Assembly (NCBI GenBank): GCA_025360015.1
Contig: JANYCZ010000003.1
Coordinates: 1 to 64,000, forward strand
Direction of reading: 5' to 3'
DNA: 64,000 bases
From: Verrucomicrobiota bacterium
GTDB lineage: Bacteria > Verrucomicrobiota > Verrucomicrobiia > Verrucomicrobiales > Verrucomicrobiaceae
Within the stretch, counting starts at the first letter, position 1; each line of letters starts with the position of its first letter. Made by a program: the position numbers and the translations under genes. Below are positions 1 to 64,000 of the stretch, piece by piece. The notes beneath the pieces were generated by a model. That model saw only the letters and a list, made by a program, of their open reading frames with translations, was not told the DNA's origin and did not search any database.

Positions 1-95
1 GGTACCACCCGTTCCCATTCCGAACACGGAAGTGAAACGCTGTTGCGCCGATGATAGTATGGCGAAAGGCTATGCGAAAGTAGGACGTTGCCAGA
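1..95 (+). rRNA. rrf: 5S ribosomal RNA, 3' part
   Basis: The window opens inside a 5S rRNA. The conserved internal block around positions 12-40 (CCATTCCGAACACGGAAGTGAAACG-type segment) and the GCCGATGATAGTATGG block at 48-63 are present, followed by the TAGGACGTTGCCAG 3' strand near 81-94. The 5' end and presumably the 23S and 16S genes lie upstream outside the window. A strong intrinsic terminator follows within about 12 nt, so this is the end of an rRNA operon. Confidence 0.93.
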
Positions 96-105
96 TTAAA
101 CATCT

Positions 106-137
106 CCCCGCATCTCGTAAGAGATGCGGGGTTTTTT
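106..137 (+). terminator. Intrinsic terminator of the rRNA operon
   Basis: A perfect 11-bp stem (CCCCGCATCTC / GAGATGCGGGG, 106-116 with 121-131) with a 4-nt GTAA loop is followed directly by six T residues. It sits just downstream of the 5S rRNA. Confidence 0.95.
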
Positions 138-922
138 GTGCTCGCGCGAGATGGGCAGGGAGCCGCGCGGGTGCCCGATGCACCCAACGACCTTGGACGC
201 GCCTGAATCCCTACCAGGCAAGGTGGGGCCTACCGAAACATCGCTTCTCCTGCACCGGGCCAGGTGGGACGGCTTTGCCTAGCTAACGAATGGAATGAGT
301 GGGCAGCATGCGGTCTTATATCTCCCGACACGAGCACGACTGAAGATTTTCTCAGTCCGGTTTGATGAAGGCAGGAATGCAGGAGCCGGACGGGTTCCCA
401 AACCGCCGAGCATGCATTGCATCTAAATTTGTAAAATCAAAGCACCCGACCCTGACATGGTGGAAGGCTTCGGAGTCCGGCTGTGACTAGCTGCTGGTTT
501 ACCAGTTGTCTCGCGATCGGCGTAACCGACGCGCATGCTGCGCACATTCTTTGCTACGCTGCCGGTCTAAGAGGTCGAGGCCATCCGAGAGGTCTATTGA
601 GTGCGGCTTCGACTAACTGCCGCTTTCGAGTGTCTCTAGGCCTTCGTAAACCGACCGGCCTGCAGGAGCTGCGGATGTGTTTCCTCCCTAGTTCTGCGAG
701 CTACCGGGGACTGGTTGCTCCTCGATGCACCACCGCAATCCAAAAGGTGCGGCCGACATAGAGGGTCTTTGGAGTGACCGTTTCAGGCGGGGTTATTTCT
801 ACATTGGTAAGTTTGATATGAGGCTGCCCGGAGCTGGTAAACGAGGCTGAACATGACTGAGGCTGAATGCTTGGATCGGTGCTGCTCGTGCCATCCTTGG
901 TTCCATCCTCCCAGAATCTTCA

Positions 923-952
923 ACCACGGATCACACGGATGGACACGGATGC
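923..952. repeat. Three 10-bp imperfect tandem repeats
   Basis: Three consecutive decamers, ACCACGGATC, ACACGGATGG and ACACGGATGC, share the core CACGGAT. This word also recurs as a dispersed intergenic motif in other bacteria. No gene overlaps it. Confidence 0.6.
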
Positions 953-1050
953 CTGAGGGTGAACGTGACTTAGCAAAAGCCTTCCGATGGCTTTTATGAA
1001 CGCCTTGGAGAGTTACCAAAGTAGAATTATGCGGTCTTGCCTGCGAGTAT

Positions 1051-1361
1051 GACCGGCAGGAATGGCACTCAAGGTAGAGCGAAATTGTTGTTTGTTGGCG
1101 CAGCTGCGGTAGTTGCATTGTCATGCACTCACGTGAACGCGACTTGAAGTGCGCAAGCCTGGGCGGCGCTGCTTTCGCAGGGTGGACGGCGGACTGAGGC
1201 CAAGGAGCATACGACAACTCGCGAAAGCGGTGTCGCCGATGCAGGCTGTGCCGTGCATCTCTGCCACCGCACTCCACGACGCTGTCGCGTGGCTCGGGTG
1301 CCCCCAGAGCGCCAAAATGCACGATAACAGTTCTCAACTGAGTGCCATTCATGCCCGGTAG
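1051..1361. repeat. Family A nested inverted repeat, copy 1
   Basis: Outer ends are inverted copies of AATGGCACTCA (1061-1071) and TGAGTGCCATT (1339-1349). Inside lies a right-hand arm, CGCACTCCACGACGCTGTCGCG-like (1268-1289), while the matching left arm (about 1136-1160) is degenerate with small deletions. The core has the words GCGAAAGCGGTGTCG and GATGCAGGC, also found in copies at 18.7 kb and 21.2 kb. This is the most eroded of the three copies. Confidence 0.7.
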
Positions 1362-1430
1362 CTTGGACCCTATTACGAATCCACGTCTGCCAGCCTCGCC
1401 AACATCTTCCATTAAGGTCTGTTTGCTGAC

Positions 1431-1934
1431 CTACTTGCTCTCAAGAAACAGAACGAAAATCAAGCGGCCTTCCTTCCAGGGGGGGCCACCGATGAAGAGG
1501 GGGCTGTCTTTGCGGAGGATGGCGTCACTTTTGACCAAAACCTGGTGCTGACGCCAGACTTGCAGATGCAGATTCACGCCGCCGCTGTCTGCGGGGCCTT
1601 TGGAGTCGATCTTCATGAAGAGGTCCCGGGATGGGACGACCCAAGATTCGTATTCACGAAAGATGTCCTGCCGGTGCTGGCCGAGGATTTCGAAGTGCTT
1701 GAAGGGAAACACCTTGGCCAGACGCTCATTGAGCTTGGGCAGATCGGCATGCGCTTCTTCGTTGGTGCCGGTCAGCTTAGTCGCATCGTTGGTGGCGAAG
1801 ATGAGGGCGCCCCAAACGTGGCCATCTGTGGCATGCTTGACCGAAGTAATGATCGGCGGCGGAGCCTCCAGGTCCTGGGCACAGGCTAAAGCCGTGCAGG
1901 AAATCAGGAACAGCGCTGGCAGAACGATTTTCAT
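1431..1934 (-). CDS. Secreted hypothetical protein, third gene of the sigma-factor operon
   Basis: A 167-residue protein with a clear Sec signal peptide (about residues 1-20, MKIVLPALFLISCTALACAQ) and a mature part rich in charged and aromatic residues, without a domain I recognise. A Gly-Pro-rich segment (FIGGPPWKEG) lies near the C terminus. The start codon overlaps the stop codon of the upstream anti-sigma gene by one base (TAATG), so translation is probably coupled. It is likely a periplasmic or surface protein controlled with, or monitored by, the ECF sigma/anti-sigma pair. No function can be assigned. Confidence 0.8.
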   Translation of the reverse strand: MKIVLPALFLISCTALACAQDLEAPPPIITSVKHATDGHVWGALIFATNDATKLTGTNEEAHADLPKLNERLAKVFPFKHFEILGQHRQDIFREYESWVVPSRDLFMKIDSKGPADSGGVNLHLQVWRQHQVLVKSDAILRKDSPLFIGGPPWKEGRLIFVLFLESK

Positions 1935-2572
1935 TAGCGGGCTGAGATCATGGGATTGCCAAGGGCATCGCGGGAAATCATGAACACAGCGGCACCCTGG
2001 GCGTTGTACATCGTCGTTGAGGCCAGTTCGGGCTCCAATTCACTGCGCTGAATGTTGATCCCTGAGATTTTGCGTTCAGCGGGCACGGCATCAAGACCAT
2101 CCAGCATCAGCACGGTGGCATCGGCGTTATGGTCATGGTAGGTACGAGCCTGCACGTTGGTGTTGGGGGTGTAGGAGCTGAGGATCATGCTCTCTGAGGC
2201 ATCGCCGGTCTCCGGGGTCAGCAGAAAAAAGCCGAGCACGCCGAGGGCGGCCGCTCCGGCCAGCGCGAACCAAGGCTGGCGCAGCCATTGCAGCACGCCA
2301 CCCAGGCCGGCTGATTGCTTTGAGCGCGCTTCATCCAGAGCCATCTGGGTGATCCGCACGCCGATCTGTGTGTTGAAGTAATCTGCGTGCGGCACGTGCA
2401 TTTCGGCGGGCATGTGGGCGCGAAGGCTGTCGCTCAGAGCGCGCATTTTTTGCGCTTCCGTGGCGAGGGCGGCGTCGTGTTTAAGGTGTTCCTCAAACGC
2501 GGTGCGTTCGGTTTCATTCATCTCGCCATCAATCCAGCGGATGAGGTCGTGTTCTTCAGAGGGATGTTTCAT
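1934..2572 (-). CDS. Anti-sigma factor-like membrane protein
   Basis: 212 residues. The N-terminal cytoplasmic part (about 1-90) begins HPSEEHDLIRWIDGEMNETERTAFEEHL, the layout of anti-sigma N-terminal domains, but without the HxxxCxxC zinc motif. One transmembrane helix lies near residues 95-117 (FALAGAAALGVLGFFLL), followed by an extracytoplasmic domain of about 95 residues. The gene overlaps the upstream ECF sigma gene by 17 bp, the usual order for a sigma factor and its cognate inhibitor. Inferred role: it sequesters the sigma factor at the membrane until an envelope signal arrives. Confidence 0.85.
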   Translation of the reverse strand: MKHPSEEHDLIRWIDGEMNETERTAFEEHLKHDAALATEAQKMRALSDSLRAHMPAEMHVPHADYFNTQIGVRITQMALDEARSKQSAGLGGVLQWLRQPWFALAGAAALGVLGFFLLTPETGDASESMILSSYTPNTNVQARTYHDHNADATVLMLDGLDAVPAERKISGINIQRSELEPELASTTMYNAQGAAVFMISRDALGNPMISAR

Positions 2573-3182
2573 AAACGTCGTGGAGTTGTTCCTGAAGTTT
2601 CTTGCGGGCGTAAAACAGACGCGACATCACCGTGCCCAAGGAACAGGGAATGAGTGCGGCGATTTCTTCATAAGCGAGCCCTTCAACCTCGCGCAGGACG
2701 ATGACCTGGCGGTGTTCGGGCGAGAGTCTGGAGATGGCCTCCTGGATGCGCTGGCCGAGTTCGGCGTTGCGCAGGGCTGTATCGGGCGCGAGATCGCCCT
2801 TTGGCGTGGCTTCCGCGCCTGCGGCGATGCGGTGCTCGGTGCGCTCATCATCAAATTCGCCGTCGCCCTGGATCTTTTTCTTCCGCAGCCAGTCATAGCT
2901 GACGTTGTGAGCGATGCGGTAGAGCCAGGTGTAGAATCCCGCATCGTGCTTGAACGTCGGCAGCGCACGCCAAGCCTTGATGAAGGCCTCCTGGGCGAGG
3001 TCCCAGGCTTCTGTTTCGTTCTGGATGAGGTGATAAGTCATGGCGTAGATCCTCCCACGATAGCGCGTGACGAGAACGTCAAAGGCGCGCGTATCGCCTG
3101 CTTGGCTGCGTTTGACCAAGTCGAGGTCAGAGACTTCGCCAGGGTCAGTCGCGGCTGAGGCAGGCATGGATTTTGTTGGCAA
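2556..3182 (-). CDS. ECF-type RNA polymerase sigma factor (sigma-70 family)
   Basis: 208 residues, the usual ECF size. Region 2 is clear (DLVKRSQAGDTRAFDVLV, then DLAQEAFIKAWRAL, about residues 22-92) and region 4 ends the protein with a helix-turn-helix (LSPEHRQVIVLREVEGLAYEEIAALI and GTVMSRLFYARKKL). The linker contains an acidic stretch. It heads a three-gene operon with the anti-sigma factor and a secreted protein, suggesting envelope-stress or surface regulation. Autoregulation of this promoter is likely by family rule but no promoter motif was identified. Confidence 0.93.
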   Translation of the reverse strand: MPTKSMPASAATDPGEVSDLDLVKRSQAGDTRAFDVLVTRYRGRIYAMTYHLIQNETEAWDLAQEAFIKAWRALPTFKHDAGFYTWLYRIAHNVSYDWLRKKKIQGDGEFDDERTEHRIAAGAEATPKGDLAPDTALRNAELGQRIQEAISRLSPEHRQVIVLREVEGLAYEEIAALIPCSLGTVMSRLFYARKKLQEQLHDVYETSL

Positions 3183-3259
3183 AGGATGGACGGCTTTGAC
3201 TGGGGGAAAATTCAGATCGAAGCACGATTTGGAGCCAAAAAATGCGTCGGGAAGGGGAA

Positions 3260-3784
3260 TTAGGGGATTTTCAAGGTCTGCCCCAGACGAATCAGATCAC
3301 CGCTGAGCCCGTTGGCAGCCTTGATTTTGGACACCGACGTCCCCTTTTTCCGGGCGATGGCTGAAAGCGTGTCGCCCTTGGTCACGGTGTACCTCGAACC
3401 GGACGACTTTTTGCCGGTGCCCTTGGACTTCGAAGTCGTGGCCTTTTTCTTTGCGGAGCTGCTAGAGGCGACGGTCTTCTTCGGAGTGGAGTGAGCGCTG
3501 CTGGAAGGCGTCGGCTTCTTCGTGCCACCGCTGAAAGCGTAAGGGCTGGCAGGTGCCTCGGGCTGCGAGGGGAAAGACGCTGGGGCCGGCGGGGTCTGAT
3601 ACTTCGGCGTGGTGGATGACGTGTAGCCGCTCTGGCCCGGGTAGGGGTTGTAGTGGCCGTCGGTGCCGTAGTTTGAGGCGTAGGGGTCGCTGCTGCTGCT
3701 GCCACTGCCGGATTTTTTCATGTTGTCACAGGAGGCCAAGACAAGACAGATGGCGGGCAGTGCGATATAACGAAGGGCAGTCAT
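3260..3784 (-). CDS. LysM-domain lipoprotein
   Basis: About 174 residues from the ATG at 3784, chosen because it places a lipoprotein signal directly at the N terminus ([19 protein letters not shown], lipobox LASC). The middle is a low-complexity linker rich in Ser, Pro, Tyr, Thr and Lys (about 30-125), presumably spanning the periplasm. The C-terminal 45 residues are a LysM peptidoglycan-binding domain ([20 protein letters not shown] to [11 protein letters not shown]). It probably anchors the outer membrane to the wall or targets it. An upstream in-frame ATG at 3862 would bury the signal peptide and is less likely. Confidence 0.88.
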
Positions 3785-4013
3785 GATGAGGTGGGGATGC
3801 AGCCAGCAAGCACGCATGGCGGTAAACTTACGCACTAATGAAATCGGGCGCATCCTTTTCAATGCTTAATTTGCCGCTGTTCGCGCCTGCGCTGCGATTT
3901 CCTCAGGTTGGCGCAATAGAGGCCGCCGCCGGGGCGTTGTGCCCTTTGAGGGAAATCTTCCGACACAGACCTTGCCAATCCGCCCGGTATTCCCTAGCTT
4001 CGCGTCCCACTCC

Positions 4014-4865
4014 ATGAAAATCGGATTCAACCTTCTGCTCTACTCAGGCCACATCACCGAGGCGAACTACCCTGTCATCGAAAAACTCAAGGCCACCGGC
4101 TACGACGGCGTTGAGGTTCCGATCTTCGATGTCAGCAACCCCGCCCATTTCAAAAACATCGGCCAGGTGCTGAAGGACAACGGTCTCGAATGCACCGCCG
4201 TCACCGTCCTGCCCGATGAAGCCCACAATGCGATCAGCCCCGTGGCTGCGAATCGCCAGGGTGCCATCGATCATCTCAAGCGTGTGCTTGAATGCGCGCA
4301 CAACGCCGGCGTGCAGACGCTGGTCGGACCTTACTACCAGGTGCTGGGCCAGTTCACCGGGGCCTTCCCTTCGGAAGCTGAACTCGCAGGCGCTGCGGAA
4401 GTGCATCGTGCCATCGCTCCCGTCGCCGAGGCTGCGGGTGTGAAGTGCGCCATCGAAGCGCTCAATCGCTTCGAGGCCCACCTGCTCAACACGATGGAAC
4501 AGGCCTCCGCCTACGTGAAGCGCGTCGATCATCCGAACTTCGGCACGATGTACGACACCTTTCACGCGAACATCGAAGAGAAGAATCCGTTTACGGCGAT
4601 CGACACCGTCTTTGCCTCCGGCAAGCTCAACCACGTGCACATCTCCGAAAATGATCGCGGCACCCCTGGGCGGGGCCATATCAACATCGTGGAGCAGATC
4701 AAGCACCTCAAAAAAATCGGCTACGACGGCTGGATGACCATCGAGGCCTTTGGCAGCGCCCTGCCGGACCTCGCCGCCGCCACGCGCGTCTGGCGTGATT
4801 TCTTCCCCAGCACAGAACAAGTTTACACTGAAGGCTTCGCGCTCATCAAAAACGCTCTTGCCTGA
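4014..4865 (+). CDS. Sugar phosphate isomerase/epimerase (TIM barrel)
   Basis: 283 residues from ATG 4014 (MKIGFNLLLYSGHIT). An AP-endonuclease-2-like TIM barrel with the metal-binding pattern of ketose 3-epimerases: Glu in CAIEALNRFEAH, Asp in GTMYDTFHANIEE, His in HVHISENDRGTPGRGH, and Glu in MTIEAFG near the C terminus. It resembles the D-psicose/D-tagatose 3-epimerase group, although the substrate is not determined. It lies 33 bp upstream of a Gfo/Idh/MocA oxidoreductase on the same strand, a pairing common in sugar and inositol catabolism. An in-frame ATG at 3939 would add 25 residues without homology. Confidence 0.88.
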   Translation: MKIGFNLLLYSGHITEANYPVIEKLKATGYDGVEVPIFDVSNPAHFKNIGQVLKDNGLECTAVTVLPDEAHNAISPVAANRQGAIDHLKRVLECAHNAGVQTLVGPYYQVLGQFTGAFPSEAELAGAAEVHRAIAPVAEAAGVKCAIEALNRFEAHLLNTMEQASAYVKRVDHPNFGTMYDTFHANIEEKNPFTAIDTVFASGKLNHVHISENDRGTPGRGHINIVEQIKHLKKIGYDGWMTIEAFGSALPDLAAATRVWRDFFPSTEQVYTEGFALIKNALA

Positions 4866-4898
4866 GTTCAAGCCACGCCAATCCAATCCATTCAACCC

Positions 4899-6281
4899 AT
4901 GAACACACCGACCCCCACTCCCGCTGCGGCCACTTCGCGCCGTCAGTTTATCGGCACCACTGCAGCCACCGTGGCCAGCACCGGCCTCACCGTCGCCCAA
5001 TCCGCCAATGTTGCGGGGAGCGATGAAATCAAAATCGGCCTCATTGGCTGCGGCGGCCGTGGCACCGGCGCTGCCGGCCAGGCCCTCAGCACCAACCAGC
5101 CGGGCATCACGCTGCACGCCGTGGCTGACGCCTTCAAAGAAAAGGCGGATGGCGCGCTGAGCAATCTGCGCAACAAAGTCCCCGACAAGGTGAAGGTGGA
5201 CGACTCCCGCATCTTTGCCGGCACCGACGCTTACAAGAAAGTCATCGACTGCTGCGACCTCGTCATCCTCACCACGCCTCCCGGCTTCCGTCCGTATCAC
5301 TTCGAAGCTGCCGTGAACGCCGGTAAGAACATCTTTATGGAAAAGCCCGTCGCGGTGGACGCCCCGGGTGTGCGCAAGGTTCTGGAGATGGCCAAAATCG
5401 CTGACGAAAAGAACCTCAAGGTCGTCTGCGGCCTGCAGCGTCGTTATCAGAACTGCTACCGCGAAGCCCTCACCCAGGTCAAGGAGAACGGTGTCATCGG
5501 CGACATCACCTCCGGCCAGGTGTACTGGGACGGTGGCGGCATCTGGTTCCGTGACAAGCGCCCGGACCAGTCCGAGCTCATGTATCAGGTCAACAACTGG
5601 TACTTCTTCACCTGGCTCTGCGGAGATCACATCAATGAGCAGCACATCCACAACATCGACGTGGCCAACTGGTTCCTTGGCGGCCATCCCGTCAGCGCCC
5701 AAGGCATGGGCGGCCGCATGCAGCGCGTGGACAAAAAGTTCGGCCAGATCTATGACCATCACTACGTGGAGTACACCTATGAAAACGGTGTCCGCATCAA
5801 CAGCCAGTGCCGTCATCAGTCCGGCGTGAGCAATGCGGTGCGTGAAGAATTCACCGGTACCAAGGGCAAGATCTACCTCGACAACAGCGGCCGCTGCTAC
5901 GCCAACAACCACAAGGGTGAAACCATCTGGAAATATCGCCCCGGTGGCAAAGATCCTGAAGGCAAGGGCAAAGGCAACGCCAAGAAGCTTGATCCAGATC
6001 CATATCAGACCGAGCACGACACCCTGCAGGCCGCCATCCGTGAGAACAAGCCCATCAACAACGCTTATTACGGTGCTGAATCCACGATGACTGCAGTCAT
6101 GGGCCGCATGGCGACCTACTCCGGCAAGGATTTGAAGTGGGAGGAAGTCCTGAACTCCAAGGTTCAGCACATGCCAAACATCATCACGCCTGAGTCTGAG
6201 CCGCCAGTGAAGCCAGACGCTGACGGCTGGTATCCGATTGCCATCCCCGGCAAGGACATTCCCGGCGCACCGGTGGTGTGA
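4899..6281 (+). CDS. Gfo/Idh/MocA family oxidoreductase, Tat-exported
   Basis: 460 residues. The N terminus has a twin-arginine signal (SRRQFIGTTAATVASTGLTV, about residues 10-30). The Rossmann fold follows (IGLIGCGGRGTGAAG), with the family EKPVAVD lysine motif near residue 148 and a GH109-like C-terminal half. Members bind NAD(P) tightly and oxidise or epimerise sugars, and the Tat signal implies folding with cofactor before export. It is co-directional with the upstream isomerase and ends at an intrinsic terminator (6307-6340). The exact substrate is unknown. Confidence 0.9.
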   Translation: MNTPTPTPAAATSRRQFIGTTAATVASTGLTVAQSANVAGSDEIKIGLIGCGGRGTGAAGQALSTNQPGITLHAVADAFKEKADGALSNLRNKVPDKVKVDDSRIFAGTDAYKKVIDCCDLVILTTPPGFRPYHFEAAVNAGKNIFMEKPVAVDAPGVRKVLEMAKIADEKNLKVVCGLQRRYQNCYREALTQVKENGVIGDITSGQVYWDGGGIWFRDKRPDQSELMYQVNNWYFFTWLCGDHINEQHIHNIDVANWFLGGHPVSAQGMGGRMQRVDKKFGQIYDHHYVEYTYENGVRINSQCRHQSGVSNAVREEFTGTKGKIYLDNSGRCYANNHKGETIWKYRPGGKDPEGKGKGNAKKLDPDPYQTEHDTLQAAIRENKPINNAYYGAESTMTAVMGRMATYSGKDLKWEEVLNSKVQHMPNIITPESEPPVKPDADGWYPIAIPGKDIPGAPVV

Positions 6282-6306
6282 TAAGCTGAAGCTTGTGTGA
6301 TTTCAC

Positions 6307-6340
6307 GGCCCCGGTTGCAGAGATGCGCCGGGGCCTTTTT
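6307..6340 (+). terminator. Intrinsic terminator after the oxidoreductase gene
   Basis: An 8-bp perfect stem (GGCCCCGG / CCGGGGCC, 6307-6314 with 6328-6335) is followed by five T residues. It lies 26 bp after the stop codon of the Gfo/Idh/MocA gene. Confidence 0.88.
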
Positions 6341-6396
6341 GCAGTTCAAAAACTCTTGCCAGCCGCACGTTTCATTCGCTACAACCACACCTCGCC

Positions 6397-7512
6397 ATGA
6401 CCACCAACCGCCGCACGTTCCTCACCAGCTTCGCCGTTTCCGCTGCCACCACGACCCTGCTTTCTCGGGATTGGTCCGGCCAGACGCCGGAGCGTTATCC
6501 TGATCCGGATGTCCTCGTGATTGAGCCTGAGTTTGAAAAGCTCATTCAGGGGAACTCACCCATCCGCCGCCTGCACACCGGCATGCTGTGGGCGGAAGGT
6601 CCGGCGTGGAATGGCAGCGGCAACTACCTCGTGTGGAGCGACATCCCGAACAACGCGCAGATGCGGTACCTGCCCGAAGACGGCCACGTCTCCGTGCTGC
6701 GCAACAACGCCAGTAACAGCAACGGCAACACCTTTGACCTGCAAGGCCGCCAGATCTCCTTTGAGCATGCTACGCGCCGCGTGGTGCGCTATGAGCTCGA
6801 TGGCAGCATCACGGTGCTGGCAGACAAGTTTGAGGGCAAGCCGCTCAATGCTCCCAATGACGGTGCGGTGCATGCCAATGGATCCGTTTGGTTCACCGAT
6901 CCTGGCTACGGCAGCATGATGGATTATGAAGGGAACAAGGGGGAGCTGCTGCTGAAAGAGGCGGTTTATCGAATCGACCCGAGTGGGGAGATCACGAAGA
7001 TTACGGAGGATTTGGAGAAGCCGAATGGGCTGTGTTTTTCGCCGGATTATAAGAAGGTGTATGTGGTGGACACCGGAGCGTCGAAAAACATTCATGTTTA
7101 TGAGGTGGATGGGAAGCAGGTGAAGAATGGGAAGGTGTTTGTGAAAATGGCGCATGGTTTGCGCCTGACCGATTCATCACCCTGGCAGATCCGCGTGGTG
7201 CGTGGCGACAAGATCCAAGAACCGGTCTCATCGAGCACTGGTGCGCCGCCGCATAATCTCAGCAAGGGCGGTTCCGACGGCATTCGCTGTGACATCGAAG
7301 GCAATCTCTGGGCCAGTGCAGGATGGGTGGGAGATGGCTTTGATGGGGTCCACGTTTTCAATCCTGCGGGCAAGCGCATCGGCATGATCAAGCTCCCCGA
7401 AACCGTCAGCAATCTGTGCTTTGGCGGGCCTAAGCGGAACCGGCTGTTCATCACTGCATCGCAGAGCCTCTATTCGCTCCATGTGAACACGCGTGGTGCG
7501 CATCATTGCTGA
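6397..7512 (+). CDS. SMP-30/gluconolactonase family protein, Tat-exported
   Basis: 371 residues. The Tat signal is at the N terminus (NRRTFLTSFAVSAATTTLL). The mature part is a six-bladed beta-propeller of the SMP-30/LRE type: the early Glu ligand in WAEGPAW, then NAPNDGAVHANGSVWFTDP, then EKPNGLCFSPDYKKVYVVDT and SDGIRCDIEGNLWAS, which give the Asn and Asp metal-ligand positions. Family members hydrolyse sugar lactones in the periplasm with a divalent metal. It fits with the preceding isomerase and oxidoreductase as a sugar-oxidation set, but the terminator upstream means it is transcribed separately. Confidence 0.9.
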   Translation: MTTNRRTFLTSFAVSAATTTLLSRDWSGQTPERYPDPDVLVIEPEFEKLIQGNSPIRRLHTGMLWAEGPAWNGSGNYLVWSDIPNNAQMRYLPEDGHVSVLRNNASNSNGNTFDLQGRQISFEHATRRVVRYELDGSITVLADKFEGKPLNAPNDGAVHANGSVWFTDPGYGSMMDYEGNKGELLLKEAVYRIDPSGEITKITEDLEKPNGLCFSPDYKKVYVVDTGASKNIHVYEVDGKQVKNGKVFVKMAHGLRLTDSSPWQIRVVRGDKIQEPVSSSTGAPPHNLSKGGSDGIRCDIEGNLWASAGWVGDGFDGVHVFNPAGKRIGMIKLPETVSNLCFGGPKRNRLFITASQSLYSLHVNTRGAHHC

Positions 7513-7616
7513 GGCAGGTTGGCAAGGAGCCGGAGTCTTCTGATTCCGGAATGCCGGAAACGGGGTCAGAGACCCCGTCACCTTGATCTTTCCGGCGGGC
7601 CACGCTAAACGAAGGC

Positions 7617-8411
7617 ATGGATGAATCTTACCTGCAGCGCTTCGGCGGCATCGGGCGGCTTTATGGAGCTGCGGCGCTGCCGCGTCTTGCGGCTGCTCAC
7701 GTCGCCATTGTTGGCGTGGGTGGGGTGGGTTCCTGGATTGTGGAGGCGCTGGTGCGGAGCGGCATCGGGGAGCTGACGTTGATCGACATGGATGACGTGT
7801 GCATCACCAACACGAACCGCCAGCTTCCGGCGCTCGCCCACACCATCGGTGTTTCGAAAGTCGATGTGCTGGCCGCACGCGTGGCGGAGATCAATCCCGA
7901 CTGCCGTGTGAATCGCGTGATCGAATTCCTCACCGAATCGAATGTGGAGCGCATGCTCACGCCAGACTTTGATTTCGTGGTCGATGCCATTGACCGCACC
8001 TCGATCAAGGCGCTCATCATTGCGAAATGCCAGGCGCGCGGGCTGCCGGTCATCACCTCCGGCTCGGCCGGAGGAAGGCGCGATCCCACGGCGATCAAAA
8101 TCGCTGATCTCGGTCATGCCGGAGCTGACCCGCTGCTGCGAGGCGTACGCCAGAGCCTGCGCCGAGATTATGGCTTCGCCAAAAGTGAGCAAGGCCATCC
8201 TGTGACGATGGACATTCCCTGCGTTTTCTCCACGGAGAAACCAGTGTTTCCGTGGGCTGATGGGTCCTGCTCTGTGGAACCCGAAACTGGCGCTGAAACC
8301 GGCCTCCGCCTCGACTGCGCCGCTGGCTTTGGTGCCGCCACTTTTGTCACGGGCACGTTTGGGTTTGTGCTCGCGGCGGAGGTGGTGCGCAGGCTGACGA
8401 CCGTGGCGTAA
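7617..8411 (+). CDS. tcdA: tRNA threonylcarbamoyladenosine dehydratase TcdA
   Basis: 264 residues, close to the family norm. The E1-like Rossmann nucleotide site is near the N terminus (VAIVGVGGVGSWIVEALVRSG), followed by LIDMDDVCITNTNRQ, which matches the ThiF/MoeB/TcdA Asp and Arg positions. RRDYGFAKSEQGHPVTMDIPCVFSTE is characteristic of TcdA/CsdL. The enzyme uses ATP to cyclise t6A37 in tRNAs to ct6A. It stands alone, and the 105 bp upstream contain a small GC hairpin (about 7559-7577) without a T-run. Confidence 0.92.
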   Translation: MDESYLQRFGGIGRLYGAAALPRLAAAHVAIVGVGGVGSWIVEALVRSGIGELTLIDMDDVCITNTNRQLPALAHTIGVSKVDVLAARVAEINPDCRVNRVIEFLTESNVERMLTPDFDFVVDAIDRTSIKALIIAKCQARGLPVITSGSAGGRRDPTAIKIADLGHAGADPLLRGVRQSLRRDYGFAKSEQGHPVTMDIPCVFSTEKPVFPWADGSCSVEPETGAETGLRLDCAAGFGAATFVTGTFGFVLAAEVVRRLTTVA

Positions 8412-8442
8412 GAGGCAGAGAAAATCCGACGGTACAGCGTTG

Positions 8443-8820
8443 CTACTTCACGACCGGCTTGCCGGCTGATTCCCAGCCGCCGAAGCCGTCGTCCAGGTGG
8501 ATGAGGTGGGTGAAGCCGAGTTTTTCGAAAATCGGGAGAGCACGGGTGCTGCGGCCACCGGCCTGACAGTGGACGAGGGTAGGCTGGGTTTTGTCGAGTT
8601 TGCCGAGCTGGGCTTCGAAGTCTTTCGACATGATGTCGATGTTCTTGGCGTCCTTGATATGCCCGTCTTTGAACTCGTCGGGTGTTCGCACGTCAATGAC
8701 GGCGGTTTTGCCGTCGGCGATGATCTTGGCGGCTTCTTCAGCTTTGACGTGTTTGACGGGATCTGCGGCGAGCATGAGGGCGGGGATAAGAAGGAAGAGG
8801 GTGGCGAGGAGAGTTTTCAT
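8443..8820 (-). CDS. Exported rhodanese-like domain protein
   Basis: About 125 residues from ATG 8820, which puts a Sec signal peptide first (MKTLLATLFLLIPALMLAAD). A single rhodanese domain follows, with IDVRTPDEFKDGHI and the active-site loop LVHCQAGGRSTRA, whose Cys is the sulfur acceptor. Such periplasmic single-domain rhodaneses transfer sulfane sulfur, but the acceptor is unknown. The frame extends upstream to 8961, but that part is Pro/Ala-rich and has no homology. It lies 14 bp downstream of the next minus-strand gene and may be co-transcribed with it. Confidence 0.88.
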   Translation of the reverse strand: MKTLLATLFLLIPALMLAADPVKHVKAEEAAKIIADGKTAVIDVRTPDEFKDGHIKDAKNIDIMSKDFEAQLGKLDKTQPTLVHCQAGGRSTRALPIFEKLGFTHLIHLDDGFGGWESAGKPVVK

Positions 8821-8834
8821 GAGATAGGGGAGTT

Positions 8835-9368
8835 TCAAGCTGGGGCGGAGCAGTGGACTTCGACGGGCATGCGGCTGAGGCGTTGGTAGAGTTTCCGCAG
8901 AGCAAGCAGGGGCCACCAGCGGTAGAGGTAGATTTCCAGCGGGTTCCACATGGCCACCCAACCGATGATGGTGAGGCCTTCGCGGGCGAAGGTCTGCCAG
9001 TTGGCAGCGGCGGGGGAGATCAGCGTGGCGGCGAACTGGCAGGCCCCGAGGAAGAGCAGGCCGATGAGCAATGAGACACGGCCCTCGCGCATGAGGCGCT
9101 TGAAATCGCGCAGGGTCATGTCGGCGCGGTACTCGAAGTAGTGCTTGATGGAATCAGCGACGAGCTGCCGTGCATCGGCAACATCAGCAGGATGTTTCGC
9201 CAGATGCACGACGAGCTTCAGATCGTGCTGCTTGGGATGTTCCTGCGCCCAGCTGACGATGAATTCCTCAGCATCGTGATCCAGATCGCGCTCATGGAAC
9301 GGCGAGGGGTCCATGGAGTTGAACAGCTGGTTCAACTCCATGAGCTTGACCTCGATGAGTCCGATCAT
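8835..9368 (-). CDS. Hypothetical protein with two C-terminal membrane helices
   Basis: 177 residues. The N-terminal 85 residues are soluble and mainly helical with many Asp, His and Glu residues (FHERDLDHDAEEFIVSWAQ). Two membrane segments follow, about residues 99-117 (VSLLIGLLFLGACQFAATLI) and 128-146 (GLTIIGWVAMWNPLEIYLY), ending in a short basic tail. No family is recognised with certainty. It sits between a superoxide dismutase gene (22 bp upstream) and the rhodanese gene on the same strand, so a redox-linked operon is possible. Confidence 0.75.
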   Translation of the reverse strand: MIGLIEVKLMELNQLFNSMDPSPFHERDLDHDAEEFIVSWAQEHPKQHDLKLVVHLAKHPADVADARQLVADSIKHYFEYRADMTLRDFKRLMREGRVSLLIGLLFLGACQFAATLISPAAANWQTFAREGLTIIGWVAMWNPLEIYLYRWWPLLALRKLYQRLSRMPVEVHCSAPA

Positions 9369-9390
9369 GGGCGCGATCCGGTGGAGACGC

Positions 9391-10110
9391 TTACGCCTTT
9401 TTCGCTGCCGCGTAGTCTTTGGCGACTTCGGTCCAGTTCACGACGTTCCACCAGGCGGTGATGTAGTCGGGGCGCTTGTTTTGATACTTGAGGTAGTAGG
9501 CGTGCTCCCAGACATCCAGGCCGAGGATCGGGGTGCCGAGATCGGCGTCATCGACGATGCCTTTCATGAGCGGGTTGTCCTGATTTGGCGTGGAGGTGAT
9601 CTTGAGCTTGCCGTCCTTGGTGACGATGAGCCAGGCCCAGCCGGAGCCGAAGCGCTTCACACCGGCTTCGCCGAAGAGCTTTTTGAAGTCGTCGATGCTG
9701 GTGAAGCTGCTCTGGATCGCTGCGGCGAGCTTGCCTTCGGGGGCTGCCGGGCCGCTGCCGACGGGGGCCATCCATTTCCAGAACCAGGTGTGGTTCACGT
9801 GACCGCCGCCGTTGTTGCGGATGGCCATCTGGGAGGCTTCAGGGAGCGCTTTGATGTCGGAGACCAGTTCGATGGCGTCGGTCTTGCTGATGTTTCCAGC
9901 CTTGAGGGCATCGCCCAGTTTGGCGATGTAAGCGGCGTGGTGCTTGCCGAAATGGATGTTCATGGTCTGCGCATCAATGTGCGGCTCCAGGGCTTCGGGT
10001 GCGTAGGGCAGGGGAGCCTGGGTGAGGTCCAGCGCATGGCTGGTGGCAGGGACGATGAGCGAGCCCGCGAGGGCGGTGGTGCTGGTGGTGAGGAAGACGC
10101 GGCGGTTCAT
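9391..10110 (-). CDS. sodA: Superoxide dismutase, Mn-type, exported
   Basis: 239 residues: an N-terminal export signal of Tat-like form (NRRVFLTTSTTALAGSLIV, cleavage after about residue 26), then a complete Fe/Mn SOD. Metal ligands are visible: His in LEPHIDAQT, His in NHTWFW, and Asp and His in GLDVWEHAYY. The GGGHVNHTWFW signature and the Gln in PNQDNP favour manganese over iron. Export makes it a periplasmic enzyme protecting against external superoxide, which is less usual than the cytoplasmic form. It heads a likely three-gene run with a membrane protein and a rhodanese. Confidence 0.94.
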   Translation of the reverse strand: MNRRVFLTTSTTALAGSLIVPATSHALDLTQAPLPYAPEALEPHIDAQTMNIHFGKHHAAYIAKLGDALKAGNISKTDAIELVSDIKALPEASQMAIRNNGGGHVNHTWFWKWMAPVGSGPAAPEGKLAAAIQSSFTSIDDFKKLFGEAGVKRFGSGWAWLIVTKDGKLKITSTPNQDNPLMKGIVDDADLGTPILGLDVWEHAYYLKYQNKRPDYITAWWNVVNWTEVAKDYAAAKKA

Positions 10111-10220
10111 GGTGTTGGGGTGTGGGTTGTCAGGCTCGAAGAATACGAAGGCGGCGGGGGAGATGTCACGGCTAAAGTGCTGCGTGCAAAGCTTTGCCTG
10201 CGTGGTACGTTGCAGGCACC

Positions 10221-11291
10221 ATGGCCGCAGTCACCCATCCCCCCGAGTGGACCACTCCGCAGTCCTCCTTTCGTTCCCGCGACGACTGGAGCCTGAAATG
10301 GTGGATGATGTTCGCGCTGATTCTCTCCGTGGTGTTTCACATGATGCTCGTGGTCGGGTTTGACACGCTGGGCATTTCGAATGTGACACCGACGAAGCCG
10401 CGCGAGGTGCCGGAGCGCATGCGCATCAGCGAGCAGGTGATGAAAGATCAGCAGGCCATTAAAGAAATTCCAGAGATCATCGCTCCGGGCAATGTGCCGG
10501 ATATGAAGGCCTTTGAGCCCAAGCTGGATGATTTCGACAAGCTGCAGGAGTTGCCGCAGAACCAGGAAATCGACCTCACGCCAAACGTGAAGGAGATCAC
10601 CAATTTCATCCGTGCCAACGACCCGGGCGATGGCGCGCCCGGCATGACCAAGGGCAATGACATGGCCAAGCTGCTGGCCCCACAGGCCATGACCGGACCA
10701 GACATCGCCGCCGAGATGGCCAGCGTGCGCCGGGATGTTTTGTCCAAGCCCGTCTCGGAAAAGCAAATGCTGCTGGATGCCGGTGCGATTGACCCTGGCC
10801 AGGGGGGCAAGATGGACAGCGGCCTGCTGGATGCCGTGAAAAACCAGAGCACCGCGACGGCCGCAGGCGCACGGGTGAAGGGCTTTAGCAATCTGGACGA
10901 TCTGCTCGGAGGTGGTGGCAAGATGGGTGGCAGCACGGCCCCGATTCTGATGCCCACCGACCTGCTATTTGAGTATGGCAGCGATCAGCTCGCTGAAGCG
11001 GCACGCCTCAGCCTGATGAAGCTGGGCTTTCTCATTCAAAAAAATCCAGGCTCGCTTTTCATCATTGAAGGCCACACCGACAGCTTTGGCGGCGAAGACT
11101 ACAATCTGGAACTCAGCATCCGCCGTGCGAGTGCGGTGGTGAGCTGGCTGCGCGAATCGCTGGGCCTGGGCACGGACCGCATCCAGGCCGTGGGCATGGG
11201 CAAGTCCAAGCCGATCGTCAGCACCGCCGGCACACCGGAGCAGCAGGGAATGAACCGCCGCGTGGAGATCAAAGTGCGGCCGAAAAAGTAA
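10221..11291 (+). CDS. OmpA-family protein with N-terminal membrane anchor
   Basis: 356 residues from ATG 10221. A transmembrane helix lies near residues 27-49 (WWMMFALILSVVFHMMLVVGF). A long Pro/Glu/Asp-rich spacer follows, and residues about 245-356 form an OmpA C-terminal peptidoglycan-binding domain (FEYGSDQLAEAARLSL, EGHTDSFGGEDYNLELSIRRA, NRRVEIKVRP). The MotB/TolR-like layout of inner-membrane helix, linker and OmpA domain suggests an envelope-spanning anchor or energy-transducing partner. No MotA or ExbB partner is adjacent. Confidence 0.88.
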   Translation: MAAVTHPPEWTTPQSSFRSRDDWSLKWWMMFALILSVVFHMMLVVGFDTLGISNVTPTKPREVPERMRISEQVMKDQQAIKEIPEIIAPGNVPDMKAFEPKLDDFDKLQELPQNQEIDLTPNVKEITNFIRANDPGDGAPGMTKGNDMAKLLAPQAMTGPDIAAEMASVRRDVLSKPVSEKQMLLDAGAIDPGQGGKMDSGLLDAVKNQSTATAAGARVKGFSNLDDLLGGGGKMGGSTAPILMPTDLLFEYGSDQLAEAARLSLMKLGFLIQKNPGSLFIIEGHTDSFGGEDYNLELSIRRASAVVSWLRESLGLGTDRIQAVGMGKSKPIVSTAGTPEQQGMNRRVEIKVRPKK

Positions 11292-11327
11292 TCCCGTCGC
11301 GCCTCAAACTTAGCAGCACACAACCTG

Positions 11328-12797
11328 GTGAAGTCCGTGTACCTGCATTTAACGAAGCTATGGCTGCGCGGCGGCCGCTGGGTGGTGATGGTCGCGTGTC
11401 TGATCTTTTTCGCCTGGTGCTACGTGCGGGCATTTCAAGCCCAGAGCCTATCCTGTCCCGACATCCCGGCTCACGAAAGGATGTACCTGAATGCCGCCAT
11501 CGAGACGCGGCATGATCTGACGCCGGATTTTTCCAAAAGCGTATCCCAGCCGCTGAACGACTGGCTGCCGCACCGCACGGATGGGCTGGTGCGCCCGCTG
11601 TGGCCCTGGCTGGCCGCATGGACGGTTGGAGCGGGGCATTCCGAGTCATCCGGCGTATTGACTGCGGAGGACCTGCGTGTGCTGCGCTACAGCAAGCGCT
11701 GGCTCATGGGGCTGAGCCTGGGCTTTTTATTGATGCTCGGTCTGGCGGCGGCGCGGGCGTTTTCAGTTCCGGCGGCACTGCTCACGATTTTAACCATTGG
11801 CTTTGGCGTGCTGCTGCCTTCCACTGCGGAGTTTTCACCGGATGTGCTGTTTCAGATCTTGTTTCTCTTGATCTGGGTGTGCTGTGTCGCGGCTTTGAAG
11901 CGCAATTCCCTGTGGCTTTATGGCCTGATCGGATTCCTATCGGCGCTGGCGAATCTGACGCTGCCGACCACCACGACGCTGGTGCTGGTATTCATCGCGG
12001 TGAGCACGCTGCGCTGGCTGTGGGGCTGGGTGCTGGCCCACTTGCCACATGCAGCCGGCACCTCGCTCTGGGTGTGGCGCAATCACTGGCTGGGCATGGT
12101 GCTGCTGGTGTCGTGCCATCTGATCACCGTGGGGCCCATGATGGCGTATTCGAAGGAGAAACTGGGAGACGCCACCCCCTTTCACTGGCGGTGGTTTGAG
12201 AATGAACCGGCCATGCAGCAATGGACGGCCGCGCATCGGACGCGGGAAGCCTTGGAGGCCGTGCCGGCAGGGGAAATGCCGGCTTATGCGAACTACACCG
12301 CCGCTCATGCGCCGGATGCCGTGCGCGAGCGTTTCTGGCATGGCGGGGTGAAAATGATGGAGGAGGTGCTGCAGTTTCCCTGGAGTTTTGATTCGCTGCC
12401 GCATGAGCGCGGGGTGTTTGTGATCGTTCTGGCGAGCATCTTGATCCTGCTGCTGCTCATCATTGCCTTTGTGGCACCACGGGCGGCGCATGCCGGGGAG
12501 GCCCTGCATCCTGAGACAGCACCGCTGGCTTTGTTCAGCATCGTGGCGTGTGTGGCATGCACCCTGGATTTCGGCTGGGACATGCCGGTGCTGACCTGGG
12601 GCAGCCGCTATCTGGCATTGTATCCGCCCCTGGTGCTCAGCCTGCTCTGGGCCAGCGAGTCCCTGGTGCATCGCGCACGCCGGCGGCAAATGCGCCTGCC
12701 GGTGTTCGTGATGTATGAGACGGTGCTGTGGGCGCTCTGCATTCTGGCTTTCGTACGAGTGATCGCGGTCTTGCAGCCGATCTCTTTCGCGGCATGA
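11328..12797 (+). CDS. Polytopic membrane protein, possible glycosyltransferase-like
   Basis: 489 residues from a GTG start at 11328. About ten hydrophobic segments can be counted, with a soluble periplasmic-type loop after the first helix (PDIPAHERMYLNAAIETRHDLTPDF) and a larger loop around residues 280-345. The overall form recalls GT-C/PMT-like or EpsG-like membrane enzymes, but the catalytic DD or DE motif of that group is not obvious, so the function is left open. It is 37 bp downstream of the OmpA-like gene and 17 bp upstream of a HAD phosphatase. Confidence 0.75.
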   Translation: MKSVYLHLTKLWLRGGRWVVMVACLIFFAWCYVRAFQAQSLSCPDIPAHERMYLNAAIETRHDLTPDFSKSVSQPLNDWLPHRTDGLVRPLWPWLAAWTVGAGHSESSGVLTAEDLRVLRYSKRWLMGLSLGFLLMLGLAAARAFSVPAALLTILTIGFGVLLPSTAEFSPDVLFQILFLLIWVCCVAALKRNSLWLYGLIGFLSALANLTLPTTTTLVLVFIAVSTLRWLWGWVLAHLPHAAGTSLWVWRNHWLGMVLLVSCHLITVGPMMAYSKEKLGDATPFHWRWFENEPAMQQWTAAHRTREALEAVPAGEMPAYANYTAAHAPDAVRERFWHGGVKMMEEVLQFPWSFDSLPHERGVFVIVLASILILLLLIIAFVAPRAAHAGEALHPETAPLALFSIVACVACTLDFGWDMPVLTWGSRYLALYPPLVLSLLWASESLVHRARRRQMRLPVFVMYETVLWALCILAFVRVIAVLQPISFAA

Positions 12798-12813
12798 ATG
12801 CGCGCCCCCATTC

Positions 12814-13614
12814 ATGGCAGCCTCCAAACATCGTTTCATTCTCTGCTTCGACTTCGATGGTACGCTTGTGCATCCCGAGAGAGATCCTGTGTTTCATCCG
12901 GGGCTCGGGCAGATGATCCAAATGCTCCGCGGCCAGGGCGCAGCATGGGTGATCAACACGGGGCGCGGCTTGAGCCAGACGATCGAAGGCATGGCCCAGC
13001 ATGGCATCTACATGGAGCCGGATTTCATCATCGCGCAGGAGTGTGACATTTATAAGCCGGGCTTTTTCAGCCGCTGGACGGACTACGGCTCGTGGAACCG
13101 GCAGGCGCTGCGTGCGCAGGAGCGGTTCGTCAAAGATCACCAGCCCTCGCTGCAGGCCATCCGCCAGATGGTGGAGACGCAAACAAATGCTTCTTTCATC
13201 AGCGGTGGTTCAGGTGAGATGGGCATCGTGGGTACGAGCGACTTCGAGCTGGACGGCATCTGCGCCTACATCGACACGCACGCACGGCAGTTCCCGGACA
13301 TCGGCTATCACCGCAATGGCATCTACCTGCGCTTTTCGCACAGCGGCTACAGCAAAGGCACCGCGCTCAGCGAGCTGGCGCGCCTGCTCGGGCTGGACGC
13401 TTCGGTGTGCTTTGCCGGGGGCGATAATTTTAATGATCTGAGCATGCTGGATCCCCGCCATGCGCGCATGATTGCCTGCCCGGGGAATGCGGTGGAGCCG
13501 GTGAAACAGATCGTGCATGCACGCGGCGGATTCGTCGCCACGCGCTTCGCCAGTGAGGGCATGATGGAGGCGCTGACGCATTTTTTTGGAAATTCTGCGG
13601 CCCCAGCGGCCTGA
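12814..13614 (+). CDS. HAD superfamily hydrolase, Cof/sucrose-phosphatase-like
   Basis: 266 residues. HAD motif I is FDFDGTL (about residues 12-18), motif II is the Thr of INTGR, motif III is the Lys of HSGYSKGTAL, and motif IV is FAGGDNFNDLSML. A C2-type cap lies between motifs II and III. The pattern matches Cof-type and sucrose-phosphate-phosphatase-like enzymes that dephosphorylate sugar phosphates or pyridoxal phosphate. The natural substrate cannot be told from sequence. The gene closes the OmpA and membrane-protein run. A T7 stretch shortly after the stop (about 13622) may help termination. Confidence 0.87.
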   Translation: MAASKHRFILCFDFDGTLVHPERDPVFHPGLGQMIQMLRGQGAAWVINTGRGLSQTIEGMAQHGIYMEPDFIIAQECDIYKPGFFSRWTDYGSWNRQALRAQERFVKDHQPSLQAIRQMVETQTNASFISGGSGEMGIVGTSDFELDGICAYIDTHARQFPDIGYHRNGIYLRFSHSGYSKGTALSELARLLGLDASVCFAGGDNFNDLSMLDPRHARMIACPGNAVEPVKQIVHARGGFVATRFASEGMMEALTHFFGNSAAPAA

Positions 13615-13687
13615 TTTCGCCTTTTTTTAAAGCTTTCCGAGGAAGTTTTTCCTTGCCGAAGGGCCAGAGGTGTGGAAATCTCCGCGC

Positions 13688-13710
13688 CCCTCGTCCCAAA
13701 ATGACGAGGG
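13688..13710 (+). promoter_or_regulatory. Hairpin in the rplU leader
   Basis: An 8-bp perfect stem (CCCTCGTC / GACGAGGG) with a 7-nt loop lies 22 nt before the L21 start codon. L21 leaders in other bacteria carry autoregulatory structures, so this may be one. It could instead help terminate the upstream gene, although no T-run follows directly. Confidence 0.4.
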
Positions 13711-13731
13711 CAACTCTTACTTTTTCAGGTT

Positions 13732-14046
13732 ATGGCATACGCAATCATCAAAACAGGCGGCAAGCAGTATAAAGTCTCCGTGGGCGACAAGTTCGACGTG
13801 GAGAAACTCGAAGCTGCAGAAGGCGACACCGCCACCTTCGACCAGGTGCTCGCCGCCGGGGAAGGCAACAGCATCAACGTGGGCGCTCCCATCCTCGCAG
13901 GTGCCAGCGTGTCCGCCAAGGTGATCAAGCAGCACAGAGCTGACAAGGCCACCACCTTCAAGTTCCGCAAGCGCAAGGGCTTCCACAAGACCCGTGGTCA
14001 CCGCCAGCCGCTGACCCTCGTGCAGATCACCGCCATCAACGCCTAA
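13732..14046 (+). CDS. rplU: 50S ribosomal protein L21
   Basis: 104 residues, normal length. It starts AYAIIKTGGKQYKVSVGDKFDVEKL, ends with KRKGFHKTRGHRQPLTLVQI, and has the family VKIIKHRRGKK-like segment replaced by IKQHRADKATTFKFRKR. The protein binds 23S rRNA domain V with L20. It lies 20 bp upstream of rpmA, the universal rplU-rpmA order, in a region shared with other housekeeping genes. Confidence 0.97.
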   Translation: MAYAIIKTGGKQYKVSVGDKFDVEKLEAAEGDTATFDQVLAAGEGNSINVGAPILAGASVSAKVIKQHRADKATTFKFRKRKGFHKTRGHRQPLTLVQITAINA

Positions 14047-14066
14047 TTTTTTAACACTCTCTTCTT

Positions 14067-14342
14067 ATGGCCCATAAAAAAGGACAAGGTTCCGTCAAAA
14101 ACGGTCGCGACAGCCAGAGCAAGCGTCTCGGCGTCAAGAAATTCGGCGGTGAGGCCGTCATCGGTGGCAACATCATCCTCCGCCAGCGTGGGACGAAGTG
14201 GATCCCAGGCCGCAATGTCGGTCTTGGCCGTGACCACACCATCTTCGCACTCGTGGCTGGCCGAGTCCTTTTCGACAAGGATGGCCGTCGTGTGAACGTC
14301 GAGCCTGTCGCTGTCGAAGCTGTGGCTGCTCTTCCGGCATAA
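14067..14342 (+). CDS. rpmA: 50S ribosomal protein L27
   Basis: 91 residues. The canonical N terminus [24 protein letters not shown] directly follows Met, so there is no Firmicutes-type cleavable extension. The conserved [32 protein letters not shown] block is present. The N-terminal tail reaches the peptidyl-transferase centre. Co-transcribed with rplU and followed by a strong terminator. The usual neighbour obgE is not next to it here. Confidence 0.97.
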
Positions 14343-14368
14343 GCGGTCGAACAGTTTATTTTCATCAG

Positions 14369-14396
14369 GGCGCGGATCATCTCCGCGCCCTTTTTC
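14369..14396 (+). terminator. Intrinsic terminator of rplU-rpmA
   Basis: A perfect 9-bp stem (GGGCGCGGA / TCCGCGCCC, 14369-14377 with 14383-14391) with a 5-nt loop, then five T residues. Confidence 0.93.
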
Positions 14397-14431
14397 ATGC
14401 CCAAATTTCCTGGATGAACCCTATTTCCTAC

Positions 14432-14459
14432 TTTACACATCGGGAATCAGGTGAATAAT
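14432..14459 (+). promoter_or_regulatory. Possible sigma-70 promoter of the sulfate operon
   Basis: TTTACA (14432-14437) and AATAAT (14454-14459) are separated by 16 bp. Transcription would begin about 4 nt before the cysH ATG at 14470, so the leader would be almost absent. Similar close spacing is seen at accessory genes in this window. Confidence 0.4.
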
Positions 14460-14469
14460 CGCCCCTCGC

Positions 14470-15126
14470 ATGAATCCCGACCAAATCCAGGCTCTCAATG
14501 ACGCTGCCCGTGGCCAGTCGCCGCAGGAAATCATCCAAACCGCGCTCGCTCAGACTGAAGGCGGGGCCATCGTCACCACGAATTTCCGCCCGTATGAAGC
14601 GGTGATCCTGCACCTCGCCACCACGCAGAGCGCGGAGATTCCGATTCTGTGGGTCGATCACGGCACCAATCTCCCTGAGACCTACCTCTTCGCCGAGAAG
14701 AGCCGCGCAAAGCTGGGCCTCAATCTGCAGGCCTACCTGCCGAAGATGACCGCCGCCCACTGGCTGGCGCTGAATGGCGGCCAGGTGCCGATGCCGGATG
14801 AAGTCGAGCGCGTGGAATCCTTCAGCCGCATCATGAAGCTGGAGCCCTTTGAGCGTGGCATGCGCGAGCTGGCCCCGAAAGTGTGGATCACCGCGCTGCG
14901 CAAGGAGCAGAACCCCCAGCGTGCCGCCACGCTGCAACCCTTCATGTGGGATGCCAAATTCAACTGCCTCAAGGTGAATCCCATCCTCGAATGGACGCCT
15001 GTGGAGATGGACGCCTACCTGCTGGAGCACGACCTGCCGAACGAGCGCACCTACTACGATCCCGCCAAGGGCGACGAAAAGCACGAATGCGGCCTGCACG
15101 CCAAGCTCGTCACCGACAAAGCGTAA
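14470..15126 (+). CDS. cysH: Phosphoadenylyl-sulfate reductase-like protein CysH
   Basis: 218 residues. A PP-loop reductase with VDHGTNLPETYLFAEK, WITALRKEQNPQRA and the catalytic C-terminal ECGLH. There are no paired-cysteine iron-sulfur motifs (CC...CxxC), so it should be of the PAPS type using thioredoxin or glutaredoxin. Two differences from E. coli CysH stand out: the usual SSSFG P-loop reads TTNFR, and the GY-x-SVGD-x-x-TT segment before the ECGLH is shortened. It opens a run with tauE, cysD and cysN and reduces activated sulfate to sulfite. The exact donor (APS or PAPS) is uncertain because no cysC is visible here. Confidence 0.88.
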   Translation: MNPDQIQALNDAARGQSPQEIIQTALAQTEGGAIVTTNFRPYEAVILHLATTQSAEIPILWVDHGTNLPETYLFAEKSRAKLGLNLQAYLPKMTAAHWLALNGGQVPMPDEVERVESFSRIMKLEPFERGMRELAPKVWITALRKEQNPQRAATLQPFMWDAKFNCLKVNPILEWTPVEMDAYLLEHDLPNERTYYDPAKGDEKHECGLHAKLVTDKA

Positions 15127-15132
15127 GCGTTC

Positions 15133-15879
15133 ATGGAATTCCTCACCTCCGAATTCGCGCTCTATGTGCTGGCCGGCTTCGTCGCTCAATTGATCGATGG
15201 AGCACTCGGCATGGCCTATGGCGTGAGTGCCTCGTCTTTGCTGTCCGTCTTCGGGGTGGAGCCTCGGGTGGTCAGCGCCACGGTGCATGCGGCGGAATGC
15301 TTCACCACGGGAGCCTCGGGACTTTCCCACCATGCGTTTGGCAATGTGGACCGCACGTTGTTCCGACGGCTGCTCATTCCTGCCGTGGTCGGCGCGGTGG
15401 TGGGTGCCTACATCCTCACTTCGATCGATGGCAAGGTGCTGAAGCCCTACATCTCCATTTATCTCGTGGTCATGGGGGTGGTGATCATCGCCAAGGCCTT
15501 CACCCGCGTGCCACCGCGCCAGGTCACCACACACCTTGCTCCGCTGGGATTCTTCGGCGCGCTGGTCGATGCGATGTGTGGCGGCGGCTGGGGCCCCATC
15601 GTGGCGTCCAACCTCATCCTTCGTGGCAATGACACACGCATCACCGTCGGCAGTGTAAACGCCGTCGAGTTCTTCGTCACGCTCGCTGCTTCCATCACCT
15701 TCTTCCTGACTATTGGCCTCACGCATTGGAACATCATCCTCGCGCTCGCCATCGGCGGCGTCATCGCCGCGCCCCTCGCTGCATGGGCGGCGAAGCACAT
15801 CCCGCACAAGCCCTTCATGGTGCTGGTCGGCGTGCTGATCGTCACCATCAACTCCCTGCGCATTTTCAAAATTCTTTAA
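15133..15879 (+). CDS. TauE/SafE family sulfite/anion permease
   Basis: 248 residues with about seven hydrophobic helices and the duplicated TauE/SafE signature: first half FVAQLIDGALGMAYGVSASSLL, second half LVDAMCGGGWGPIVASNLI. The family exports or imports sulfite, sulfonates or related anions. It starts 6 bp after cysH and ends 9 bp before cysD, so it is embedded in the sulfate-assimilation operon. The likely role is to move sulfite or sulfate across the inner membrane; direction is not determinable. Confidence 0.92.
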   Translation: MEFLTSEFALYVLAGFVAQLIDGALGMAYGVSASSLLSVFGVEPRVVSATVHAAECFTTGASGLSHHAFGNVDRTLFRRLLIPAVVGAVVGAYILTSIDGKVLKPYISIYLVVMGVVIIAKAFTRVPPRQVTTHLAPLGFFGALVDAMCGGGWGPIVASNLILRGNDTRITVGSVNAVEFFVTLAASITFFLTIGLTHWNIILALAIGGVIAAPLAAWAAKHIPHKPFMVLVGVLIVTINSLRIFKIL

Positions 15880-15888
15880 TCCCGTCTC

Positions 15889-16797
15889 ATGTCCGCGATC
15901 ACTCATCTCCAATTCCTCGAATCCGAGGCCATCTACATCCTGCGCGAAACGGCGGCGCAGTTCCAAAAGCCGGCGCTGCTGTTCTCCGGGGGCAAAGACT
16001 CCATCGTCATGGCCTGGCTGGCGCGCAAAGCCTTCCATCCTTCGCGGCTGCCCTTCCCATTGGTGCATGTGGACACTGGGCACAACTTCCCCGAAGCCAT
16101 CGAATACCGCGACTGGTTCGTGCAGGAGATCGGCGCCACGCTGACCGTCGGTCTGGTGCAGAAGTCCATCGACGATGGTCGTGTGCAGGAAGAAAAAGGC
16201 TACAACGCCAGCCGCAACAAACTGCAGACGGTCACGCTGCTCGACACCATCGAGGAGAACAAGTATGACGCCTGCCTGGGCGGTGGTCGCCGCGATGAAG
16301 AGAAAGCCCGTGCCAAGGAGCGCTTCTTCAGCCACCGCGATGAATTCGGTCAGTGGGACCCCAAGAACCAGCGCCCCGAGCTGTGGAATATCTTCAATGG
16401 TCGCAAGCACTTCGGTGAGCACTTCCGCGTCTTCCCCCTGAGCAACTGGACCGAGATGGACATCTGGCAGTACATCCGCCAGGAAAACATCCCCCTGCCA
16501 AGCCTCTACTTCAGCCATCAGCGCAAGATCATCGACCGCCACGGCCAGCTTCTCGACGCCAGCACCGGCATCATCCCGCTGCACGATGAAGAGAAGCCGA
16601 AGGTGAAGGAAATGACCATCCGCTTCCGCACTGTGGGCGACATCACCTGCACCGGCGCGGTGGAATCCACTGCGAGCACCATTGATGAAATCGTCGCGGA
16701 AGTCGCTGCTGCCCGTCAGACCGAGCGTGGCACTCGCGCGGATGACAAGCGTTCTGAAAACGCCATGGAAGACCGCAAAAAAGAGGGGTACTTCTGA
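15889..16797 (+). CDS. cysD: Sulfate adenylyltransferase subunit 2
   Basis: 302 residues, the usual length. The PP-loop is LLFSGGKDSIVMAWLARKAF near residues 26-45. LVHVDTGHNFPEAIEYRD, CLGGGRRDEEKARAKER and FRVFPLSNWTEMDIWQYI are diagnostic for CysD. With the GTPase CysN it makes APS from ATP and sulfate. Here cysD and cysN are not adjacent: two small genes (16802-17041, 17060-17326) lie between them in the same direction, which is unusual. Confidence 0.96.
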   Translation: MSAITHLQFLESEAIYILRETAAQFQKPALLFSGGKDSIVMAWLARKAFHPSRLPFPLVHVDTGHNFPEAIEYRDWFVQEIGATLTVGLVQKSIDDGRVQEEKGYNASRNKLQTVTLLDTIEENKYDACLGGGRRDEEKARAKERFFSHRDEFGQWDPKNQRPELWNIFNGRKHFGEHFRVFPLSNWTEMDIWQYIRQENIPLPSLYFSHQRKIIDRHGQLLDASTGIIPLHDEEKPKVKEMTIRFRTVGDITCTGAVESTASTIDEIVAEVAAARQTERGTRADDKRSENAMEDRKKEGYF

Positions 16798-16801
16798 TTC
16801 C

Positions 16802-17041
16802 ATGAGCGCACTCACCATTCAACTGCCTGATTCTGTGTTCTCGGCCATGATGGCTCTCTCCAAACGCGATGGCGTTCCCTTGGACAGTCTCTTTGCTACC
16901 GCAGCAGCCGAAAAAATTTCCGCCATGTACGGCATCGACTTTCTTGATCAGCACGCTTCCCAGGCGCCCACCCAGGAGGAGTTTCTTCGCATCCTGTCCA
17001 AAGTTCCCAACAATCCCCCTGATCCCGGTGATGAATGGTAA
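16802..17041 (+). CDS. Small ribbon-helix-helix-like protein between cysD and cysN
   Basis: 79 residues from ATG 16802, 4 bp after the cysD stop. The N-terminal beta strand and two helices (LTIQLPDSVFSAMMALSKRDGVPLDSLFATAAAEKI) have the form of a ribbon-helix-helix or antitoxin-type DNA-binding domain, followed by an acidic Pro-rich tail. It may be an antitoxin-like or regulatory protein. No toxin domain is recognised in the next gene. The assignment rests on pattern only. Confidence 0.65.
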   Translation: MSALTIQLPDSVFSAMMALSKRDGVPLDSLFATAAAEKISAMYGIDFLDQHASQAPTQEEFLRILSKVPNNPPDPGDEW

Positions 17042-17059
17042 TCATACAACCGCTCCTTG

Positions 17060-17326
17060 ATGAAATCACTGGCTGAAGCACTCTCCTACTCCGTAGCCTT
17101 TCTGGCTTCGGTAGGCCGGGACGACGAAGATGCGGCGGATGACGACTGCGACGCGCTCGAATCCATCACCGCCATTATACGCGGAGCCACACCGCCTGAG
17201 CTCGAAGCCATTCGAGTGGCTTCAGAATCTGCCATTTCCACCCTTCTCAAGTCCGAGCCTTCCGACCAGGCGCTCATTCAAGGTTACCGCGATTGCATCG
17301 AAAACTTCTGCAACCAGACCGCATAG
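17060..17326 (+). CDS. Small acidic hypothetical protein between cysD and cysN
   Basis: 88 residues from ATG 17060 (a TTG directly before it is not needed). The product is acidic, largely helical (GRDDEDAADDDCDALESITAIIRG, then ELEAIRVASESAISTLL) and has three Cys residues. I do not recognise a family. It lies 18 bp after the ribbon-helix-helix-like gene and 24 bp before cysN, so it must be co-transcribed with the sulfate genes unless it has its own promoter. It could be a partner of the preceding small protein. Confidence 0.6.
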   Translation: MKSLAEALSYSVAFLASVGRDDEDAADDDCDALESITAIIRGATPPELEAIRVASESAISTLLKSEPSDQALIQGYRDCIENFCNQTA

Positions 17327-17350
17327 ACCCCCTTCACTCAGCTTTTTATC

Positions 17351-18691
17351 ATGGACGTTCTCGTTAATCCTACTGAATCCTCTCTTCTTCGTTTCACCAC
17401 TGCTGGCAGTGTGGACGATGGCAAAAGCACGCTCATCGGGCGTCTGCTGTACGACTCGAAGTCGATCTTCGAAGATCAGCTTCTCGCCGTCGAAGAATCC
17501 TCCAAACGCCGTGGCGATGCGCATGTGAATCTCGCTTTGCTCACCGATGGCCTGCGTGCCGAGCGCGAGCAGGGCATTACGATTGATGTGGCCTACCGCT
17601 ACTTCGCCACGCCGAAGCGCAAGTTCATCATCGCGGATACACCGGGGCACATTCAGTACACGCGCAACATGGTCACCGGTGCCTCCACCGCGGATCTCGC
17701 GATCATCTTGATCGATGCGCGTCTTGGAGTCATCGAGCAGACGATGCGCCACACCTATCTCGCCAGTTTGCTGCGCATCGGTCACATCGTGCTGGCGGTG
17801 AACAAGATGGACTTGGTGGACTTTGACGAGGCCGTCTATAACAAGATCGTCGCCGACTTCCAGGCTTTCGCCAAAGGCCTCGATCAGTTGCCGCAGGTCA
17901 CACCGATCCCGATGAGCGCGCTCAATGGCGACAACGTGGTCGATAGATCCGAGAGCACGCCGTGGTACACCGGCCCTTCGCTCCTGCAGCATCTCGAAAC
18001 CGTCCAGGTGCACAGTGAAACCGCTTCTGATGAGGCACGCTTTGCCGTGCAGTGGGTCATTCGTCCGATCTCCGACCGCAAGGATGCCAAGCTGGGCAAT
18101 CTGCATGACTACCGCGGCTTCGCCGGCCGCATGGCCAGCGGCACCTTCCGCGTGGGCGATGACGTGCTGGTGTATCCATCCGAGCTGAAATCCAAGATCA
18201 CCGGCATTCACACTTATGAAGGCCCGCAGCAGGAGGCGATCCCGCAGCTCAGCTACAGCATCACCGTGGCCGATGAGATCGACACCAGCCGTGGCGGCAT
18301 GATCGTGAAGGCCAGCGAGCCCACGCAGACCAGCCATGAGTTTGACGCCATGATCTGCTGGTTCGCCGACAAGAAGACGCTCAAGCCGCGCAGCCGCTTC
18401 CATCTGCGCCACACCACCAACGATGTGCGCGCCGTCGTCACCGACGTGCTCTATAAGGTGAACATCAGCACGCTGGAAAAAACCACGGAGAGCAAGGAGT
18501 TCTCGCTCAATGACATCGGCTGCATCCGCCTCCGCTGCGCCTCTCCGATCTTCTTTGATCCCTACTCCAAGAATCGCACCACCGGCAGCTTCGTCCTCGT
18601 CGATGAACAGACCAACAACACCGTCGCTGCGGGCATGATCACTCATTCGCTGGTGGATGCCGGTGACGAAGATGCGGAAGTGGCGATCTGA
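17351..18691 (+). CDS. cysN: Sulfate adenylyltransferase subunit 1 (GTPase)
   Basis: 446 residues. An EF-Tu-like GTPase: G1 is AGSVDDGKSTLIGRLL (about residues 16-31), G2 the region around EREQGITIDVAYRYF, G3 IADTPGHIQYTRNM and G4 VNKMDLVDF, followed by beta-barrel domains 2 and 3. There is no APS-kinase (CysC) extension, so it is CysN rather than CysNC. It couples GTP hydrolysis to APS synthesis by CysD. It is the last gene of the operon and is followed by a family A repeat. Confidence 0.96.
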   Translation: MDVLVNPTESSLLRFTTAGSVDDGKSTLIGRLLYDSKSIFEDQLLAVEESSKRRGDAHVNLALLTDGLRAEREQGITIDVAYRYFATPKRKFIIADTPGHIQYTRNMVTGASTADLAIILIDARLGVIEQTMRHTYLASLLRIGHIVLAVNKMDLVDFDEAVYNKIVADFQAFAKGLDQLPQVTPIPMSALNGDNVVDRSESTPWYTGPSLLQHLETVQVHSETASDEARFAVQWVIRPISDRKDAKLGNLHDYRGFAGRMASGTFRVGDDVLVYPSELKSKITGIHTYEGPQQEAIPQLSYSITVADEIDTSRGGMIVKASEPTQTSHEFDAMICWFADKKTLKPRSRFHLRHTTNDVRAVVTDVLYKVNISTLEKTTESKEFSLNDIGCIRLRCASPIFFDPYSKNRTTGSFVLVDEQTNNTVAAGMITHSLVDAGDEDAEVAI

Positions 18692-18700
18692 CCTCTGAGA

Positions 18701-18960
18701 CGAATGGCACTCGATGGGTGTCGTTCGTTTGGCAGCCTGCGGAGAGCATCCGGCTCAGTACCTACGCGAGCGCGACAGCGTCTTGGAGTGCGTGCGGCAA
18801 GCCTTGGCGCGCCGCCGCTTTCGTAAGCCGGACGGCGGAGTAAGGACAGAGAACGTGCTACACCCCGCGAAAGCGGTGTCGTCGATGCAGGCTTGCGCCG
18901 TGCATCTGTGCCACCGCACTCCAAGACGCTGTCGCGTGGCTCTGTTGCCCCAACCTATTA
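18701..18960. repeat. Family A nested inverted repeat, copy 2
   Basis: Two perfectly complementary 22-bp arms (18771-18792 and 18915-18936, starting CGCGACAGCGTC and ending GACGCTGTCGCG) enclose about 122 bp. The core has internal pairs such as CCGCTTTCG / CGAAAGCGG. The outer left end (GAATGGCACTC, 18703-18713) matches the outer ends of the other copies, while the right outer end is missing. The core, read in reverse complement, aligns closely with the copy at 21.2 kb. It lies immediately after cysN, at the left edge of the accessory island. Confidence 0.85.
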
Positions 18961-18994
18961 CCCGCGTGGTGGAATTGCGTCAGCGATTGAGCTA

Positions 18995-19022
18995 TTGCGC
19001 CGCAGAGAGGAGACGATAGATT
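18995..19022 (+). promoter_or_regulatory. Promoter of the eroded small-protein/HNH cassette
   Basis: TTGCGC (18995-19000) and TAGATT (19017-19022) with 16 bp between them. The ATG at 19029 is 7 nt after the -10 box, implying a leaderless transcript. The same arrangement is conserved at 23565-23593 in front of the intact cassette. Confidence 0.5.
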
Positions 19023-19028
19023 CTGCCC

Positions 19029-19400
19029 ATGTCACAGTCGATTCACCTCGATCTCGAATTACCGGACGACCTCGCGCGGTTCAAATTGCCAGCAGGTGTG
19101 AATGAGCGGCTGACGCCATTGCTGCCCAAGCAGGATTCCTGTCAGGCCCTGACCGACCTGGAAAGGCGTGAGGCCGAGGACTTGGTGGATCTGGCGAAAA
19201 CGCTGACGTATCTCGGACTCCAGGCCAAGGCGGCTGCATTAGCATTCCGAACTCCTGATCCTACCCCGACAAGTTATCTGGCGCATGGATTCGCTTTCTA
19301 CGCATACCGTCCGGGCAGGTTCGCGGTATCACTGCGCGGCAGCGACGCTGGCGCTGGCACTGGCCGGTGCATCACCTTCTGCGAAGGCAGCCAGCCTTGA
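19029..19400 (+). pseudogene. Eroded copy of the small-protein/HNH cassette
   Basis: The first 70 codons match the gene at 23600-23812 almost throughout (MSQSIHLDLELPDDLARFKLP ... LTYLGLQAKAAA). In the intact cassette the small gene ends in an ATGA overlap that is also the HNH start. Here that site reads ATTA, which removes both the stop codon and the HNH start. Homology continues for only a few codons (AGCATTCCGAACTCC) and then ends, so the HNH gene is gone and the frame runs on into unrelated sequence antisense to the next gene. The 70-residue protein could still be made as part of a 123-residue fusion. Confidence 0.8.
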
Positions 19401-20200
19401 TCCCGCCACTTGCGCAGCCCCGCCCGCCAGTCCTTGATCGAATTTTGGCCGTTCACCCATCCGTTCGCCTCCCAGTGGTTAAACATCGAGGCACCATCGC
19501 TGGCCGGCAGTCCGATCTGCACCGCGTAGGCCTCCAGCTCCGCTTGGGTTCCACGACCGGCATGGGGCTCTACGCCGCTGGGAAACTCCAGGCATTTGAG
19601 GCTGATGCGCGGGTCCGCTTTGTTCAGCCAGTTCAGCAGCCTCGCACGGCTGAGCCGCTTTCGTTTCAGCTCGCACCAGGCGGTCAGTTTCCCCAGTTCC
19701 GCCGGGATGTCGATGGCTTGATAGGCCGGGTTCGTAGCGAGGTGCGCGAGCCACGTCGCGTCATCCACCGGCAGTCCACGTCGTTTGGGCTTCTGTGCCG
19801 CTGACAGGGGTTGCGCTGCCAACGGCTGCGCTGCTTGACCCGTGTCGGCCTCACGTACGCACGCGGGCGCGCGCCCGTATGCAGGTGTGGGGGCGTGTGG
19901 GTGGGCGGGGGAAAGGGGAGTCTGAGGGGAAAGGGGGAGGGAGGGAGAGAGGGGGAGAGGTGTGGTATTTTCAGACGATTCAGACGCATCCAGACATTCC
20001 AAGGCGGGTTCAGACGATTTCAAGACGTTCTCAGACGTACGCAGACGCTCGGATTGATAGTAGCGTCGGTTCCTTTCGGCACGCATGCCGGCCTTGGATG
20101 GCTCCGCATCCACGATAACTCCCCCCTCGGGGGTGAGTTCAAAGCGCCGGCCCGAGGCGAGCAACGCAACAATCATTTCTGGTAGGATCACCATGGTCAT
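19298..20200 (-). CDS. Phage-type replication protein, possible initiator
   Basis: About 300 residues. The C-terminal block MFNHWEANGWVNGQNSIKDWRAGLRKWRDQGW matches the form (NHFEANGW..GKNPIKDWKAAVRNW) common at the C terminus of phage replication-organiser proteins. Residues about 70-115 form a Pro/Ser-rich linker encoded by a homopurine tract. A basic region (QKPKRRGLPVDD) and a helical segment follow. The middle of the gene holds eight roughly 10-bp-spaced CAGACG-like repeats. An HNH gene lies upstream on the same strand. The start could be ATG 20200 or 20194, since the predicted promoter fits a leaderless start at 20194. Probably a relic of a prophage or satellite replication module. Confidence 0.7.
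   Translation of the reverse strand: MTMVILPEMIVALLASGRRFELTPEGGVIVDAEPSKAGMRAERNRRYYQSERLRTSENVLKSSEPALECLDASESSENTTPLPLSPSLPLSPQTPLSPAHPHAPTPAYGRAPACVREADTGQAAQPLAAQPLSAAQKPKRRGLPVDDATWLAHLATNPAYQAIDIPAELGKLTAWCELKRKRLSRARLLNWLNKADPRISLKCLEFPSGVEPHAGRGTQAELEAYAVQIGLPASDGASMFNHWEANGWVNGQNSIKDWRAGLRKWRDQGWLPSQKVMHRPVPAPASLPRSDTANLPGRYA
19887..19960. other. G-rich homopurine tract inside the replication gene
   Basis: On the plus strand about 70 bp consist almost only of G and A with many runs of three to five G, which could form a G-quadruplex or triplex. It encodes the low-complexity Pro/Ser/Leu linker on the minus strand. It lies directly beside the phased repeats at 19972-20047. Confidence 0.6.
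19972..20047. repeat. Eight helically phased CAGACG repeats (candidate iterons)
   Basis: Copies begin at 19972, 19981, 19991, 20001, 20011, 20022, 20032 and 20042. Five to six are exact CAGACG; the others are CAGACA, AAGGCG and AAGACG. Spacing is 9, 10, 10, 10, 11, 10 and 10 bp, one helical turn. Because 10 is not a multiple of 3 the repeat falls in changing reading frames, so it is a DNA-level and not a peptide repeat. Lambda-like phages carry origin iterons inside the initiator gene, which is the suggested reading here. Confidence 0.65.
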
Positions 20201-20228
20201 ATTATGGTATGGAATGGTATTTTATCAA
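20200..20228 (-). promoter_or_regulatory. Sigma-70-like promoter of the replication gene
   Basis: On the minus strand TTGATA (20228-20223) and ATAATA (20205-20200) are separated by exactly 17 bp, close to consensus. The -10 box overlaps the first possible ATG (20200), and transcription would start at about the second ATG (20194), so a leaderless message is likely. The same promoter is present in the truncated duplicate at 21000-21028. Confidence 0.65.
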
Positions 20229-20234
20229 CCGGGT

Positions 20235-20876
20235 TCAGCATCCGTAAATATGAACGTCTTGCAGGTGCCTTTCCAGAAGCTCCGAATAGCCGGTCGAGGA
20301 GTTGGGATGCAGGCGGTCATGACAGGGGCGGCAGATCGCAACCAGCTCGAAGAGGAGCTCATCACCCACATGGGCGTAGGTCCGATGGTGGACTTCCCTG
20401 GCCGGAGCCTCCAGGCATCCTTCGCACGTACCATGGGCTCTCTTGAAAACCCGTTGACGCACCGATTGCCAGTCAGCAGATGCCAGATAGCGATCATAGA
20501 CAGCCCGCCACTCCGCCTTCCGGTTTGCGACGGCAGCCGCCCGGCTCTGCTCGAAGGCGGCACTGCCACCGAGGAAGCGCCTCTGGTATAGTTCCTCATT
20601 CCACTGCGGGCACGTCTCGCGGTTGGGGACACTGGAGTGTGGGAGTTGATTGCTAAGCTTCTCACCGCAGTCAGGACACTGAATGCGATAGAAAGGCTTG
20701 CCGTCTGACTGCAGCGCCACACGAGGCTCTTGCCGCAGATGATCGCAATGTCGCTGCCTGGCCACCTCCGTGCTGATCTCACGGCTGTCGATTTTCAGCG
20801 AGGGAAACAGCCACTTGCGGCGCATAGGACGTTGTTGGGTGATCGCACCCAGGAGAGCGTGTGAGGTTGTTTCCAT
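20235..20876 (-). CDS. HNH endonuclease domain protein, phage-like
   Basis: 213 residues. A zinc-ribbon pair occurs early (QCPDCGEKL near residue 66, then NRETCPQWNEEL) and a C-terminal HNH fold is clear: CEGCLEAPAREVHHRTYAHVGDELLFELVAICRPCHDRLH (about residues 150-190), with CxxC ... HH ... CxxCH as metal-binding and catalytic residues. The central part is charged and helical. It lies 35 bp upstream of the replication gene on the same strand. Its layout fits the small HNH nucleases of phages and prophage relics. Confidence 0.8.
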   Translation of the reverse strand: METTSHALLGAITQQRPMRRKWLFPSLKIDSREISTEVARQRHCDHLRQEPRVALQSDGKPFYRIQCPDCGEKLSNQLPHSSVPNRETCPQWNEELYQRRFLGGSAAFEQSRAAAVANRKAEWRAVYDRYLASADWQSVRQRVFKRAHGTCEGCLEAPAREVHHRTYAHVGDELLFELVAICRPCHDRLHPNSSTGYSELLERHLQDVHIYGC

Positions 20877-20935
20877 AGGTGTCTGGAGGCAAGGCTAAAA
20901 CCGATTTTGATGCCCATGATGACCAGCATCTTTTT

Positions 20936-21029
20936 CTTCAAAGCGCCCGGCCCGAGGCAGGCAGCGCGGCAATCGTTCCTGGTAGGATCACCATGCACAT
21001 ATTATGGTATGAATTGGTAGTTAATCAAG
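20936..21029 (-). pseudogene. Truncated duplicate of the replication gene 5' end and promoter
   Basis: About 94 bp align with 20138-20230: the same promoter (-35 TTGATT at 21028-21023, 17-bp spacer, -10 ATAATA at 21005-21000), the same start context, and a coding start MVILPGTIAALPASGR against MVILPEMIVALLASGR. An extra C then shifts the frame and homology ends. Just upstream a 38-residue frame (21141-21025, ending LAEIVKQIKMA) looks like the tail of another gene cut by the family A repeat. Confidence 0.7.
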
Positions 21030-21120
21030 CCATTTTGATCTGCTTCACGATCTCAGCCAGGCCTTGCAGACCTGCACCCGACAGCCGGATTTCAAGAGAC
21101 GCTCCCGCCACCCGGCCTGT

Positions 21121-21452
21121 GAGCAAAATGCCTGGCATGACCTGTGCTCAGTTAAGGGGGCGTGTGTTCTGGAGGTCTGGGGCATCCGAATCACGCGACA
21201 GCGTCTTGGAGTGCGGTGACAGAGATGCACGGCGCAAGCCTGCATCGCCGACACCGCTTTCGCGAGGTGTTGCATGCTCCTCTTGGCCTGAGCCTGCTGT
21301 CCGGCCTGCGAAAGCGGCGTCGCGCCCAGGCTTGCCGCACGCACTCCAAGACGCTGTCGCGTTCTCGTAAGTGCAGGACCAGACGCAAGCGAAGCGAACG
21401 ACATCTCGCCTTAACTGAGTGCCATTCATGCCTGGCATCTTGCCTCACACAG
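21121..21452. repeat. Family A nested inverted repeat, copy 3 (most complete)
   Basis: The inner arms (21194-21215 and 21340-21361) are perfect 22-bp inverted repeats identical to those at 18.7 kb. Outer ends also pair: TGCCTGGCATGA with CTCAGTTAAG on the left (about 21129-21156) against CTTAACTGAG...TCATGCCTGGCA on the right (about 21410-21437). The element is in the opposite orientation to copy 2. It contains no coding sequence and has the form of a MITE or large REP-like element. It fills most of the gene-free stretch 20876-21495. Confidence 0.85.
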
Positions 21453-21494
21453 CCTAGTTGCGGCCGTCAGCCGGGGTGGCAGACTCCGCCTGTC

Positions 21495-21752
21495 ATGAAT
21501 GCATTCTCCAGCCTCGAAAAGATGCTCGATCCCACCCGGCCGTGCTTCACGGCTGAGACGGCGGCAAACATTGTTCAAATCGAGCCAGACGCTGCCAAAA
21601 CGGCGCGCATGGATGAACTGGCGGCCAAGGCCAACGAGGGACGGCTCGCTCGCGATGAGGAGTCCGAGTACTGGAGCTACATCTATGCAGGCAAGATGAT
21701 GTCGATTCTCAAACTTCAGGCCAGGCTCTTGCTGAAACGCCAGGCTGCCTGA
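21495..21752 (+). CDS. Small helical protein of the small-protein/HNH cassette (A)
   Basis: 85 residues, helical and charged. Its C-terminal half (ARMDELAAKANEGRLARDEESEYW ... SILKLQARLLL) aligns with the partner protein at 23600-23812 (VNERLSSLLDKQDSGQVLTDQERREAE ... TYLGLKARAAA), so both belong to one family. It lies 3 bp upstream of an HNH nuclease gene. The order of a small first gene and a nuclease second is like antitoxin-toxin or immunity-nuclease pairs, but that function is inferred only. Confidence 0.75.
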   Translation: MNAFSSLEKMLDPTRPCFTAETAANIVQIEPDAAKTARMDELAAKANEGRLARDEESEYWSYIYAGKMMSILKLQARLLLKRQAA

Positions 21753-21755
21753 GGC

Positions 21756-22157
21756 ATGGATACCATCATCCGAAACGAGGTGCGGCAGCGCGCGGGGAAC
21801 CGCTGCGAATACTGCCGCCTGCGTCAGGAGGATGAGGAGGAAAACCCCTTTCACATCGAGCACATCATCGCGCAGCAGCATGGCGGCACCGACGCGCAGG
21901 AAAACCTCGCTCTCGTCTGCTCTTGGTGCAATGCGGTCAAAGGCCCGAATCTCTCCAGCATTGATCCCGATGCAGGCGAGCTGACCCGGTTGTATCACCC
22001 GCGAAAAGACCACTGGGACGAGCACTTTCGCCGCGAAGGCCCCTACATTCTCGGCCTCACCGCGGTCGGACGCACCACGGCGTGGCTGCTTCGTTTCAAC
22101 GACACAGACAACCTCAATCAGCGCCATCTCCTTCTGGAACTGGGCGAACTGGATTGA
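21756..22157 (+). CDS. HNH endonuclease of the small-protein/HNH cassette (A)
   Basis: 133 residues. It has NRCEYCRLRQ (first CxxC), FHIEHIIAQQHGGT (His and catalytic His region), ENLALVCSWCN (second CxxC) and a conserved C-terminal extension (LYHPRKDHWDEHF ... LTAVGRTTAW). About 40 percent of positions match the HNH protein at 23809-24228 by eye. Targets are unknown. Family members are common in Planctomycetes, Verrucomicrobia and Cyanobacteria. It is coupled to the small gene upstream. Confidence 0.85.
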   Translation: MDTIIRNEVRQRAGNRCEYCRLRQEDEEENPFHIEHIIAQQHGGTDAQENLALVCSWCNAVKGPNLSSIDPDAGELTRLYHPRKDHWDEHFRREGPYILGLTAVGRTTAWLLRFNDTDNLNQRHLLLELGELD

Positions 22158-22164
22158 TCCTCAA

Positions 22165-22250
22165 GACGCTGATCCGAGTTTGGAACTGTCGCATGAGGCT
22201 TTCATGGCCGGTCTCAAGATCAATCGTGATCGCCGATGAAGCTGAGCTAG
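22165..22250 (+). pseudogene. Remnant of an antitoxin-toxin pair cut by a family C repeat
   Basis: The last 24 or so codons of an antitoxin gene (ADPSLELSHEAFMAGLKINRDRR type) are nearly identical to the end of the intact gene at 22607-22837. It ends in an ATGA overlap that starts a toxin frame MKLS followed by TAG. Homology to the intact toxin stops exactly at 22249, where the repeat at 22250-22514 begins, so the toxin gene has been truncated by the repeat or by recombination at its edge. Confidence 0.8.
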
Positions 22251-22514
22251 ACCCCAACGGGGTCCCGTCATGCAGCCCAAGGGTGCCGAGCCTTGGCGAG
22301 TGCTCCCTTGGGAATCAAACCCCACCGCCACCTCACATTCCCGGACCGCAACGCGGTCCCGTCACGGGCGATTCGTTGCTGCAGGGCCGTTCGGGTGACG
22401 GAACCTCGTTGAGGTTCTTGATCCGGCGGGGATCGTGGGTGGCGCGGTTCCCAGGAGAGCACTCGCTATCGCTCGGCACTCCTGGGCTGCATGACGAAAG
22501 CCCGTTGGGCTTTT
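22250..22514. repeat. Family C multi-hairpin repeat, copy 1
   Basis: 265 bp, the same length as copy 3. It contains perfect short hairpins with AAC loops in the left half (GACCCC-AAC-GGGGTC; GACCGC-AAC-GCGGTC) and with GTT loops in the right half (GAACCTC-GTT-GAGGTTC; AAGCCC-GTT-GGGCTT). Two longer stem regions share the words CAGCCCA..G..GTGCCGAGC and GCGAGTGCTC. The right half is the reverse complement of the left half with different stem sequences. It fills most of the gene-free stretch 22157-22607. Confidence 0.85.
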
Positions 22515-22606
22515 GGGGACGGCGAAGGTTTTGCGCTTTGAGATCGCACCCGTGTGGTGGAAAACTTGAGGTGGATTTCGAAGGGAAATTGAGGATGGTT
22601 CGTACC

Positions 22607-22837
22607 ATGAGCACGGCCACCTTGACCCAGTCTTTGTTCTCTTTGCCTGTCGCCGAACGTGTGGCGCTGGCGGACAGGCTTTATGCCAGTGTGCCGGAAG
22701 ACTGGCAGAAGACCGTCGATCAAGCCTGGCTGGAGGAGGCGACGCGGCGCTCGGAGGAGATGGATGCCGATCCGAGTTTGGAACTGTCACACGAGACCTT
22801 CATGGCCGGGCTCAAGATCAATCGTGATCGTCGATAA
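22607..22837 (+). CDS. Antitoxin of a ParE-type system (addiction module component family)
   Basis: 76 residues from ATG 22607 (an in-frame ATG at 22595 would add four residues). LTQSLFSLPVAERVALADRLYASV ... WLEEATRRSEEMDAD is the standard pattern of the addiction-module component family (putative antitoxins about 75 residues long). It ends at TAA 22837, one or a few bases from the toxin frame. The truncated sister copy at 22165-22239 ends in TGA with an ATGA overlap, so the TAA here is a change that also affects the toxin start. Confidence 0.85.
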   Translation: MSTATLTQSLFSLPVAERVALADRLYASVPEDWQKTVDQAWLEEATRRSEEMDADPSLELSHETFMAGLKINRDRR

Positions 22838-23130
22838 AGCTGAGCTATCACCGGCGGGTTCAGGCGGAGGTCGATGAGGCGGTGGATTGGTATGAGGAGC
22901 AGAGTGCAGGACTGGGAGAAGATTTCTTCGCGAAGTTCAAGGATGCCCTGGCTCAGATCGAAGCGCGCCCGGAAGGTTTCAGTTTCTGGCTGGCTTCATC
23001 CTCCGTCCGGCGGGTGAAATTGCGGCGCTTTCCATACGACGTGCTCTATGAAATCCGGCCTGGGCGGGTTCGCGTTCTCTGTCTGCGGCATGAAAAAAGA
23101 CATCCGCGTTACCGGGTCGGGAGATCGTGA
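22834..23130 (+). CDS. ParE/RelE-type toxin with a changed start codon
   Basis: The frame reads IKLSYHRRVQAEVDEAVDWYEEQSAGLGEDFFAKF ... VRRVKLRRFPYDVLYEIRPGRVRVLCLRHEKRHPRYR, a typical ParE/RelE mRNA-interferase or gyrase-poison fold of about 98 residues. The expected start codon (ATG in the sister copy, ATGAAGCTGAGC) reads ATA here (22834-22836, ATAAAGCTGAGC). The first usual start is GTG 22882, which would drop the first 16 residues including the first strand. The toxin is therefore either expressed weakly from ATA, made in shortened form, or silent. Confidence 0.75.
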   Translation: MKLSYHRRVQAEVDEAVDWYEEQSAGLGEDFFAKFKDALAQIEARPEGFSFWLASSSVRRVKLRRFPYDVLYEIRPGRVRVLCLRHEKRHPRYRVGRS

Positions 23131-23163
23131 ATTCTTCACGGACCTCGTTCCGCCGTCGCGTTG

Positions 23164-23530
23164 GCCCCCAACGGGGTCCCGTCATGCCACGGTGTGATTC
23201 CGGACGTAGGTTGGGTGTGTTTGGCGTGCCGATCCCTCCCACACTCCACAGTTCCCTTCGCCAAACCGCCCGACTCTGGGCGGCACCGAAGTCATGCGGC
23301 GTTAGCACACGCTCGCAGACGGGCGGGCTGTCGCCACGCCCATCCTACGCCCCATTCATGAACCGCAACGCGGTCCCGTCACGGGGTATGCGCTGCCGCA
23401 GGGCCGTTCGGCTGATGGAACCTCGTTGAGGTTCATGCTCCTGAGGGGATCGTGGGTGGCGCAGTTCCCAGGAGAGCACTCGCTAGCGCTCGGCACTCCT
23501 GGGCTGCATGACGAAAGCCCGTTGGGCTTT
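23164..23530. repeat. Family C multi-hairpin repeat, copy 2, carrying a family B insert
   Basis: The left hairpin (CCCC-AAC-GGGG) and the whole right half (ACCGC-AAC-GCGGT to AGCCC-GTT-GGGCT) match copies 1 and 3, but the segment between them is replaced by a 143-bp family B element (23206-23348) with short unrelated flanks. Together they occupy most of the gene-free stretch 23130-23600. Confidence 0.82.
23206..23348. repeat. Family B 143-bp element, copy 1
   Basis: Begins GTAGGTTGGGTGTGTTTGGCG and ends CGCCACGCCCATCCTAC, imperfect inverted ends. A second copy in inverse orientation and of identical length lies at 53847-53989; the outer 45-50 bp on each side match closely while the middle has diverged. 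Nested in family C copy 2. Confidence 0.85.
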
Positions 23531-23564
23531 GGGGACCGCGAAGGTAGTGGCAGCAATTGAGCTA

Positions 23565-23593
23565 TTGCACCGTCCCGAGAAAAACGATAGATT
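23565..23593 (+). promoter_or_regulatory. Promoter of the intact small-protein/HNH cassette
   Basis: TTGCAC (23565-23570), 17 bp, TAGATT (23588-23593). The ATG at 23600 is 7 nt after the -10 box, as in the sister copy at 19029, so the message should be leaderless. The surrounding 60 bp are conserved between the two copies. Confidence 0.55.
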
Positions 23594-23599
23594 CTGCTC

Positions 23600-23812
23600 A
23601 TGTCACAGTCGATTCACCTCGATCTCGAATTGCCGGACGACCTGGCGCGGTTCAAACTGCCTGGAGGCGTGAATGAGCGGCTGTCGTCGTTGCTGGACAA
23701 GCAGGATTCTGGTCAGGTTCTGACTGACCAAGAAAGACGTGAGGCCGAGGGCTTGGTGGATCTGGCGGACACGCTGACGTATCTCGGACTCAAGGCCAGG
23801 GCGGCTGCATGA
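23600..23812 (+). CDS. Small helical protein of the small-protein/HNH cassette (B)
   Basis: 70 residues. The N terminus reads like a short beta strand (QSIHLDLELPDDLARFKLP), followed by two helices (VNERLSSLL; TDQERREAEGLVDLADTLTYLGLKARA). It overlaps the HNH gene by an ATGA tetranucleotide, so the two are translationally coupled. An antitoxin, immunity or DNA-binding partner role is inferred from the architecture. A near-identical orphan copy lies at 19029. Confidence 0.78.
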   Translation: MSQSIHLDLELPDDLARFKLPGGVNERLSSLLDKQDSGQVLTDQERREAEGLVDLADTLTYLGLKARAAA

Positions 23813-24228
23813 GCATCCCGAATTCGCTGCGCTGGCAGGTCATCGAACGCGCGGTCAACCGTTGCGAGTACTGTGGCCTGTCACAGGAAGGCCAGGAAGC
23901 CGTGTTTCATATCGATCATATTCAGCCGGTGAGCCTGGATGGGGGGACAAAATTGGAGAATCTGGCCCTTGCTTGTGTTTCATGTTCTTTGCGCAAATCG
24001 GCGAGAGTGAATGCCGCCGATCCGACCACAGGCTTGCTGGTGCCCTTGTTTCATCCTCGACGTGATGTGTGGAATCTGCATTTTCGCTGGAATGGCGCTG
24101 AGCTGAATGGGATCACTCCGACCGGCCGTGCCACAGTGACTGGTCTTGCCATGAATCGTCCGATTGCATTGAGCATACGACGCGAGGATATGTTGCGCGG
24201 ACGTCATCCACCTCCAGGTCATTTGTGA
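23809..24228 (+). CDS. HNH endonuclease of the small-protein/HNH cassette (B)
   Basis: 139 residues. NRCEYCGLSQEGQ, FHIDHIQPVSLDGGT and ENLALACVSCSLRK give the CxxC-His-His-CxxC arrangement of HNH nucleases with a structural zinc. The C-terminal extension (LFHPRRDVWNLHF ... ITPTGRATVTGLAMN) is shared with the HNH protein at 21756-22157. It starts inside the stop codon of the small gene. Targets are unknown. A family C repeat follows. Confidence 0.86.
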   Translation: MSIPNSLRWQVIERAVNRCEYCGLSQEGQEAVFHIDHIQPVSLDGGTKLENLALACVSCSLRKSARVNAADPTTGLLVPLFHPRRDVWNLHFRWNGAELNGITPTGRATVTGLAMNRPIALSIRREDMLRGRHPPPGHL

Positions 24229-24295
24229 GGGCAGTCAAAGCGTTCTCCACGCCCGAGCCCTTGTGCTCAGGGAATGCACGTCGGTCGCTGCAGAG

Positions 24296-24560
24296 GACCC
24301 CAACGGGGTCCCGGCATGCAGCCCAAGGGTGCCGAGCCTTGGCGAGTGCTCCCTTGGGAATCACACCCCACCGCGCCCCTCACGTCCCCGGACCGCAACG
24401 CGGTCCCGTCACGGGCGATACGCTGCCGCAGGGACATTCGAGTGACGGAACCTCGTTGAGGTTCCTGATCCGGCGAAGATCATGGCTGGCGCGGTTCCCA
24501 GGAGAGCACTCGCTATCGCTCGGCACTCCTGGGCTGCATGACGAAAGCCCGTTGGGCTTT
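24296..24560. repeat. Family C multi-hairpin repeat, copy 3
   Basis: 265 bp, aligned end to end with copy 1 with about a dozen differences. The four short AAC- or GTT-loop hairpins and both long stems are intact. It follows the HNH gene and precedes the TIR gene, and accounts for the stretch 24228-24626. Confidence 0.86.
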
Positions 24561-24625
24561 GCCTGAGCGCGATGGATCAGGCTTGGAGGCTGTTTTTGAT
24601 TATTTGCACCCTGACCCCGATTCCC

Positions 24626-25738
24626 CTACCGTTGATCTTCAGAAGTAGATGACTCCAGAGCTTGTTCAGCCCCGCTTTGTTCTACTTTGATTGATTTTGC
24701 GGATCTTTTACGATGCTTTCGATAGCGCATTAAAGTTCGCTCAAGCACATGCGGTAGTTCGTGAATCAGTATGAAGTGCTCTTTTGAATCAAAGAAACTT
24801 TCAAACATTGGATTCCTGCGCATCATCTCGGCCGTGTTTATGAGCGTCTTAGTCAGCCGATCAACCTTGGAATGATCGTCTGAATCCTCGGCTTGATAAA
24901 GCTGGTAGGCAATGTCATACAGCCAAGGGAAATCCGCTCTATAAAGCCCCAGCCACATGAGCAAACCGAGATAAGGAGATTCATAGTCCTTACCCATATC
25001 CATCATCTCCTCCAACATCATTGGGTGCATTCGACGAGTGCGACCGCGCTTGATAGGGGACTCGCTGAATCTCGACTCAATTCGAGATGGCAAGTCTTGA
25101 TACATCAACTTAATTTCTTCAAAAAGCTTGGCGACTGAAGAGTCATCAACTTTCTTGGGCTTTTCCTTCTCGTGGCCCTGTGCCTTAATGATTTCGGCCA
25201 CCTTTGCGTTGAAAGCTTCGACCTGGCTTATCACGACTTCTCGGTCTGGCTCCGCGTTCGGAATTCGCGAAACGAGCTGCATAACCAATGAGGTAATTGA
25301 TTCCGTGTCGTCATCGCTGTTTTGGAACTGTGCAAATGGACCAGTGCTAGCTTCTGCAAGCGGTATCCCTAAAGCCAAGCCGTGAACTGGGGTATTCAAC
25401 TGGCCCTTAGCAACTCCCGCTTCATAGAGTATCCACGGTCTGTTCACACTGAATGGGGTGAGTAAACACACAACATCCGATGCATCGTCCAGCTTCCTCA
25501 TTACTTCTGGATACCAATCGACGCCATACTCTATCCCTTGAGTTCCCTTCTTATCTGATGAGCGAAAAGACTTCAGCACGCCCGCACTCACACTGCTCAA
25601 AAGCTTGCTGAATGCTTCTGCTATTGAGGCATCACGAGAATCATGGCTCACGAAAACAAGTGCTTTTCCAGTTTTGGAGGGTGCGAGTGCTCCGGACGTA
25701 TCTGCTTTGCTGACTTCTTGCTTGGCTTCTGAGGACAT
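24626..25738 (-). CDS. TIR-domain protein, probable anti-phage effector
   Basis: 370 residues from ATG 25738. The TIR domain occupies about residues 25-165: ALVFVSHDSRDASIAEAF (strand A and box 1), DASDVVCLLTPFSVNRPWILYEAGVAKG with the Trp and the Glu (about residue 106) that acts as catalytic residue in bacterial TIR NADases. A linker and a helical C-terminal domain follow (about 200-345) without a family I recognise, ending in a basic tail. Base composition is visibly more AT-rich than nrdA next door, suggesting transfer. No Thoeris ThsA or other partner is adjacent, so it may be a single-gene system or be regulated by readthrough from nrdA. Confidence 0.82.
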   Translation of the reverse strand: MSSEAKQEVSKADTSGALAPSKTGKALVFVSHDSRDASIAEAFSKLLSSVSAGVLKSFRSSDKKGTQGIEYGVDWYPEVMRKLDDASDVVCLLTPFSVNRPWILYEAGVAKGQLNTPVHGLALGIPLAEASTGPFAQFQNSDDDTESITSLVMQLVSRIPNAEPDREVVISQVEAFNAKVAEIIKAQGHEKEKPKKVDDSSVAKLFEEIKLMYQDLPSRIESRFSESPIKRGRTRRMHPMMLEEMMDMGKDYESPYLGLLMWLGLYRADFPWLYDIAYQLYQAEDSDDHSKVDRLTKTLINTAEMMRRNPMFESFFDSKEHFILIHELPHVLERTLMRYRKHRKRSAKSIKVEQSGAEQALESSTSEDQR

Positions 25739-25765
25739 GGGATAAGAAGGTTGTTTTAGATGCGC

Positions 25766-25802
25766 AAAAACTGTGGACGAATCAGATTCGACCACAGTTT
25801 TT
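25766..25802 (-). terminator. Terminator between nrdA and the TIR gene
   Basis: A perfect 11-bp stem (AAAAACTGTGG / CCACAGTTTTT) with a second inner 5-bp stem (CGAAT / ATTCG). On the minus strand it ends in a T5 run 49 bp after the nrdA stop codon. It is symmetric enough to work in both directions. It lies only 28 bp before the TIR start, so the TIR gene has no room for an ordinary promoter downstream of it. Confidence 0.85.
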
Positions 25803-25850
25803 CGAGCCGTCTTTGATGTACTATAGGGTGGAGTGAGCCTGCGCCTTCCC

Positions 25851-28800
25851 TTACTGGCACGCCTCACACGTCCCACCATTCCTCATCGCCTCAATGGAAC
25901 ACGCCAGGGCCTCATCAGCAGTAAACTGCTTCGCAGCAGCAGCGGTGGCGGCCACGGCGGCGTGGTGGGTGCCGACGACGCCGCGCTTTTCCTTCTCGAC
26001 TTCGCTGGTGGCTTTTTCGATGTTGGAGGCGCTGCGGGTGCGGAGGTAATAGGTCGTCTTGAGACCCTTCCGCCAGGCGGCGCGGTACATGTGGGAGAGG
26101 GTCTGCAGGGCGCTCTCGCCGCAGAAGAGGTTCACGCTCTGGGACTGATCGATCCACTTCTGACGGCGTGCGGCGGCGTCGAGCAGCCAGGCCCAGTCGA
26201 TGCCGAAGGCGGTGGCGTACTTGCGCTTCAGATCGAGCGGGACTTCTTCGATGCTTTCGAGTTCGCCGTCGGTGTACTTGATCTTGTTCTGGATCTCGGA
26301 GTTCCACAGGCCGCGCTTCTTGAGGTCCTTCACGAGGTAAGGATTGAGCACCATGAAGTCGCCGGAGAGATTGCTCTTGGTGTAGAAGTTGGTGAACAGG
26401 GGCTCGATGCAGGGGCTGGAGCCCATGATGTTCGAGATGGTGGCCGTCGGCGCGATGGCGAGGACGTTGCTGTTGCGCATGCCGTTCTTGGCGATCTTGG
26501 CGCGCAGGCCGGACCAGTCCATCTTGCCGCCACGGGGGACGTCGATGTCAATGCCGCGCTCTTTGGCGAGGAGATCCACGGTGTCCTGCGGAAGGAGGCC
26601 GCGATCCCACTTGCTGCCTTTGTAGCTGGAGTAGGTGCCTTTTTCTGCGGCGATGTCGCTGCTGGCCTCATAGGCGTAGTAGGCGACGGCTTCCATGAAC
26701 TCGTCGTTGAACTCGACGGCTTCCTTGGAGGCGAAGGGAATGCCTTTGCGATAGAGTGCGTAGCCGAGGCCCATGACCCCGAGACCGATGGGGCGATGAC
26801 GGCTGTTGGCGGTCTTCGCGGAAGGGGTGGGGTAGTAATTGATGTCGATGACGTTGTCGAGCATGCGCACGGCGACGCGGATGGTCTCGCGCAGCTTGGA
26901 GTGGTCGATGCCGCCGTTGTCGTCGAGGTGGTTGTCGATGAGGACGGAGCCGAGGTTGCAGACGGCCGTTTCTTCCTCGCTGGTGTTCAGCGTGATCTCA
27001 GTGCAGAGATTGGAGCTGTGGATGACGCCCACGTGGTCCTGCGGGCTGCGGACGTTGCAGGGATCCTTGAAGGTGATCCAAGGGTGGCCGGTTTCGAAGA
27101 TGGACTTGAGCATCTTCTTCCACAGGTCGACGGCCTCCATGACGCGGCCAAAGATCTCGCCCTTGGCGGCCATTTCTTCGTATTCGGCGTAGCGTTTTTC
27201 AAAGGCGCTGCCGTAGAGCTCATGGAGGTCCGGCGTTTCGTTGGAACGGAAGAGCGTCCACTGCTGACGGTTCTCCATGCGCTTCATGAAAAGGTCGGGC
27301 ACCCAGTTGGCGGTGTTCAGATCATGGGCACGGCGGCGGTCGTCGCCGGTGTTCACGCGGAGCTGCAGGAAGTCTTCGATGTCGTTGTGCCAGACTTCGA
27401 GGTAGGCGCAGCCAGAGCCGCGGCGCTTGCCACCCTGATTGACGGCGATGAGCTGGTCATTGTGCAGCTTGAGGAAGGGGATGACGCCCTGGCTTTCGCC
27501 ATTGGTGCCTTTGATGTAGCCGCCCGTGCCGCGCACGGCGGTCCAGGAGCCGCCGAGACCACCCGCCCACTTGGAGAGGTAGGCGTTGTCCGCTATGCCG
27601 CGCTGCATGATGGACTCGATGCTGTCGTCCACCTTGTAGAGGTAGCAGGACGAGAGCTGGCTGTGCATCGTGCCGCTGTTGAAGAGCGTCGGCGTGCTGG
27701 AGCAGAAGCGGCGGCCTTTGTAGAGGCGGTAGAGCGCGATGATCTTGTCTTCGGCATTCTCCTTTTCCTGCACGCAGAGTCCCATGGCGACGCGCATCCA
27801 GAAGAGCTGCGGGGTTTCCAGGCGCTTGGAAGGCTTGGTCTTTTTATCGACGATCAGGTAGCGGTCATACAGCGTCTGGATGCCGAGGAAGTCGAAGTCC
27901 ATGTCGGCGGCCGGGTCGATGGCGTCGGCGATCTTGTCGAGGTCGTACTTGAGGAGCTGCGGGTGCAGACGCTCGATCTCGATGCCACGGGAGAGATTCT
28001 TGCGGAAGCCACGGCGGTGGAAGTTCGGGAGTTGCTCGATGCCGTGATCCACGATGCTCCAGCCGAGCACCTCTTCATAGATGTAGGTGAGGAGCATGCG
28101 GGCGGCGAACTTCGCGAAGTCGGCGTCCTTCTCCATCAAGGTGCGCGCATTGAGGACGATGGTGGTCTTGAGCGCATCGACGGTGATCTCGCTGAAGATG
28201 GAGCGGCGCAGCTCCATTTCGATCTCGGCACGGTTGAGGATGAGGTCCAGGCCGAGGCTGGCGAAGTCGATGCGGCGCTTCAGATCCTGGCCGTCCCAGA
28301 GAAAGGTCTCCGTGGCGGAAACACGCACGAGGATGAGGGTCTGCTGCTGGTCGGACTCCTGCTCGTCCAAGATGGCGGCGGCCTGCTCGTCGCCGGTGCG
28401 CATGTTGGAGCGCAAGGCACGGTACTGAATGTAGGAGCGGGCGACTTTGAAGTAGCCCTGCTTCATGAGTTCTTCTTCGACGAGGTTCTGCACGTCTTCG
28501 ATGTGCATGAACTGCTTGCCGTCATTGATGATGGCACGGCTGACGGATTCAGCGACCTGCACGGCGGGGGAGGAATCCATCTCCATGGAGAGGAAGGCCT
28601 TGCGCACGGCGATCTCGATCTTGTTGTGGTTCCAGGGGACGAGCTGGCCGTTGCGGCGGATGACTTTGGTGGTGACCATGATGGGTTGAAGGGAGCCGGC
28701 GTCGTTGGCGTCCGAATTGGCGAGGGTTTCCGTGCGCTTGCGGCGCTCGGCCAGACTGCGGGCCACGTCGTGGGCGTTGTGGCGTACCAGCGCCCGCTCA

Positions 28801-29174
28801 ATGACCTGATAAATCTCTTTGGTGCTCAGCATGGGTGCTTCAGTGCCATTGTCCGCCGTGCGCTGGGCGACCTCCTCGGCCACCGCACGTGAAATGACCT
28901 GCACCAGCTGGCGGTTGGAATCATTGAAGATTTCGCCCTGAAGCTTGCGCGCCAGGAGGAGATCGGTGATCGCATTGCCCACGGTGTCGGCGATTTCACC
29001 GACATCGAAATCACGCTCGCTGCTGCCGATGCGCACCTTGGTGTTTCCCGGCATGGGAATGCCGACCACGCCAGCAGTCAGGGCACTCCAGTCAAAACTG
29101 GGTTTTTGGTGCTGAGGGGTGTTGTGGGCGACGTTTTTAAGCGCCTTGTCTTCTTGGAGAAGGTTGGTGATCAT
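25851..29174 (-). CDS. nrdA: Class I ribonucleotide reductase large subunit
   Basis: 1107 residues, longer than E. coli NrdA (761) and close to the long chlamydial type. The N-terminal extension includes a divergent ATP-cone-like region (about 45-145) and a clear ATP-cone (about 167-255, KVIRRNGQLVPWNHNKIEIAVRKAF). The catalytic barrel has CSSTPTLFNSGT, SNLCTEITLNTS with the Asn-Cys-Glu triad, AVCNLGS for the second redox Cys, and the TTYYLRTRSA tyrosines. The C-terminal CEACQ gives the thioredoxin-reducible pair. It is co-oriented with nrdB 116 bp upstream. ATP-cones imply dATP feedback. Confidence 0.97.
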   Translation of the reverse strand: MITNLLQEDKALKNVAHNTPQHQKPSFDWSALTAGVVGIPMPGNTKVRIGSSERDFDVGEIADTVGNAITDLLLARKLQGEIFNDSNRQLVQVISRAVAEEVAQRTADNGTEAPMLSTKEIYQVIERALVRHNAHDVARSLAERRKRTETLANSDANDAGSLQPIMVTTKVIRRNGQLVPWNHNKIEIAVRKAFLSMEMDSSPAVQVAESVSRAIINDGKQFMHIEDVQNLVEEELMKQGYFKVARSYIQYRALRSNMRTGDEQAAAILDEQESDQQQTLILVRVSATETFLWDGQDLKRRIDFASLGLDLILNRAEIEMELRRSIFSEITVDALKTTIVLNARTLMEKDADFAKFAARMLLTYIYEEVLGWSIVDHGIEQLPNFHRRGFRKNLSRGIEIERLHPQLLKYDLDKIADAIDPAADMDFDFLGIQTLYDRYLIVDKKTKPSKRLETPQLFWMRVAMGLCVQEKENAEDKIIALYRLYKGRRFCSSTPTLFNSGTMHSQLSSCYLYKVDDSIESIMQRGIADNAYLSKWAGGLGGSWTAVRGTGGYIKGTNGESQGVIPFLKLHNDQLIAVNQGGKRRGSGCAYLEVWHNDIEDFLQLRVNTGDDRRRAHDLNTANWVPDLFMKRMENRQQWTLFRSNETPDLHELYGSAFEKRYAEYEEMAAKGEIFGRVMEAVDLWKKMLKSIFETGHPWITFKDPCNVRSPQDHVGVIHSSNLCTEITLNTSEEETAVCNLGSVLIDNHLDDNGGIDHSKLRETIRVAVRMLDNVIDINYYPTPSAKTANSRHRPIGLGVMGLGYALYRKGIPFASKEAVEFNDEFMEAVAYYAYEASSDIAAEKGTYSSYKGSKWDRGLLPQDTVDLLAKERGIDIDVPRGGKMDWSGLRAKIAKNGMRNSNVLAIAPTATISNIMGSSPCIEPLFTNFYTKSNLSGDFMVLNPYLVKDLKKRGLWNSEIQNKIKYTDGELESIEEVPLDLKRKYATAFGIDWAWLLDAAARRQKWIDQSQSVNLFCGESALQTLSHMYRAAWRKGLKTTYYLRTRSASNIEKATSEVEKEKRGVVGTHHAAVAATAAAAKQFTADEALACSIEAMRNGGTCEACQ

Positions 29175-29289
29175 GGCGGGAGGTCCAGGCTTGAGATTAA
29201 CGTGAGCAGTTGATTAACGGAAATGAACGAATTGAGCAGATGAAAACTCCGCCGGGAGTTCCAGCGGGAAGTCGGCCAGCAATAAAAAA

Positions 29290-30372
29290 TTAAAGATCGT
29301 CGTCGGAACAGGCGGCCAGCGCGGAGGACTTCTGGTAGTCGGTCACCTTGCCTTCGAAGAAATTTTGCTCTTTCTTGATGTCCATCAGCTCCGCCAGCCA
29401 TGGCAGCGGATTGGTGATGCCCGGGTTCAGCGCCGGGAGACCGCAGCCGTCCAGACGACGGTCGGCGATGTAGTCGGTGTAGCGCTCAAATTCTTCCGCG
29501 CTCAGGCCCACGGCATTCACCGGCAGGCAGTCACGGATGAATTCCTTTTCCAGCGCCACGCCTTCGCGCATGATGTTCATCAGTTCCTCACGGAAGTCAG
29601 CGGTCCAGATTTCGGGATTCTCTTCCACGAGGTCCATGAACAGATTGCGAAAGACTTCGATGTGGTTCGACTCGTCACGCAGCGTGTAGCGGAACATCTG
29701 GCCGATGCCGGGGAACTTGTTCTGGCGGTACAGGCTCAGGATCATGCCGAAGAGACCGTAGAACTGGGTGCCCTCCATGCACTGGCCAAAGACGAAGATG
29801 TTCTTGGCCAGGAGCTGCTTGTTCTCGATCAGGGTGAGGTCAAGGTCGCGGCGCAGGTTGTTGGAGTGCTTGGTGACGAATTCGTTCTTCTTCACGATCG
29901 TCGGGATCTGCTCAAACATCGCCTCGCACTCATGCGGGTTGATGCCCAGGGAGGAGATCATGTACAGCAGGGAGTCCGCATGGATGTTCTCTTCATGCGC
30001 ATGGCGGCCCAGAACGAGCTTCAGCTCGGGGGCGGTCACCAGTTCGCGCACCACGTGCTGCACGTTGTCTCCCACGATGCCTTCGGCGGCGCTGAAGTAG
30101 CCGATGCCCATCATGATGATCCAGCGTTCGTTCTGGGATACATCGTTGGAACGCCATTGTTCCACATCCTTCTGCATCTGGATATCTTCAGGCTCCCAGT
30201 GGTTGGCCTTCATGATGCGGTAAAGATCATACGCCCACTGATATTTCAGGGGAAGAAGGTTAAAGGTCATGCTCTTGCGACCATTGATCACCTTCTTGGC
30301 GGCAAAGGCAGCTTCAGCTTTGTCTTGATCGAGGGGGAACTCGCGATTGCCAATTTTGTAGATCTTATCCAT
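29290..30372 (-). CDS. nrdB: Class Ic-like ribonucleotide reductase small subunit lacking the radical tyrosine
   Basis: 360 residues from ATG 30372. Ferritin-like R2 with metal ligands E71 (EQWRSND), E128 and H131 (HEENIH), and later Glu and Glu/His in MEGTQFYG and RDESNH. The residue four after H131, Tyr in classical R2 and Phe in Chlamydia trachomatis R2c, is Leu135 here (HADSL). The first ligand is Glu and not Asp, as in the chlamydial protein, and the C-terminal half (ADRRLDGCGL ... NPLPWLAELMDIKKEQNFFE) is chlamydial-like. This predicts a Mn/Fe cofactor and no tyrosyl radical. nrdB precedes nrdA. Confidence 0.95.
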   Translation of the reverse strand: MDKIYKIGNREFPLDQDKAEAAFAAKKVINGRKSMTFNLLPLKYQWAYDLYRIMKANHWEPEDIQMQKDVEQWRSNDVSQNERWIIMMGIGYFSAAEGIVGDNVQHVVRELVTAPELKLVLGRHAHEENIHADSLLYMISSLGINPHECEAMFEQIPTIVKKNEFVTKHSNNLRRDLDLTLIENKQLLAKNIFVFGQCMEGTQFYGLFGMILSLYRQNKFPGIGQMFRYTLRDESNHIEVFRNLFMDLVEENPEIWTADFREELMNIMREGVALEKEFIRDCLPVNAVGLSAEEFERYTDYIADRRLDGCGLPALNPGITNPLPWLAELMDIKKEQNFFEGKVTDYQKSSALAACSDDDL

Positions 30373-30399
30373 GACGAATTCGTTGCAGAGTGAAGGGTG

Positions 30400-30427
30400 A
30401 TTATTAGAATTTTCTCGAAAATGACAA
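30400..30427 (-). promoter_or_regulatory. Possible promoter of nrdBA
   Basis: On the minus strand TTGTCA (30427-30422) and AATAAT (30405-30400) with 16 bp between. The leader to ATG 30372 would be about 20 nt and lacks a strong Shine-Dalgarno sequence. Confidence 0.45.
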
Positions 30428-30481
30428 ATCATTCAGGATGCGTCATAAATACTAGACTGCACGCCTGCCGAGGCGGATCAT

Positions 30482-30497
30482 GCACAAGATATAGTGT
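30482..30497. promoter_or_regulatory. Candidate NrdR box upstream of nrdBA
   Basis: GCACAAGATATAGTGT matches the palindromic NrdR box consensus ACACWATATATWGTGT at 14 of 16 positions. It lies about 110 bp upstream of nrdB. A second box at the usual 31-32 bp spacing is not evident. The remaining part of 30372-30739 holds little else. Confidence 0.55.
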
Positions 30498-30600
30498 TTT
30501 GGCGAGATCTTTTTCCCATCCATTGTGCTAAAACGCGTTTCACATCGGTGATTCAAGGGTTCCACGCTGAAAAAATCTTCCACGCGTTAAAATGCCACCC

Positions 30601-30720
30601 ATGAAGAGCAATTTTGAGAAACTTTGCAGCATTGCCCGAGAAAACCACAAGCGAATATCGAGCCAAAAATATGTGGAACTCAGCCGCGACAAGGGATCTG
30701 AAGCTGATCTTGTCACGTAA
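30601..30720 (+). CDS. Possible 39-residue small protein
   Basis: ATG 30601 opens a 39-codon frame (MKSNFEKLCSIARENHKRIS ... DLVT) ending 18 bp before the amidase gene. The translation is of normal composition (helical, charged) and codons are plausible, but there is no homology evidence. It could be a leader or a chance frame. Confidence 0.25.
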   Translation: MKSNFEKLCSIARENHKRISSQKYVELSRDKGSEADLVT

Positions 30721-30738
30721 TATGCTCATGCTGAATCT

Positions 30739-31380
30739 ATGAATCTGCGTCACATCACCCGCTACGTGTTGGTAGCTTGCCTCCTGAGTTCCTGTGCAGT
30801 CATTGTTCCACAGGGATCGACTCCCCCCGGGGTCACGGTCGATCTCGTGCCGAAGGGCCGTTACGCCCGGAGGGTGAGCCGGCCCATGCGGCCCACCTAC
30901 ATCACCATCCACGCCACGGAGAATTATGCCCGGGGCTGCGGGGCCTATGCCCATGCGCAGATGCTCAAAACGGGCTCGCTCAAGGGACGTCACAACGCCA
31001 TCGGCTACATCGGCTGGCATTTCACCGTGGATGACCATTCCATCTATCAGAGCATGCCCACCAATGAGCGTGGCGAGCACGCCGACTACGACGGCCCGGG
31101 CAATCGCACCTCCATCGGCATCGAAATGTGCGAAAATCGCGGCAATGACCGCGCCGTCACCCTGGACAAAACCGCGCGCCTCGCCGCCTGGCTCATGAAA
31201 GAGTACAATATTCCTCTGGATCACGTCGTCCCGCACCAGCACTGGCTCATGATCCGCCATGACGACCATCGCGACCTTGGCCACAAAAATTGCCCGCACT
31301 TCCTGATGGAGCACGGCCAGCCAGGCGCGAAGTGGCAGGCGTTCCAGGCCAGGATCGCAGCGTATCGGCGCGCGTTGTGA
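30739..31380 (+). CDS. N-acetylmuramoyl-L-alanine amidase lipoprotein
   Basis: 213 residues. A lipoprotein signal is at the N terminus (LRHITRYVLVACLLSSC). The amidase_2 (T7-lysozyme-like) domain follows: YITIHATENYARG gives the first zinc His, GYIGWHFTVDDHSIYQSMP the second part, and DHVVPHQHWL ... GHKNCPHFL the C-terminal zinc-ligand and catalytic region. It cleaves the amide between MurNAc and L-Ala in the periplasm, for cell-wall recycling or daughter-cell separation. Stands alone on the plus strand. Confidence 0.9.
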   Translation: MNLRHITRYVLVACLLSSCAVIVPQGSTPPGVTVDLVPKGRYARRVSRPMRPTYITIHATENYARGCGAYAHAQMLKTGSLKGRHNAIGYIGWHFTVDDHSIYQSMPTNERGEHADYDGPGNRTSIGIEMCENRGNDRAVTLDKTARLAAWLMKEYNIPLDHVVPHQHWLMIRHDDHRDLGHKNCPHFLMEHGQPGAKWQAFQARIAAYRRAL

Positions 31381-31427
31381 ATTAAAAGGTCTTGCCACGT
31401 CCACTGCCCCACGCTGGAGTCAGCCGC

Positions 31428-32834
31428 ATGGCCCAAAACCTCGACGCACTTCGTCTCGCCCTCCAACATTCGCCCGACAATGCGCCGCTGCTGATGCTCT
31501 TTGCGGACGCCTGCCTGGATGAAGGCCTTCTTGAAGAGGCGGAGCAGTCTTTCCAGCGTGTGCTGAGCAACGACGCTGCGCATGCGGACGCACGCCTGGG
31601 ACTCGCCCGCGTGGCTTTGCTGCAGGGCAAGACTTCGCAGGCTGCGGTGCGTGCCGAGCAGATCGTGGCCGACACCCCCTCCTGTGCCGCCGCCTTCCTG
31701 CTGCTCGCACGCATTCACATCACGGAAGGCGATCTGCCGAAGGCGAAGCTGATGTATGACAAGGGTATCGGTTTGAACCGCTCCCTGGCGGACCCCGGCA
31801 TCGAAAAAGATCTTCACGGCATCAAGCCCGCCGGCGATGACGCCTCCGGGCGCAAGCGTGGCGCGATGACGTCCAGCGGCACTTTCATTGAAGCGGTGAA
31901 CGAAGACAAAAACGACGATGACGGCCATCCACGCGGCGGTGCCGCCTTTGATCTAGGGCTGGCTGAATTCGGCAAGCCGGAGCTCAATTTCTCCAGCGTC
32001 GGCGGCATGGAGGCGCTGAAGGAGGAAATCCGCATGAAGATCATCTATCCGCTGAAGCATGCGGAGCTGTTCAAGGCCTACGACAAAAAAGTCGGCGGCG
32101 GTGTGCTGCTCTACGGCCCGCCCGGTGTGGGCAAGACGCTCATCAGCAAGGCCACCGCCGGCGAGATCAATGCCAACTTCATCGCCCTGGGCCTGCACCA
32201 GATTCTCGACATGTGGATCGGCGGCTCGGAGAAAAACATGCACGAGGTCTTTGAACTCGCCCGCCAGAACGCGCCCAGCATTCTGTTCTTTGATGAAGTG
32301 GATGCGCTGGCCGCAGACCGCCGGGATCTGCGTCAAAGCGCTGGCCGCAATCTCATCAATGCCTTCCTCTCTGAAATGGATGGCGCGGAGTCCAACAACG
32401 ACGGCGTGCTCATCCTGGGAGCCACCAATGCACCGTGGCACATCGACCCCGCCTTCCGGCGTCCAGGCCGGTTTGACCGCACTTTGTTTGTGCCGCCGCC
32501 GGATGAAGCCGGACGCGCTGCCATCATCGAAGTCATGGCGCAGAAGAAACCCATCGGTGAGCTGGATTCACGGGCGCTCGCCAAAAAGACCGAGGGCTTC
32601 TCCGGCGCAGATCTCAAGGCAGTCTTCGATCTCGCCACCGAAGACGTGATGAATGAAGTCATGCGCACCGGCAAGGTCATCCCGCTGACGACGAAGGACC
32701 TCATCAAAGCCGCCGGACGCCACAAGGCCACGACGAAGGCGTGGTTCGAGAGCGCGAAAAATTACGCGATGTATTCGAACCAAAGCGGCTTCTACGATGA
32801 CGTGCTGAAGCACCTCGGCCTCATGAAGCGTTGA
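31428..32834 (+). CDS. TPR-AAA+ ATPase, Cdc48/FtsH-like module
   Basis: 468 residues from ATG 31428. Residues 1-130 form about three TPR-like helix pairs (LLEEAEQSFQRVLSNDAAHADARLGLAR). After a charged linker a single Cdc48/FtsH-type AAA+ domain follows: VGGMEALKEEIRMKIIYPL, Walker A GPPGVGKTLISKA, pore-loop motif ILDMWIGGSEKNM, Walker B ILFFDEVDALAADR, sensor 1 and arginine fingers in FRRPGRFDRTLFV. No protease domain is attached. It probably unfolds or remodels protein substrates bound by the TPR part. A TPR membrane protein gene follows 15 bp downstream. Confidence 0.88.
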   Translation: MAQNLDALRLALQHSPDNAPLLMLFADACLDEGLLEEAEQSFQRVLSNDAAHADARLGLARVALLQGKTSQAAVRAEQIVADTPSCAAAFLLLARIHITEGDLPKAKLMYDKGIGLNRSLADPGIEKDLHGIKPAGDDASGRKRGAMTSSGTFIEAVNEDKNDDDGHPRGGAAFDLGLAEFGKPELNFSSVGGMEALKEEIRMKIIYPLKHAELFKAYDKKVGGGVLLYGPPGVGKTLISKATAGEINANFIALGLHQILDMWIGGSEKNMHEVFELARQNAPSILFFDEVDALAADRRDLRQSAGRNLINAFLSEMDGAESNNDGVLILGATNAPWHIDPAFRRPGRFDRTLFVPPPDEAGRAAIIEVMAQKKPIGELDSRALAKKTEGFSGADLKAVFDLATEDVMNEVMRTGKVIPLTTKDLIKAAGRHKATTKAWFESAKNYAMYSNQSGFYDDVLKHLGLMKR

Positions 32835-32849
32835 ACCCCGTTGCAGCGC

Positions 32850-34142
32850 ATGTCTGACGATTTTCATCCCACTCCTGATGCGGCCTTTGCACGCGGCCGC
32901 CTGCTGCAAAGCCAGCACCGCCTTCCGGACGCCATCGCCTGCTACCAGCAAGCGCTCGCGTTGGATGCGCATCACACGCTCAGCTACGTCATGCTCGCGC
33001 TGTGCTGGATGCAGGAGGACGACACCGCGCCGAAGTCGATCGACGCGGCCCAGCGTGCCATCGCGCTGGAGCCAGAAAACGCCTTCGCCCGCAGTGTCCT
33101 GGCGCTGGCATTGAATGCAAACGCCAAAGACGGCCAGACCGCTGCCGTCAAAGCAGCGCTGCTGCAGGCCGAAGAAGCGGTGAATTTGGATCCCGACAGT
33201 GATTTCAGCCATGCCGTGCTCGCACGCCTGCACCTGCGCTTGCGTGATTACCCGAAAGCCGAGGCCTCCGCCCGCGCCGCACTCGCGCTGGATACCGAGA
33301 ACACCATGGCCGCCGAGGTGCTCTCCGTTGCATTGCTGCTGCAAAAGAAGGACGGGGACAACGCGGAGCTCATCCAATACCAGCTCCAGCGCAATGCCGA
33401 GGACGACAGCGCCCACACCAGCGCAGGATGGATGGCCGTGATGAAGGGGGATCACAAGAAAGCCAATCAGCATTTCCTCGAAGCTCTGCGGCTGAATCCG
33501 ATGAATGAAAACGCGCGCATGGGCCTCATCGAGTCCTTTCGCGCTAGGTCGTGGTTCTACCGCAGCTACCTGCGCTTTGGCCATTGGATGAACCAGTTTA
33601 CCGAAGGCCGGCAGAGCGCGATCATGATCGGAGGCTTCATTGGTTACAAGGTGCTGAGCAATTACCTGAAAACCGTGTCGCCTGTTCTTGCCAGCCTCCT
33701 CGTCGGCGCGTGGCTCGTGTTTGCGCTGTGGTCCCACCTTGCACGCGGCCTCAGCACTTTCTTTGTTGCGATGGACCGCTTTGCCCGCCAGGCCCTGAAA
33801 CCGCGTGAGTACTGGGAGGGTGTTGTCGTGGGTGGGCTGCTCTTTCTCGCCCTTGCCGTCGTCATTCTCGGCTACGCCTGGAGCCTGCCGTCCTTCGGCT
33901 ACGCCGCCCTCGCCTGCCTGCTGGCCGCCGCCGCCAATGCCTCCGCCTTCACCAACGACCACCACATCGGCCGCCATGTGTACAACATCGCCGGTGCCAT
34001 CGCCGGCTTCGGCGCTGTGTATCTGACCGCCGACATCCTCACCCAGGCAAACCTCCCTTGCGCCGATCTCCTCGGCCTCAGCGCTATTCTGATCGGCGTG
34101 GCTGTGTCATGGCTCAGGCCATTCCGAGTGCTGTATGCGTGA
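32850..34142 (+). CDS. TPR-repeat membrane protein
   Basis: About 430 residues from ATG 32850. The N-terminal half (about 1-235) is built of TPR units (GRLLQSQHRLPDAIACYQQALALDAHHTLSYVMLAL, EEAVNLDPDSDFSHAVLARLHLRLRDYPKAEASARAALALD). The C-terminal half has about six membrane helices. It directly follows the TPR-AAA gene, suggesting that the two products act together at the inner membrane. No catalytic motif is visible. Confidence 0.8.
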   Translation: MSDDFHPTPDAAFARGRLLQSQHRLPDAIACYQQALALDAHHTLSYVMLALCWMQEDDTAPKSIDAAQRAIALEPENAFARSVLALALNANAKDGQTAAVKAALLQAEEAVNLDPDSDFSHAVLARLHLRLRDYPKAEASARAALALDTENTMAAEVLSVALLLQKKDGDNAELIQYQLQRNAEDDSAHTSAGWMAVMKGDHKKANQHFLEALRLNPMNENARMGLIESFRARSWFYRSYLRFGHWMNQFTEGRQSAIMIGGFIGYKVLSNYLKTVSPVLASLLVGAWLVFALWSHLARGLSTFFVAMDRFARQALKPREYWEGVVVGGLLFLALAVVILGYAWSLPSFGYAALACLLAAAANASAFTNDHHIGRHVYNIAGAIAGFGAVYLTADILTQANLPCADLLGLSAILIGVAVSWLRPFRVLYA

Positions 34143-34223
34143 GGAATGGAAGGCACATTCAGCCCTGCCGCGTGCGGGGAAAAGCGGCTTGTGAGTCAGG
34201 CGCGCTCGGTTATTATTTAAGCA

Positions 34224-34433
34224 GTGAGCGCCCGTGACCTACTGCTGCAAGTCAAAGCTCTGCCCCCGGCCGAGCAGCGCCGTTTCATGGACGCGATGAT
34301 GGATTTGGATCTCGCCACGCCCATGGCACCCGCTCAAATGCAGGTTCCTGATTTTGACGCGTACTGGGAGCGCCTGCATGCTCTTGGCATGCCACGGTGG
34401 ACCGCCGAGCAGACCGCAGGACTGCTGCTTTGA
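34224..34433 (+). CDS. Small hypothetical protein, antitoxin-like
   Basis: 69 residues from a GTG at 34224. The N terminus (RDLLLQVKALPPAEQRRFMDAMMDLD) resembles the helical start of small antitoxin or addiction-module proteins, with a Trp/His-containing tail. No toxin gene follows on the same strand; the next 80 bp lead to the end of the convergent heme-protein gene. It could be a remnant of a toxin-antitoxin pair. Confidence 0.45.
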   Translation: MSARDLLLQVKALPPAEQRRFMDAMMDLDLATPMAPAQMQVPDFDAYWERLHALGMPRWTAEQTAGLLL

Positions 34434-34517
34434 TATCAAGGCGCTCCAACTCGCCGCTTTGGAGGGGCTGCGAATTCCTGATCTCCGGCGATGAACTGAA
34501 GCCCGCTGAGGCGCAGA

Positions 34518-37517
34518 TCACTTCTTCATCAGATACGCAAAGAAGTCCTTCAGATCCGCATCGCTCATACCCGTAGTGAGGCCTTCGGGCATGAGGGAGA
34601 CGGGGGAGGCGGTCATGGATTCGATGTCGGTCTGTTTGAGCGCGGTTTTGTTGTTGGCCATGTCCTTGATGACGATCCCGTTGGCGTCCTGCGCATCCAT
34701 GAGGCCGGTGAGGATCTGGCCGCCTTTGGTTTTCACGATGTAAGCGCCGAAGCCTTCGCGGATCTCCATGCTGGGCATGAAGAGGTTGTCGAGCCAGAAG
34801 TCAGCGTTGCTGCGGTCGTAGCCGGTGAGCTCTGGGCCGATGCTGCCGCCTTCGCCAAAGAGCTTGTGGCAGATGAAGCAGCGGCCCATGAACTGGATCT
34901 TGCCTTTGTCGGCATCGCCCAGGCCGGTCTTGAGCACGGCCTTGATGCGCTCGGCTTCCTTCTTCTTTTCCGGCGTAGGGCCAGTGGCCAGCAGGCCCTT
35001 CCAGTGCTTGTCGATGGCGGCATCAATTTCAGGATCTTTGTGCAGGCTGAGCTGGCGCACGATGTCCACGGTGAAGTGCTTGGTGGGCACCTTCCACTCG
35101 TTGACGAAACTCACGAGAATCTGCGCCCACTCTTTGCGACCAGCCAGCACGCGCAGGGCGTCTTCACGCAGCGCTTTGTCTCCGGCGATCTGAGTTTCCC
35201 AATTGAGCAGCAGGGCTTCAGGAATGCGCTTGTCGTCAAACTTGGCGGCGGCCTGGAGGATGCCGCGCTTGAGGCCGGGCGGGTTCGTGCTCTTCAAAAT
35301 GTTCACCATCGGCATCACCGCTTCCTGTTTGCCGAGTTCGGCCAGGGTCTTGGCGATGGCGATGCGGGCGGTGCTGCTGGCTTTCTTGTCCTCCAGCAGC
35401 TTCAGCGCGCTTTTCAGCGCCTCCTGGCTGCCGCTGCGCAGCGCGAGCGTGAGATCACCGCCGCTTTGCTTCGCCATGTAATCATTGAGTGCCTTGGTGA
35501 GTGACTCTGGCAGCTTCGGCATTTCCGCACCTTCAAAGGCGGAAGCGATACCCGCAATGAATTTGCCACGCAGCGCTTCGTCATTCGTTAACGCGAGCAG
35601 ATCGGCGCAGGACTGGAAGTTCTCTTCACCACCGGCCAGCGCGTAGCGTTTCGCAAGTTTTTCAGCGAGGTTGTCGCGAAAGAGGCCGGTCTTGAGAAAG
35701 GCGGTGTCACTCTTGAGGAAGGCAAAGACGGCGGCGCGTTCCTTCTCGGCCTTGGACTCCAAAGCCCACCACGCGAGGAGTGGCAGATGGCCGCTGATGT
35801 CTTCGGCATCACCGGCCCACAGCAGCGGGAGGGCGGACTGCGCTGGCAGCTTTTTGGCCGTGGCGAGAATCTGAGCGCGGACTTCAGGATGCTGCTCTGT
35901 TTTGGCCATTTTCAGAAGGGCATCCGCGTCGCGGTTTTCCTCCCCGACCATCTTCACGCACCAGCGTCGGATATAAGGATCACTGTTCGTGAAGGGAAGT
36001 TCGTCGGCCAGACCCAGCGCATCCAGCGCCCACAGTGTTTCGAGGGTTGTCGGCAGGGCTTTGAGCTTGGGGCCGAGCTCGGTCAGATGACGCCAGCCAA
36101 TCTCCAGCACCGCCTGCTTGCGAAACCACTCATTTGGATGACTCAGGTAACCCAGCAGTTCCTCACCACTCGCCTTGCTCAAATCAAACGGCTTCAGCTT
36201 CGGTGCACCTGCCGCAGGCCGCACACGGTAGATGCGGCCGCTGGTCTTGTGCCAGTCGTCGATGGGGCTGACATGGCTGAGGCGGGTGTCGTACCAGTCG
36301 GCCATGTAGAAGCCGCCATCGGGTCCCACACCAGCCCACACAGGGCGGAACCAGCGGTCCGGGGTGCTGAGGAGGTTTTCTTCGTCCTTGGTGCGGAAGG
36401 TGGAGCCGTCAGGAATGCGCTCGCTGACATAAACAAGATTTTGCAGCGCGTTCGGGGCGATGATTTTGCCTTCGTAGGCGCTGCCGAGCAGGCCGCCTTC
36501 ATAAACCGTGAATGCCTGAGGGAAGCGTTTGTTGTCGCCCTCATGCCGCATGTGCTCGAACCAGCCGAAGGCATAGGGATTGGTGAGCGGGCCGTGCTTG
36601 CCCCAGCCTTTGATGCCGTAGCTGCCCTGCTCGTAGTGCATGCCACGCGTGGCACCGTTCGTGCCGGAAAACAGGCGGCCCTTGCTGTCGAAGTCGAGAC
36701 TGAAGGTGTTGCCGCCGCCTTCGGCGTAGATTTCGAAGGTCTTCTTCTTGGGATGATAACGCCAGATGCACTGGCCCTCCCACTTCACGTTCTTGGTGTT
36801 CGTGCTGCTGACATTGCCGGTGGTGGTGCTGCCGTTGGCACCGTAGAGCCAGCCGTCCATACCCCATTGCAGATTGGTGGCGACGCTGTGGGTATCCTCC
36901 AGGCCAAAGCCGCTGAGTTCCACCTCGGGCGTGTCGCTGTCGGGTTTCGCGTCAAAGTCAGCGTCGGCATAGCTGAGCAGGTAGGGTGGATTGAGCACCC
37001 AGATGCGGCCCATGCCGTGCAGCGCTGCGCTGGCGATGTTCAGGCCGGTGATCACGTCCTCGTGCTTGTCGAAAAAGCCATCGCCATCCGTGTCTTCAAA
37101 GACGGTGATCTTGTCGGCTCCCTTTTCGCCCCGTGGCGGTGGCAGCGGCACCTTGTCAAACTTGGCGCGCAGATGCTGGTCATAGCTGATGATCTTCAGT
37201 CCGGCGGGGAATTGATACTGGCGGTACTGCACCACCCACATGCGGCCTTTGGAGTCCCAGCTCGCATACAGGGGCTGCTCCACCACCGGCTCGGCGGCCA
37301 TGAGGTCGATGACAACATCGCTGCGCGTTTTGAATTTCTTCAGTGCCTCCTCGGGCGGCGTCGGGGGTGTGTCGTCGCGCATCACGCCGCGTCCGGCGCG
37401 TGTCTCCATGATTTTTTTTACCGCTTCATTGCCGGCGACAGCATCGGGCTTGACGTTTTTCGGGTCGGCGGCGAGCGCAGCACTGCCGAGCAGGAGAAAG
37501 AGAAGGCGCGTTTTCAT
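34518..37517 (-). CDS. PVC-type heme-binding membrane-bound dehydrogenase protein
   Basis: 999 residues from ATG 37517, which begins a Sec signal peptide (KTRLLFLLLGSAALAADP). It has the standard PVC layout: a beta-propeller dehydrogenase-like domain in the first half (DTDGDGFFDKHEDVITGLN, then WGMDGWLYGANGS), HEAT-like helical repeats in the middle, and a C-terminal cytochrome c domain with the heme motif CFICH near residue 875. Proteins of this family are numerous in Planctomycetes and Verrucomicrobia and are thought to oxidise sugars or polysaccharide fragments with electron flow through the heme. Substrate unknown. Confidence 0.92.
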   Translation of the reverse strand: MKTRLLFLLLGSAALAADPKNVKPDAVAGNEAVKKIMETRAGRGVMRDDTPPTPPEEALKKFKTRSDVVIDLMAAEPVVEQPLYASWDSKGRMWVVQYRQYQFPAGLKIISYDQHLRAKFDKVPLPPPRGEKGADKITVFEDTDGDGFFDKHEDVITGLNIASAALHGMGRIWVLNPPYLLSYADADFDAKPDSDTPEVELSGFGLEDTHSVATNLQWGMDGWLYGANGSTTTGNVSSTNTKNVKWEGQCIWRYHPKKKTFEIYAEGGGNTFSLDFDSKGRLFSGTNGATRGMHYEQGSYGIKGWGKHGPLTNPYAFGWFEHMRHEGDNKRFPQAFTVYEGGLLGSAYEGKIIAPNALQNLVYVSERIPDGSTFRTKDEENLLSTPDRWFRPVWAGVGPDGGFYMADWYDTRLSHVSPIDDWHKTSGRIYRVRPAAGAPKLKPFDLSKASGEELLGYLSHPNEWFRKQAVLEIGWRHLTELGPKLKALPTTLETLWALDALGLADELPFTNSDPYIRRWCVKMVGEENRDADALLKMAKTEQHPEVRAQILATAKKLPAQSALPLLWAGDAEDISGHLPLLAWWALESKAEKERAAVFAFLKSDTAFLKTGLFRDNLAEKLAKRYALAGGEENFQSCADLLALTNDEALRGKFIAGIASAFEGAEMPKLPESLTKALNDYMAKQSGGDLTLALRSGSQEALKSALKLLEDKKASSTARIAIAKTLAELGKQEAVMPMVNILKSTNPPGLKRGILQAAAKFDDKRIPEALLLNWETQIAGDKALREDALRVLAGRKEWAQILVSFVNEWKVPTKHFTVDIVRQLSLHKDPEIDAAIDKHWKGLLATGPTPEKKKEAERIKAVLKTGLGDADKGKIQFMGRCFICHKLFGEGGSIGPELTGYDRSNADFWLDNLFMPSMEIREGFGAYIVKTKGGQILTGLMDAQDANGIVIKDMANNKTALKQTDIESMTASPVSLMPEGLTTGMSDADLKDFFAYLMKK

Positions 37518-37656
37518 GGTGAAGAGACTAACAAACGAAGCAGCGGCGGTTTCTTGCCGCCTTGTCACTGGTTCCGGTATTTTCGTGTGACAGAAAAAAA
37601 GTGGAAGCGGGGCGTGATTTACGCTCCAGTTTGCAGTTTCCACCCAATTATCTCCC

Positions 37657-38817
37657 ATGGCTGACTCCTACACCGAAGTAACTTCACAAAACTGGTTCAG
37701 CCGCATTCGTGAATCAATCAAAGGCATCCTGTTTGGCATCATCGTCATCCCGATAATGATCGTTCTCCTCTGGTGGAATGAAGGCCGTGCCGTCACCACG
37801 GCGAACAGTCTCAAGGAAGGCGCTGCCGCTGTCGTGCATGTGGCTGCAGACAAAGTGGACCCTGCGAACGACAAAAAGCTCGTGCATGTAACGGGCGACG
37901 CCAAAGCCGATGGCCCGGTGGTGGACACCGACTACGGCGTCAGCGTGCCGGCGCTGCGTCTGGTGCGCACGGAGGAAATCTACCAGTGGGAGGAGCACAA
38001 GAAGTCGGAGACCAAGCAGAAAGTCGGCGGCGGTGAAGAAACCACGACCACCTACAGCTACGACAAAAAATGGGTGGATAAGCCGGTGAAGTCTTCCGAG
38101 TTCAAAAAGCCCGACGGCCACACCAACGAAGGCGATCTGATCTCCGGCAATGCCAACATCAGCGCCGATAAAGTCACGCTGGGCGCCTTCGCCGTGCCGG
38201 AAAATTTCGTGAAGCAAATGGGCAGTCCCATCAAGAGTGCGCTCACGGATGCGGATCTGGCCAAGCTGCCGGCCGATCTCAAAGAAGGCACGAAAATCCA
38301 GGACGGGGCCTTCTACTTTGGTGAAAAGCCCAAGGATCCAAAAATCGGCGATGTGCGTGTGTCCTACGAAATCGTGAAGCCCGGCACCTTCAGCATCTTG
38401 GCAGAGCAGCTCGATGGCACCTTTGAGCCCTACCAGACCAAGGCCGGCGACCCTATCGACTTCATCGAAGAGGGCACCATCAGCGCCGAGAAGATGTTCA
38501 AAGACGCCGCCAAGGCGAACGCCATCGAAACCTGGGTCATACGTTTCCTAGGCTTCCTCTTCATGGCCTTTGGCTTCATGGCCATCATGAAGCCGCTCAG
38601 CGTGCTGGGCAGCGTGATTCCCTTCATTGGGGACCTCATCGGCATGGGCACGGGTTTGATCTCATTCGTCCTGGCTGCCACCATCTCCTTTCTGGTGATC
38701 GCCATCGCCTGGATCTTTGTCCGTCCGCTGCTGGGCATCGTGATGCTGGCGCTGGCCATCGGTGCGTTCATCTACATGCGCAAGCTGGCGGCTGCGAGCA
38801 AGCCCGCCACGGCTTGA
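37657..38817 (+). CDS. TMEM43 family membrane protein
   Basis: 386 residues. One N-terminal helix (about 22-42), a large luminal or periplasmic domain of about 250 residues (RTEEIYQWEEHKKSETKQKVGGGEETTTTYSYDKKW), and three C-terminal helices (about 296-380, FLGFLFMAFGFMAIMKPLSVLGSVIPFIGDLIG). The order and motifs match bacterial TMEM43 (LUMA) proteins. The function is unknown. Bacterial TMEM43 proteins occur near membrane-stress or defence genes, but here the neighbours are the heme protein and the kinase-receiver fusion. Confidence 0.88.
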   Translation: MADSYTEVTSQNWFSRIRESIKGILFGIIVIPIMIVLLWWNEGRAVTTANSLKEGAAAVVHVAADKVDPANDKKLVHVTGDAKADGPVVDTDYGVSVPALRLVRTEEIYQWEEHKKSETKQKVGGGEETTTTYSYDKKWVDKPVKSSEFKKPDGHTNEGDLISGNANISADKVTLGAFAVPENFVKQMGSPIKSALTDADLAKLPADLKEGTKIQDGAFYFGEKPKDPKIGDVRVSYEIVKPGTFSILAEQLDGTFEPYQTKAGDPIDFIEEGTISAEKMFKDAAKANAIETWVIRFLGFLFMAFGFMAIMKPLSVLGSVIPFIGDLIGMGTGLISFVLAATISFLVIAIAWIFVRPLLGIVMLALAIGAFIYMRKLAAASKPATA

Positions 38818-38891
38818 AACGGCCGACCTAAATATACTCTAAGGTTTATGGTTGTTGCTCCCGTTGTGAGGTGTGTCACAGTACCTGACTG

Positions 38892-40187
38892 ATGCGACTT
38901 ACCAGCAGCCCGAGCTCCGCCGCTCCCCTAGTGACCCGTTCCGCGCCACCTTCGCCGCAGGAACTCTCTGCCACGATGCCCTTTGGGCGCTATTCCGTGC
39001 AGGCACAGGTGGGCATTGGCGGCATGGGCACGGTGTATCGCGGCACGCAGCTCAGCCTGGGCCGGCCCGTGGCCATCAAGGTGCTGCGCGTGACCGACGG
39101 CTATGACTTTGCCTTTGAAGACCGCTTCCGCCGGGAGGCCCGGGCCATGGCCACGCTCAACCACCCAAACATCGTCGCCATCTATGACTATGGTCACATC
39201 GGCACGGATTTTCTGTTCTTCGTCATGGAGTTCGTCGATGGTACCGACCTTGGCGAGATCATGCGCACCGGGCGCATGACGCGAGAGCTCGCGCTGCAAC
39301 TGCTGCCGCAGATCTGCGCCGGACTCGAATACGCGCACTCCAAAGGCATTGTCCATCGTGACATCAAGCCTGCGAACATCATGCTCACGCGCCAGGGAGA
39401 GGTGAAGATCACCGACTTCGGCCTGGCCAAGGACGTCATGCGTGCGCCCTCCATGGTCACTGAAACGCACATGGTCATGGGCACGCCGGAATACGCCGCG
39501 CCGGAGCAGTTCAATGCGCATCGCGACGTCGATCATCGCGCTGACATCTATGCCTTCGGCGTGCTGATGTATCAGATGCTCACCGGGGCCCTGCCGCGCG
39601 GTTCCTGGCAGCCGCCTTCGACCTTGCTGCATGGCCTGGATCCGCGCCTGGATGCGGTCATCATTCGCGCGCTGATGACGGATCGTGAGCACCGCTATCA
39701 GTCCATGGGCGACATGCGCCGCGTGATCGAGTCGGCCCTGGCCCCAGTGGCACACACGCCCAGCCGCCCGCTGCCGGTCGCCAAGGCCAGTGCCGGACGC
39801 ATCCTGCTGCTGGAGGACGATCTCATGGTGCGCGATCTGATGCGGCGCGCCTTGGAAAAGGCATCCTTCGAAGTGGTCGAAACCGGCGACGGCAAGGAAA
39901 CGCTGCGCCTCTACCAGGAAGCGATGCAGCAGCACCGCCCCTACGACCTCGCCATCCTCGATCTCACCATTCCCGATGGCATGTGCGGCCGGGAAACGAT
40001 GCTCTATCTCCGTCGTCTCGATCCCCAAATCCTCGCCATCGTCTCCTCCGGCTATCGGGACGATGCCGTGATGAAGGACTGCGCCGCCTACGGCTTTGCC
40101 GCTGCGCTGCCGAAGCCCTACCAGGTGGAAGGCCTGCTGCACGTCGTGAACGGCGCCCTTGCCGTGGGCCGTCGCCGCATGGCATAA
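38892..40187 (+). CDS. Ser/Thr protein kinase fused to a receiver domain
   Basis: 431 residues. Hanks-type kinase: GIGGMG loop (41-46), K63 in VAIKVL, H155RD157 in HRDIKPANIM, D175FG, APE near 203-205. It has no transmembrane helix or PASTA repeats. A CheY-like receiver domain forms the C terminus (about 302-420): paired acidic residues in LLLEDDLMVRD, phospho-acceptor D357 in LAILDLTIPD, and the conserved Lys in the PKPY loop. Receiver domains attached to Ser/Thr kinases are rare. A phosphorelay may control the kinase. No cognate histidine kinase is adjacent. Confidence 0.9.
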   Translation: MRLTSSPSSAAPLVTRSAPPSPQELSATMPFGRYSVQAQVGIGGMGTVYRGTQLSLGRPVAIKVLRVTDGYDFAFEDRFRREARAMATLNHPNIVAIYDYGHIGTDFLFFVMEFVDGTDLGEIMRTGRMTRELALQLLPQICAGLEYAHSKGIVHRDIKPANIMLTRQGEVKITDFGLAKDVMRAPSMVTETHMVMGTPEYAAPEQFNAHRDVDHRADIYAFGVLMYQMLTGALPRGSWQPPSTLLHGLDPRLDAVIIRALMTDREHRYQSMGDMRRVIESALAPVAHTPSRPLPVAKASAGRILLLEDDLMVRDLMRRALEKASFEVVETGDGKETLRLYQEAMQQHRPYDLAILDLTIPDGMCGRETMLYLRRLDPQILAIVSSGYRDDAVMKDCAAYGFAAALPKPYQVEGLLHVVNGALAVGRRRMA

Positions 40188-40224
40188 GCATTGCCAGCAA
40201 GGACTTCCTGCTTTTAATGAGAAA

Positions 40225-41709
40225 ATGCTGACCCGGCTTCGAATCAAAGGCTTCAAAAACCTCTCCGACGTGGAGGTTCTTTTTGGCCCTTTTACCTGCA
40301 TTGCAGGTGCGAACGCCGTGGGAAAATCCAACCTGTTCGATGCCATACGCTTTTTGTCTCTGCTGGCAGACATGAAGCTGGATGAGGCAGCCCGCTCAAT
40401 CCGAGCTGAAGATGATCGCAATGGTGATGTCCGTTCATTGTTCACCAACGACGGCTACGCCATAGCCAAAGAAATTGAATTCGATCTGGATATGATCGTT
40501 CCTCGCGAGGCAGTGGATGAGCTTGGCCAGACAGGGGAGGCGTCCACGACCTGCCTCAATTACAAGCTTAGGATCGGCTATCGTGACAGCTCTGATGACA
40601 AGCGCCAGCTGGGCGAGCTTGAACTGCTGTTTGAAGAGCTGACCTACATTACTCATAACGAAGCGAAAAAGCGTCTCCGGTTTCATACTTCCAAGGCTTG
40701 GCTGGAGTCGGTCATACAGGGTCGCAAAACCAGCAAGCTTATCTCAACGCTTTCCGAGGGTGGAAAAACATTTGTGGTGCTTCATCAGGATGGAACCTCA
40801 CGCAGCGGACTCAACAAACGAGGCCCAGGTTACAAACGAGTGGCGCGCCAACTTCCTCGAACGGTGCTTTCTGCGGGGGATGCGGACAGTCCCACGGTAC
40901 TTTGTGCCCGTGTCGAATTGCGCAGTTGGGAATTGCTTCAGTTGGAACCATCTGCGATGCGGGAAAGTGACAGCATCAATCAATCCACAGGTGTGGACGC
41001 CAGTGGTGCGCACATGGCCGCGACACTGTATGAACTCGGCCGAACGCCGATATTTCCTGGGAAACCCGCCGATCCTGAAGCCGCCTATCAACGCGTGAGC
41101 AACCGTCTGTCTGAACTTCTGGGGGACGTTCGTGGCGTCGGCGTTGATGTGGATGAAAAGCGGGAGCTGCTTTCTCTCTACTTGGTTGATCGCATGGGTG
41201 TCCATACAGCAGCCCGTTCGCTTTCCGACGGCACCCTAAGCTTCATCGCCCTGGTCATCAAACAGATGGAAAGCCGTGGGAACCGGCTGCTTTGCATGGA
41301 GGAACCTGAAAACGGAATTCATCCTCGCCGTATTCCTGCAATTCTAGATCTGCTTCAGGACATTGGAGTGGATGTTTCATCTCCTGTGGACGATGCGAAT
41401 CCTCTGAGGCAGATCATCGTCAATACCCATTCTCCTTCAGTAGTGCAACAGGTGCCTGACGAGTCGATTCTATTTGCCGAGACCGTTCCATCTTGGACTC
41501 CAGGCCGAAAAACCTTCGAGCGGCTGGTTTTTTGTATTCTGCCTGATACGTGGCGTTCTAAGGGCAAAGATGACGAAATGATCGTCAAAAAAGCTTCGCT
41601 GCTCGCATATTTGCGGGTGCCAGGAAAAAGGCGTGTATCCGAAGAAGATGATCACGAGGATCGTCGTGTTATTGACAGTGCCTATGTGCAGACGCTGCTA
41701 GAACTATGA
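40225..41709 (+). CDS. SMC/RecF-like AAA ATPase of a putative defence operon
   Basis: 494 residues from ATG 40225. An ABC/SMC-type ATPase of the AAA_21/AAA_15 group: IKGFKNLSDVEVLFGPFTCIAGANAVGKSN (Walker A at 28-36), a long helical insertion (about 60-300), signature ARSLSDGTLSFIAL (about 330), Walker B RLLCMEEPENGIHP (about 354), and the H-loop NTHSP (about 400). It overlaps the next gene by 4 bp (ATGA). ATPases of this kind paired with TOPRIM nucleases form anti-phage systems such as PARIS and Gabija. The AT content is higher than that of neighbours. Confidence 0.87.
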   Translation: MLTRLRIKGFKNLSDVEVLFGPFTCIAGANAVGKSNLFDAIRFLSLLADMKLDEAARSIRAEDDRNGDVRSLFTNDGYAIAKEIEFDLDMIVPREAVDELGQTGEASTTCLNYKLRIGYRDSSDDKRQLGELELLFEELTYITHNEAKKRLRFHTSKAWLESVIQGRKTSKLISTLSEGGKTFVVLHQDGTSRSGLNKRGPGYKRVARQLPRTVLSAGDADSPTVLCARVELRSWELLQLEPSAMRESDSINQSTGVDASGAHMAATLYELGRTPIFPGKPADPEAAYQRVSNRLSELLGDVRGVGVDVDEKRELLSLYLVDRMGVHTAARSLSDGTLSFIALVIKQMESRGNRLLCMEEPENGIHPRRIPAILDLLQDIGVDVSSPVDDANPLRQIIVNTHSPSVVQQVPDESILFAETVPSWTPGRKTFERLVFCILPDTWRSKGKDDEMIVKKASLLAYLRVPGKRRVSEEDDHEDRRVIDSAYVQTLLEL

Positions 41710-42353
41710 ACGACAAGCAGATGATGACGCGCCGGTTTACATTGCTTGCTGAGGGATCTGGAGACAAGGCTTTGATGCCGATTCTGGAATGGCTTTGGAG
41801 AGAGCATCGTCCTGACGAACTGTGCATAGGGCAGTTTGCCGATTTGGAATTCAGCAATCTCAAAAGCCGTACGTTGGAAGACAAGCTCATACCAGCGCTG
41901 GATCTGTACCCTTGCGATCTTCTGTTTGTTCATCGGGATGCCGATAGAGAGGGACTAGAAAAGCGCACGCAGGAGATTCAGGCCGCAATGGCTTCCACAT
42001 TTGCCCCAAACATACGTCCTCCGGTAGTTTGCGTTATTCCTGTGCGCATGAGTGAGGCGTGGATGTTGTTCAACGAAAAAGCGATACGAAAAGCGGCAGA
42101 AAATCCCAATGGATCCATGTCTCTGGATATTCCTGCTTTACCAAAGGTGGAACAGATACCCGATCCAAAGGTAAAGCTGCGCGAATTGTTACTGAAAGCG
42201 TGCGGCCTTCCTCCTCAACGTCTTCGTAGCTTTAAGCCCTCCCGCGCGGCAAGACTGGTCACCGAGTTTATCGACGATTTTTCACCGCTCCGTCAACTTG
42301 CGGCCTTTGCACGAATGGAGGCTGAGTTCAAGAAGGTGAAATTTAAGTCCTAG
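41706..42353 (+). CDS. TOPRIM/DUF4276-like protein, partner of the ATPase
   Basis: 215 residues. TOPRIM-type acidic residues are visible: E16 in LLAEGSGDKALMP and D78/D80 in LLFVHRDADRE, i.e. Glu, then Asp-x-Asp. The segment PVRMSEAWMLFNEKAIRKAAENPNGSMSLDIPALPKVEQIPDPK is typical of the DUF4276 group. It is probably a metal-dependent nuclease whose activity is gated by the ATPase. Translation is coupled to the ATPase by the ATGA overlap. It converges with the next gene with only one base between stop codons. Confidence 0.82.
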   Translation: MNDKQMMTRRFTLLAEGSGDKALMPILEWLWREHRPDELCIGQFADLEFSNLKSRTLEDKLIPALDLYPCDLLFVHRDADREGLEKRTQEIQAAMASTFAPNIRPPVVCVIPVRMSEAWMLFNEKAIRKAAENPNGSMSLDIPALPKVEQIPDPKVKLRELLLKACGLPPQRLRSFKPSRAARLVTEFIDDFSPLRQLAAFARMEAEFKKVKFKS

Positions 42354-42354
42354 C

Positions 42355-43386
42355 TCACACCACGCGCGTTGCTGCTTTGGAGTCCATGGCCTGCCAGACG
42401 GCGTGCACCACACGCATGTAGTTCATGCCTTCGCCGAAGTCTGGCCTTGGTCGCGGTGCTTTCGGATCACGCACTGCCGCGATGAAATCGCGCTCCACCG
42501 TCCAGCCCCGCTGCATCTCGGTGGGGACGGTCAGAGACTCCATTTTACCACCGCGTTTGCCGAGCTGGAGATCGTCCGTAGCGAAATCATAGCTCAGCGT
42601 GCCTTCGGAGCCGAAGATCCACAGTTTGTCCGTCGGTGCATGCGCGGCCACGCCGCTGAAGAGCATCGTGGCCTCGATGCCGCTGCGGAATTTGGCCATC
42701 ACATGGACAAAATCAGGAATATCCACCTCCACGCCGGCGCGTTCCGGGACCACCACGTTCCCGCGTGCCTCCACTTCGACGATGTGGCCGAGCCACTGCT
42801 GCAGCACCTCGGTGTAGATCCCCAGCGTGAGGATTTGAATGCCGCTCAGGTCCGACTGCTGCCGCCAGTGCGCGGGCTTCGCCGCATCCAGCCAGGCATC
42901 ATTGAAGCTGTGCAGCAGCACCTGATGCGGTGTGCCGATGGCGCCCTCCGCGAGCAGCTTTTTCACCAGCTCCCCACCGTGCATGCCCTGCGGCGCCGGA
43001 CAGATCGCGGTGACGAGTTCAGGATACCGCATGGACGCCTCCCACATCTGGTTTGCCTCTGGCAGCGAGGCCGCCATGCGTGCTTGTGTGAACACATGCT
43101 TGCCGTGCTGCAGCGCGTAGCAGGTCATCTCGGAATGCATGTACGGGTGCGTGCCGATCCAGACCACATCCACATCGCGCGAGGAGGCCACCTCTTCCCA
43201 GCGCTCCACTGCCTGCGCTTCGGGTGCAAATTCCCGGCAGAAGGCCTCCGCGCTAGCCAGCGAGCGGTTCGTCACCTGCGTGATCTGCACGTTTGGAATG
43301 GCCCGCAGGCCGGGCATGTGGCGGGATTTGACGATGCCACCGGCACCAATGATGCCGATGCGGATGGGTTGATCTGTTGCAGTCAT
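42355..43386 (-). CDS. Gfo/Idh/MocA family oxidoreductase, cytoplasmic
   Basis: 343 residues from ATG 43386 (MTATDQPIRIGIIGAGGIVKSRHM). The NAD-binding Rossmann fold is followed by the C-terminal alpha/beta domain with the Gfo/Idh HxxxM or Trp-type dehydrogenase pattern, VFTQARMAASLPEA occupying the position of the EKP lysine loop. It differs from the other Gfo/Idh/MocA genes in the window by having no export signal, and by EKP being replaced, so the catalytic Lys position needs checking. The substrate is unknown. Confidence 0.86.
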   Translation of the reverse strand: MTATDQPIRIGIIGAGGIVKSRHMPGLRAIPNVQITQVTNRSLASAEAFCREFAPEAQAVERWEEVASSRDVDVVWIGTHPYMHSEMTCYALQHGKHVFTQARMAASLPEANQMWEASMRYPELVTAICPAPQGMHGGELVKKLLAEGAIGTPHQVLLHSFNDAWLDAAKPAHWRQQSDLSGIQILTLGIYTEVLQQWLGHIVEVEARGNVVVPERAGVEVDIPDFVHVMAKFRSGIEATMLFSGVAAHAPTDKLWIFGSEGTLSYDFATDDLQLGKRGGKMESLTVPTEMQRGWTVERDFIAAVRDPKAPRPRPDFGEGMNYMRVVHAVWQAMDSKAATRVV

Positions 43387-43432
43387 AGACGTATGGATTG
43401 GGGACACCTTGGAGCCAACCCCCAAGCCCTGC

Positions 43433-43888
43433 ATGCAAATCCTGCACATCTTCATTTCCCCGGAGCACATCTACGTCGGGCATCACGGCAAGCCTGCGGG
43501 TACCGAGCCCATGGTCGAGGTGCCAGAGGCTGAATGCGTGACCGGCAAGGGCCTGCGCGGCGACCGCTATTTCGGCTGGAAGGAAGACTACAAAGGGCAG
43601 GTCACCTTCTTCGAGCACGAGCAGTACGAGCGCCTGTGCGAACAGTTCAGCGCCATGGGCCTGCCGCCCTCCATCTTTCGCCGCAACATCATTACCAAAG
43701 GCATCGACCTCAACACGCTCATCGGCACCGAGTTTGAAGTGCAGGGGGTGCGTTTTCTCGGCACGCAGGAGGCCGCGCCCTGCCACTGGATGAACCAAGC
43801 CTTCGCCGAAGGTGCTGAAGCCGCGCTCAAAGGCCATGGTGGCCTGCGTGCCAAAATCTTGAGTGACGGCATCCTCCGCAAATCATGA
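43433..43888 (+). CDS. MOSC domain-containing protein
   Basis: 151 residues from ATG 43433. MOSC (molybdenum cofactor sulfurase C-terminal) fold: EAECVTGKGLRGDRYFG, FFEHEQYERL and IFRRNIITKGIDLNTLIG, with APCHWM containing the conserved Cys. These bind molybdenum cofactor and pass sulfur to it or use it for N-hydroxylated reduction. It overlaps mobA by ATGA, so both belong to molybdenum-cofactor metabolism. Confidence 0.9.
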   Translation: MQILHIFISPEHIYVGHHGKPAGTEPMVEVPEAECVTGKGLRGDRYFGWKEDYKGQVTFFEHEQYERLCEQFSAMGLPPSIFRRNIITKGIDLNTLIGTEFEVQGVRFLGTQEAAPCHWMNQAFAEGAEAALKGHGGLRAKILSDGILRKS

Positions 43889-44466
43889 ACACTCCCTTCG
43901 CAGCCGTATTGCTCGCGGGTGGTCGCTCCACCCGGATGAAACAGGACAAGGCCCTGCTCCACTGGCACGGGCAGGATCTCTGGCAGGCGCAGTTGCACAA
44001 GCTGCAATCACTCGACGCCGCACGCGTGCTGCTCTCCTGCCGGAGCGAGCAGCCTCTGTTTGTGAGCCCCAGCGACGAAGTCGAGGTCGTGCATGATCCC
44101 GACGGCGAGGACGGCGGCCCGCTGGCCCCCATCACCCGCTGTCTGGAACGGGTGCAAATGCCGCTGCTTGTGCTGGCGGTGGACATGCCCTGGATGACCG
44201 CCGCCTTTCTGCGCGAGCAGCTCCACCACCATGAGAGTCCGGAGAAGGGCTGGTTCTTCCGCGGCCCGCATGGGGATGAGGCCCTGGCCGGTCTCTACGC
44301 CCCTTCCATGCTGCCGCTCATGCGGGAAGCGCAGTCCAACAAAGACTTCAAACTCCAGCACGTCATCGAGGCCGCCGTCCATTCCGGCCTGGCCATCACA
44401 CATCCGCTGGGGGACGAGCAGATGCCGTTCTTCCGCAATGCGAACACACCGGCGGATTTGAAGTGA
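43885..44466 (+). CDS. mobA: Molybdenum cofactor guanylyltransferase
   Basis: 193 residues. The nucleotidyltransferase signature is AVLLAGGRSTRMKQDKALL near the N terminus, then LVVDMPW-type Asp in LAVDMPWMTAAFL and a C-terminal FFRNANTPADL, which is characteristic of MobA. It attaches GMP to molybdopterin, forming the MGD cofactor. Translationally coupled to the MOSC gene upstream. Slightly short but complete. Confidence 0.88.
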   Translation: MNTPFAAVLLAGGRSTRMKQDKALLHWHGQDLWQAQLHKLQSLDAARVLLSCRSEQPLFVSPSDEVEVVHDPDGEDGGPLAPITRCLERVQMPLLVLAVDMPWMTAAFLREQLHHHESPEKGWFFRGPHGDEALAGLYAPSMLPLMREAQSNKDFKLQHVIEAAVHSGLAITHPLGDEQMPFFRNANTPADLK

Positions 44467-44495
44467 TGCGGGCCCTCCTGCCTGCATTCTTCGGC

Positions 44496-44867
44496 TCACA
44501 GCTTCTTGAGCTGGGCCGTCAGATATTCGCCGCACGGTGTTTCTTTTCCATCCTTGAAGCGGATCAAATAAGGCTTGCCGGAGGTGCCTGAAGTGGAGGC
44601 TGCTTTAGCGATGAAATCGGTGGCAGTCTTGATGTCCTTTTCATTTCGTTCCCATTTGGCGCGGATAAATTTGGCGGCGTTTGCCGCACTGTATTCGCTG
44701 CCATTCCTGATGAAGGTGGCGTTTTCCAATCCTTGAATGTGCGAGATCAGCGCCTCGATTTTGGCCTTCTCTGTCGCCGGTGCGGTTTCTGCTGCCGGCA
44801 GTATGGCGGCTGCGCTCCAAAAGAAGCAGAGGAAACACAGAGATTGGCTGATGAGTTTCGATGTCAT
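44496..44867 (-). CDS. DUF5329-like secreted protein
   Basis: 123 residues with a Sec signal (TSKLISQSLCFLCFFWSAAAILPAAE). The mature part (KIEALISHIQGLENATFIRNGSEYSAANAAKFIRAKW ... PYLIRFKDGKETPCGEYL) matches the pattern of DUF5329, a small periplasmic family of unknown function. It has a single Cys late in the chain. It lies downstream of rsmE on the same strand. Confidence 0.8.
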   Translation of the reverse strand: MTSKLISQSLCFLCFFWSAAAILPAAETAPATEKAKIEALISHIQGLENATFIRNGSEYSAANAAKFIRAKWERNEKDIKTATDFIAKAASTSGTSGKPYLIRFKDGKETPCGEYLTAQLKKL

Positions 44868-44915
44868 GGTGGTACCTTATAAAACGCCTCTGCATCGGCA
44901 TACGGATGTGCTGAC

Positions 44916-45641
44916 TCAACGCAGCTCATGTCCCAGGATCGCCAGCGTGGCGATACTGGCCGTTTCAGCGCGCAAGACCAGCGGCCCCAGCGTGACAGGC
45001 ACAAAGCCCGCCGCAAAAGCCAGCGCTTCTTCTTCTGCGGTGAAATCGCCTTCAGGACCGATCAGGACTGCCACGCTGCTCGGCTTGGAGGCCGGCAAGG
45101 CCTGTTTGAGCGTGCGCGTGTGTTCGCTGAGCGCGGGGATAAGCTTGAGCCCAGCTTGAAACTTCACGCCAGTGGCGAAGGTGATGGGAGCGTGCAGTTC
45201 CGGCACAAACGGCGTGTGGCATTGCTTTGCGCTTTCGACCATGTGCCGCCGCCATTTGGCGAGTTTCTTCTCCGTCTGCGCGGCATCGAGATGAATCACT
45301 GTGCGCTCGGTGATGACAGGCTGCACACTGGCAGCGCCTAGTTCCACCGCTTTTTCGAGCAGCCACTCAAAGGGTTCCGCTTTGATCAGCGCGGGCAGCA
45401 GATGAATCGACGTTTGAAACGGTTCGACTCGTGTTTCAGAGGTGATTTTCGCCTGCACCTCAGATTTGGAAACGTGCGTGATCTCACAGACCGCCACGCA
45501 GCCGGCACCATCGAAGATCTCGATGGTGTCACCCGGTTGTTTGCGCATCACACGACCACAATGCTGGGCTTCATCGCCGGTGAGGGTGAGGTGCGGCGAG
45601 TCCCAGTGAATGGATGAGAGATGGAAGCGAGGCAACGACAT
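44916..45641 (-). CDS. rsmE: 16S rRNA (uracil-1498-N3)-methyltransferase
   Basis: 241 residues. N-terminal PUA-like part (residues 1-70, ALGDEAQHCGRVMRKQPGDTIEIFDG type) and SPOUT methyltransferase C terminus with the knotted SAM site (VLIGPEGDFTAEEEALAFAAGFVPVTLGPLVLRAETAS). EKAVELGA and ERTVIHLD are typical. The enzyme methylates U1498 in the decoding centre. It begins 1 bp after the pepP stop codon region and is in the same direction. Confidence 0.94.
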   Translation of the reverse strand: MSLPRFHLSSIHWDSPHLTLTGDEAQHCGRVMRKQPGDTIEIFDGAGCVAVCEITHVSKSEVQAKITSETRVEPFQTSIHLLPALIKAEPFEWLLEKAVELGAASVQPVITERTVIHLDAAQTEKKLAKWRRHMVESAKQCHTPFVPELHAPITFATGVKFQAGLKLIPALSEHTRTLKQALPASKPSSVAVLIGPEGDFTAEEEALAFAAGFVPVTLGPLVLRAETASIATLAILGHELR

Positions 45642-45642
45642 G

Positions 45643-46932
45643 TCAGCGGTTCATCAGCGCTTCAATCTCATCCGCCTCAATCGGAATATGCGCCATGAGG
45701 TCGATGTTTTCCTTTTCGCCGATGAAGATGTTGTTTTCCAGGCGGACGCCGAGTTTTTCCTCCCGGATGTAGATGCCGGGTTCGACGGTGAAGACCATGC
45801 CGGGCTGAACGGGCTTCCACATGTGGCCGACGTCATGCACGTCGATCCCCAGCGGATGTGAGGTGCCGTGCGGGAAGTATTTTTTATACGCGGGCTTGTC
45901 GGGGTCCTGTTTGGCGATGTCTTCCGCCTTGAGCAGGCCGAGGCCGAGCAGCTCTTTTTCCATCAGTTTGCCGACCTCCTCCTGATACTCGCGAATGATG
46001 ACGCCGGGGCGCAGCATCTGGCAGCACTTTTTGAAGACACGCAGCACGGCGTCATAGACCTGGCGCTGGCGCGGTGTGAATTTGCCGTTCACCGGAATCG
46101 TGCGCGTGAGGTCAGCGTTGTAATTGCCGTAGTTCGCGGCCACATCGAGCAGCAGCAGCTCACCGTCCTGGCACTGGCAGTGATTGGTGATGTAGTGCAG
46201 CACACAGGCGTTCGCGCCGCTGGCGATGATGGGTGTGTAGGCAAAGCCACGCGCACGCTGGCGGATGAACTCATGGGAAAGCTCGGCCTCGATCTCAAAC
46301 TCCTGCACGCCGGGTTTCACGAACTTCAGCAGGCGGTCAAAGCCCTCGCCCGTGATGCGGATGGCCTCACTTAACGCGGTGATTTCATGCGGGCTCTTGA
46401 TGACGCGCAGCTCGTGCATGAGCTGCGCCAGCCGGCGGTAGTCGTGCAGCGGATACTCGCGCTGGCAGCGCTGCGTGAAGCGCATCTCCCGCGTTTCCGT
46501 GGGGATGGTGGCGCGCGTGTGCTCGTTCGAGTTGAGAAAGACGTGGTCCGCCTGGCACATGACTGAGCGGAACTGCGTCTCGAAATCCTCCAGCCAATGC
46601 ACGCGCACGATGCCGCTGCGCTCCTTTGCCTGCTCCTTGCTGAGCTTCTCGCCCTCCCACACCGCGATGTGCTCATTCGTCTCGCGCACAAACAGCATCT
46701 CCCGCTGCTTCGGATCGGCCGCGTCAGGATAGAGAACAAGAATCGTCTCCTCCTGATCCACACCGCTCAGATAAAACAGATCGCTGTTTTGCACGAAGCC
46801 GATGGAGCCGTCCGCATTCGTCGGCAGCACGTCATTGGCATGCACGATGACCACCGATTGCGGCGGCAGCTTGGCATAGAGATGCTGGCGATTCGAAACA
46901 AACAGTTCGGCAGGCAGAGGTTGGTAGCGCAT
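45643..46932 (-). CDS. pepP: Xaa-Pro aminopeptidase (PepP-like)
   Basis: 429 residues from ATG 46932 (MRYQPLPAELFVSNRQ). The N-terminal domain of aminopeptidase P is complete. The pita-bread catalytic domain contains the dimetal ligands: Asp in LLLDVAANYGNYNADLTRTIP (two Asp), His in HGTSHPLGIDVHDVG, Glu in TVEPGIYI and Glu in RLENNIFI. It removes N-terminal residues before proline in peptides. In the same direction as rsmE and almost touching it. Confidence 0.93.
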   Translation of the reverse strand: MRYQPLPAELFVSNRQHLYAKLPPQSVVIVHANDVLPTNADGSIGFVQNSDLFYLSGVDQEETILVLYPDAADPKQREMLFVRETNEHIAVWEGEKLSKEQAKERSGIVRVHWLEDFETQFRSVMCQADHVFLNSNEHTRATIPTETREMRFTQRCQREYPLHDYRRLAQLMHELRVIKSPHEITALSEAIRITGEGFDRLLKFVKPGVQEFEIEAELSHEFIRQRARGFAYTPIIASGANACVLHYITNHCQCQDGELLLLDVAANYGNYNADLTRTIPVNGKFTPRQRQVYDAVLRVFKKCCQMLRPGVIIREYQEEVGKLMEKELLGLGLLKAEDIAKQDPDKPAYKKYFPHGTSHPLGIDVHDVGHMWKPVQPGMVFTVEPGIYIREEKLGVRLENNIFIGEKENIDLMAHIPIEADEIEALMNR

Positions 46933-47129
46933 AGGTGTTGGGCAAGCGTCCCGCTTGCAGCAGGAGGCGATTGTGACTGACTTTCTCTGAAAGTCGAGGC
47001 CGCCCATGGCCCAAGGTTCGCCCGTGCCCTATGGATGCTCGGGCAGCCACGTGAGCGTCTTGCGCATGTGATGGCCGCCAGGAAAGCGAACTCTTGAACT
47101 TCCGAGAATGTGAGTGTAGTTTCTGAGCA

Positions 47130-47342
47130 ATGCCTGTTACAACATCCATGCAATCTGCTGGCGCATCTGGAGAAAAGACAGAGGGTTTGACCATTCACCC
47201 GAAGCGGGAGTGGATGAGCACTTTTGGAGCTTTCGCCCAAGATCCAGTTTTTGAATCCGCGATGGATGAAGGTGAGCAGTGGGCGAAAAAGCAGAGCTGG
47301 GAAAAAGAACAGTCAGCGCTGAAGACTCATGCTGGTGCTTGA
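47130..47342 (+). CDS. VapB-like antitoxin
   Basis: 70 residues. The N-terminal part carries a short DNA-binding-like segment and the second half is helical and acidic (HPKREWMSTFGAFAQDPVFESAMDEGEQWAKKQSWEKE). It overlaps the PIN-domain gene by 14 bp, the normal layout of antitoxin before toxin. The identification rests mainly on this position. Confidence 0.7.
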   Translation: MPVTTSMQSAGASGEKTEGLTIHPKREWMSTFGAFAQDPVFESAMDEGEQWAKKQSWEKEQSALKTHAGA

Positions 47343-47751
47343 TGGCAACATGCTGCGGCAGTTTTTGAGCGCCTCCGAGCCTGGTGAACGTTTGCGCGAG
47401 CGAGTCGATACATCCGGTGACGACGCGTCTCTGACTGTAGTGACCCTTGAGGAATCCATTCGTGGATGGTTGGCGGAGTTGAATCGCAGGTCCATCAATC
47501 CGCACGGGCAGATCGAGGTTTATAGACGCATGCATACAAGTGTCGAAGTATTTGCCAAATGGACGGTGCTGGCCTGGGATGCGGAATCATCCGATTTGTT
47601 TTTGAAGCTGCGTCGTGAGGGCGTGCGCATTGGGACGCATGATTTGAAGATCGCCTGCATCACCCTGGCGCATGATGCGCTGCTGCTGACGCGGAACACT
47701 GTGGACTTTGCGCAAGTGCCGGGGCTGCGATTTGAGAACTGGGCGGATTAA
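47329..47751 (+). CDS. VapC-like PIN-domain toxin
   Basis: 140 residues. The PIN acidic residues are visible: Asp in MLVLDGNML, Glu in VTLEESIRGW, Asp in GTHDLKIACITLAHDALLLTRNTVDF. LDGN takes the place of the usual LDTN. PIN toxins cut tRNA or rRNA with Mg or Mn. It overlaps the upstream antitoxin gene and converges on the pseudoprotease gene with 5 bp between them. Confidence 0.82.
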   Translation: MLVLDGNMLRQFLSASEPGERLRERVDTSGDDASLTVVTLEESIRGWLAELNRRSINPHGQIEVYRRMHTSVEVFAKWTVLAWDAESSDLFLKLRREGVRIGTHDLKIACITLAHDALLLTRNTVDFAQVPGLRFENWAD

Positions 47752-47756
47752 GCCTC

Positions 47757-48839
47757 TTATTGCGCCAGCACCGCCTTCGGCGGATGGCGGTCGGCCTTCA
47801 TCCACTGCTGTACCTCGGTCCAGAAGGCTTCGACGGGCAGGGCAAAGGTGGTGACGCGGTCCACGCGGGCGATGTTGATGCCGATGACCTTGCCTTCCAG
47901 CGTGGCGACGGGGCCGCCCATGTCGGAGGGGAGGAGCGGGATGTCATGCTGGAGGACTTCAGGAAAATTGTCGCTGCGCAGGGAGATCCCGCCATTGGCG
48001 AAGTCTTCGCCCTCCCAGTTTTGCAGCACCTTGGTGCGGCTGGCCAGGCGGACGCGGCAGGTTTCTTCCTTGTCCTTGCGCAGGTAGCGGACGTCGATGA
48101 TCTCGCCGGGCTGGCGCTTGTTCACGATGTCATGCACGCGGCGGAACTCCGCCACCTTTTCACCGGCAATGGTGAGGAGCACATCATTTTCCTGGAGGCC
48201 CGCGACTTCGGCGGGGCTCTCGCTGGCGATGCCGACGATGCGCACGCCTTTGCCGCCTTTGGCGGCTTTTTCATCCATGCGGATGCCCAGTGCGGCCCCG
48301 GTGCCGGGAATACGGCGAAATTTGGCGCTGACAATGCCGATGCGTGTTTCCTTGCCTGCATCGGCCACACTGCACAGCCATTGCCCGAGAGCGAGAGGCC
48401 GTGCGGCACCAAACGAAACCACCCGCAGGCCAGTGATGCCGATGGCCTGGGCCAGCAGCAGGTCCAGCCGTGTCTCGCGGTGCACCTCGCGCAGATCGGC
48501 AGTGCGCCCGTCGCTGAACTTGATGCGTGTCTTATGCAGCTCGGGCACCTCGCTGGCCTTGAGCAAAACGTAGCCGTCTTCACCCACCACGGTGGCGGTG
48601 CAGATGGCGCGGCCCAGCGGACTCTCGATGCGTGCGGCGCAGGCGACGGTGAGAGGCTTGAGTGTCTCGACGGCAGCGAGTGTGTTTTTCCCATTCGTAC
48701 GCTGTTCGGATGGCAGCGTGGGCCGGAGCGGATCCGCGAGGATGCAAAGAGGACCGAGGAGAAAAAGGAGGACGAAATGACGAAGCCCAAATGACGAAAA
48801 GGCCCACACGTGAGATGCGGGGGCTCTGTCATTCGTCAT
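47757..48839 (-). CDS. Trypsin-like PDZ protein with destroyed catalytic triad
   Basis: About 360 residues from ATG 48839. A signal or anchor helix (FVLLFLLGPLCILA) precedes an S1C-like protease fold and a PDZ domain (about 215-300, GIASESPAEVAGLQENDVLLTIAG). The catalytic residues are changed: the His position in the xxAHV motif reads KASEV (His to Ser), and GNSGGP reads SDMGGP (Ser to Met), while the Asp remains (TRLDLLL). It is a pseudoprotease, probably a peptide-binding partner of the active paralogue at 48934-49920. An ATG at 48929 would extend it into a repeat. Confidence 0.82.
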   Translation of the reverse strand: MTNDRAPASHVWAFSSFGLRHFVLLFLLGPLCILADPLRPTLPSEQRTNGKNTLAAVETLKPLTVACAARIESPLGRAICTATVVGEDGYVLLKASEVPELHKTRIKFSDGRTADLREVHRETRLDLLLAQAIGITGLRVVSFGAARPLALGQWLCSVADAGKETRIGIVSAKFRRIPGTGAALGIRMDEKAAKGGKGVRIVGIASESPAEVAGLQENDVLLTIAGEKVAEFRRVHDIVNKRQPGEIIDVRYLRKDKEETCRVRLASRTKVLQNWEGEDFANGGISLRSDNFPEVLQHDIPLLPSDMGGPVATLEGKVIGINIARVDRVTTFALPVEAFWTEVQQWMKADRHPPKAVLAQ

Positions 48840-48926
48840 TGCTTCGCTTTGCTCACCCCTTCGGGGCGGCACACGCTTCGCGGTGCTGGCTGTCTCGCTT
48901 CGCTCGGCTCTGTATTCGTCCTTCGT
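48795..48926. repeat. Hairpin-rich repeat between the two protease genes
   Basis: Successive small hairpins with CTTCG-type loops (CCCC-TTC-GGGG, CACGCTTCGCGGTG, CGCTTCGCTCGG) and repeated words TTCGTCATT at 48793, 48832 and 48922. It extends the open frame of the pseudoprotease upstream as a basic, repetitive sequence (RAERSETASTAKRVPPRRGE). It is more likely an inserted intergenic repeat than part of the protein. Confidence 0.5.
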
Positions 48927-48933
48927 CATTGTT

Positions 48934-49920
48934 TCACTGTCCTTCTTCCTGCGGCTTTTGCACCAGTTGGACGGAGAGATCGCGTTCTTTGCCGTGGGTC
49001 CGCAGTTTGAGCTTCAGGGTGTCTCCGGCGGCACGGGCTTTCACGGTGGCGCTGAACTGCTGCTGGTCGGTCATGGCGTCACCGTTGACGCTGAGGATGA
49101 CGTCTCCGGCGCGAATGCCGGCCTTCAGCGCGGGCGAGCCTGCGATCACATCCGCCACGGCGAGCTCGAGATCATCGCTCATCACCGTGGCCACTCCGAG
49201 GTAGCCTCCAGCTCCGCTGCCCCAGGTTTTGATGACCTGGGATTTCTGCATCGCCTCCCAGGAGCGGAGAAAGGGGGCCATGGAGACATGGACGTTTTGG
49301 TCCCGTCCCTCCCAGATCTGGCTGTGGATGCCGATGACTTCGCCGTTGAAATTGAAGAGCGGGCCGCCCGAGTCGCCGCCCATCAGCACGCAGTCGCTGT
49401 GCAGGCTGTTGGCGGTTTGTTTGATGATCTTGCCCACGCGCAGCACGGGGCCGCGTGCCTTGTCAAAGCCGCCGGGGTGGCCGAGCGCGAAGCACCATTC
49501 TCCAGGCTGCGCCTTGGCCACGTCACGGCTCAGATTCACGAAGGGCCACGGTTTGCCGCGGTCTTTCAGCCGGGCCAGCGCGGCATCAGTCGTTTTGTCC
49601 AGGCCCAGGGATTTGGCCGTGGTGATGGTGCCGTCTTCCAAAATGACCCGCATTTCCTTGCCAGGACCATTGGGAACGTGGGCAGCGGTCAGCAGCAGCC
49701 CGTCTGCGGAGATGATGACGCCGCTGGCTGTGCCATCTCCGCTCTGGATGGCCACCAGCGCAGGGCGCACCTTGGGCAGGAGATTCTGCACGTCGTGCTG
49801 CACGCGCAGCAGCGTGGCGATGTCCGTTTTGGCACCCTTGGCCTCCGTCTGGCGATCAGCCGCCTGCACCTGCTCAGCGAGCAGGATCAAGGTGGAAAAA
49901 AGCAGGAAAGAAGCGCGCAT
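48934..49920 (-). CDS. S1C-type serine protease with PDZ domain
   Basis: 328 residues with a Sec signal (RASFLLFSTLILLAEQVQAA). The triad is intact: His in LLLTAAHVPNG, Asp in KTTDAALARL, Ser in GGDSGGPLFN. A PDZ domain forms the C terminus (LAVADVIAGSPALKAGIRAGDVILSVNGD). DegP/HtrA-like periplasmic quality-control or signalling protease. The dead paralogue follows downstream, so the two probably act as a pair. Confidence 0.9.
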   Translation of the reverse strand: MRASFLLFSTLILLAEQVQAADRQTEAKGAKTDIATLLRVQHDVQNLLPKVRPALVAIQSGDGTASGVIISADGLLLTAAHVPNGPGKEMRVILEDGTITTAKSLGLDKTTDAALARLKDRGKPWPFVNLSRDVAKAQPGEWCFALGHPGGFDKARGPVLRVGKIIKQTANSLHSDCVLMGGDSGGPLFNFNGEVIGIHSQIWEGRDQNVHVSMAPFLRSWEAMQKSQVIKTWGSGAGGYLGVATVMSDDLELAVADVIAGSPALKAGIRAGDVILSVNGDAMTDQQQFSATVKARAAGDTLKLKLRTHGKERDLSVQLVQKPQEEGQ

Positions 49921-49997
49921 GAGGATGGCTGGCGAGATACCAACGGTCCGAGCCTTCGAAAAGTGTCAGCCAAGAGTGTTCAATTCAAGCGGTTCTG

Positions 49998-50801
49998 TCA
50001 ATCTTCCAACGGCTGCCACAGCCGCTCGGCCGTAGGCAACAAGGCAGACGAGCCGGATGGAACCAGCGCGATGACGAGGTCCACCGGGATGATCACGCCG
50101 TCCAGATCGCGGCGGAAGTTCCGTGCGTGGGCGTCAGTCACCAGCACGCCGTCGCGCTGCCGGTACCAGGTGACGCCATGCACCTCGGGATTGATGATGT
50201 GGGCGTCGTCCACCCGCGCAAAGCCATGGGCGGCGAAAAACGCCTCCGCATCCTCCAGGGTGGCTGGCACGTTTTCATCCTCCGGGATAAACGGCTGCTC
50301 CACCGCCATCTGCGGCTCGCGGTCGGAGCCGGTGACTTTACCCAGATAGTGGGTTCGCATCCCAAAGACATCCGTCATCACCGCCCAGCGCCGTAGGTAT
50401 TCCGAAGGCAGCGCCGCGCGCATCATGAGGCGGGTTTTGTTCTGGAAGGTGCGCGCGTCCAGCAGCTTCGTCTCGTCCATGATCCGGCCGTAGAAGCCGG
50501 GCAGGGTGTGCTTGAGGACGGTTTCTGACTGGTCAGGAATGAAAACCGTATGTTCTCCGCCGACAAAGGAAGGTGGATAGCCGGGAAGCCCGACTTCAAG
50601 TTCTTCCAAAAGACGGCTCAGCTCACTCGCACGGGCGGCGGGGATGAGCTTGCCCGATTGGCAGCCAAAATGGAGCGAATGGCCTGCTCCCGCGAGACGC
50701 GCGGCTGATTGGAGCAGATCGCAAACAACTTTTTTGGATCCGTGATGATGACCGCTTTGGGTTTCATGTTCGTAAGTTAGCATGAGTTCGAGGGCCGTCA
50801 T
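49998..50801 (-). CDS. Kinase-like protein (polyvalent-protein kinase type)
   Basis: 267 residues from ATG 50801 (other ATG at 50783). Pattern: EHTVFIPDQSETVLKHTLPGFYG near the N terminus, then EYLRRWAVMTDVFGM, IPEDENVPATLEDAEAFFAAHGFARV, and DAHARNFRRDLDGVIIPVDLV, where DAHARN and PVDL take the places of catalytic and metal-binding loops. This is the form of the Ser/Thr/Tyr kinase domain known from phage polyvalent proteins. The gene stands between the protease genes and lpdA with no phage context. Whether it is active is open. Confidence 0.65.
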   Translation of the reverse strand: MTALELMLTYEHETQSGHHHGSKKVVCDLLQSAARLAGAGHSLHFGCQSGKLIPAARASELSRLLEELEVGLPGYPPSFVGGEHTVFIPDQSETVLKHTLPGFYGRIMDETKLLDARTFQNKTRLMMRAALPSEYLRRWAVMTDVFGMRTHYLGKVTGSDREPQMAVEQPFIPEDENVPATLEDAEAFFAAHGFARVDDAHIINPEVHGVTWYRQRDGVLVTDAHARNFRRDLDGVIIPVDLVIALVPSGSSALLPTAERLWQPLED

Positions 50802-50898
50802 CTGAAAAGGTCCCGCCCCGGGAAGGCTGATTCCCCGGTTGAACATCCCCCCGCCCTGCGCTTCTCTCGGGCGTCTTACCCCCAATCACACACTTTTC

Positions 50899-52275
50899 AT
50901 GAACTACGACCTCATCGTTATCGGCGGCGGGCCTGCGGGCTACGTCGGAGCCATCCGCGCAGCGCAACTTGGTAAAAAAGTGGCCTGCGTCGAAAACGAC
51001 CGCGCCGGGGGCACCTGCCTGAACTGGGGCTGCATTCCCACCAAGGCCCTGCTGCGCAACGCCGAGCTGTATCACACGATCACCCACCGCGCCGAAGAGT
51101 TCGGCCTCAAGATCGGCAGCGTCGAGTACGACTGGTCCAAAGTCATCGGCCGCAGCCGTGGCGTGAGCGACAAGCTCAACAAGGGCATCGAGTTCCTCTT
51201 CAAAAAGAACAAGGTGGACTACCTCAAAGGCACCGCCAGCATCCCTGCCGCAGGAAAGGTCGAAGTGACCGCCGCCGACGGCAAAAAGGAAACCTACGAG
51301 GCCGCCAACATCCTCATCGCCACCGGTGCTAAAACCCGCCCGATGCCTGGATTCCCCTTCAACGGCAAGACCGTCATCGGCAGCAAGGAAGCCATGATGC
51401 TGGAAAAGCAGCCGAAGAGCATCATCGTCATCGGTGCCGGTGCCATCGGCATTGAGTTCGCTTATTTCTTCAACGCCTACGGCACCAAGGTGACCGTCGT
51501 TGAAATGCTGCCCGACGTGCTCCCAGTGGAAGACACGGAAGTCAGCAAGCTCCTGGAAAAGAGCCTGACCAAGTCCGGCATCCGCATCCTCACCAACACC
51601 AAAGTCACCGGCACCTCCGAAGACGGCAATGGCGTGAAGATCACCGTCGAAGGCGCTGCCAATGAAACCCTTGAGGCAGACGTCTGCCTCGTCGCCATCG
51701 GCGTGGCCCCCGTGCTGCCCGGCGGCATTGAGATCAAGCTCACCGATCGCGGCTGGCTGCAGACCGACGACCGTTACCAGACCTCCGTCAAAGGCGTCTA
51801 CGCTGCCGGCGACATCATCGGGCCACCCTGGCTCGCCCACGTGGCCAGCTACGAGGCTGTGCAGTGCGTGGAAGGTCTCTTCACCAAGACCAAGCCCAAG
51901 AAAGTCGGCGTCTTCCCCGGCTGCACTTACTGCCATCCGCAGGTGGCCAGCATCGGCCTCACCGAGCGTGCGGCGAAGGAAAAGGGCCTCAAGTTCAAGA
52001 TCGGCAAGTTCCCTTACGTCGCCAGCGGCAAGGCTCTCGCCGCCGCCGAGTCCGAAGGCTTCGTCAAGATCCTCTACGGCGAACCGCACGGTGAAATCAT
52101 CGGCGCGCACATCATCGGCAGCGAAAGCACCGAGATGATCGCCGAGATCGGCCTCGCCATGAATCTCGAAGCCACCTGGGACGAAATCGAAGCCACCATC
52201 CACGCCCATCCGACCCTGTCCGAGATGGTCAAGGAGGCGACCGAAGTCGCCAAGGGGCATCCGATTCACGTGTGA
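50899..52275 (+). CDS. lpdA: Dihydrolipoyl dehydrogenase
   Basis: 458 residues from ATG 50899. FAD site at the N terminus (DLIVIGGGPAGYVGAIRAA), redox disulfide GGTCLNWGCIPTKALL, NAD site VIGAGAIGIEFAYF, and C-terminal HAHPTLSEMVKEA with the catalytic His. It reoxidises lipoamide in 2-oxoacid dehydrogenase or glycine cleavage complexes. The other subunits are not in the window. An in-frame ATG at 50839 exists but precedes no homologous residues. Confidence 0.96.
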   Translation: MNYDLIVIGGGPAGYVGAIRAAQLGKKVACVENDRAGGTCLNWGCIPTKALLRNAELYHTITHRAEEFGLKIGSVEYDWSKVIGRSRGVSDKLNKGIEFLFKKNKVDYLKGTASIPAAGKVEVTAADGKKETYEAANILIATGAKTRPMPGFPFNGKTVIGSKEAMMLEKQPKSIIVIGAGAIGIEFAYFFNAYGTKVTVVEMLPDVLPVEDTEVSKLLEKSLTKSGIRILTNTKVTGTSEDGNGVKITVEGAANETLEADVCLVAIGVAPVLPGGIEIKLTDRGWLQTDDRYQTSVKGVYAAGDIIGPPWLAHVASYEAVQCVEGLFTKTKPKKVGVFPGCTYCHPQVASIGLTERAAKEKGLKFKIGKFPYVASGKALAAAESEGFVKILYGEPHGEIIGAHIIGSESTEMIAEIGLAMNLEATWDEIEATIHAHPTLSEMVKEATEVAKGHPIHV

Positions 52276-52655
52276 TGAAGCATTTTGTTTTGCTGTTGCT
52301 GGTATTTGTTGAGCTGGCGTGTTCGTACACGCCAGCTCCTACCCGCAAGTCGGTTTATGGTGATCCAGGGCCAAACACCATAGCCGTAACCGTTGGTTGG
52401 GGTTTCTACTTCCGAGGCACTTATCATTTACCAGCAGGAACCAAAGTTGGATTGCTGCTCGATATTGCCAAAGTTTTGCCGTCTGCCAGAGGATTTCGAG
52501 ACGGTGTGGTAGGCCACCCTGTCCCATGCAGTGTACGGTCAGCGAGCAAAAAATACGAAGCCGATGCGGAGGTCGACCAGATGAATAAGCCGGTGTTCCG
52601 CGACCGGGTGCTGCACGATGGCGATGAGCTGGCATTCATTGTGCTCAATTTCTGA
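52275..52655 (+). CDS. Small lipoprotein of unknown function
   Basis: 126 residues. The start at ATG 52275 overlaps the lpdA stop by one base (TGATG). A lipoprotein signal is present (KHFVLLLLVFVELACS, lipobox LAC), followed by a basic beta-rich part (TIAVTVGWGFYFRGTYHLPAGTKVGLLLDI). No family is recognised. Translation is probably coupled with lpdA, although there is no functional link. Confidence 0.65.
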   Translation: MKHFVLLLLVFVELACSYTPAPTRKSVYGDPGPNTIAVTVGWGFYFRGTYHLPAGTKVGLLLDIAKVLPSARGFRDGVVGHPVPCSVRSASKKYEADAEVDQMNKPVFRDRVLHDGDELAFIVLNF

Positions 52656-52676
52656 ATGGTGGATTGTCTCCCAAGG

Positions 52677-52793
52677 TCAACGGCCTTGCATCATGCTGCC
52701 TTCGAAGGTGATCGGGATTCCGCCCAATTCAGAGCGAACCTCCGACGGGATTCGTCCATCGTCATAGGCAGTTAGATCTGGGTTCCCGGCAAG
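52677..52793 (-). pseudogene. Possible 3' fragment of a protein-coding gene
   Basis: A 38-codon open stretch without its own start (LAGNPDLTAYDDGRIPSEVR and ELGGIPITFEGSMMQGR, ending in TGA at 52679-52677) reads like the C terminus of a real protein. A stop codon directly upstream closes it. It may be a gene remnant in the 172 bp between the lipoprotein and the amidohydrolase genes. Chance cannot be excluded. Confidence 0.3.
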
Positions 52794-52826
52794 TCAGCGC
52801 CCGGCATCACGTATAACTATCACCGC

Positions 52827-53798
52827 ATGAATCGCCGCCAGTTCCTCCACGCCGCTTCCTCCTCTGCTGCGACCCTCGCCGCTTCCTCCTGCACCACGAC
52901 GACCCGCAGGGCAGATGCGCTGATCATCGACACGCATCAGCATCTCTGGGGCCGTGGGTTCGTCACTCCACCCTGGGTCAAAACAGCGCCGGAGGTACTG
53001 CGGCACGATTTCCTCACCCCAGAGTATGTCGAGGCGATCCACGGGTTGAAGGTGAAGGCGATCTACATGGAGGTCGATGTGGCTCCGAGCGATCACGTCA
53101 AGGAAGCCGATGCCATCGTGGCGCAATGCCGCGCCCGCAACACCCCGACCGTCGCCGCCACCATCGGCGGACGGCCAGCGGCACCGGATTTCGAAAGCTA
53201 CGTGCTGCGCTATTCGGGCAACGGCATTGTCAAAGGTCTGCGCCAGGTGCTGCATGGCCCCTCCACGCCCGCTGGCTACTGCCTGCGCCCGGATTTCGTG
53301 CGCGGCGTGCAGACGCTTGGCAGGCATGGCCTCAACTTCGAACTCACCATGCGACCCACGGAACTGCACGATGCCGTGAAGCTCATCCAGCAGTGCCCGG
53401 AGACGCATTTCGTCCTCGACCACTGCGGTAACGGCGACCCGAAGGCCTTCAATCCCAAACTCGGTCCCGGCTTGAAACGCAGCTGCACGGCCGATGGCTG
53501 GAAACGTGGTATCGACGCCGTCGCCGCGCAGCCCGGAGTGATGTGCAAGATCAGCGGCATCGTCGCCTTCGTGCCGCCGGGCGAGTGGCGTGCCGAAGAC
53601 CTCGCGCCGGTGGTTAACCATTGCCTGGATGCCTTTGGTCCTGATCGTGTCTTCTTCGGCGGCGACTGGCCAGTCTGCTTGCTCGGCAGCCGAGTCCGTG
53701 GCTGGGTGGAGGCCTTGGATCAGATTGTGGCATCACGCTCTTTCGAAGATCAGCGCAAACTGTGGTCGAAAAACGCGATTAAGTTTTACCATTTGTAA
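52827..53798 (+). CDS. Amidohydrolase-2 family lipoprotein, Tat-type
   Basis: 323 residues. The signal combines twin arginines (NRRQFLHAASSSAATLAASSC) and a lipobox (ASSC), so it is probably a Tat-exported lipoprotein. The TIM-barrel amidohydrolase follows: IDTHQHLWG (HxH motif), FVLDHCGNGDP (metal His) and VFFGGDWPV (catalytic Asp). Closest in form to L-fuconolactonase and related lactone hydrolases. Together with the PVC-type dehydrogenases and SMP-30 protein it fits extracytoplasmic sugar breakdown. Confidence 0.88.
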   Translation: MNRRQFLHAASSSAATLAASSCTTTTRRADALIIDTHQHLWGRGFVTPPWVKTAPEVLRHDFLTPEYVEAIHGLKVKAIYMEVDVAPSDHVKEADAIVAQCRARNTPTVAATIGGRPAAPDFESYVLRYSGNGIVKGLRQVLHGPSTPAGYCLRPDFVRGVQTLGRHGLNFELTMRPTELHDAVKLIQQCPETHFVLDHCGNGDPKAFNPKLGPGLKRSCTADGWKRGIDAVAAQPGVMCKISGIVAFVPPGEWRAEDLAPVVNHCLDAFGPDRVFFGGDWPVCLLGSRVRGWVEALDQIVASRSFEDQRKLWSKNAIKFYHL

Positions 53799-53846
53799 CC
53801 GAATGCCCGGCACTCCTTAGTTTCAAGGCGACGCCCATGCACACCA

Positions 53847-53989
53847 GTAGGATGAGTGTGGCGACAGCCCGCCCGTCTGTGAGCGTATGGCAAACACTGT
53901 GGCGTACGGACACGCTCATGGTCGGGCGGTTTGGCGAAGGGAGCTGTGGAGCGTGGGTGAGATTGGCACGCCAAACACACCCAACCTAC
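53847..53989. repeat. Family B 143-bp element, copy 2
   Basis: Reverse-complement relative of the element at 23206-23348, with the same length. Ends are GTAGGATGAGTGTGGCGAC and CACGCCAAACACACCCAACCTAC. Only the middle (about 53885-53920) differs between copies. It lies between the amidohydrolase gene and the end of the ABC transporter operon and fills that intergenic gap. Confidence 0.85.
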
Positions 53990-54000
53990 GGCCAGAAACT

Positions 54001-55137
54001 TTAGTCCAGCGTCTGCCGGTAGCGAAACACCCCGATGAACAGGGCCACGAGGGCAAACAGCGCGATCTGCCAGAGCTGCAATGAAATGTCGGCAAAGGTG
54101 TTTCCTTTGAGCAGCACCCCGCGCACGATGCGCAAGAAGTGCGTGAGAGGCAGCACTTCGCCGATGGTCTGTGCCCACTGCGGCATGCCGCGAAAGGGAA
54201 ACATAAAGCCGGAGAGCAGCAGCGAGGGCAGGAAGAAAAAGAACGAACCCTGCACGGCCTGGAGCTGATTGGTGGCCAGCGTCGAGAAGGTGATGCCGAC
54301 CGCGAGATTCGCGGCGATGAAGACGAACGCGGCGACAAACAGCAGCCCGAGACTCCCGATCATCGGCACATGAAAGAGGAAATGCGCAGCCAGTAAAATC
54401 AGCGTGATCTGGATGTAGCCGACGAACATGTACGGGATGATCTTCCCCAGCAGCACTTCAAACGGGCGCGTCGGCATCGAGAGCAGATTTTCCATCGTCC
54501 CGCGCTCGCGTTCTCGCGTGATGGCGAGCGCAGTGATCATGACCATCGTCATCGTGAGCACCACGCCCATGAGGCCGGGGACGATGTTGTACTGCGTGAT
54601 GGCTTCCGGATTGTACAGCGCATGAATGCGCAGGTCGATGGGGGCCTCGTTTTGCGCGAGGTAAGCAAGGGGGCCTTTGAAATCGTTTTGCAGCGCCGTG
54701 GTCAGCAGGGGGCGCATGATGTTGATGGCATTGCTTGTCGCCGCGGGGTCGGTGGCATCCGCTTCGATCAGCAGCGTAGGTTTGTCACCACGCAGGAGGT
54801 CGCGTGAAAAATCCTGCGGGATGGTGACGACGAACTGCACTTCGCCATGCTCCAGCACTTCACGTGCCTCGTCCTCGCTGTGCACCTGCCGCACAAATTC
54901 GTAGTAGCCGCTGTTGCGGATGGCGCTGAGCAGCGTGCGCGCCTGTGGCCCCTGATCATTCATGAGCACGGCGGCAGGCAGGTGCTTGGGGTCGGAGTTG
55001 ATGGCAAAACCGAACAGCAGGAGCTGCAGCAGCGGAATGCCGACCATCATGCCAAAGGTCACGCGATCACGCCGCATCTGGATAAACTCCTTGATGATGA
55101 TCGCCAGAAAGCGGGTGATGGAGAAGTAGCGGTTCAT
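54001..55137 (-). CDS. ABC-2 type transporter permease
   Basis: 378 residues. One N-terminal helix (ITRFLAIIIKEFIQMRRDRVTFGMMVGIPLLQLLLFGFAIN), a periplasmic domain (about 45-170) and five C-terminal helices (IVPGLMGVVLTMTMVMITALAITRERERGTMENLLSMPTRPFEVLLGKIIPY, with the ABC-2 signature). It is the membrane part of an exporter of the YhhJ/YbhS type. It overlaps the ATPase gene by 4 bp (ATGA) and is the last gene of the operon. Confidence 0.94.
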   Translation of the reverse strand: MNRYFSITRFLAIIIKEFIQMRRDRVTFGMMVGIPLLQLLLFGFAINSDPKHLPAAVLMNDQGPQARTLLSAIRNSGYYEFVRQVHSEDEAREVLEHGEVQFVVTIPQDFSRDLLRGDKPTLLIEADATDPAATSNAINIMRPLLTTALQNDFKGPLAYLAQNEAPIDLRIHALYNPEAITQYNIVPGLMGVVLTMTMVMITALAITRERERGTMENLLSMPTRPFEVLLGKIIPYMFVGYIQITLILLAAHFLFHVPMIGSLGLLFVAAFVFIAANLAVGITFSTLATNQLQAVQGSFFFFLPSLLLSGFMFPFRGMPQWAQTIGEVLPLTHFLRIVRGVLLKGNTFADISLQLWQIALFALVALFIGVFRYRQTLD

Positions 55138-56060
55138 GCGGCGGCGAAGTTGTCCTTCGATTGATCCATCAGGTGAATGAACACATCTTCAAGCCCTGGG
55201 CTTATGAGCGTCCATTCATAATCCTTGCGGTAGGGCGCAATCGCTTGCTTCAGGGCCGCTGCATCGCCACCACTGACATGCAGCGAGGAGCCAAACGCCA
55301 CGGCTTGATGCACACCCGGCTTCCCACGCAACTCGCCAGCGAGCTTCAGCAAATCGTCGCCTTTCACAGACCAGGTGGTGAGATGCGCGCTTTCAATCAC
55401 CTCCTTCACGGTGCCGTGGGTGAGCAGATCGCCATAGGCGAGGTAGGCGATCCGATGGCAGCGCTCAGCCTCATCCATGTAGTGCGTGGTGATGAGAAAC
55501 GTGAGCCCTTCGGCGGCTAGCTGGTGGATCTGCTCCCAGAAATCACGCCGCGCCTTCGGGTCAACACCTGCAGTCGGTTCATCCAGCAGCAGCAGTTTGG
55601 GCTCATGAATCAAACAGGCCGCCAGCGCGAGCCGCTGCTTCCAGCCGCCGGACAACTGCCCCGCCAGTTGCTGCTCACGTCCGGAAAGGCCCAGCCGCTT
55701 GATGGAGGCGTTCACCGCCTCCTCACGATTTTTGACGCCATACATGCGCGCCACGAAGTCTAGATTTTCGCGAATGCTCAGGTCTTCATAGAAGCTGAAG
55801 CGCTGCGTCATGTAGCCGACCTGTTTTTTGATCTCCTCACTCTGCTTGATGACGTCAAGGCCGAGACAGGTGCCGCTGCCCTCATCCGACTTGAGCAGGC
55901 CGCACAGCATGCGGATGAAGGTGGTCTTGCCGCTGCCATTGGGGCCGAGGAAGCCGTAGATTTCGCCCTTGCGTACCTGCAGGTCGATCTTGTTCACGAC
56001 GGTGCGCGTGCCGAAGTGCTTCGTCATGCCTTTCACGTCGATGGCCGGTTCTTCGCTCAT
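55134..56060 (-). CDS. ABC transporter ATP-binding protein
   Basis: 308 residues. Walker A GPNGSGKTT (about 35-43), Q-loop MTQRFSF, signature LSGGWKQRLALA, Walker B LLLLDEPTAGVDPKARRDFW and the switch His in LITTHYMDEAERC. The C-terminal extension of about 85 residues is typical of drug or polysaccharide exporters. It forms an operon with the HlyD-like protein upstream and the ABC-2 permease downstream. Confidence 0.95.
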   Translation of the reverse strand: MSEEPAIDVKGMTKHFGTRTVVNKIDLQVRKGEIYGFLGPNGSGKTTFIRMLCGLLKSDEGSGTCLGLDVIKQSEEIKKQVGYMTQRFSFYEDLSIRENLDFVARMYGVKNREEAVNASIKRLGLSGREQQLAGQLSGGWKQRLALAACLIHEPKLLLLDEPTAGVDPKARRDFWEQIHQLAAEGLTFLITTHYMDEAERCHRIAYLAYGDLLTHGTVKEVIESAHLTTWSVKGDDLLKLAGELRGKPGVHQAVAFGSSLHVSGGDAAALKQAIAPYRKDYEWTLISPGLEDVFIHLMDQSKDNFAAA

Positions 56061-56062
56061 CT

Positions 56063-57022
56063 TCAGGGCGCGAATTCGACATCCACTGGTTGCCCTGGGT
56101 GCAGTTTTGCCGTCACCGCATCGTCAAAGCGCAGCTCGATCATGAACACCAGCTTGCTGCGGTTCTCCTGGCTGTAGATCACTGGCGGGGTGTATTCCGC
56201 CTGCGGCGCAATAAAGCTGACCTTGCCGTTCAAAGCCTCGGCAACGCCATCAACGCGGACCTTCAAGACATCGCCCACCTTCAAAGTCGAGAGACGCGTT
56301 TGCGGCACAAAGGTGCGCACTTTGATGTTGGCCGGCGGCAGCAGCGAAACGACGGGATGGCCCGCCTCCACCAACTCGCCCGCCCGGTACAGTGTGTCAT
56401 TCACCACCGCAGCTTGCTGCGCGCGCTGTTGCTTTTGATCGAGATCCCAAGCCGCCTTGGTCAGCATCGCCTCCCGTGCTTTCATATCACCTTCCAGAGC
56501 CGCCACCGCATCTTCGCGCATGCCCAGCCCGGCTGTTTTGAGCTCTGCCTCCAGTTGCTCCACACGTTTGTGGTTTTGCACGTTCGCGCTGCGCGCCTGG
56601 TCCGTGCTGTCCACCGCCACCGCGCCGGATTTCGTCAGTTCAAGCTGCCGCGTCAGCTCGATCTCTGAAAGTGCCGCCACCTCACGCGCCTGCTTCAACT
56701 GGGCCTGCAACGCCTCCATCTCCGAAGGGCGCTTGCCCTTCTGCGAATCCTCCAGCGTGTTCTTTGCCTGCTGCAGCCGGTGGCTTGCCTCATCGCGCGC
56801 CGCCGTCTCAGCCACGTCTTCCAGCGCAAACAGCACGTCTCCTTCCTTCACCTGTGCGCCTCGCTGGACATTCAGCTTTGTCAGCTTGCCTGCGAGCGGT
56901 GAGGAGACATACACGAACTCGCCCTCCACATAGCCTTGCAGCAGGTTGGATGGCGGACGTTTGCAACCAAGCAATCCGAAGATCAGCACCATGGCACCGA
57001 TGGAATGGAACAACTGCTTCAT
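56063..57022 (-). CDS. HlyD-like periplasmic adaptor lipoprotein
   Basis: 319 residues. A lipoprotein signal (LFHSIGAMVLIFGLLGC). The biotinyl-lipoyl-like half-motifs (GYVEGEFVYVSSPLAGKLTKLNVQRGAQVKEGDVLFALED and the C-terminal VSFIAPQAEYTPPVIYSQENRSKLVF) flank a long coiled coil (about 85-195). It forms the periplasmic part of a tripartite exporter; the outer-membrane channel is not in the window. First gene of the ABC operon, with 2 bp to the ATPase gene. Confidence 0.92.
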   Translation of the reverse strand: MKQLFHSIGAMVLIFGLLGCKRPPSNLLQGYVEGEFVYVSSPLAGKLTKLNVQRGAQVKEGDVLFALEDVAETAARDEASHRLQQAKNTLEDSQKGKRPSEMEALQAQLKQAREVAALSEIELTRQLELTKSGAVAVDSTDQARSANVQNHKRVEQLEAELKTAGLGMREDAVAALEGDMKAREAMLTKAAWDLDQKQQRAQQAAVVNDTLYRAGELVEAGHPVVSLLPPANIKVRTFVPQTRLSTLKVGDVLKVRVDGVAEALNGKVSFIAPQAEYTPPVIYSQENRSKLVFMIELRFDDAVTAKLHPGQPVDVEFAP

Positions 57023-57104
57023 GTGAGGGAAACCGTACAGCGGTTACCCTGTTACGAGCAGGTTGCAAGGTGCAGACGCCCTTGTTTGAACTTCTGATGC
57101 AAGC

Positions 57105-59669
57105 TCACTTCACCACGCCCAGCACTTGCAGCTCATGAATGGACCAGTAGGTCCCTTTCTGTTCACCAGTCTGCAAGATGCGGATGGATTTCGCTTTGGC
57201 CGGTTTGGGGAAGAGGTATTCGACGGCTCCGGCGTCGCCTTTGCCTTGCAGGATGGGCTTCTCCCATTCGGTGCCATTGAGTGACAGCTCGATCTTGTAC
57301 TGACGCGGGTAGTCGTTGTGGGATTTACCCGTGTCGAGCACGAGGCCGGAGATTTCGGTGGCTTCGGGGAGGTCGATCTGAAACCACATGTCGGGACTCT
57401 GCGAGATGTGCGTGTCCCAGCGCGTCCCAATGTCGCCATCGACGGCTTTGCCAAGATCCTTGCTGCCGTGGCTGGCAGTAAGGTTCCAGGCGGCGCGGTT
57501 AGGCAGCGGCTGCGGATACAGCGCTTGCAGCTCTTCAATGGTCCAGGGCGTGATGCGCTTGGAAAGTTCTTTGCGCAGCACTTCCACCTGCTTCTTCTGC
57601 ACGAGCCTGCCGTTGTTGCCAAAAGCCTTGCGGATGTAGCTGGTCACGTCGGCGATCCACTGGTCGTTGTTGGTGGCCATGGGCACCATCTGCGCTTCAT
57701 AGGTCTTGCCATTGATGGGGCCGGCGAGGCCGTTCATCATCACGCGCACGATGGCGTCTCCCTGCACGGCAGTCTTGGAACCAGCGAGCGGTGGGGCGAG
57801 CGTGGCGCCTTCACGCCCGGCGATGGGCATGCCATTGCCATCGAAGCCGTGGCAGGCGAAGCATAGCGAGCGGAAGATCTCCTGGCCGCGCTCGAGCTGC
57901 TTCTTCTCATCCTTGGTGAAGCTGCCGCTGATCTTCGGTGCCTCCACGAGCAACTGCGCCCCAATCTCTCGCACGCCGACGCTGGTCGATGTCATGAGCA
58001 CGGTCTGCGCTTCGAGCTTCCAGTTTGGCCAGTTGAAATGACGGCTGGTGTAGAGCGTCTGCAGCACCACGGTCGGGTCTTTGTCGGCACGCAGGGCTTT
58101 GATGTCAGCGATCAATGCAGTGTCGCCTTTCTTCAGCAGGGACTCCGCCACGCGGATCGCATTGGCGCGAAGCTGCGGGTGCGCATCCTTCATCGAGGTG
58201 TGAATGATGTCGGGCGTGATAGCGTCGAGACCTTCGAGCGTCCACAGCGCGTGAAGCCGGGCGAGGTGACTGTCATTCTTCGCCGCCATCTCCACCAGCG
58301 CGGGCGCCACAGACTTGTCGTTTTTCACCACCAGCATGCGCTGCGCTGTGTCGCGCCAGAAGCCGTTCGGATGTGTGAGGTGTGCGACGAGCTGTGCGGC
58401 TGTCTCGCCGATCATCTTCGGCTGCGGGCCGGGCTTGAAATCCTTGTGCACCAGACGCCACACACGGCCATGGCCGGTGACGTGCTGCATGCCGGTGGGC
58501 TCGATGGCCCCGCGCAGGAAGCTGCCCGGCTTGACCCAGTTGCCTTCCTGAATGATGCCGCGATACGCATCCACAATGTAGAGGCAGCCATCCGGGCCGG
58601 TGGTCATGTTCAGCGGGCGGAAGTTCGGGTCGCTGCTGCGGATGAACTCGTTCATCTCCGCTTCATACGGATTGGTCACGGTGGTGATGCCATCCTTCAC
58701 TTCGACGATGGAGCGGCGGATCAATCGACCCACCGGCTCGGGGAGAAAAACATTGCCATACAGCTCCTTCGGCAGGCGGTCACCGCGATAGATCGTCTGT
58801 CCGGCGCAGCCAGTGAAGTGGTTCAAACGCAGATCCTCCGGCGAGTGGTAGCGGCCGGTGCCTCCTTGGAAATCGCCAAGCGCGACGATGGGCCACACGG
58901 TGTCATATTTCTCGCTCTTCTGCTGCGGTACGTTGATAGCGGCGTAGAGGATCGGCGCCTGGTAGTTCCACAGGCCTTTCTCGCCACCGGCATTGCTCCA
59001 CCACATCTTGCCGTAGTCATCCTGCGCCAGACCCCACTGGCCGCCATTGGGTGCGGTGTTTTCTTTGAGCGGCGCGTCCTTGCCGTTCCAGCGCAGGCGG
59101 TAGCCGTTGTAGGTGGTGTAAATCCAGTTGTCGAGACCCCAGACGAGGCCGCTGGGCTGATGCTCCATGTTGCCGCCGCGCGGGCCACCTACATACCATG
59201 GCCACTGCTCATCCGCCACGCCGTCGCCATTCGCATCGCGATGCAGCGTGATGTCATTCGTGTCCGTGATGCCGACCAGCACCCGATCATCCAGCGGCAG
59301 CACCATGCGCGGCAGCAGGATGTTGTCGAGATAGACGCTGTGCTTGTCATACACGCCATCGCCCTTGGTCGATTCATGCAATGAGATGCGGCTCTTAGGC
59401 GTCAGCTCGTCCGTGCCGTCGATGTCCTGCATGTAGGTACGCATTTCGACGACGTACATTTTACCATTGCCATCGAACGCGATGGCCGTCGGTTCCTTGA
59501 TGAGCGGATCACTCAGCACCAGCTCCAGCGAATAGCCATCCGGCAGTTGGATCGTTTTCAGCTCCTCCTCGGCAGTCAGCGCCTTGACGGGGAAGGTGTA
59601 AGCCGGCTTCGTTTGAGCGAAGGCAGCGGTGCTCGCGAAGGCGAGGAAGGAAAGGAGGCGGAGGTGCAT
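57105..59669 (-). CDS. PVC-type heme-binding dehydrogenase with C-terminal discoidin-like domain
   Basis: 854 residues with a signal peptide (HLRLLSFLAFASTAAFAQT). N-terminal propeller dehydrogenase domain (DGNGKMYVVEMRTYMQDIDG, DRVLVGITDTNDITLHRDANGDG), middle HEAT-like segment, cytochrome c with CFACHGFDGNGMP near residue 605, then a C-terminal F5/8 type C (discoidin) beta-sandwich (about 720-850, WDTHISQSPDMWFQIDLPEATEISGLVLDTGKS). The discoidin domain probably binds polysaccharide, so the enzyme may be held on its substrate. It differs from the 34518-37517 gene in this added domain. Confidence 0.9.
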   Translation of the reverse strand: MHLRLLSFLAFASTAAFAQTKPAYTFPVKALTAEEELKTIQLPDGYSLELVLSDPLIKEPTAIAFDGNGKMYVVEMRTYMQDIDGTDELTPKSRISLHESTKGDGVYDKHSVYLDNILLPRMVLPLDDRVLVGITDTNDITLHRDANGDGVADEQWPWYVGGPRGGNMEHQPSGLVWGLDNWIYTTYNGYRLRWNGKDAPLKENTAPNGGQWGLAQDDYGKMWWSNAGGEKGLWNYQAPILYAAINVPQQKSEKYDTVWPIVALGDFQGGTGRYHSPEDLRLNHFTGCAGQTIYRGDRLPKELYGNVFLPEPVGRLIRRSIVEVKDGITTVTNPYEAEMNEFIRSSDPNFRPLNMTTGPDGCLYIVDAYRGIIQEGNWVKPGSFLRGAIEPTGMQHVTGHGRVWRLVHKDFKPGPQPKMIGETAAQLVAHLTHPNGFWRDTAQRMLVVKNDKSVAPALVEMAAKNDSHLARLHALWTLEGLDAITPDIIHTSMKDAHPQLRANAIRVAESLLKKGDTALIADIKALRADKDPTVVLQTLYTSRHFNWPNWKLEAQTVLMTSTSVGVREIGAQLLVEAPKISGSFTKDEKKQLERGQEIFRSLCFACHGFDGNGMPIAGREGATLAPPLAGSKTAVQGDAIVRVMMNGLAGPINGKTYEAQMVPMATNNDQWIADVTSYIRKAFGNNGRLVQKKQVEVLRKELSKRITPWTIEELQALYPQPLPNRAAWNLTASHGSKDLGKAVDGDIGTRWDTHISQSPDMWFQIDLPEATEISGLVLDTGKSHNDYPRQYKIELSLNGTEWEKPILQGKGDAGAVEYLFPKPAKAKSIRILQTGEQKGTYWSIHELQVLGVVK

Positions 59670-59762
59670 GACAAAGAGAGATGGAAAAAGTAGCTGTTAA
59701 CATACTTCGACCACTCCTCGTTCCTTTGGTGACAGGCTGCCAATCTTTGTTAAAATCCGGCC

Positions 59763-60503
59763 ATGCCGCTGCCACGCCTCCAGGCCGAATTTTTCGCCCG
59801 CATCGCCGACCCGCAGGGCGTACGCGCCATCTTCGAGCACATGCCGGGCGTGTTCTTCTTCATGAAGGATGACCAGGGGCGGCACATCGCGGCAAACAGC
59901 GCCACGTATGAGCGCTTCGGCATCAAGAGCGAGCGCGATCTCGTCGGCGCGATGGACGAGAAATTTTTCCCATCCGATGTCGCCAAGGCCTACCGCGCGG
60001 ACGATCAGAAGGTCATCCGCAGCGGCAAGCCGCTCATCAACCGCCTCGAAGTCTGGTATGACGAGCAGCGCAACCTGAACTGGTTCCTCTGCACCAAGCT
60101 GCCCGTGCTCGACAGGCGTGGCAGGGTCATCGGCGTCATGGGCATCACCCGGCGGGATGCAGACCGCATGCGCCAGCATGATGTGCGCGAGGTGACCGCC
60201 GCCGTGCAATACGCCAGCGCGCACTGCCAGGAGGTCGTCACCACCGCCGCGCTCGCCCGCGCTTCCGGAGTCTCTGTGCGTCACCTGCACCGCAAGCTCC
60301 GCGCAGCCCTCGGCCTCAGCCCCTACGAGCTGCTGCTGCGCACACGGGTACAATCCGCCGCCGAAGCCCTGGCCAAAACATCCACGCCCATCATCCAAAT
60401 CGCCCTCGACCACGGCTTCTGCGACCAGAGCGCCTTCACCCAGCAGTTCCGCAAACGCACCGGCATGACGCCGAAGGAGTTCCGCACTCGGCATCACGGT
60501 TGA
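59763..60503 (+). CDS. AraC-family regulator with N-terminal PAS domain
   Basis: 246 residues. PAS domain about residues 18-130 (HMPGVFFFMKDDQGRHIAANSATYERFG, then GRVIGVMGITRRDAD), AraC-type double helix-turn-helix about 140-245 (VTTAALARASGVSVRHLHRKLRAALGLSPYELLLRTRVQSA and IIQIALDHGFCDQSAFTQQFRKRTGMTPKEFR). It is divergent from the PVC-type dehydrogenase gene with 93 bp between, so it is a likely local regulator responding to a small molecule or redox state. Confidence 0.92.
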   Translation: MPLPRLQAEFFARIADPQGVRAIFEHMPGVFFFMKDDQGRHIAANSATYERFGIKSERDLVGAMDEKFFPSDVAKAYRADDQKVIRSGKPLINRLEVWYDEQRNLNWFLCTKLPVLDRRGRVIGVMGITRRDADRMRQHDVREVTAAVQYASAHCQEVVTTAALARASGVSVRHLHRKLRAALGLSPYELLLRTRVQSAAEALAKTSTPIIQIALDHGFCDQSAFTQQFRKRTGMTPKEFRTRHHG

Positions 60504-60557
60504 GCCCACTCAAAGTTTGACCTTCGCACGAGCATCCACCACGTCTAGCCTGCCCCC

Positions 60558-62720
60558 ATGCATGCCCCACGAAACACCTCCAAAATCGAAGTCCTGCGCG
60601 GGCTTGTGGACCGCGTGGTGTTTCACAATGAGGACAACGGCTACTGCATCCTGAAAATCGTCCCGGAAGGGCGGCGCGATGTGGTGAGCTTGATCGGCAA
60701 GGCACCGCGGGTGGTGGCTGGTGAGGAATTTGAAGCCGAAGGCGTGTGGGAGCCGAACCGGGACTTTGGACCCCAGTTCAAGGCGGAGGCAATCAAGCTC
60801 AAGCGCCCGGATTCGCTGGCGGGCATCGAACGCTACCTCGGCAGCGGCTTGATCGAAGGCATCGGGCCAAAGTATGCGAAACGCATGGTCGAGAAGTTCG
60901 GGCCGAAGGTCTTCGACATCATCGAGAACGAATCGAAGAAGCTCGAAGACGTGGAAGGCGTGGGCAAGAAGCGACGCATCGAGATCCGCGCATCCTGGAT
61001 CAAGCAGAAGTCGATTCACGCTATCATGCTGTTCTTGCATCAGCACGGCATCAGTTCATCGCGTGCTTTGCGCATCTACAAAACCTACGGCGAGGAAGCG
61101 CAGGCGGTGCTGAAGGAGAACCCATACCGCATGGCGCAGGACATTCGCGGCATCGGCTTCAAAACAGCGGACGACATCGCCTATCAGCTCGGCGTGGCGG
61201 AAGATGCGCCAGAGCGGATCAAGGCAGGGATTTTGCATGTGCTCGAAACCGCCGCCGGAAACGGCCACTGCTGCCTTCCAGAGACCGAGGTGATCAAGAA
61301 AGCGACCGAGCTGCTCGGCGTGGAAGCCTTGATCGCACCGCAGATCGACGCGCTCATCACGAGCGACCAGATCGAGCGACATGCGGAGTTTTTGTACCTG
61401 CCCTACCTGCGCGCCGCAGAGCAAAGCATCGCGGCCAATGTGAAGTCACTCGCCGCCCTGCCCGCGGCTTATCCAAGTATCGACGAAGACGCCGCCCTAG
61501 CCTGGGTGATGAAGAAGACCGGCAAAGAGCTGGCCGAAAGCCAGCAGCGCGCCGTACGCGAGGCCCTGCGGCAGCGGCTGCTCATCATCACCGGCGGCCC
61601 CGGTGTGGGCAAGACCACCATCCTGCGCAGCATCCTGCTCATTTTGCAGAGCAAGCAGGTCAAGCTCGTGCTCGCGGCACCCACCGGCCGCGCGGCAAAG
61701 CGTCTGGCCGAAAGCACCAGCCTGGAGGCCAAAACGCTGCACCGCCTTCTCGAATACCAGGGCGAAGGCCAGTGGGGCCGTCATCGTGGCAAGCGGCTCG
61801 CGGGCGATTTGTTTGTCGTGGATGAAGCGTCGATGATCGATGCGCCGCTGATGGCGCAGTTTCTCTCCGCACTGCCCGAGGGCGCGCATCTGCTCATCGT
61901 GGGAGATGCGGATCAGCTCCCCTCCGTCGGTCCCGGCATGGTGCTGCATGATTTGATCGCCAGTGACAAGGTGCCGTGCGTGAAGCTCACCGAGATCTTC
62001 CGTCAGGCCGCCAGCAGCCGCATCATCACCAGCGCGCATGCGATCAATCGCGGCCAGGTGCCCGATCTGAAACCCTCACGCAGCAGCGATTTCTTTTTCC
62101 TCCCGGCCTCCGAGCCGGAAGAAATCAAGCACACGATCGTCGAGCTGGCCCACACTCGCCTCGCTGCCAAATACGGCCTCGATCCGATTCGCGACATTCA
62201 GGTGCTCACACCGATGAATCGCAACCTCCTCGGCACCATCTCGCTCAATCAATCACTCCAGCTCGCCCTCAATCCGCCCAACGAGCTCAAGTTCGAGATC
62301 GAGCGCTTCGGCGTCACCTTCCGCGTCGGCGACAAAGTTATCCAGACACACAACAACTACGACAAGGAAGTCTTCAACGGCGACATCGGTCACATCGTCA
62401 CCATTGATGCCGATCCGGTGAAGATCCATGTCCGCTACGATGCTGACCGCCTCGTCGAATACGAACCCGGGGAGCTCGATGAACTCCAGCTCGCCTACGC
62501 GCTGAGCATTCACAAAAGCCAGGGCAGCGAATTCCCCTGCGTCATCATTCCCGTCAGCACCCAGCATTACGTGCTGCTGGAGCGCAGCCTCATCTACACC
62601 GCTATTACCCGGGCCAAGAGGCTGTGTGTCCTCGTTGGCGATGAACGAGCGCTGTCGCTCGCCGTGAGCAAGCAGGAAAGCCGCAAGCGCTGGACGGGCC
62701 TGCGCGCATTGATTGGATGA
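60558..62720 (+). CDS. recD2: RecD2-like ATP-dependent DNA helicase
   Basis: 720 residues. N-terminal OB-like part (NEDNGYCILKIVPEGRRDVVSLIGKAP), helix-hairpin-helix region (GIERYLGSGLIEGIGPKYAKRMVEKFG), Walker A in LLIITGGPGVGKTTILR (about 345), Walker B DLFVVDEASMIDAPL (about 420), and late motifs VGDADQLPSVGPGMVLHDL and AYALSIHKSQGSEFP (about 645). It is a 5'-3' helicase without RecBC partners, involved in repair or recombination. The next gene starts in its stop codon (ATGA). Confidence 0.94.
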   Translation: MHAPRNTSKIEVLRGLVDRVVFHNEDNGYCILKIVPEGRRDVVSLIGKAPRVVAGEEFEAEGVWEPNRDFGPQFKAEAIKLKRPDSLAGIERYLGSGLIEGIGPKYAKRMVEKFGPKVFDIIENESKKLEDVEGVGKKRRIEIRASWIKQKSIHAIMLFLHQHGISSSRALRIYKTYGEEAQAVLKENPYRMAQDIRGIGFKTADDIAYQLGVAEDAPERIKAGILHVLETAAGNGHCCLPETEVIKKATELLGVEALIAPQIDALITSDQIERHAEFLYLPYLRAAEQSIAANVKSLAALPAAYPSIDEDAALAWVMKKTGKELAESQQRAVREALRQRLLIITGGPGVGKTTILRSILLILQSKQVKLVLAAPTGRAAKRLAESTSLEAKTLHRLLEYQGEGQWGRHRGKRLAGDLFVVDEASMIDAPLMAQFLSALPEGAHLLIVGDADQLPSVGPGMVLHDLIASDKVPCVKLTEIFRQAASSRIITSAHAINRGQVPDLKPSRSSDFFFLPASEPEEIKHTIVELAHTRLAAKYGLDPIRDIQVLTPMNRNLLGTISLNQSLQLALNPPNELKFEIERFGVTFRVGDKVIQTHNNYDKEVFNGDIGHIVTIDADPVKIHVRYDADRLVEYEPGELDELQLAYALSIHKSQGSEFPCVIIPVSTQHYVLLERSLIYTAITRAKRLCVLVGDERALSLAVSKQESRKRWTGLRALIG

Positions 62721-63331
62721 AGGCTTGCGTGCCTTTCGGAGTGAATTTAGAATCAACCATGGTCCCCATCTTGAGACAGCCAGGGTTTCAACAGCGTGCA
62801 ATGCCGCTGTCCGTCAAGGCTTGGCATCAAATGATCGCGACTAACCTGGCCCCGGCGCGGGCGGAACTGATCAGGGGGGTGATTGTTGAGAAAATGAGCA
62901 AGCCCATCATTCACACCAAGCTGTCTGCGAGAGTGTTCGCCTTGCTGCAAAAACTCGCCGGAACTCAGATGTGGGTTCGCAAGGAGGATCCACTCACCTT
63001 GACTGATTCAGAACCAGAGCCCGATGCCTCGGTGGTGGCAGGGAAGGAAGAGGACTTTCAAAACCATCCGACAACGGCCCTTCTTGTGGTTGAGGTGTCT
63101 GTTTCCAGCCTCGCAGAAGACCGTGAAATGGCGGATCTGTACGCAGAAAACCAGGTGGTCGAATATTGGATCGTCAACGGTCAGGAACGGTGCATTGAAT
63201 GCTATCGTGATCCCGCTGCCGGTCACTACCAAACGCAGTTCCGCATCACCGAAGGTTCCTTGCTGGAGAGCTCCGCAGTGCCAGGAGTAAGCGTGGACAT
63301 TGCCGAATTGTTCGCAGGCATTGCCGTTTAA
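62717..63331 (+). CDS. Uma2 family (PD-(D/E)XK) endonuclease-like protein
   Basis: 204 residues from ATG 62717, which overlaps the recD2 stop (ATGA), or 190 from ATG 62759. Uma2 pattern: VKAWHQMIATNLAPARAELIRGVIVEKMS, then EPEPDASVVAGKE with the PD-like acidic site, and ALLVVEVSVSS as the ExK-like strand with Ser in place of Lys, and ENQVVEYWIVNGQ. Common in Planctomycetes, Verrucomicrobia and Cyanobacteria; its biological target is unknown. Genes of this type are often single. Confidence 0.84.
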   Translation: MKACVPFGVNLESTMVPILRQPGFQQRAMPLSVKAWHQMIATNLAPARAELIRGVIVEKMSKPIIHTKLSARVFALLQKLAGTQMWVRKEDPLTLTDSEPEPDASVVAGKEEDFQNHPTTALLVVEVSVSSLAEDREMADLYAENQVVEYWIVNGQERCIECYRDPAAGHYQTQFRITEGSLLESSAVPGVSVDIAELFAGIAV

Positions 63332-63412
63332 ACAGCCCCACTTTGTCTTTCCAGACAAAGAATCCGCCGTGGCAGCGTAGGTTTGAGTCACTCGAATCCA
63401 TCGAAGATCATC

Positions 63413-64000
63413 ATGCCCACCTCCCGCCGCTCCTTCTTGAAAAACTCCACCCTCGCCTCCGCTGCTGTTGCTTTTCCAGCCTTGGTGCGTGGGCAGCATC
63501 TCAACAGCAAGCTCCAGGTGGCCTGCGTCGGCGTGAATGGCATGGGCTTCAGTGATCTGCACAATGTGGGATCGCACGCTGCAGTGAAGTTCGTCGGCTT
63601 CTGCGATGTAGATGCCAATCGCTTCGACAAAGCGGACGCGGAGTTTCCAGGCGTGAAGCATTTCTCCGATTACCGCGAAATGTTCAGCACGCTGGGCGAC
63701 GGCTTTGATGCGGTGACCGTGGGCATTCCCGATCACATGCACGCCCCGGTGGCCGTGGCGGCCATGCAGAAGGGCAAGCACATCTACTGCCAAAAGCCGC
63801 TGGCGCACACCGTCTGGGAGGCGCGCCAGATGCGCCTGTGGGCGGAGAAGAAAAATCTCACCACGCAGATGGGCAATCAGATCCACTCCTCCATCGAATA
63901 CCGCATGGGCACGCGGCTGATCAAGGAAGGTGCAATCGGCAAAATCAAAGAAGTCTATTCGTGGGTCGGCGTCACGGGGAATGAGCGCACGCGCCTGTTC
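63413..64000 (+). CDS. Gfo/Idh/MocA family oxidoreductase, Tat-exported, truncated by window end
   Basis: 196 codons are visible and the frame is open at the window edge. It starts with a twin-arginine signal (PTSRRSFLKNSTLASAAVAFP), followed by the Rossmann fold (LQVACVGVNGMGFSDLH) and the family motif IYCQKPLAH with the catalytic Lys, then MGNQIHSS and the start of the C-terminal domain (LIKEGAIGKIKEVYSWVG). It resembles the 4899-6281 gene but is not a close duplicate. Substrate unknown. Confidence 0.9.
   Translation, partial: MPTSRRSFLKNSTLASAAVAFPALVRGQHLNSKLQVACVGVNGMGFSDLHNVGSHAAVKFVGFCDVDANRFDKADAEFPGVKHFSDYREMFSTLGDGFDAVTVGIPDHMHAPVAVAAMQKGKHIYCQKPLAHTVWEARQMRLWAEKKNLTTQMGNQIHSSIEYRMGTRLIKEGAIGKIKEVYSWVGVTGNERTRLF

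Follow-up and report, generated by a model that had tools for sequence, protein, structure and literature searches.

ABC ATPases are coupled to Toprim proteins in several described systems. In PARIS, AriB is bound by a hexamer of AriA, is released upon a trigger from a phage protein, and cuts tRNA (PMC12409363, available text). HEC-04, a fused ATPase–Toprim protein, was reported in the accessible part of its source to be protective against T4 and T5 and not against T7 or lambda (PMC12111858). Toprim toxins neutralised by ATPases were described in the NetFlax work (PMC10440598, in part). For BpOLD, the sections available of PMC6755086 assign E400, D455 and D457 to metal A and E404, T506 and E508 to metal B, and state that K562 mutants retain nicking only. 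The abbreviation HEC stands for Hma-embedded candidate (PMC12988326, PMC12111858, excerpts); the source preprint is cited in other papers, to the extent of their accessible text, as doi 10.1101/2024.01.29.577857, and HEC-01 is named in the available portion of one genome survey (PMC12724379). Neither an experimental report on HEC-01 nor a mechanistic report on DUF4276-type pairs was found in the open-access literature, a coverage that excludes bioRxiv preprints. A literature search on HEC-05, HEC-06 and Toprim returned context only and nothing on the HEC-01 pair.

The window analysed here is a stretch of 64 000 nucleotides from a Verrucomicrobiota bacterium (GCA_025360015.1, contig JANYCZ010000003.1, positions 1 to 64 000). 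It carries two adjoining genes, A and B, that are read here, with a probability of about 0.6, as an HEC-01-type, PARIS-like two-gene immune module in which the ATPase would sense infection and release a nuclease that aborts growth.

The gene pair and its catalogued relatives

All features given below lie on the + strand. Gene A (40225..41709, 494 aa) was classed as an SMC/Rad50/OLD-type ABC ATPase (HEC-01A), and gene B (41706..42353, 215 aa) as a small, putative Toprim protein (HEC-01B, divergent DUF4276), in both cases from Pfam, PADLOC, alignment and structure model. The two reading frames overlap by 4 nt (ATGA), the start codon of B lying within the stop region of A, so the two-gene operon with the ATPase upstream proposed in a preliminary description was borne out to the nucleotide. 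The A protein matched the PADLOC model HEC-01A at 9.2e-84 (residues 1–432 of 494), and the B protein fitted one HEC-01B model well (1.4e-20, residues 11–209 of 215; next model 3.8e-8). Since both proteins match over most of their length, the pair is, by sequence, a member of the catalogued candidate defence system HEC-01, and the earlier statement that it fits no known system exactly had to be dropped. Adjacency of the genes, which we take to be the defining feature of HEC-01, was found here in the form of the overlap within one operon. As a point of difference, the window had no Hma gene in the listed part (25 of 70 families) of a PADLOC scan of its other 54 ORFs. No further ORF of the window matched the A or B profiles up to E 10.

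All motifs of an ABC ATPase are intact in A. Walker A (GxNxxGKSN, G28–N36, 40306..40332) had G28, N30, G33, K34, S35 and N36 in 75 of 75 aligned sequences, the signature LSDGT (residues 333–337) lies at 41221..41235, the acidic pair E359–E360 of Walker B (EEPENG, a tandem Glu, 41299..41304) was found in 75/75 for each residue, and H402 of the H-loop (NTHSP, 41428..41430) in 74/75. L333, S334, G336, P361, N400 and P404 were likewise invariant (75/75, window included). Conservation begins right at the N terminus (T3 in 73/75, R4 and F10 in 75/75), which supports the start at 40225. Pfam returned AAA_21 (3.3e-24). The predicted structure (pLDDT 88.8) aligned to SMC and Rad50 heads with a best Z of 20.6 and, at a Z of ≈17, to the PtuA proteins of Septu and of retrons; the top Foldseek match was the PtuA of retron Ec83 (2.1e-11). 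The SMC/RecF-like ATPase with a full motif set that had been recognised by eye is thus present and is of the SMC/Rad50 type.

Among related systems, PARIS likewise encodes its ABC ATPase and its Toprim effector as distinct proteins of a single operon (B being Toprim by inference), and B aligned over 183 residues to AriB; the match of A to a PADLOC AriA model, at 3.2e-26, was much poorer than that to HEC-01A. B differs from PARIS in that Pfam gave no match to DUF4435 (PF14491), presumably the family of AriB, up to E 10. A direct comparison of the B profile with DUF4435 gave E 0.065 on 16–19 columns, a weak test because it used one DUF4435 protein. OLD, GajA of Gabija and HEC-04 likewise combine an ABC ATPase with Toprim, and the two-metal layout of B is that of BpOLD, but they are single-chain fusions rather than two ORFs; the helicase GajB of Gabija is absent here, the next gene being convergent and of the Gfo/Idh/MocA type by eye. 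AbiL and RloB pairs resemble the locus in that their Toprim toxins are neutralised by an ATPase, yet B had no RloB (PF13707) match up to E 10, and its profile met that of RloB at E 0.097 on 16–19 columns, a weak test with an RloB profile built from 3 sequences. A separate RloB gene occurs elsewhere in the window's genome. The structure of A matches PtuA of Septu, and B had no HNH (PtuB) match in Pfam. For MADS3, NF047739 scored 116.9 bits, below its cut-off of 420.

The DUF4276-like segment noted earlier in B is a real similarity, although one that stays under the curated cut-off of PF14103 (E 4.5e-5, 24.2 versus 30.2 bits). Profile comparison of B with canonical DUF4276 was weak (E 0.044), and B is tied to this family by one protein, L158, that matches both PF14103 (2.6e-21) and the B profile. 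Canonical DUF4276 genes also resemble B in their partner, an A-like ATPase (profile E ≤1e-14) adjoining them in 30 of 30 loci read (L130–L159), in the first motif EGxxE/D, and in an invariant Glu (HEFEAL in 23 aligned sequences versus RMxEAW in B). They differ after the third strand, where they mostly carry D-x-Y (D82 in 23/23, Y84 in at least 90 %) as opposed to D-x-D/E in B.

The predicted active site of B

The model of B is confident (pLDDT 92.1) and shows the Toprim strand order, with E16 just past strand 1 and D78 and D80 just past strand 3; a Toprim fold is strongly suggested by this model. Structural alignment with VIA-align (998 chains) gave MogA as top match (Z 7.4), with no Z of 8 or above. 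Among the 50 matches listed of the 998 chains, the longest alignments were to PARIS AriB (8ux9_A, 183 residues, Z 6.4, rmsd 5.5; 8v46_D, 177 residues, Z 5.9, rmsd 5.6) and to the C-terminal Toprim region of OLD (6nk8_A, 168 residues, Z 6.8, rmsd 4.8), and the remaining 47 spanned 95–130 residues. Foldseek of the model against PDB and viral libraries returned zero matches at E ≤0.001, and phmmer and hmmsearch against PDB sequences gave no convincing match; a Proline-rich 28 kDa antigen (0.0029) in the latter search was taken as chance.

These scores bear on the idea that B is a Rossmann-like protein devoid of nuclease activity, since MogA and lumazine synthase reach equal or higher Z and receivers follow close behind. 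We consider this highly improbable: their alignments cover 95–130 residues against 168–183 for AriB and OLD, catalytic spacing is kept by five conserved acidic positions together with a Lys, and one pair of these positions (16/80) coevolves.

The residues in question correspond to the BpOLD set by order and spacing, no superposition being involved. E16 (41751..41753) is the Toprim first acid (metal A) and is replaced by D in 66 of 77 aligned sequences, in coupling with position 80. D20 (41763..41765; D in 76/77, E in 1/77) is equivalent, by the same +4 spacing, to the metal-B residue E404. D78-x-D80 (41937..41945) is the Toprim DxD motif, D78 being found in 77/77 and DxE in most relatives. E117 (42054..42056, 77/77) lies in VRMxEAW and, as M115-x-E117, is equivalent to E508 by order and TxE/MxE spacing; K155 (42168..42170, 77/77) is a candidate equivalent of K562. 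First acid, +4 acid, DxD/E, helical-domain Glu and Lys, which together mark the OLD/Toprim two-metal site, were all found in B. From the confident model, the longest alignments to AriB and OLD and this near-invariant site we infer that B is a Toprim nuclease, for which the conserved residues are better evidence than the structural alignment. Glu16 and Asp78-x-Asp80 had been pointed out before, and they do stand at Toprim positions; a refinement is that the residue type at 16 and 80 varies, with Asp16/Glu80 in most relatives.

This variation is paired. Across 77 sequences, positions 16/80 read E/D in 11, D/E in 65 and D/Q in 1 (L017), and E/E and D/D were found in none. The window's B is E/D; both sister copies from the genus read D/E. 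In 13 further reads, E/D was seen in L004, L052, L164, L165 and L166, and D/E in L003, L005, L006, L037, L162, L163, G406 and L158; these reads leave out the weak matches L167–L169. Besides L017, the distant L170 (E16 with Ala at 80) is an exception to the coupling. The pair ranked first of 23 005 column pairs by normalised mutual information and second after APC correction. On a tree of 71 concatenated A+B pairs, built without columns 16 and 80, 6 changes are required at either position, 4 or more of them forced by well supported branches; the two change together in all tree pairs counted, giving about 6 concerted flips, one of them within the window's genus. The association had a Fisher p of 1.7e-13, a value that ignores kinship of the sequences, and the sign test on the tree (4 pairs on starred branches, 4/4 concerted, p 0.125) has too few pairs for significance. 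The absence of E/E and D/D in 77 sequences, relatives being non-independent, is a stronger argument than the sign test. A literature search for a printed Toprim "DxE" variant gave one unrelated review and nothing on the swap.

The active site may thus have two mirror states, E...DxD and D...DxE, that flip in concert only; the odds of this reading appear to us about even. Under it, flips would be concerted because both acids share one metal that is reached correctly by a Glu+Asp pair alone. The flips may also tune the choice of substrate or metal.

Distribution, insertion site and neighbouring genes

A pattern scan with one genome per species returned 330 relatives of B. The 80 loci retained came from Verrucomicrobiota, Chloroflexota, Cyanobacteriota, Pseudomonadota, Planctomycetota, Bacteroidota and further groups. 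In 78 of them the gene immediately upstream of B, in the same orientation, is A, which with so many B relatives excludes chance pairing; the two exceptions are L065, where A is adjacent but convergent, and L045, whose contig begins just upstream of B. The 4 nt ATGA overlap was seen in 37 of 80 measured pairs (window, L003–L006 and 75 kept loci). Distances of A and B are correlated (Mantel test on 71 pairs, r 0.84, a value reached in 0 of 2000 permutations), and the two genes are co-inherited.

In the window, the pair follows a kinase–receiver gene (Pkinase and Response_reg) after a 37 nt leader (40188..40224, from the stop codon of the latter to the start of A), and its right junction leaves 1 nt between the stop of B and the end of the convergent Gfo/Idh/MocA gene. 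Its near neighbours resemble housekeeping genes, the kinase–receiver and TMEM43 by domain search and the others by eye. Among 40 genomes of the same family that were searched, the Gfo gene was found in 38, and loci were obtained at 30 of those places. The kinase gene adjoins the Gfo gene in 10 genomes, including the window's; at the other 20 loci no kinase match was present within the flank examined. The pair occupies this slot in 3 of the 10 close genomes with both flanking genes (window, G415 and G406). In the other 7, the aligned gene ends are separated by 7–13 nt (three genomes) or by 169–486 nt of other sequence (four). The leader is alike in the three carriers and was not seen at the seven empty sites. 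Because of these counts and the common leader, the slot is a real presence/absence site with clean edges. The insertion with tight junctions that had been proposed was confirmed in this way, as was the higher AT content of the pair: GC is 0.527 in A and 0.504 in B against 0.641 and 0.623 in the flanking genes, and GC3 is 0.53 in the pair against 0.78–0.80 in the neighbours.

Between the window and G415, protein identity is 88 % for A, 75 % for B and 94–95 % for the flanks. Among the three carriers, dN/dS is about 0.10 for B and 0.03–0.06 for A, so B is less constrained than A, yet by this value it is not under positive selection. In 5 of the 6 comparisons by gene, dS was higher in the pair than in either flank (A, 1.11–1.62; B, 1.45 and 1.36, but 0.67 for G415 versus G406). 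Sequence exchange at the slot is possible; it is not claimed, because codon bias differs.

The genomic context was read from three neighbours on each side of 38 loci (223 ORFs). PADLOC was run in batches on 185 of these (111 + 74), which represent 31 of the 38 loci plus 3 single ORFs, the 7 loci outside being near-copies of others from Nostocales, Hormoscilla and Caldilineaceae. Since a batch scan leaves the matching member unnamed, single scans were run on 30 ORFs, selected for the most part by their size and position; 7 of them, from 5 loci, had a PADLOC match at 1e-15 and 23 had none, which is no measure of enrichment. The single scans identified the Mokosh genes MkoA and MkoB (L020), a DpdE/ZorD-like helicase (L055), HmaB (L087), an RtcR-CARF-like protein (L073), and PglZ and PDC-S03 (L074). 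In L074, a gap of 11 nt separates the pair from pglZ downstream of it; brxL comes next, then brxA on the opposite strand, and brxX is found on the upstream side; this copy is embedded in BREX, within which PARIS-like modules can also sit (PMC12839542, available text). At batch level, neighbour matches also included BrxD, SngB, PDC-S05 and a second HmaB match. In the window itself, the 25 listed families included PD-T4-6, C3a189 kinase, RecD, mad6, MkoA (1.3e-38) and mad3 (1.3e-34), with one member each; the kinase-model matches of this batch scan, whose members are unnamed, are read as the Ser/Thr kinase next door.

Other lineages show recurrent neighbours. Nine Chloroflexota loci (8 of Caldilineaceae) have a common gene next to the pair on its downstream side; Pfam, run on the copy of L031 only, shows it to be RecJ-like there. 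Relatives of one upstream gene, PD-(D/E)XK-like in L035, occur in 6 of them. In Nostocales, five to seven loci have neighbours in common, for instance a TldD/PmbA-like gene (L032). This recurrence suggests vertical inheritance in Caldilineaceae and Nostocales. B matched none of 50 697 phage records and a single one of 72 556 plasmid records (45 % identity, on a 1.2 Mb replicon), and two pattern scans of viral contigs, with a reach limited to near relatives, returned none.

Such constancy would suit a pair whose primary role is in stress response or in maintaining the genome, for which Cran1, an OLD-family ATPase of archaea, is a precedent (PMC12796447, in its available part), and the RecJ-family gene downstream in nine loci (Pfam on L031 only) and the scarcity on phages and plasmids point the same way. 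We nevertheless regard this as improbable. Close relatives of B are rare and patchy (6 of 387 genomes in the window's own phylum, one of them a distant match; 9 of 244 in G420's phylum, 6 of them distant matches only), the slot varies within the window's genus, and copies sit within BREX and near Mokosh and Hma genes. In the earlier interpretation, the ATPase–Toprim logic, the operon, the insertion and a probable anti-phage role have stood; novelty has gone to the PADLOC entry HEC-01, and evidence against an exclusively mobile defence role has come in unforeseen.

Proposed mode of action and significance

As a PARIS-like immune module, the pair would work as follows. A would oligomerise, watch for an infection signal and sequester B in an inactive complex. 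B would be a stand-alone Toprim nuclease with a two-metal site of E/D16, D20, D78, D/E80, E117 and K155. A trigger would cause an ATP-dependent rearrangement of A that frees or activates B, and active B would cut nucleic acid, most likely host tRNA or other cellular RNA, so that growth halts ahead of phage multiplication.

The two-gene architecture is the sole reason for favouring RNA over DNA as the substrate. Alternatively, B may be an OLD/Gabija-like nuclease, gated by the ATPase, that degrades phage DNA or nicks the host chromosome. In catalytic layout, B comes nearest to the DNA nuclease BpOLD (PMC6755086, available sections); the top PDB sequence match of the A profile is an OLD-family protein (6p74_A, 1e-8, residues 1–42 only); and some Caldilineaceae copies lie between a PD-(D/E)XK-like gene and a RecJ gene. 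With two genes and a small stand-alone Toprim protein, the locus resembles instead the tRNase AriB (accessible text of PMC12409363), and we rate DNA cleavage as rather unlikely.

HEC-01 is already catalogued; the present analysis adds to the immune-module reading a full set of catalytic residues and the paired exchange of Glu and Asp. Broadly defined, DUF4276 was found in 57 of 387 genomes of the window's phylum (E ≤0.001, 43 above the curated cut-off), and pairs of this type are accordingly widespread. With its two-metal site, its stable ATPase partner and the swap, the family can be tested with few point mutants. If the mirror-state reading is true, single mutants at 16 or 80 would lose activity, which the double swap would retain, and the catalytic centre would hold a natural, repeatedly crossed fitness valley. 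A confirmed swap would provide a compact natural case of coupled catalytic residues, together with a sequence signature for active members of a divergent nuclease family.

Occupancy of the kinase-Gfo slot

The slot between the kinase-receiver gene and the convergent Gfo/Idh/MocA gene gathers differing inserts. Where the A-B pair (SMC/Rad50-type ATPase gene and small Toprim protein gene) is absent, the slot measures 169 nt in genome G417 and 338 nt in G408 (loci L120 and L121); both sequences are GC-rich and appear partly related.

Neighbourhoods of related pairs

In Caldilineaceae/Anaerolineae, a RecJ-like gene was found directly downstream of the pair (loci L031, L035, L052, L058, L062, L067, L071, L080 and L087), and in several of these loci a PD-(D/E)XK-like gene flanks the pair on the opposite side; the arrangement is possibly a fixed DNA-repair or defence neighbourhood. 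Another A-B pair is enclosed by the BREX locus of a Pseudanabaena MAG (L074:361-14153), with the gene order brxX ... A, B, pglZ, brxL, brxA.

Active-site motif of canonical DUF4276 proteins

The HEFEAL stretch is conserved among canonical DUF4276 (PF14103) proteins (L130-L155, alignment A5), and in most of them the Toprim D-x-D is replaced by D-x-Y, L149 differing in its D-x-D. Their catalytic chemistry may be different.

Other matches in the window and its genome

The A profile gave no match among the window's 54 other ORFs. In the batch scan of 54 ORFs, PADLOC mad3 (1.3e-34) and MkoA (1.3e-38) were matched by some other window ORF. A 5S rRNA match (Rfam RF00001, window 1-96) is truncated by the window start. 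Because the window's genome carries an RloB-family (Toprim-related) gene separate from the A-B pair (G000:C8:200194-200784, L128), it may hold a second pair of the ATPase-Toprim type.
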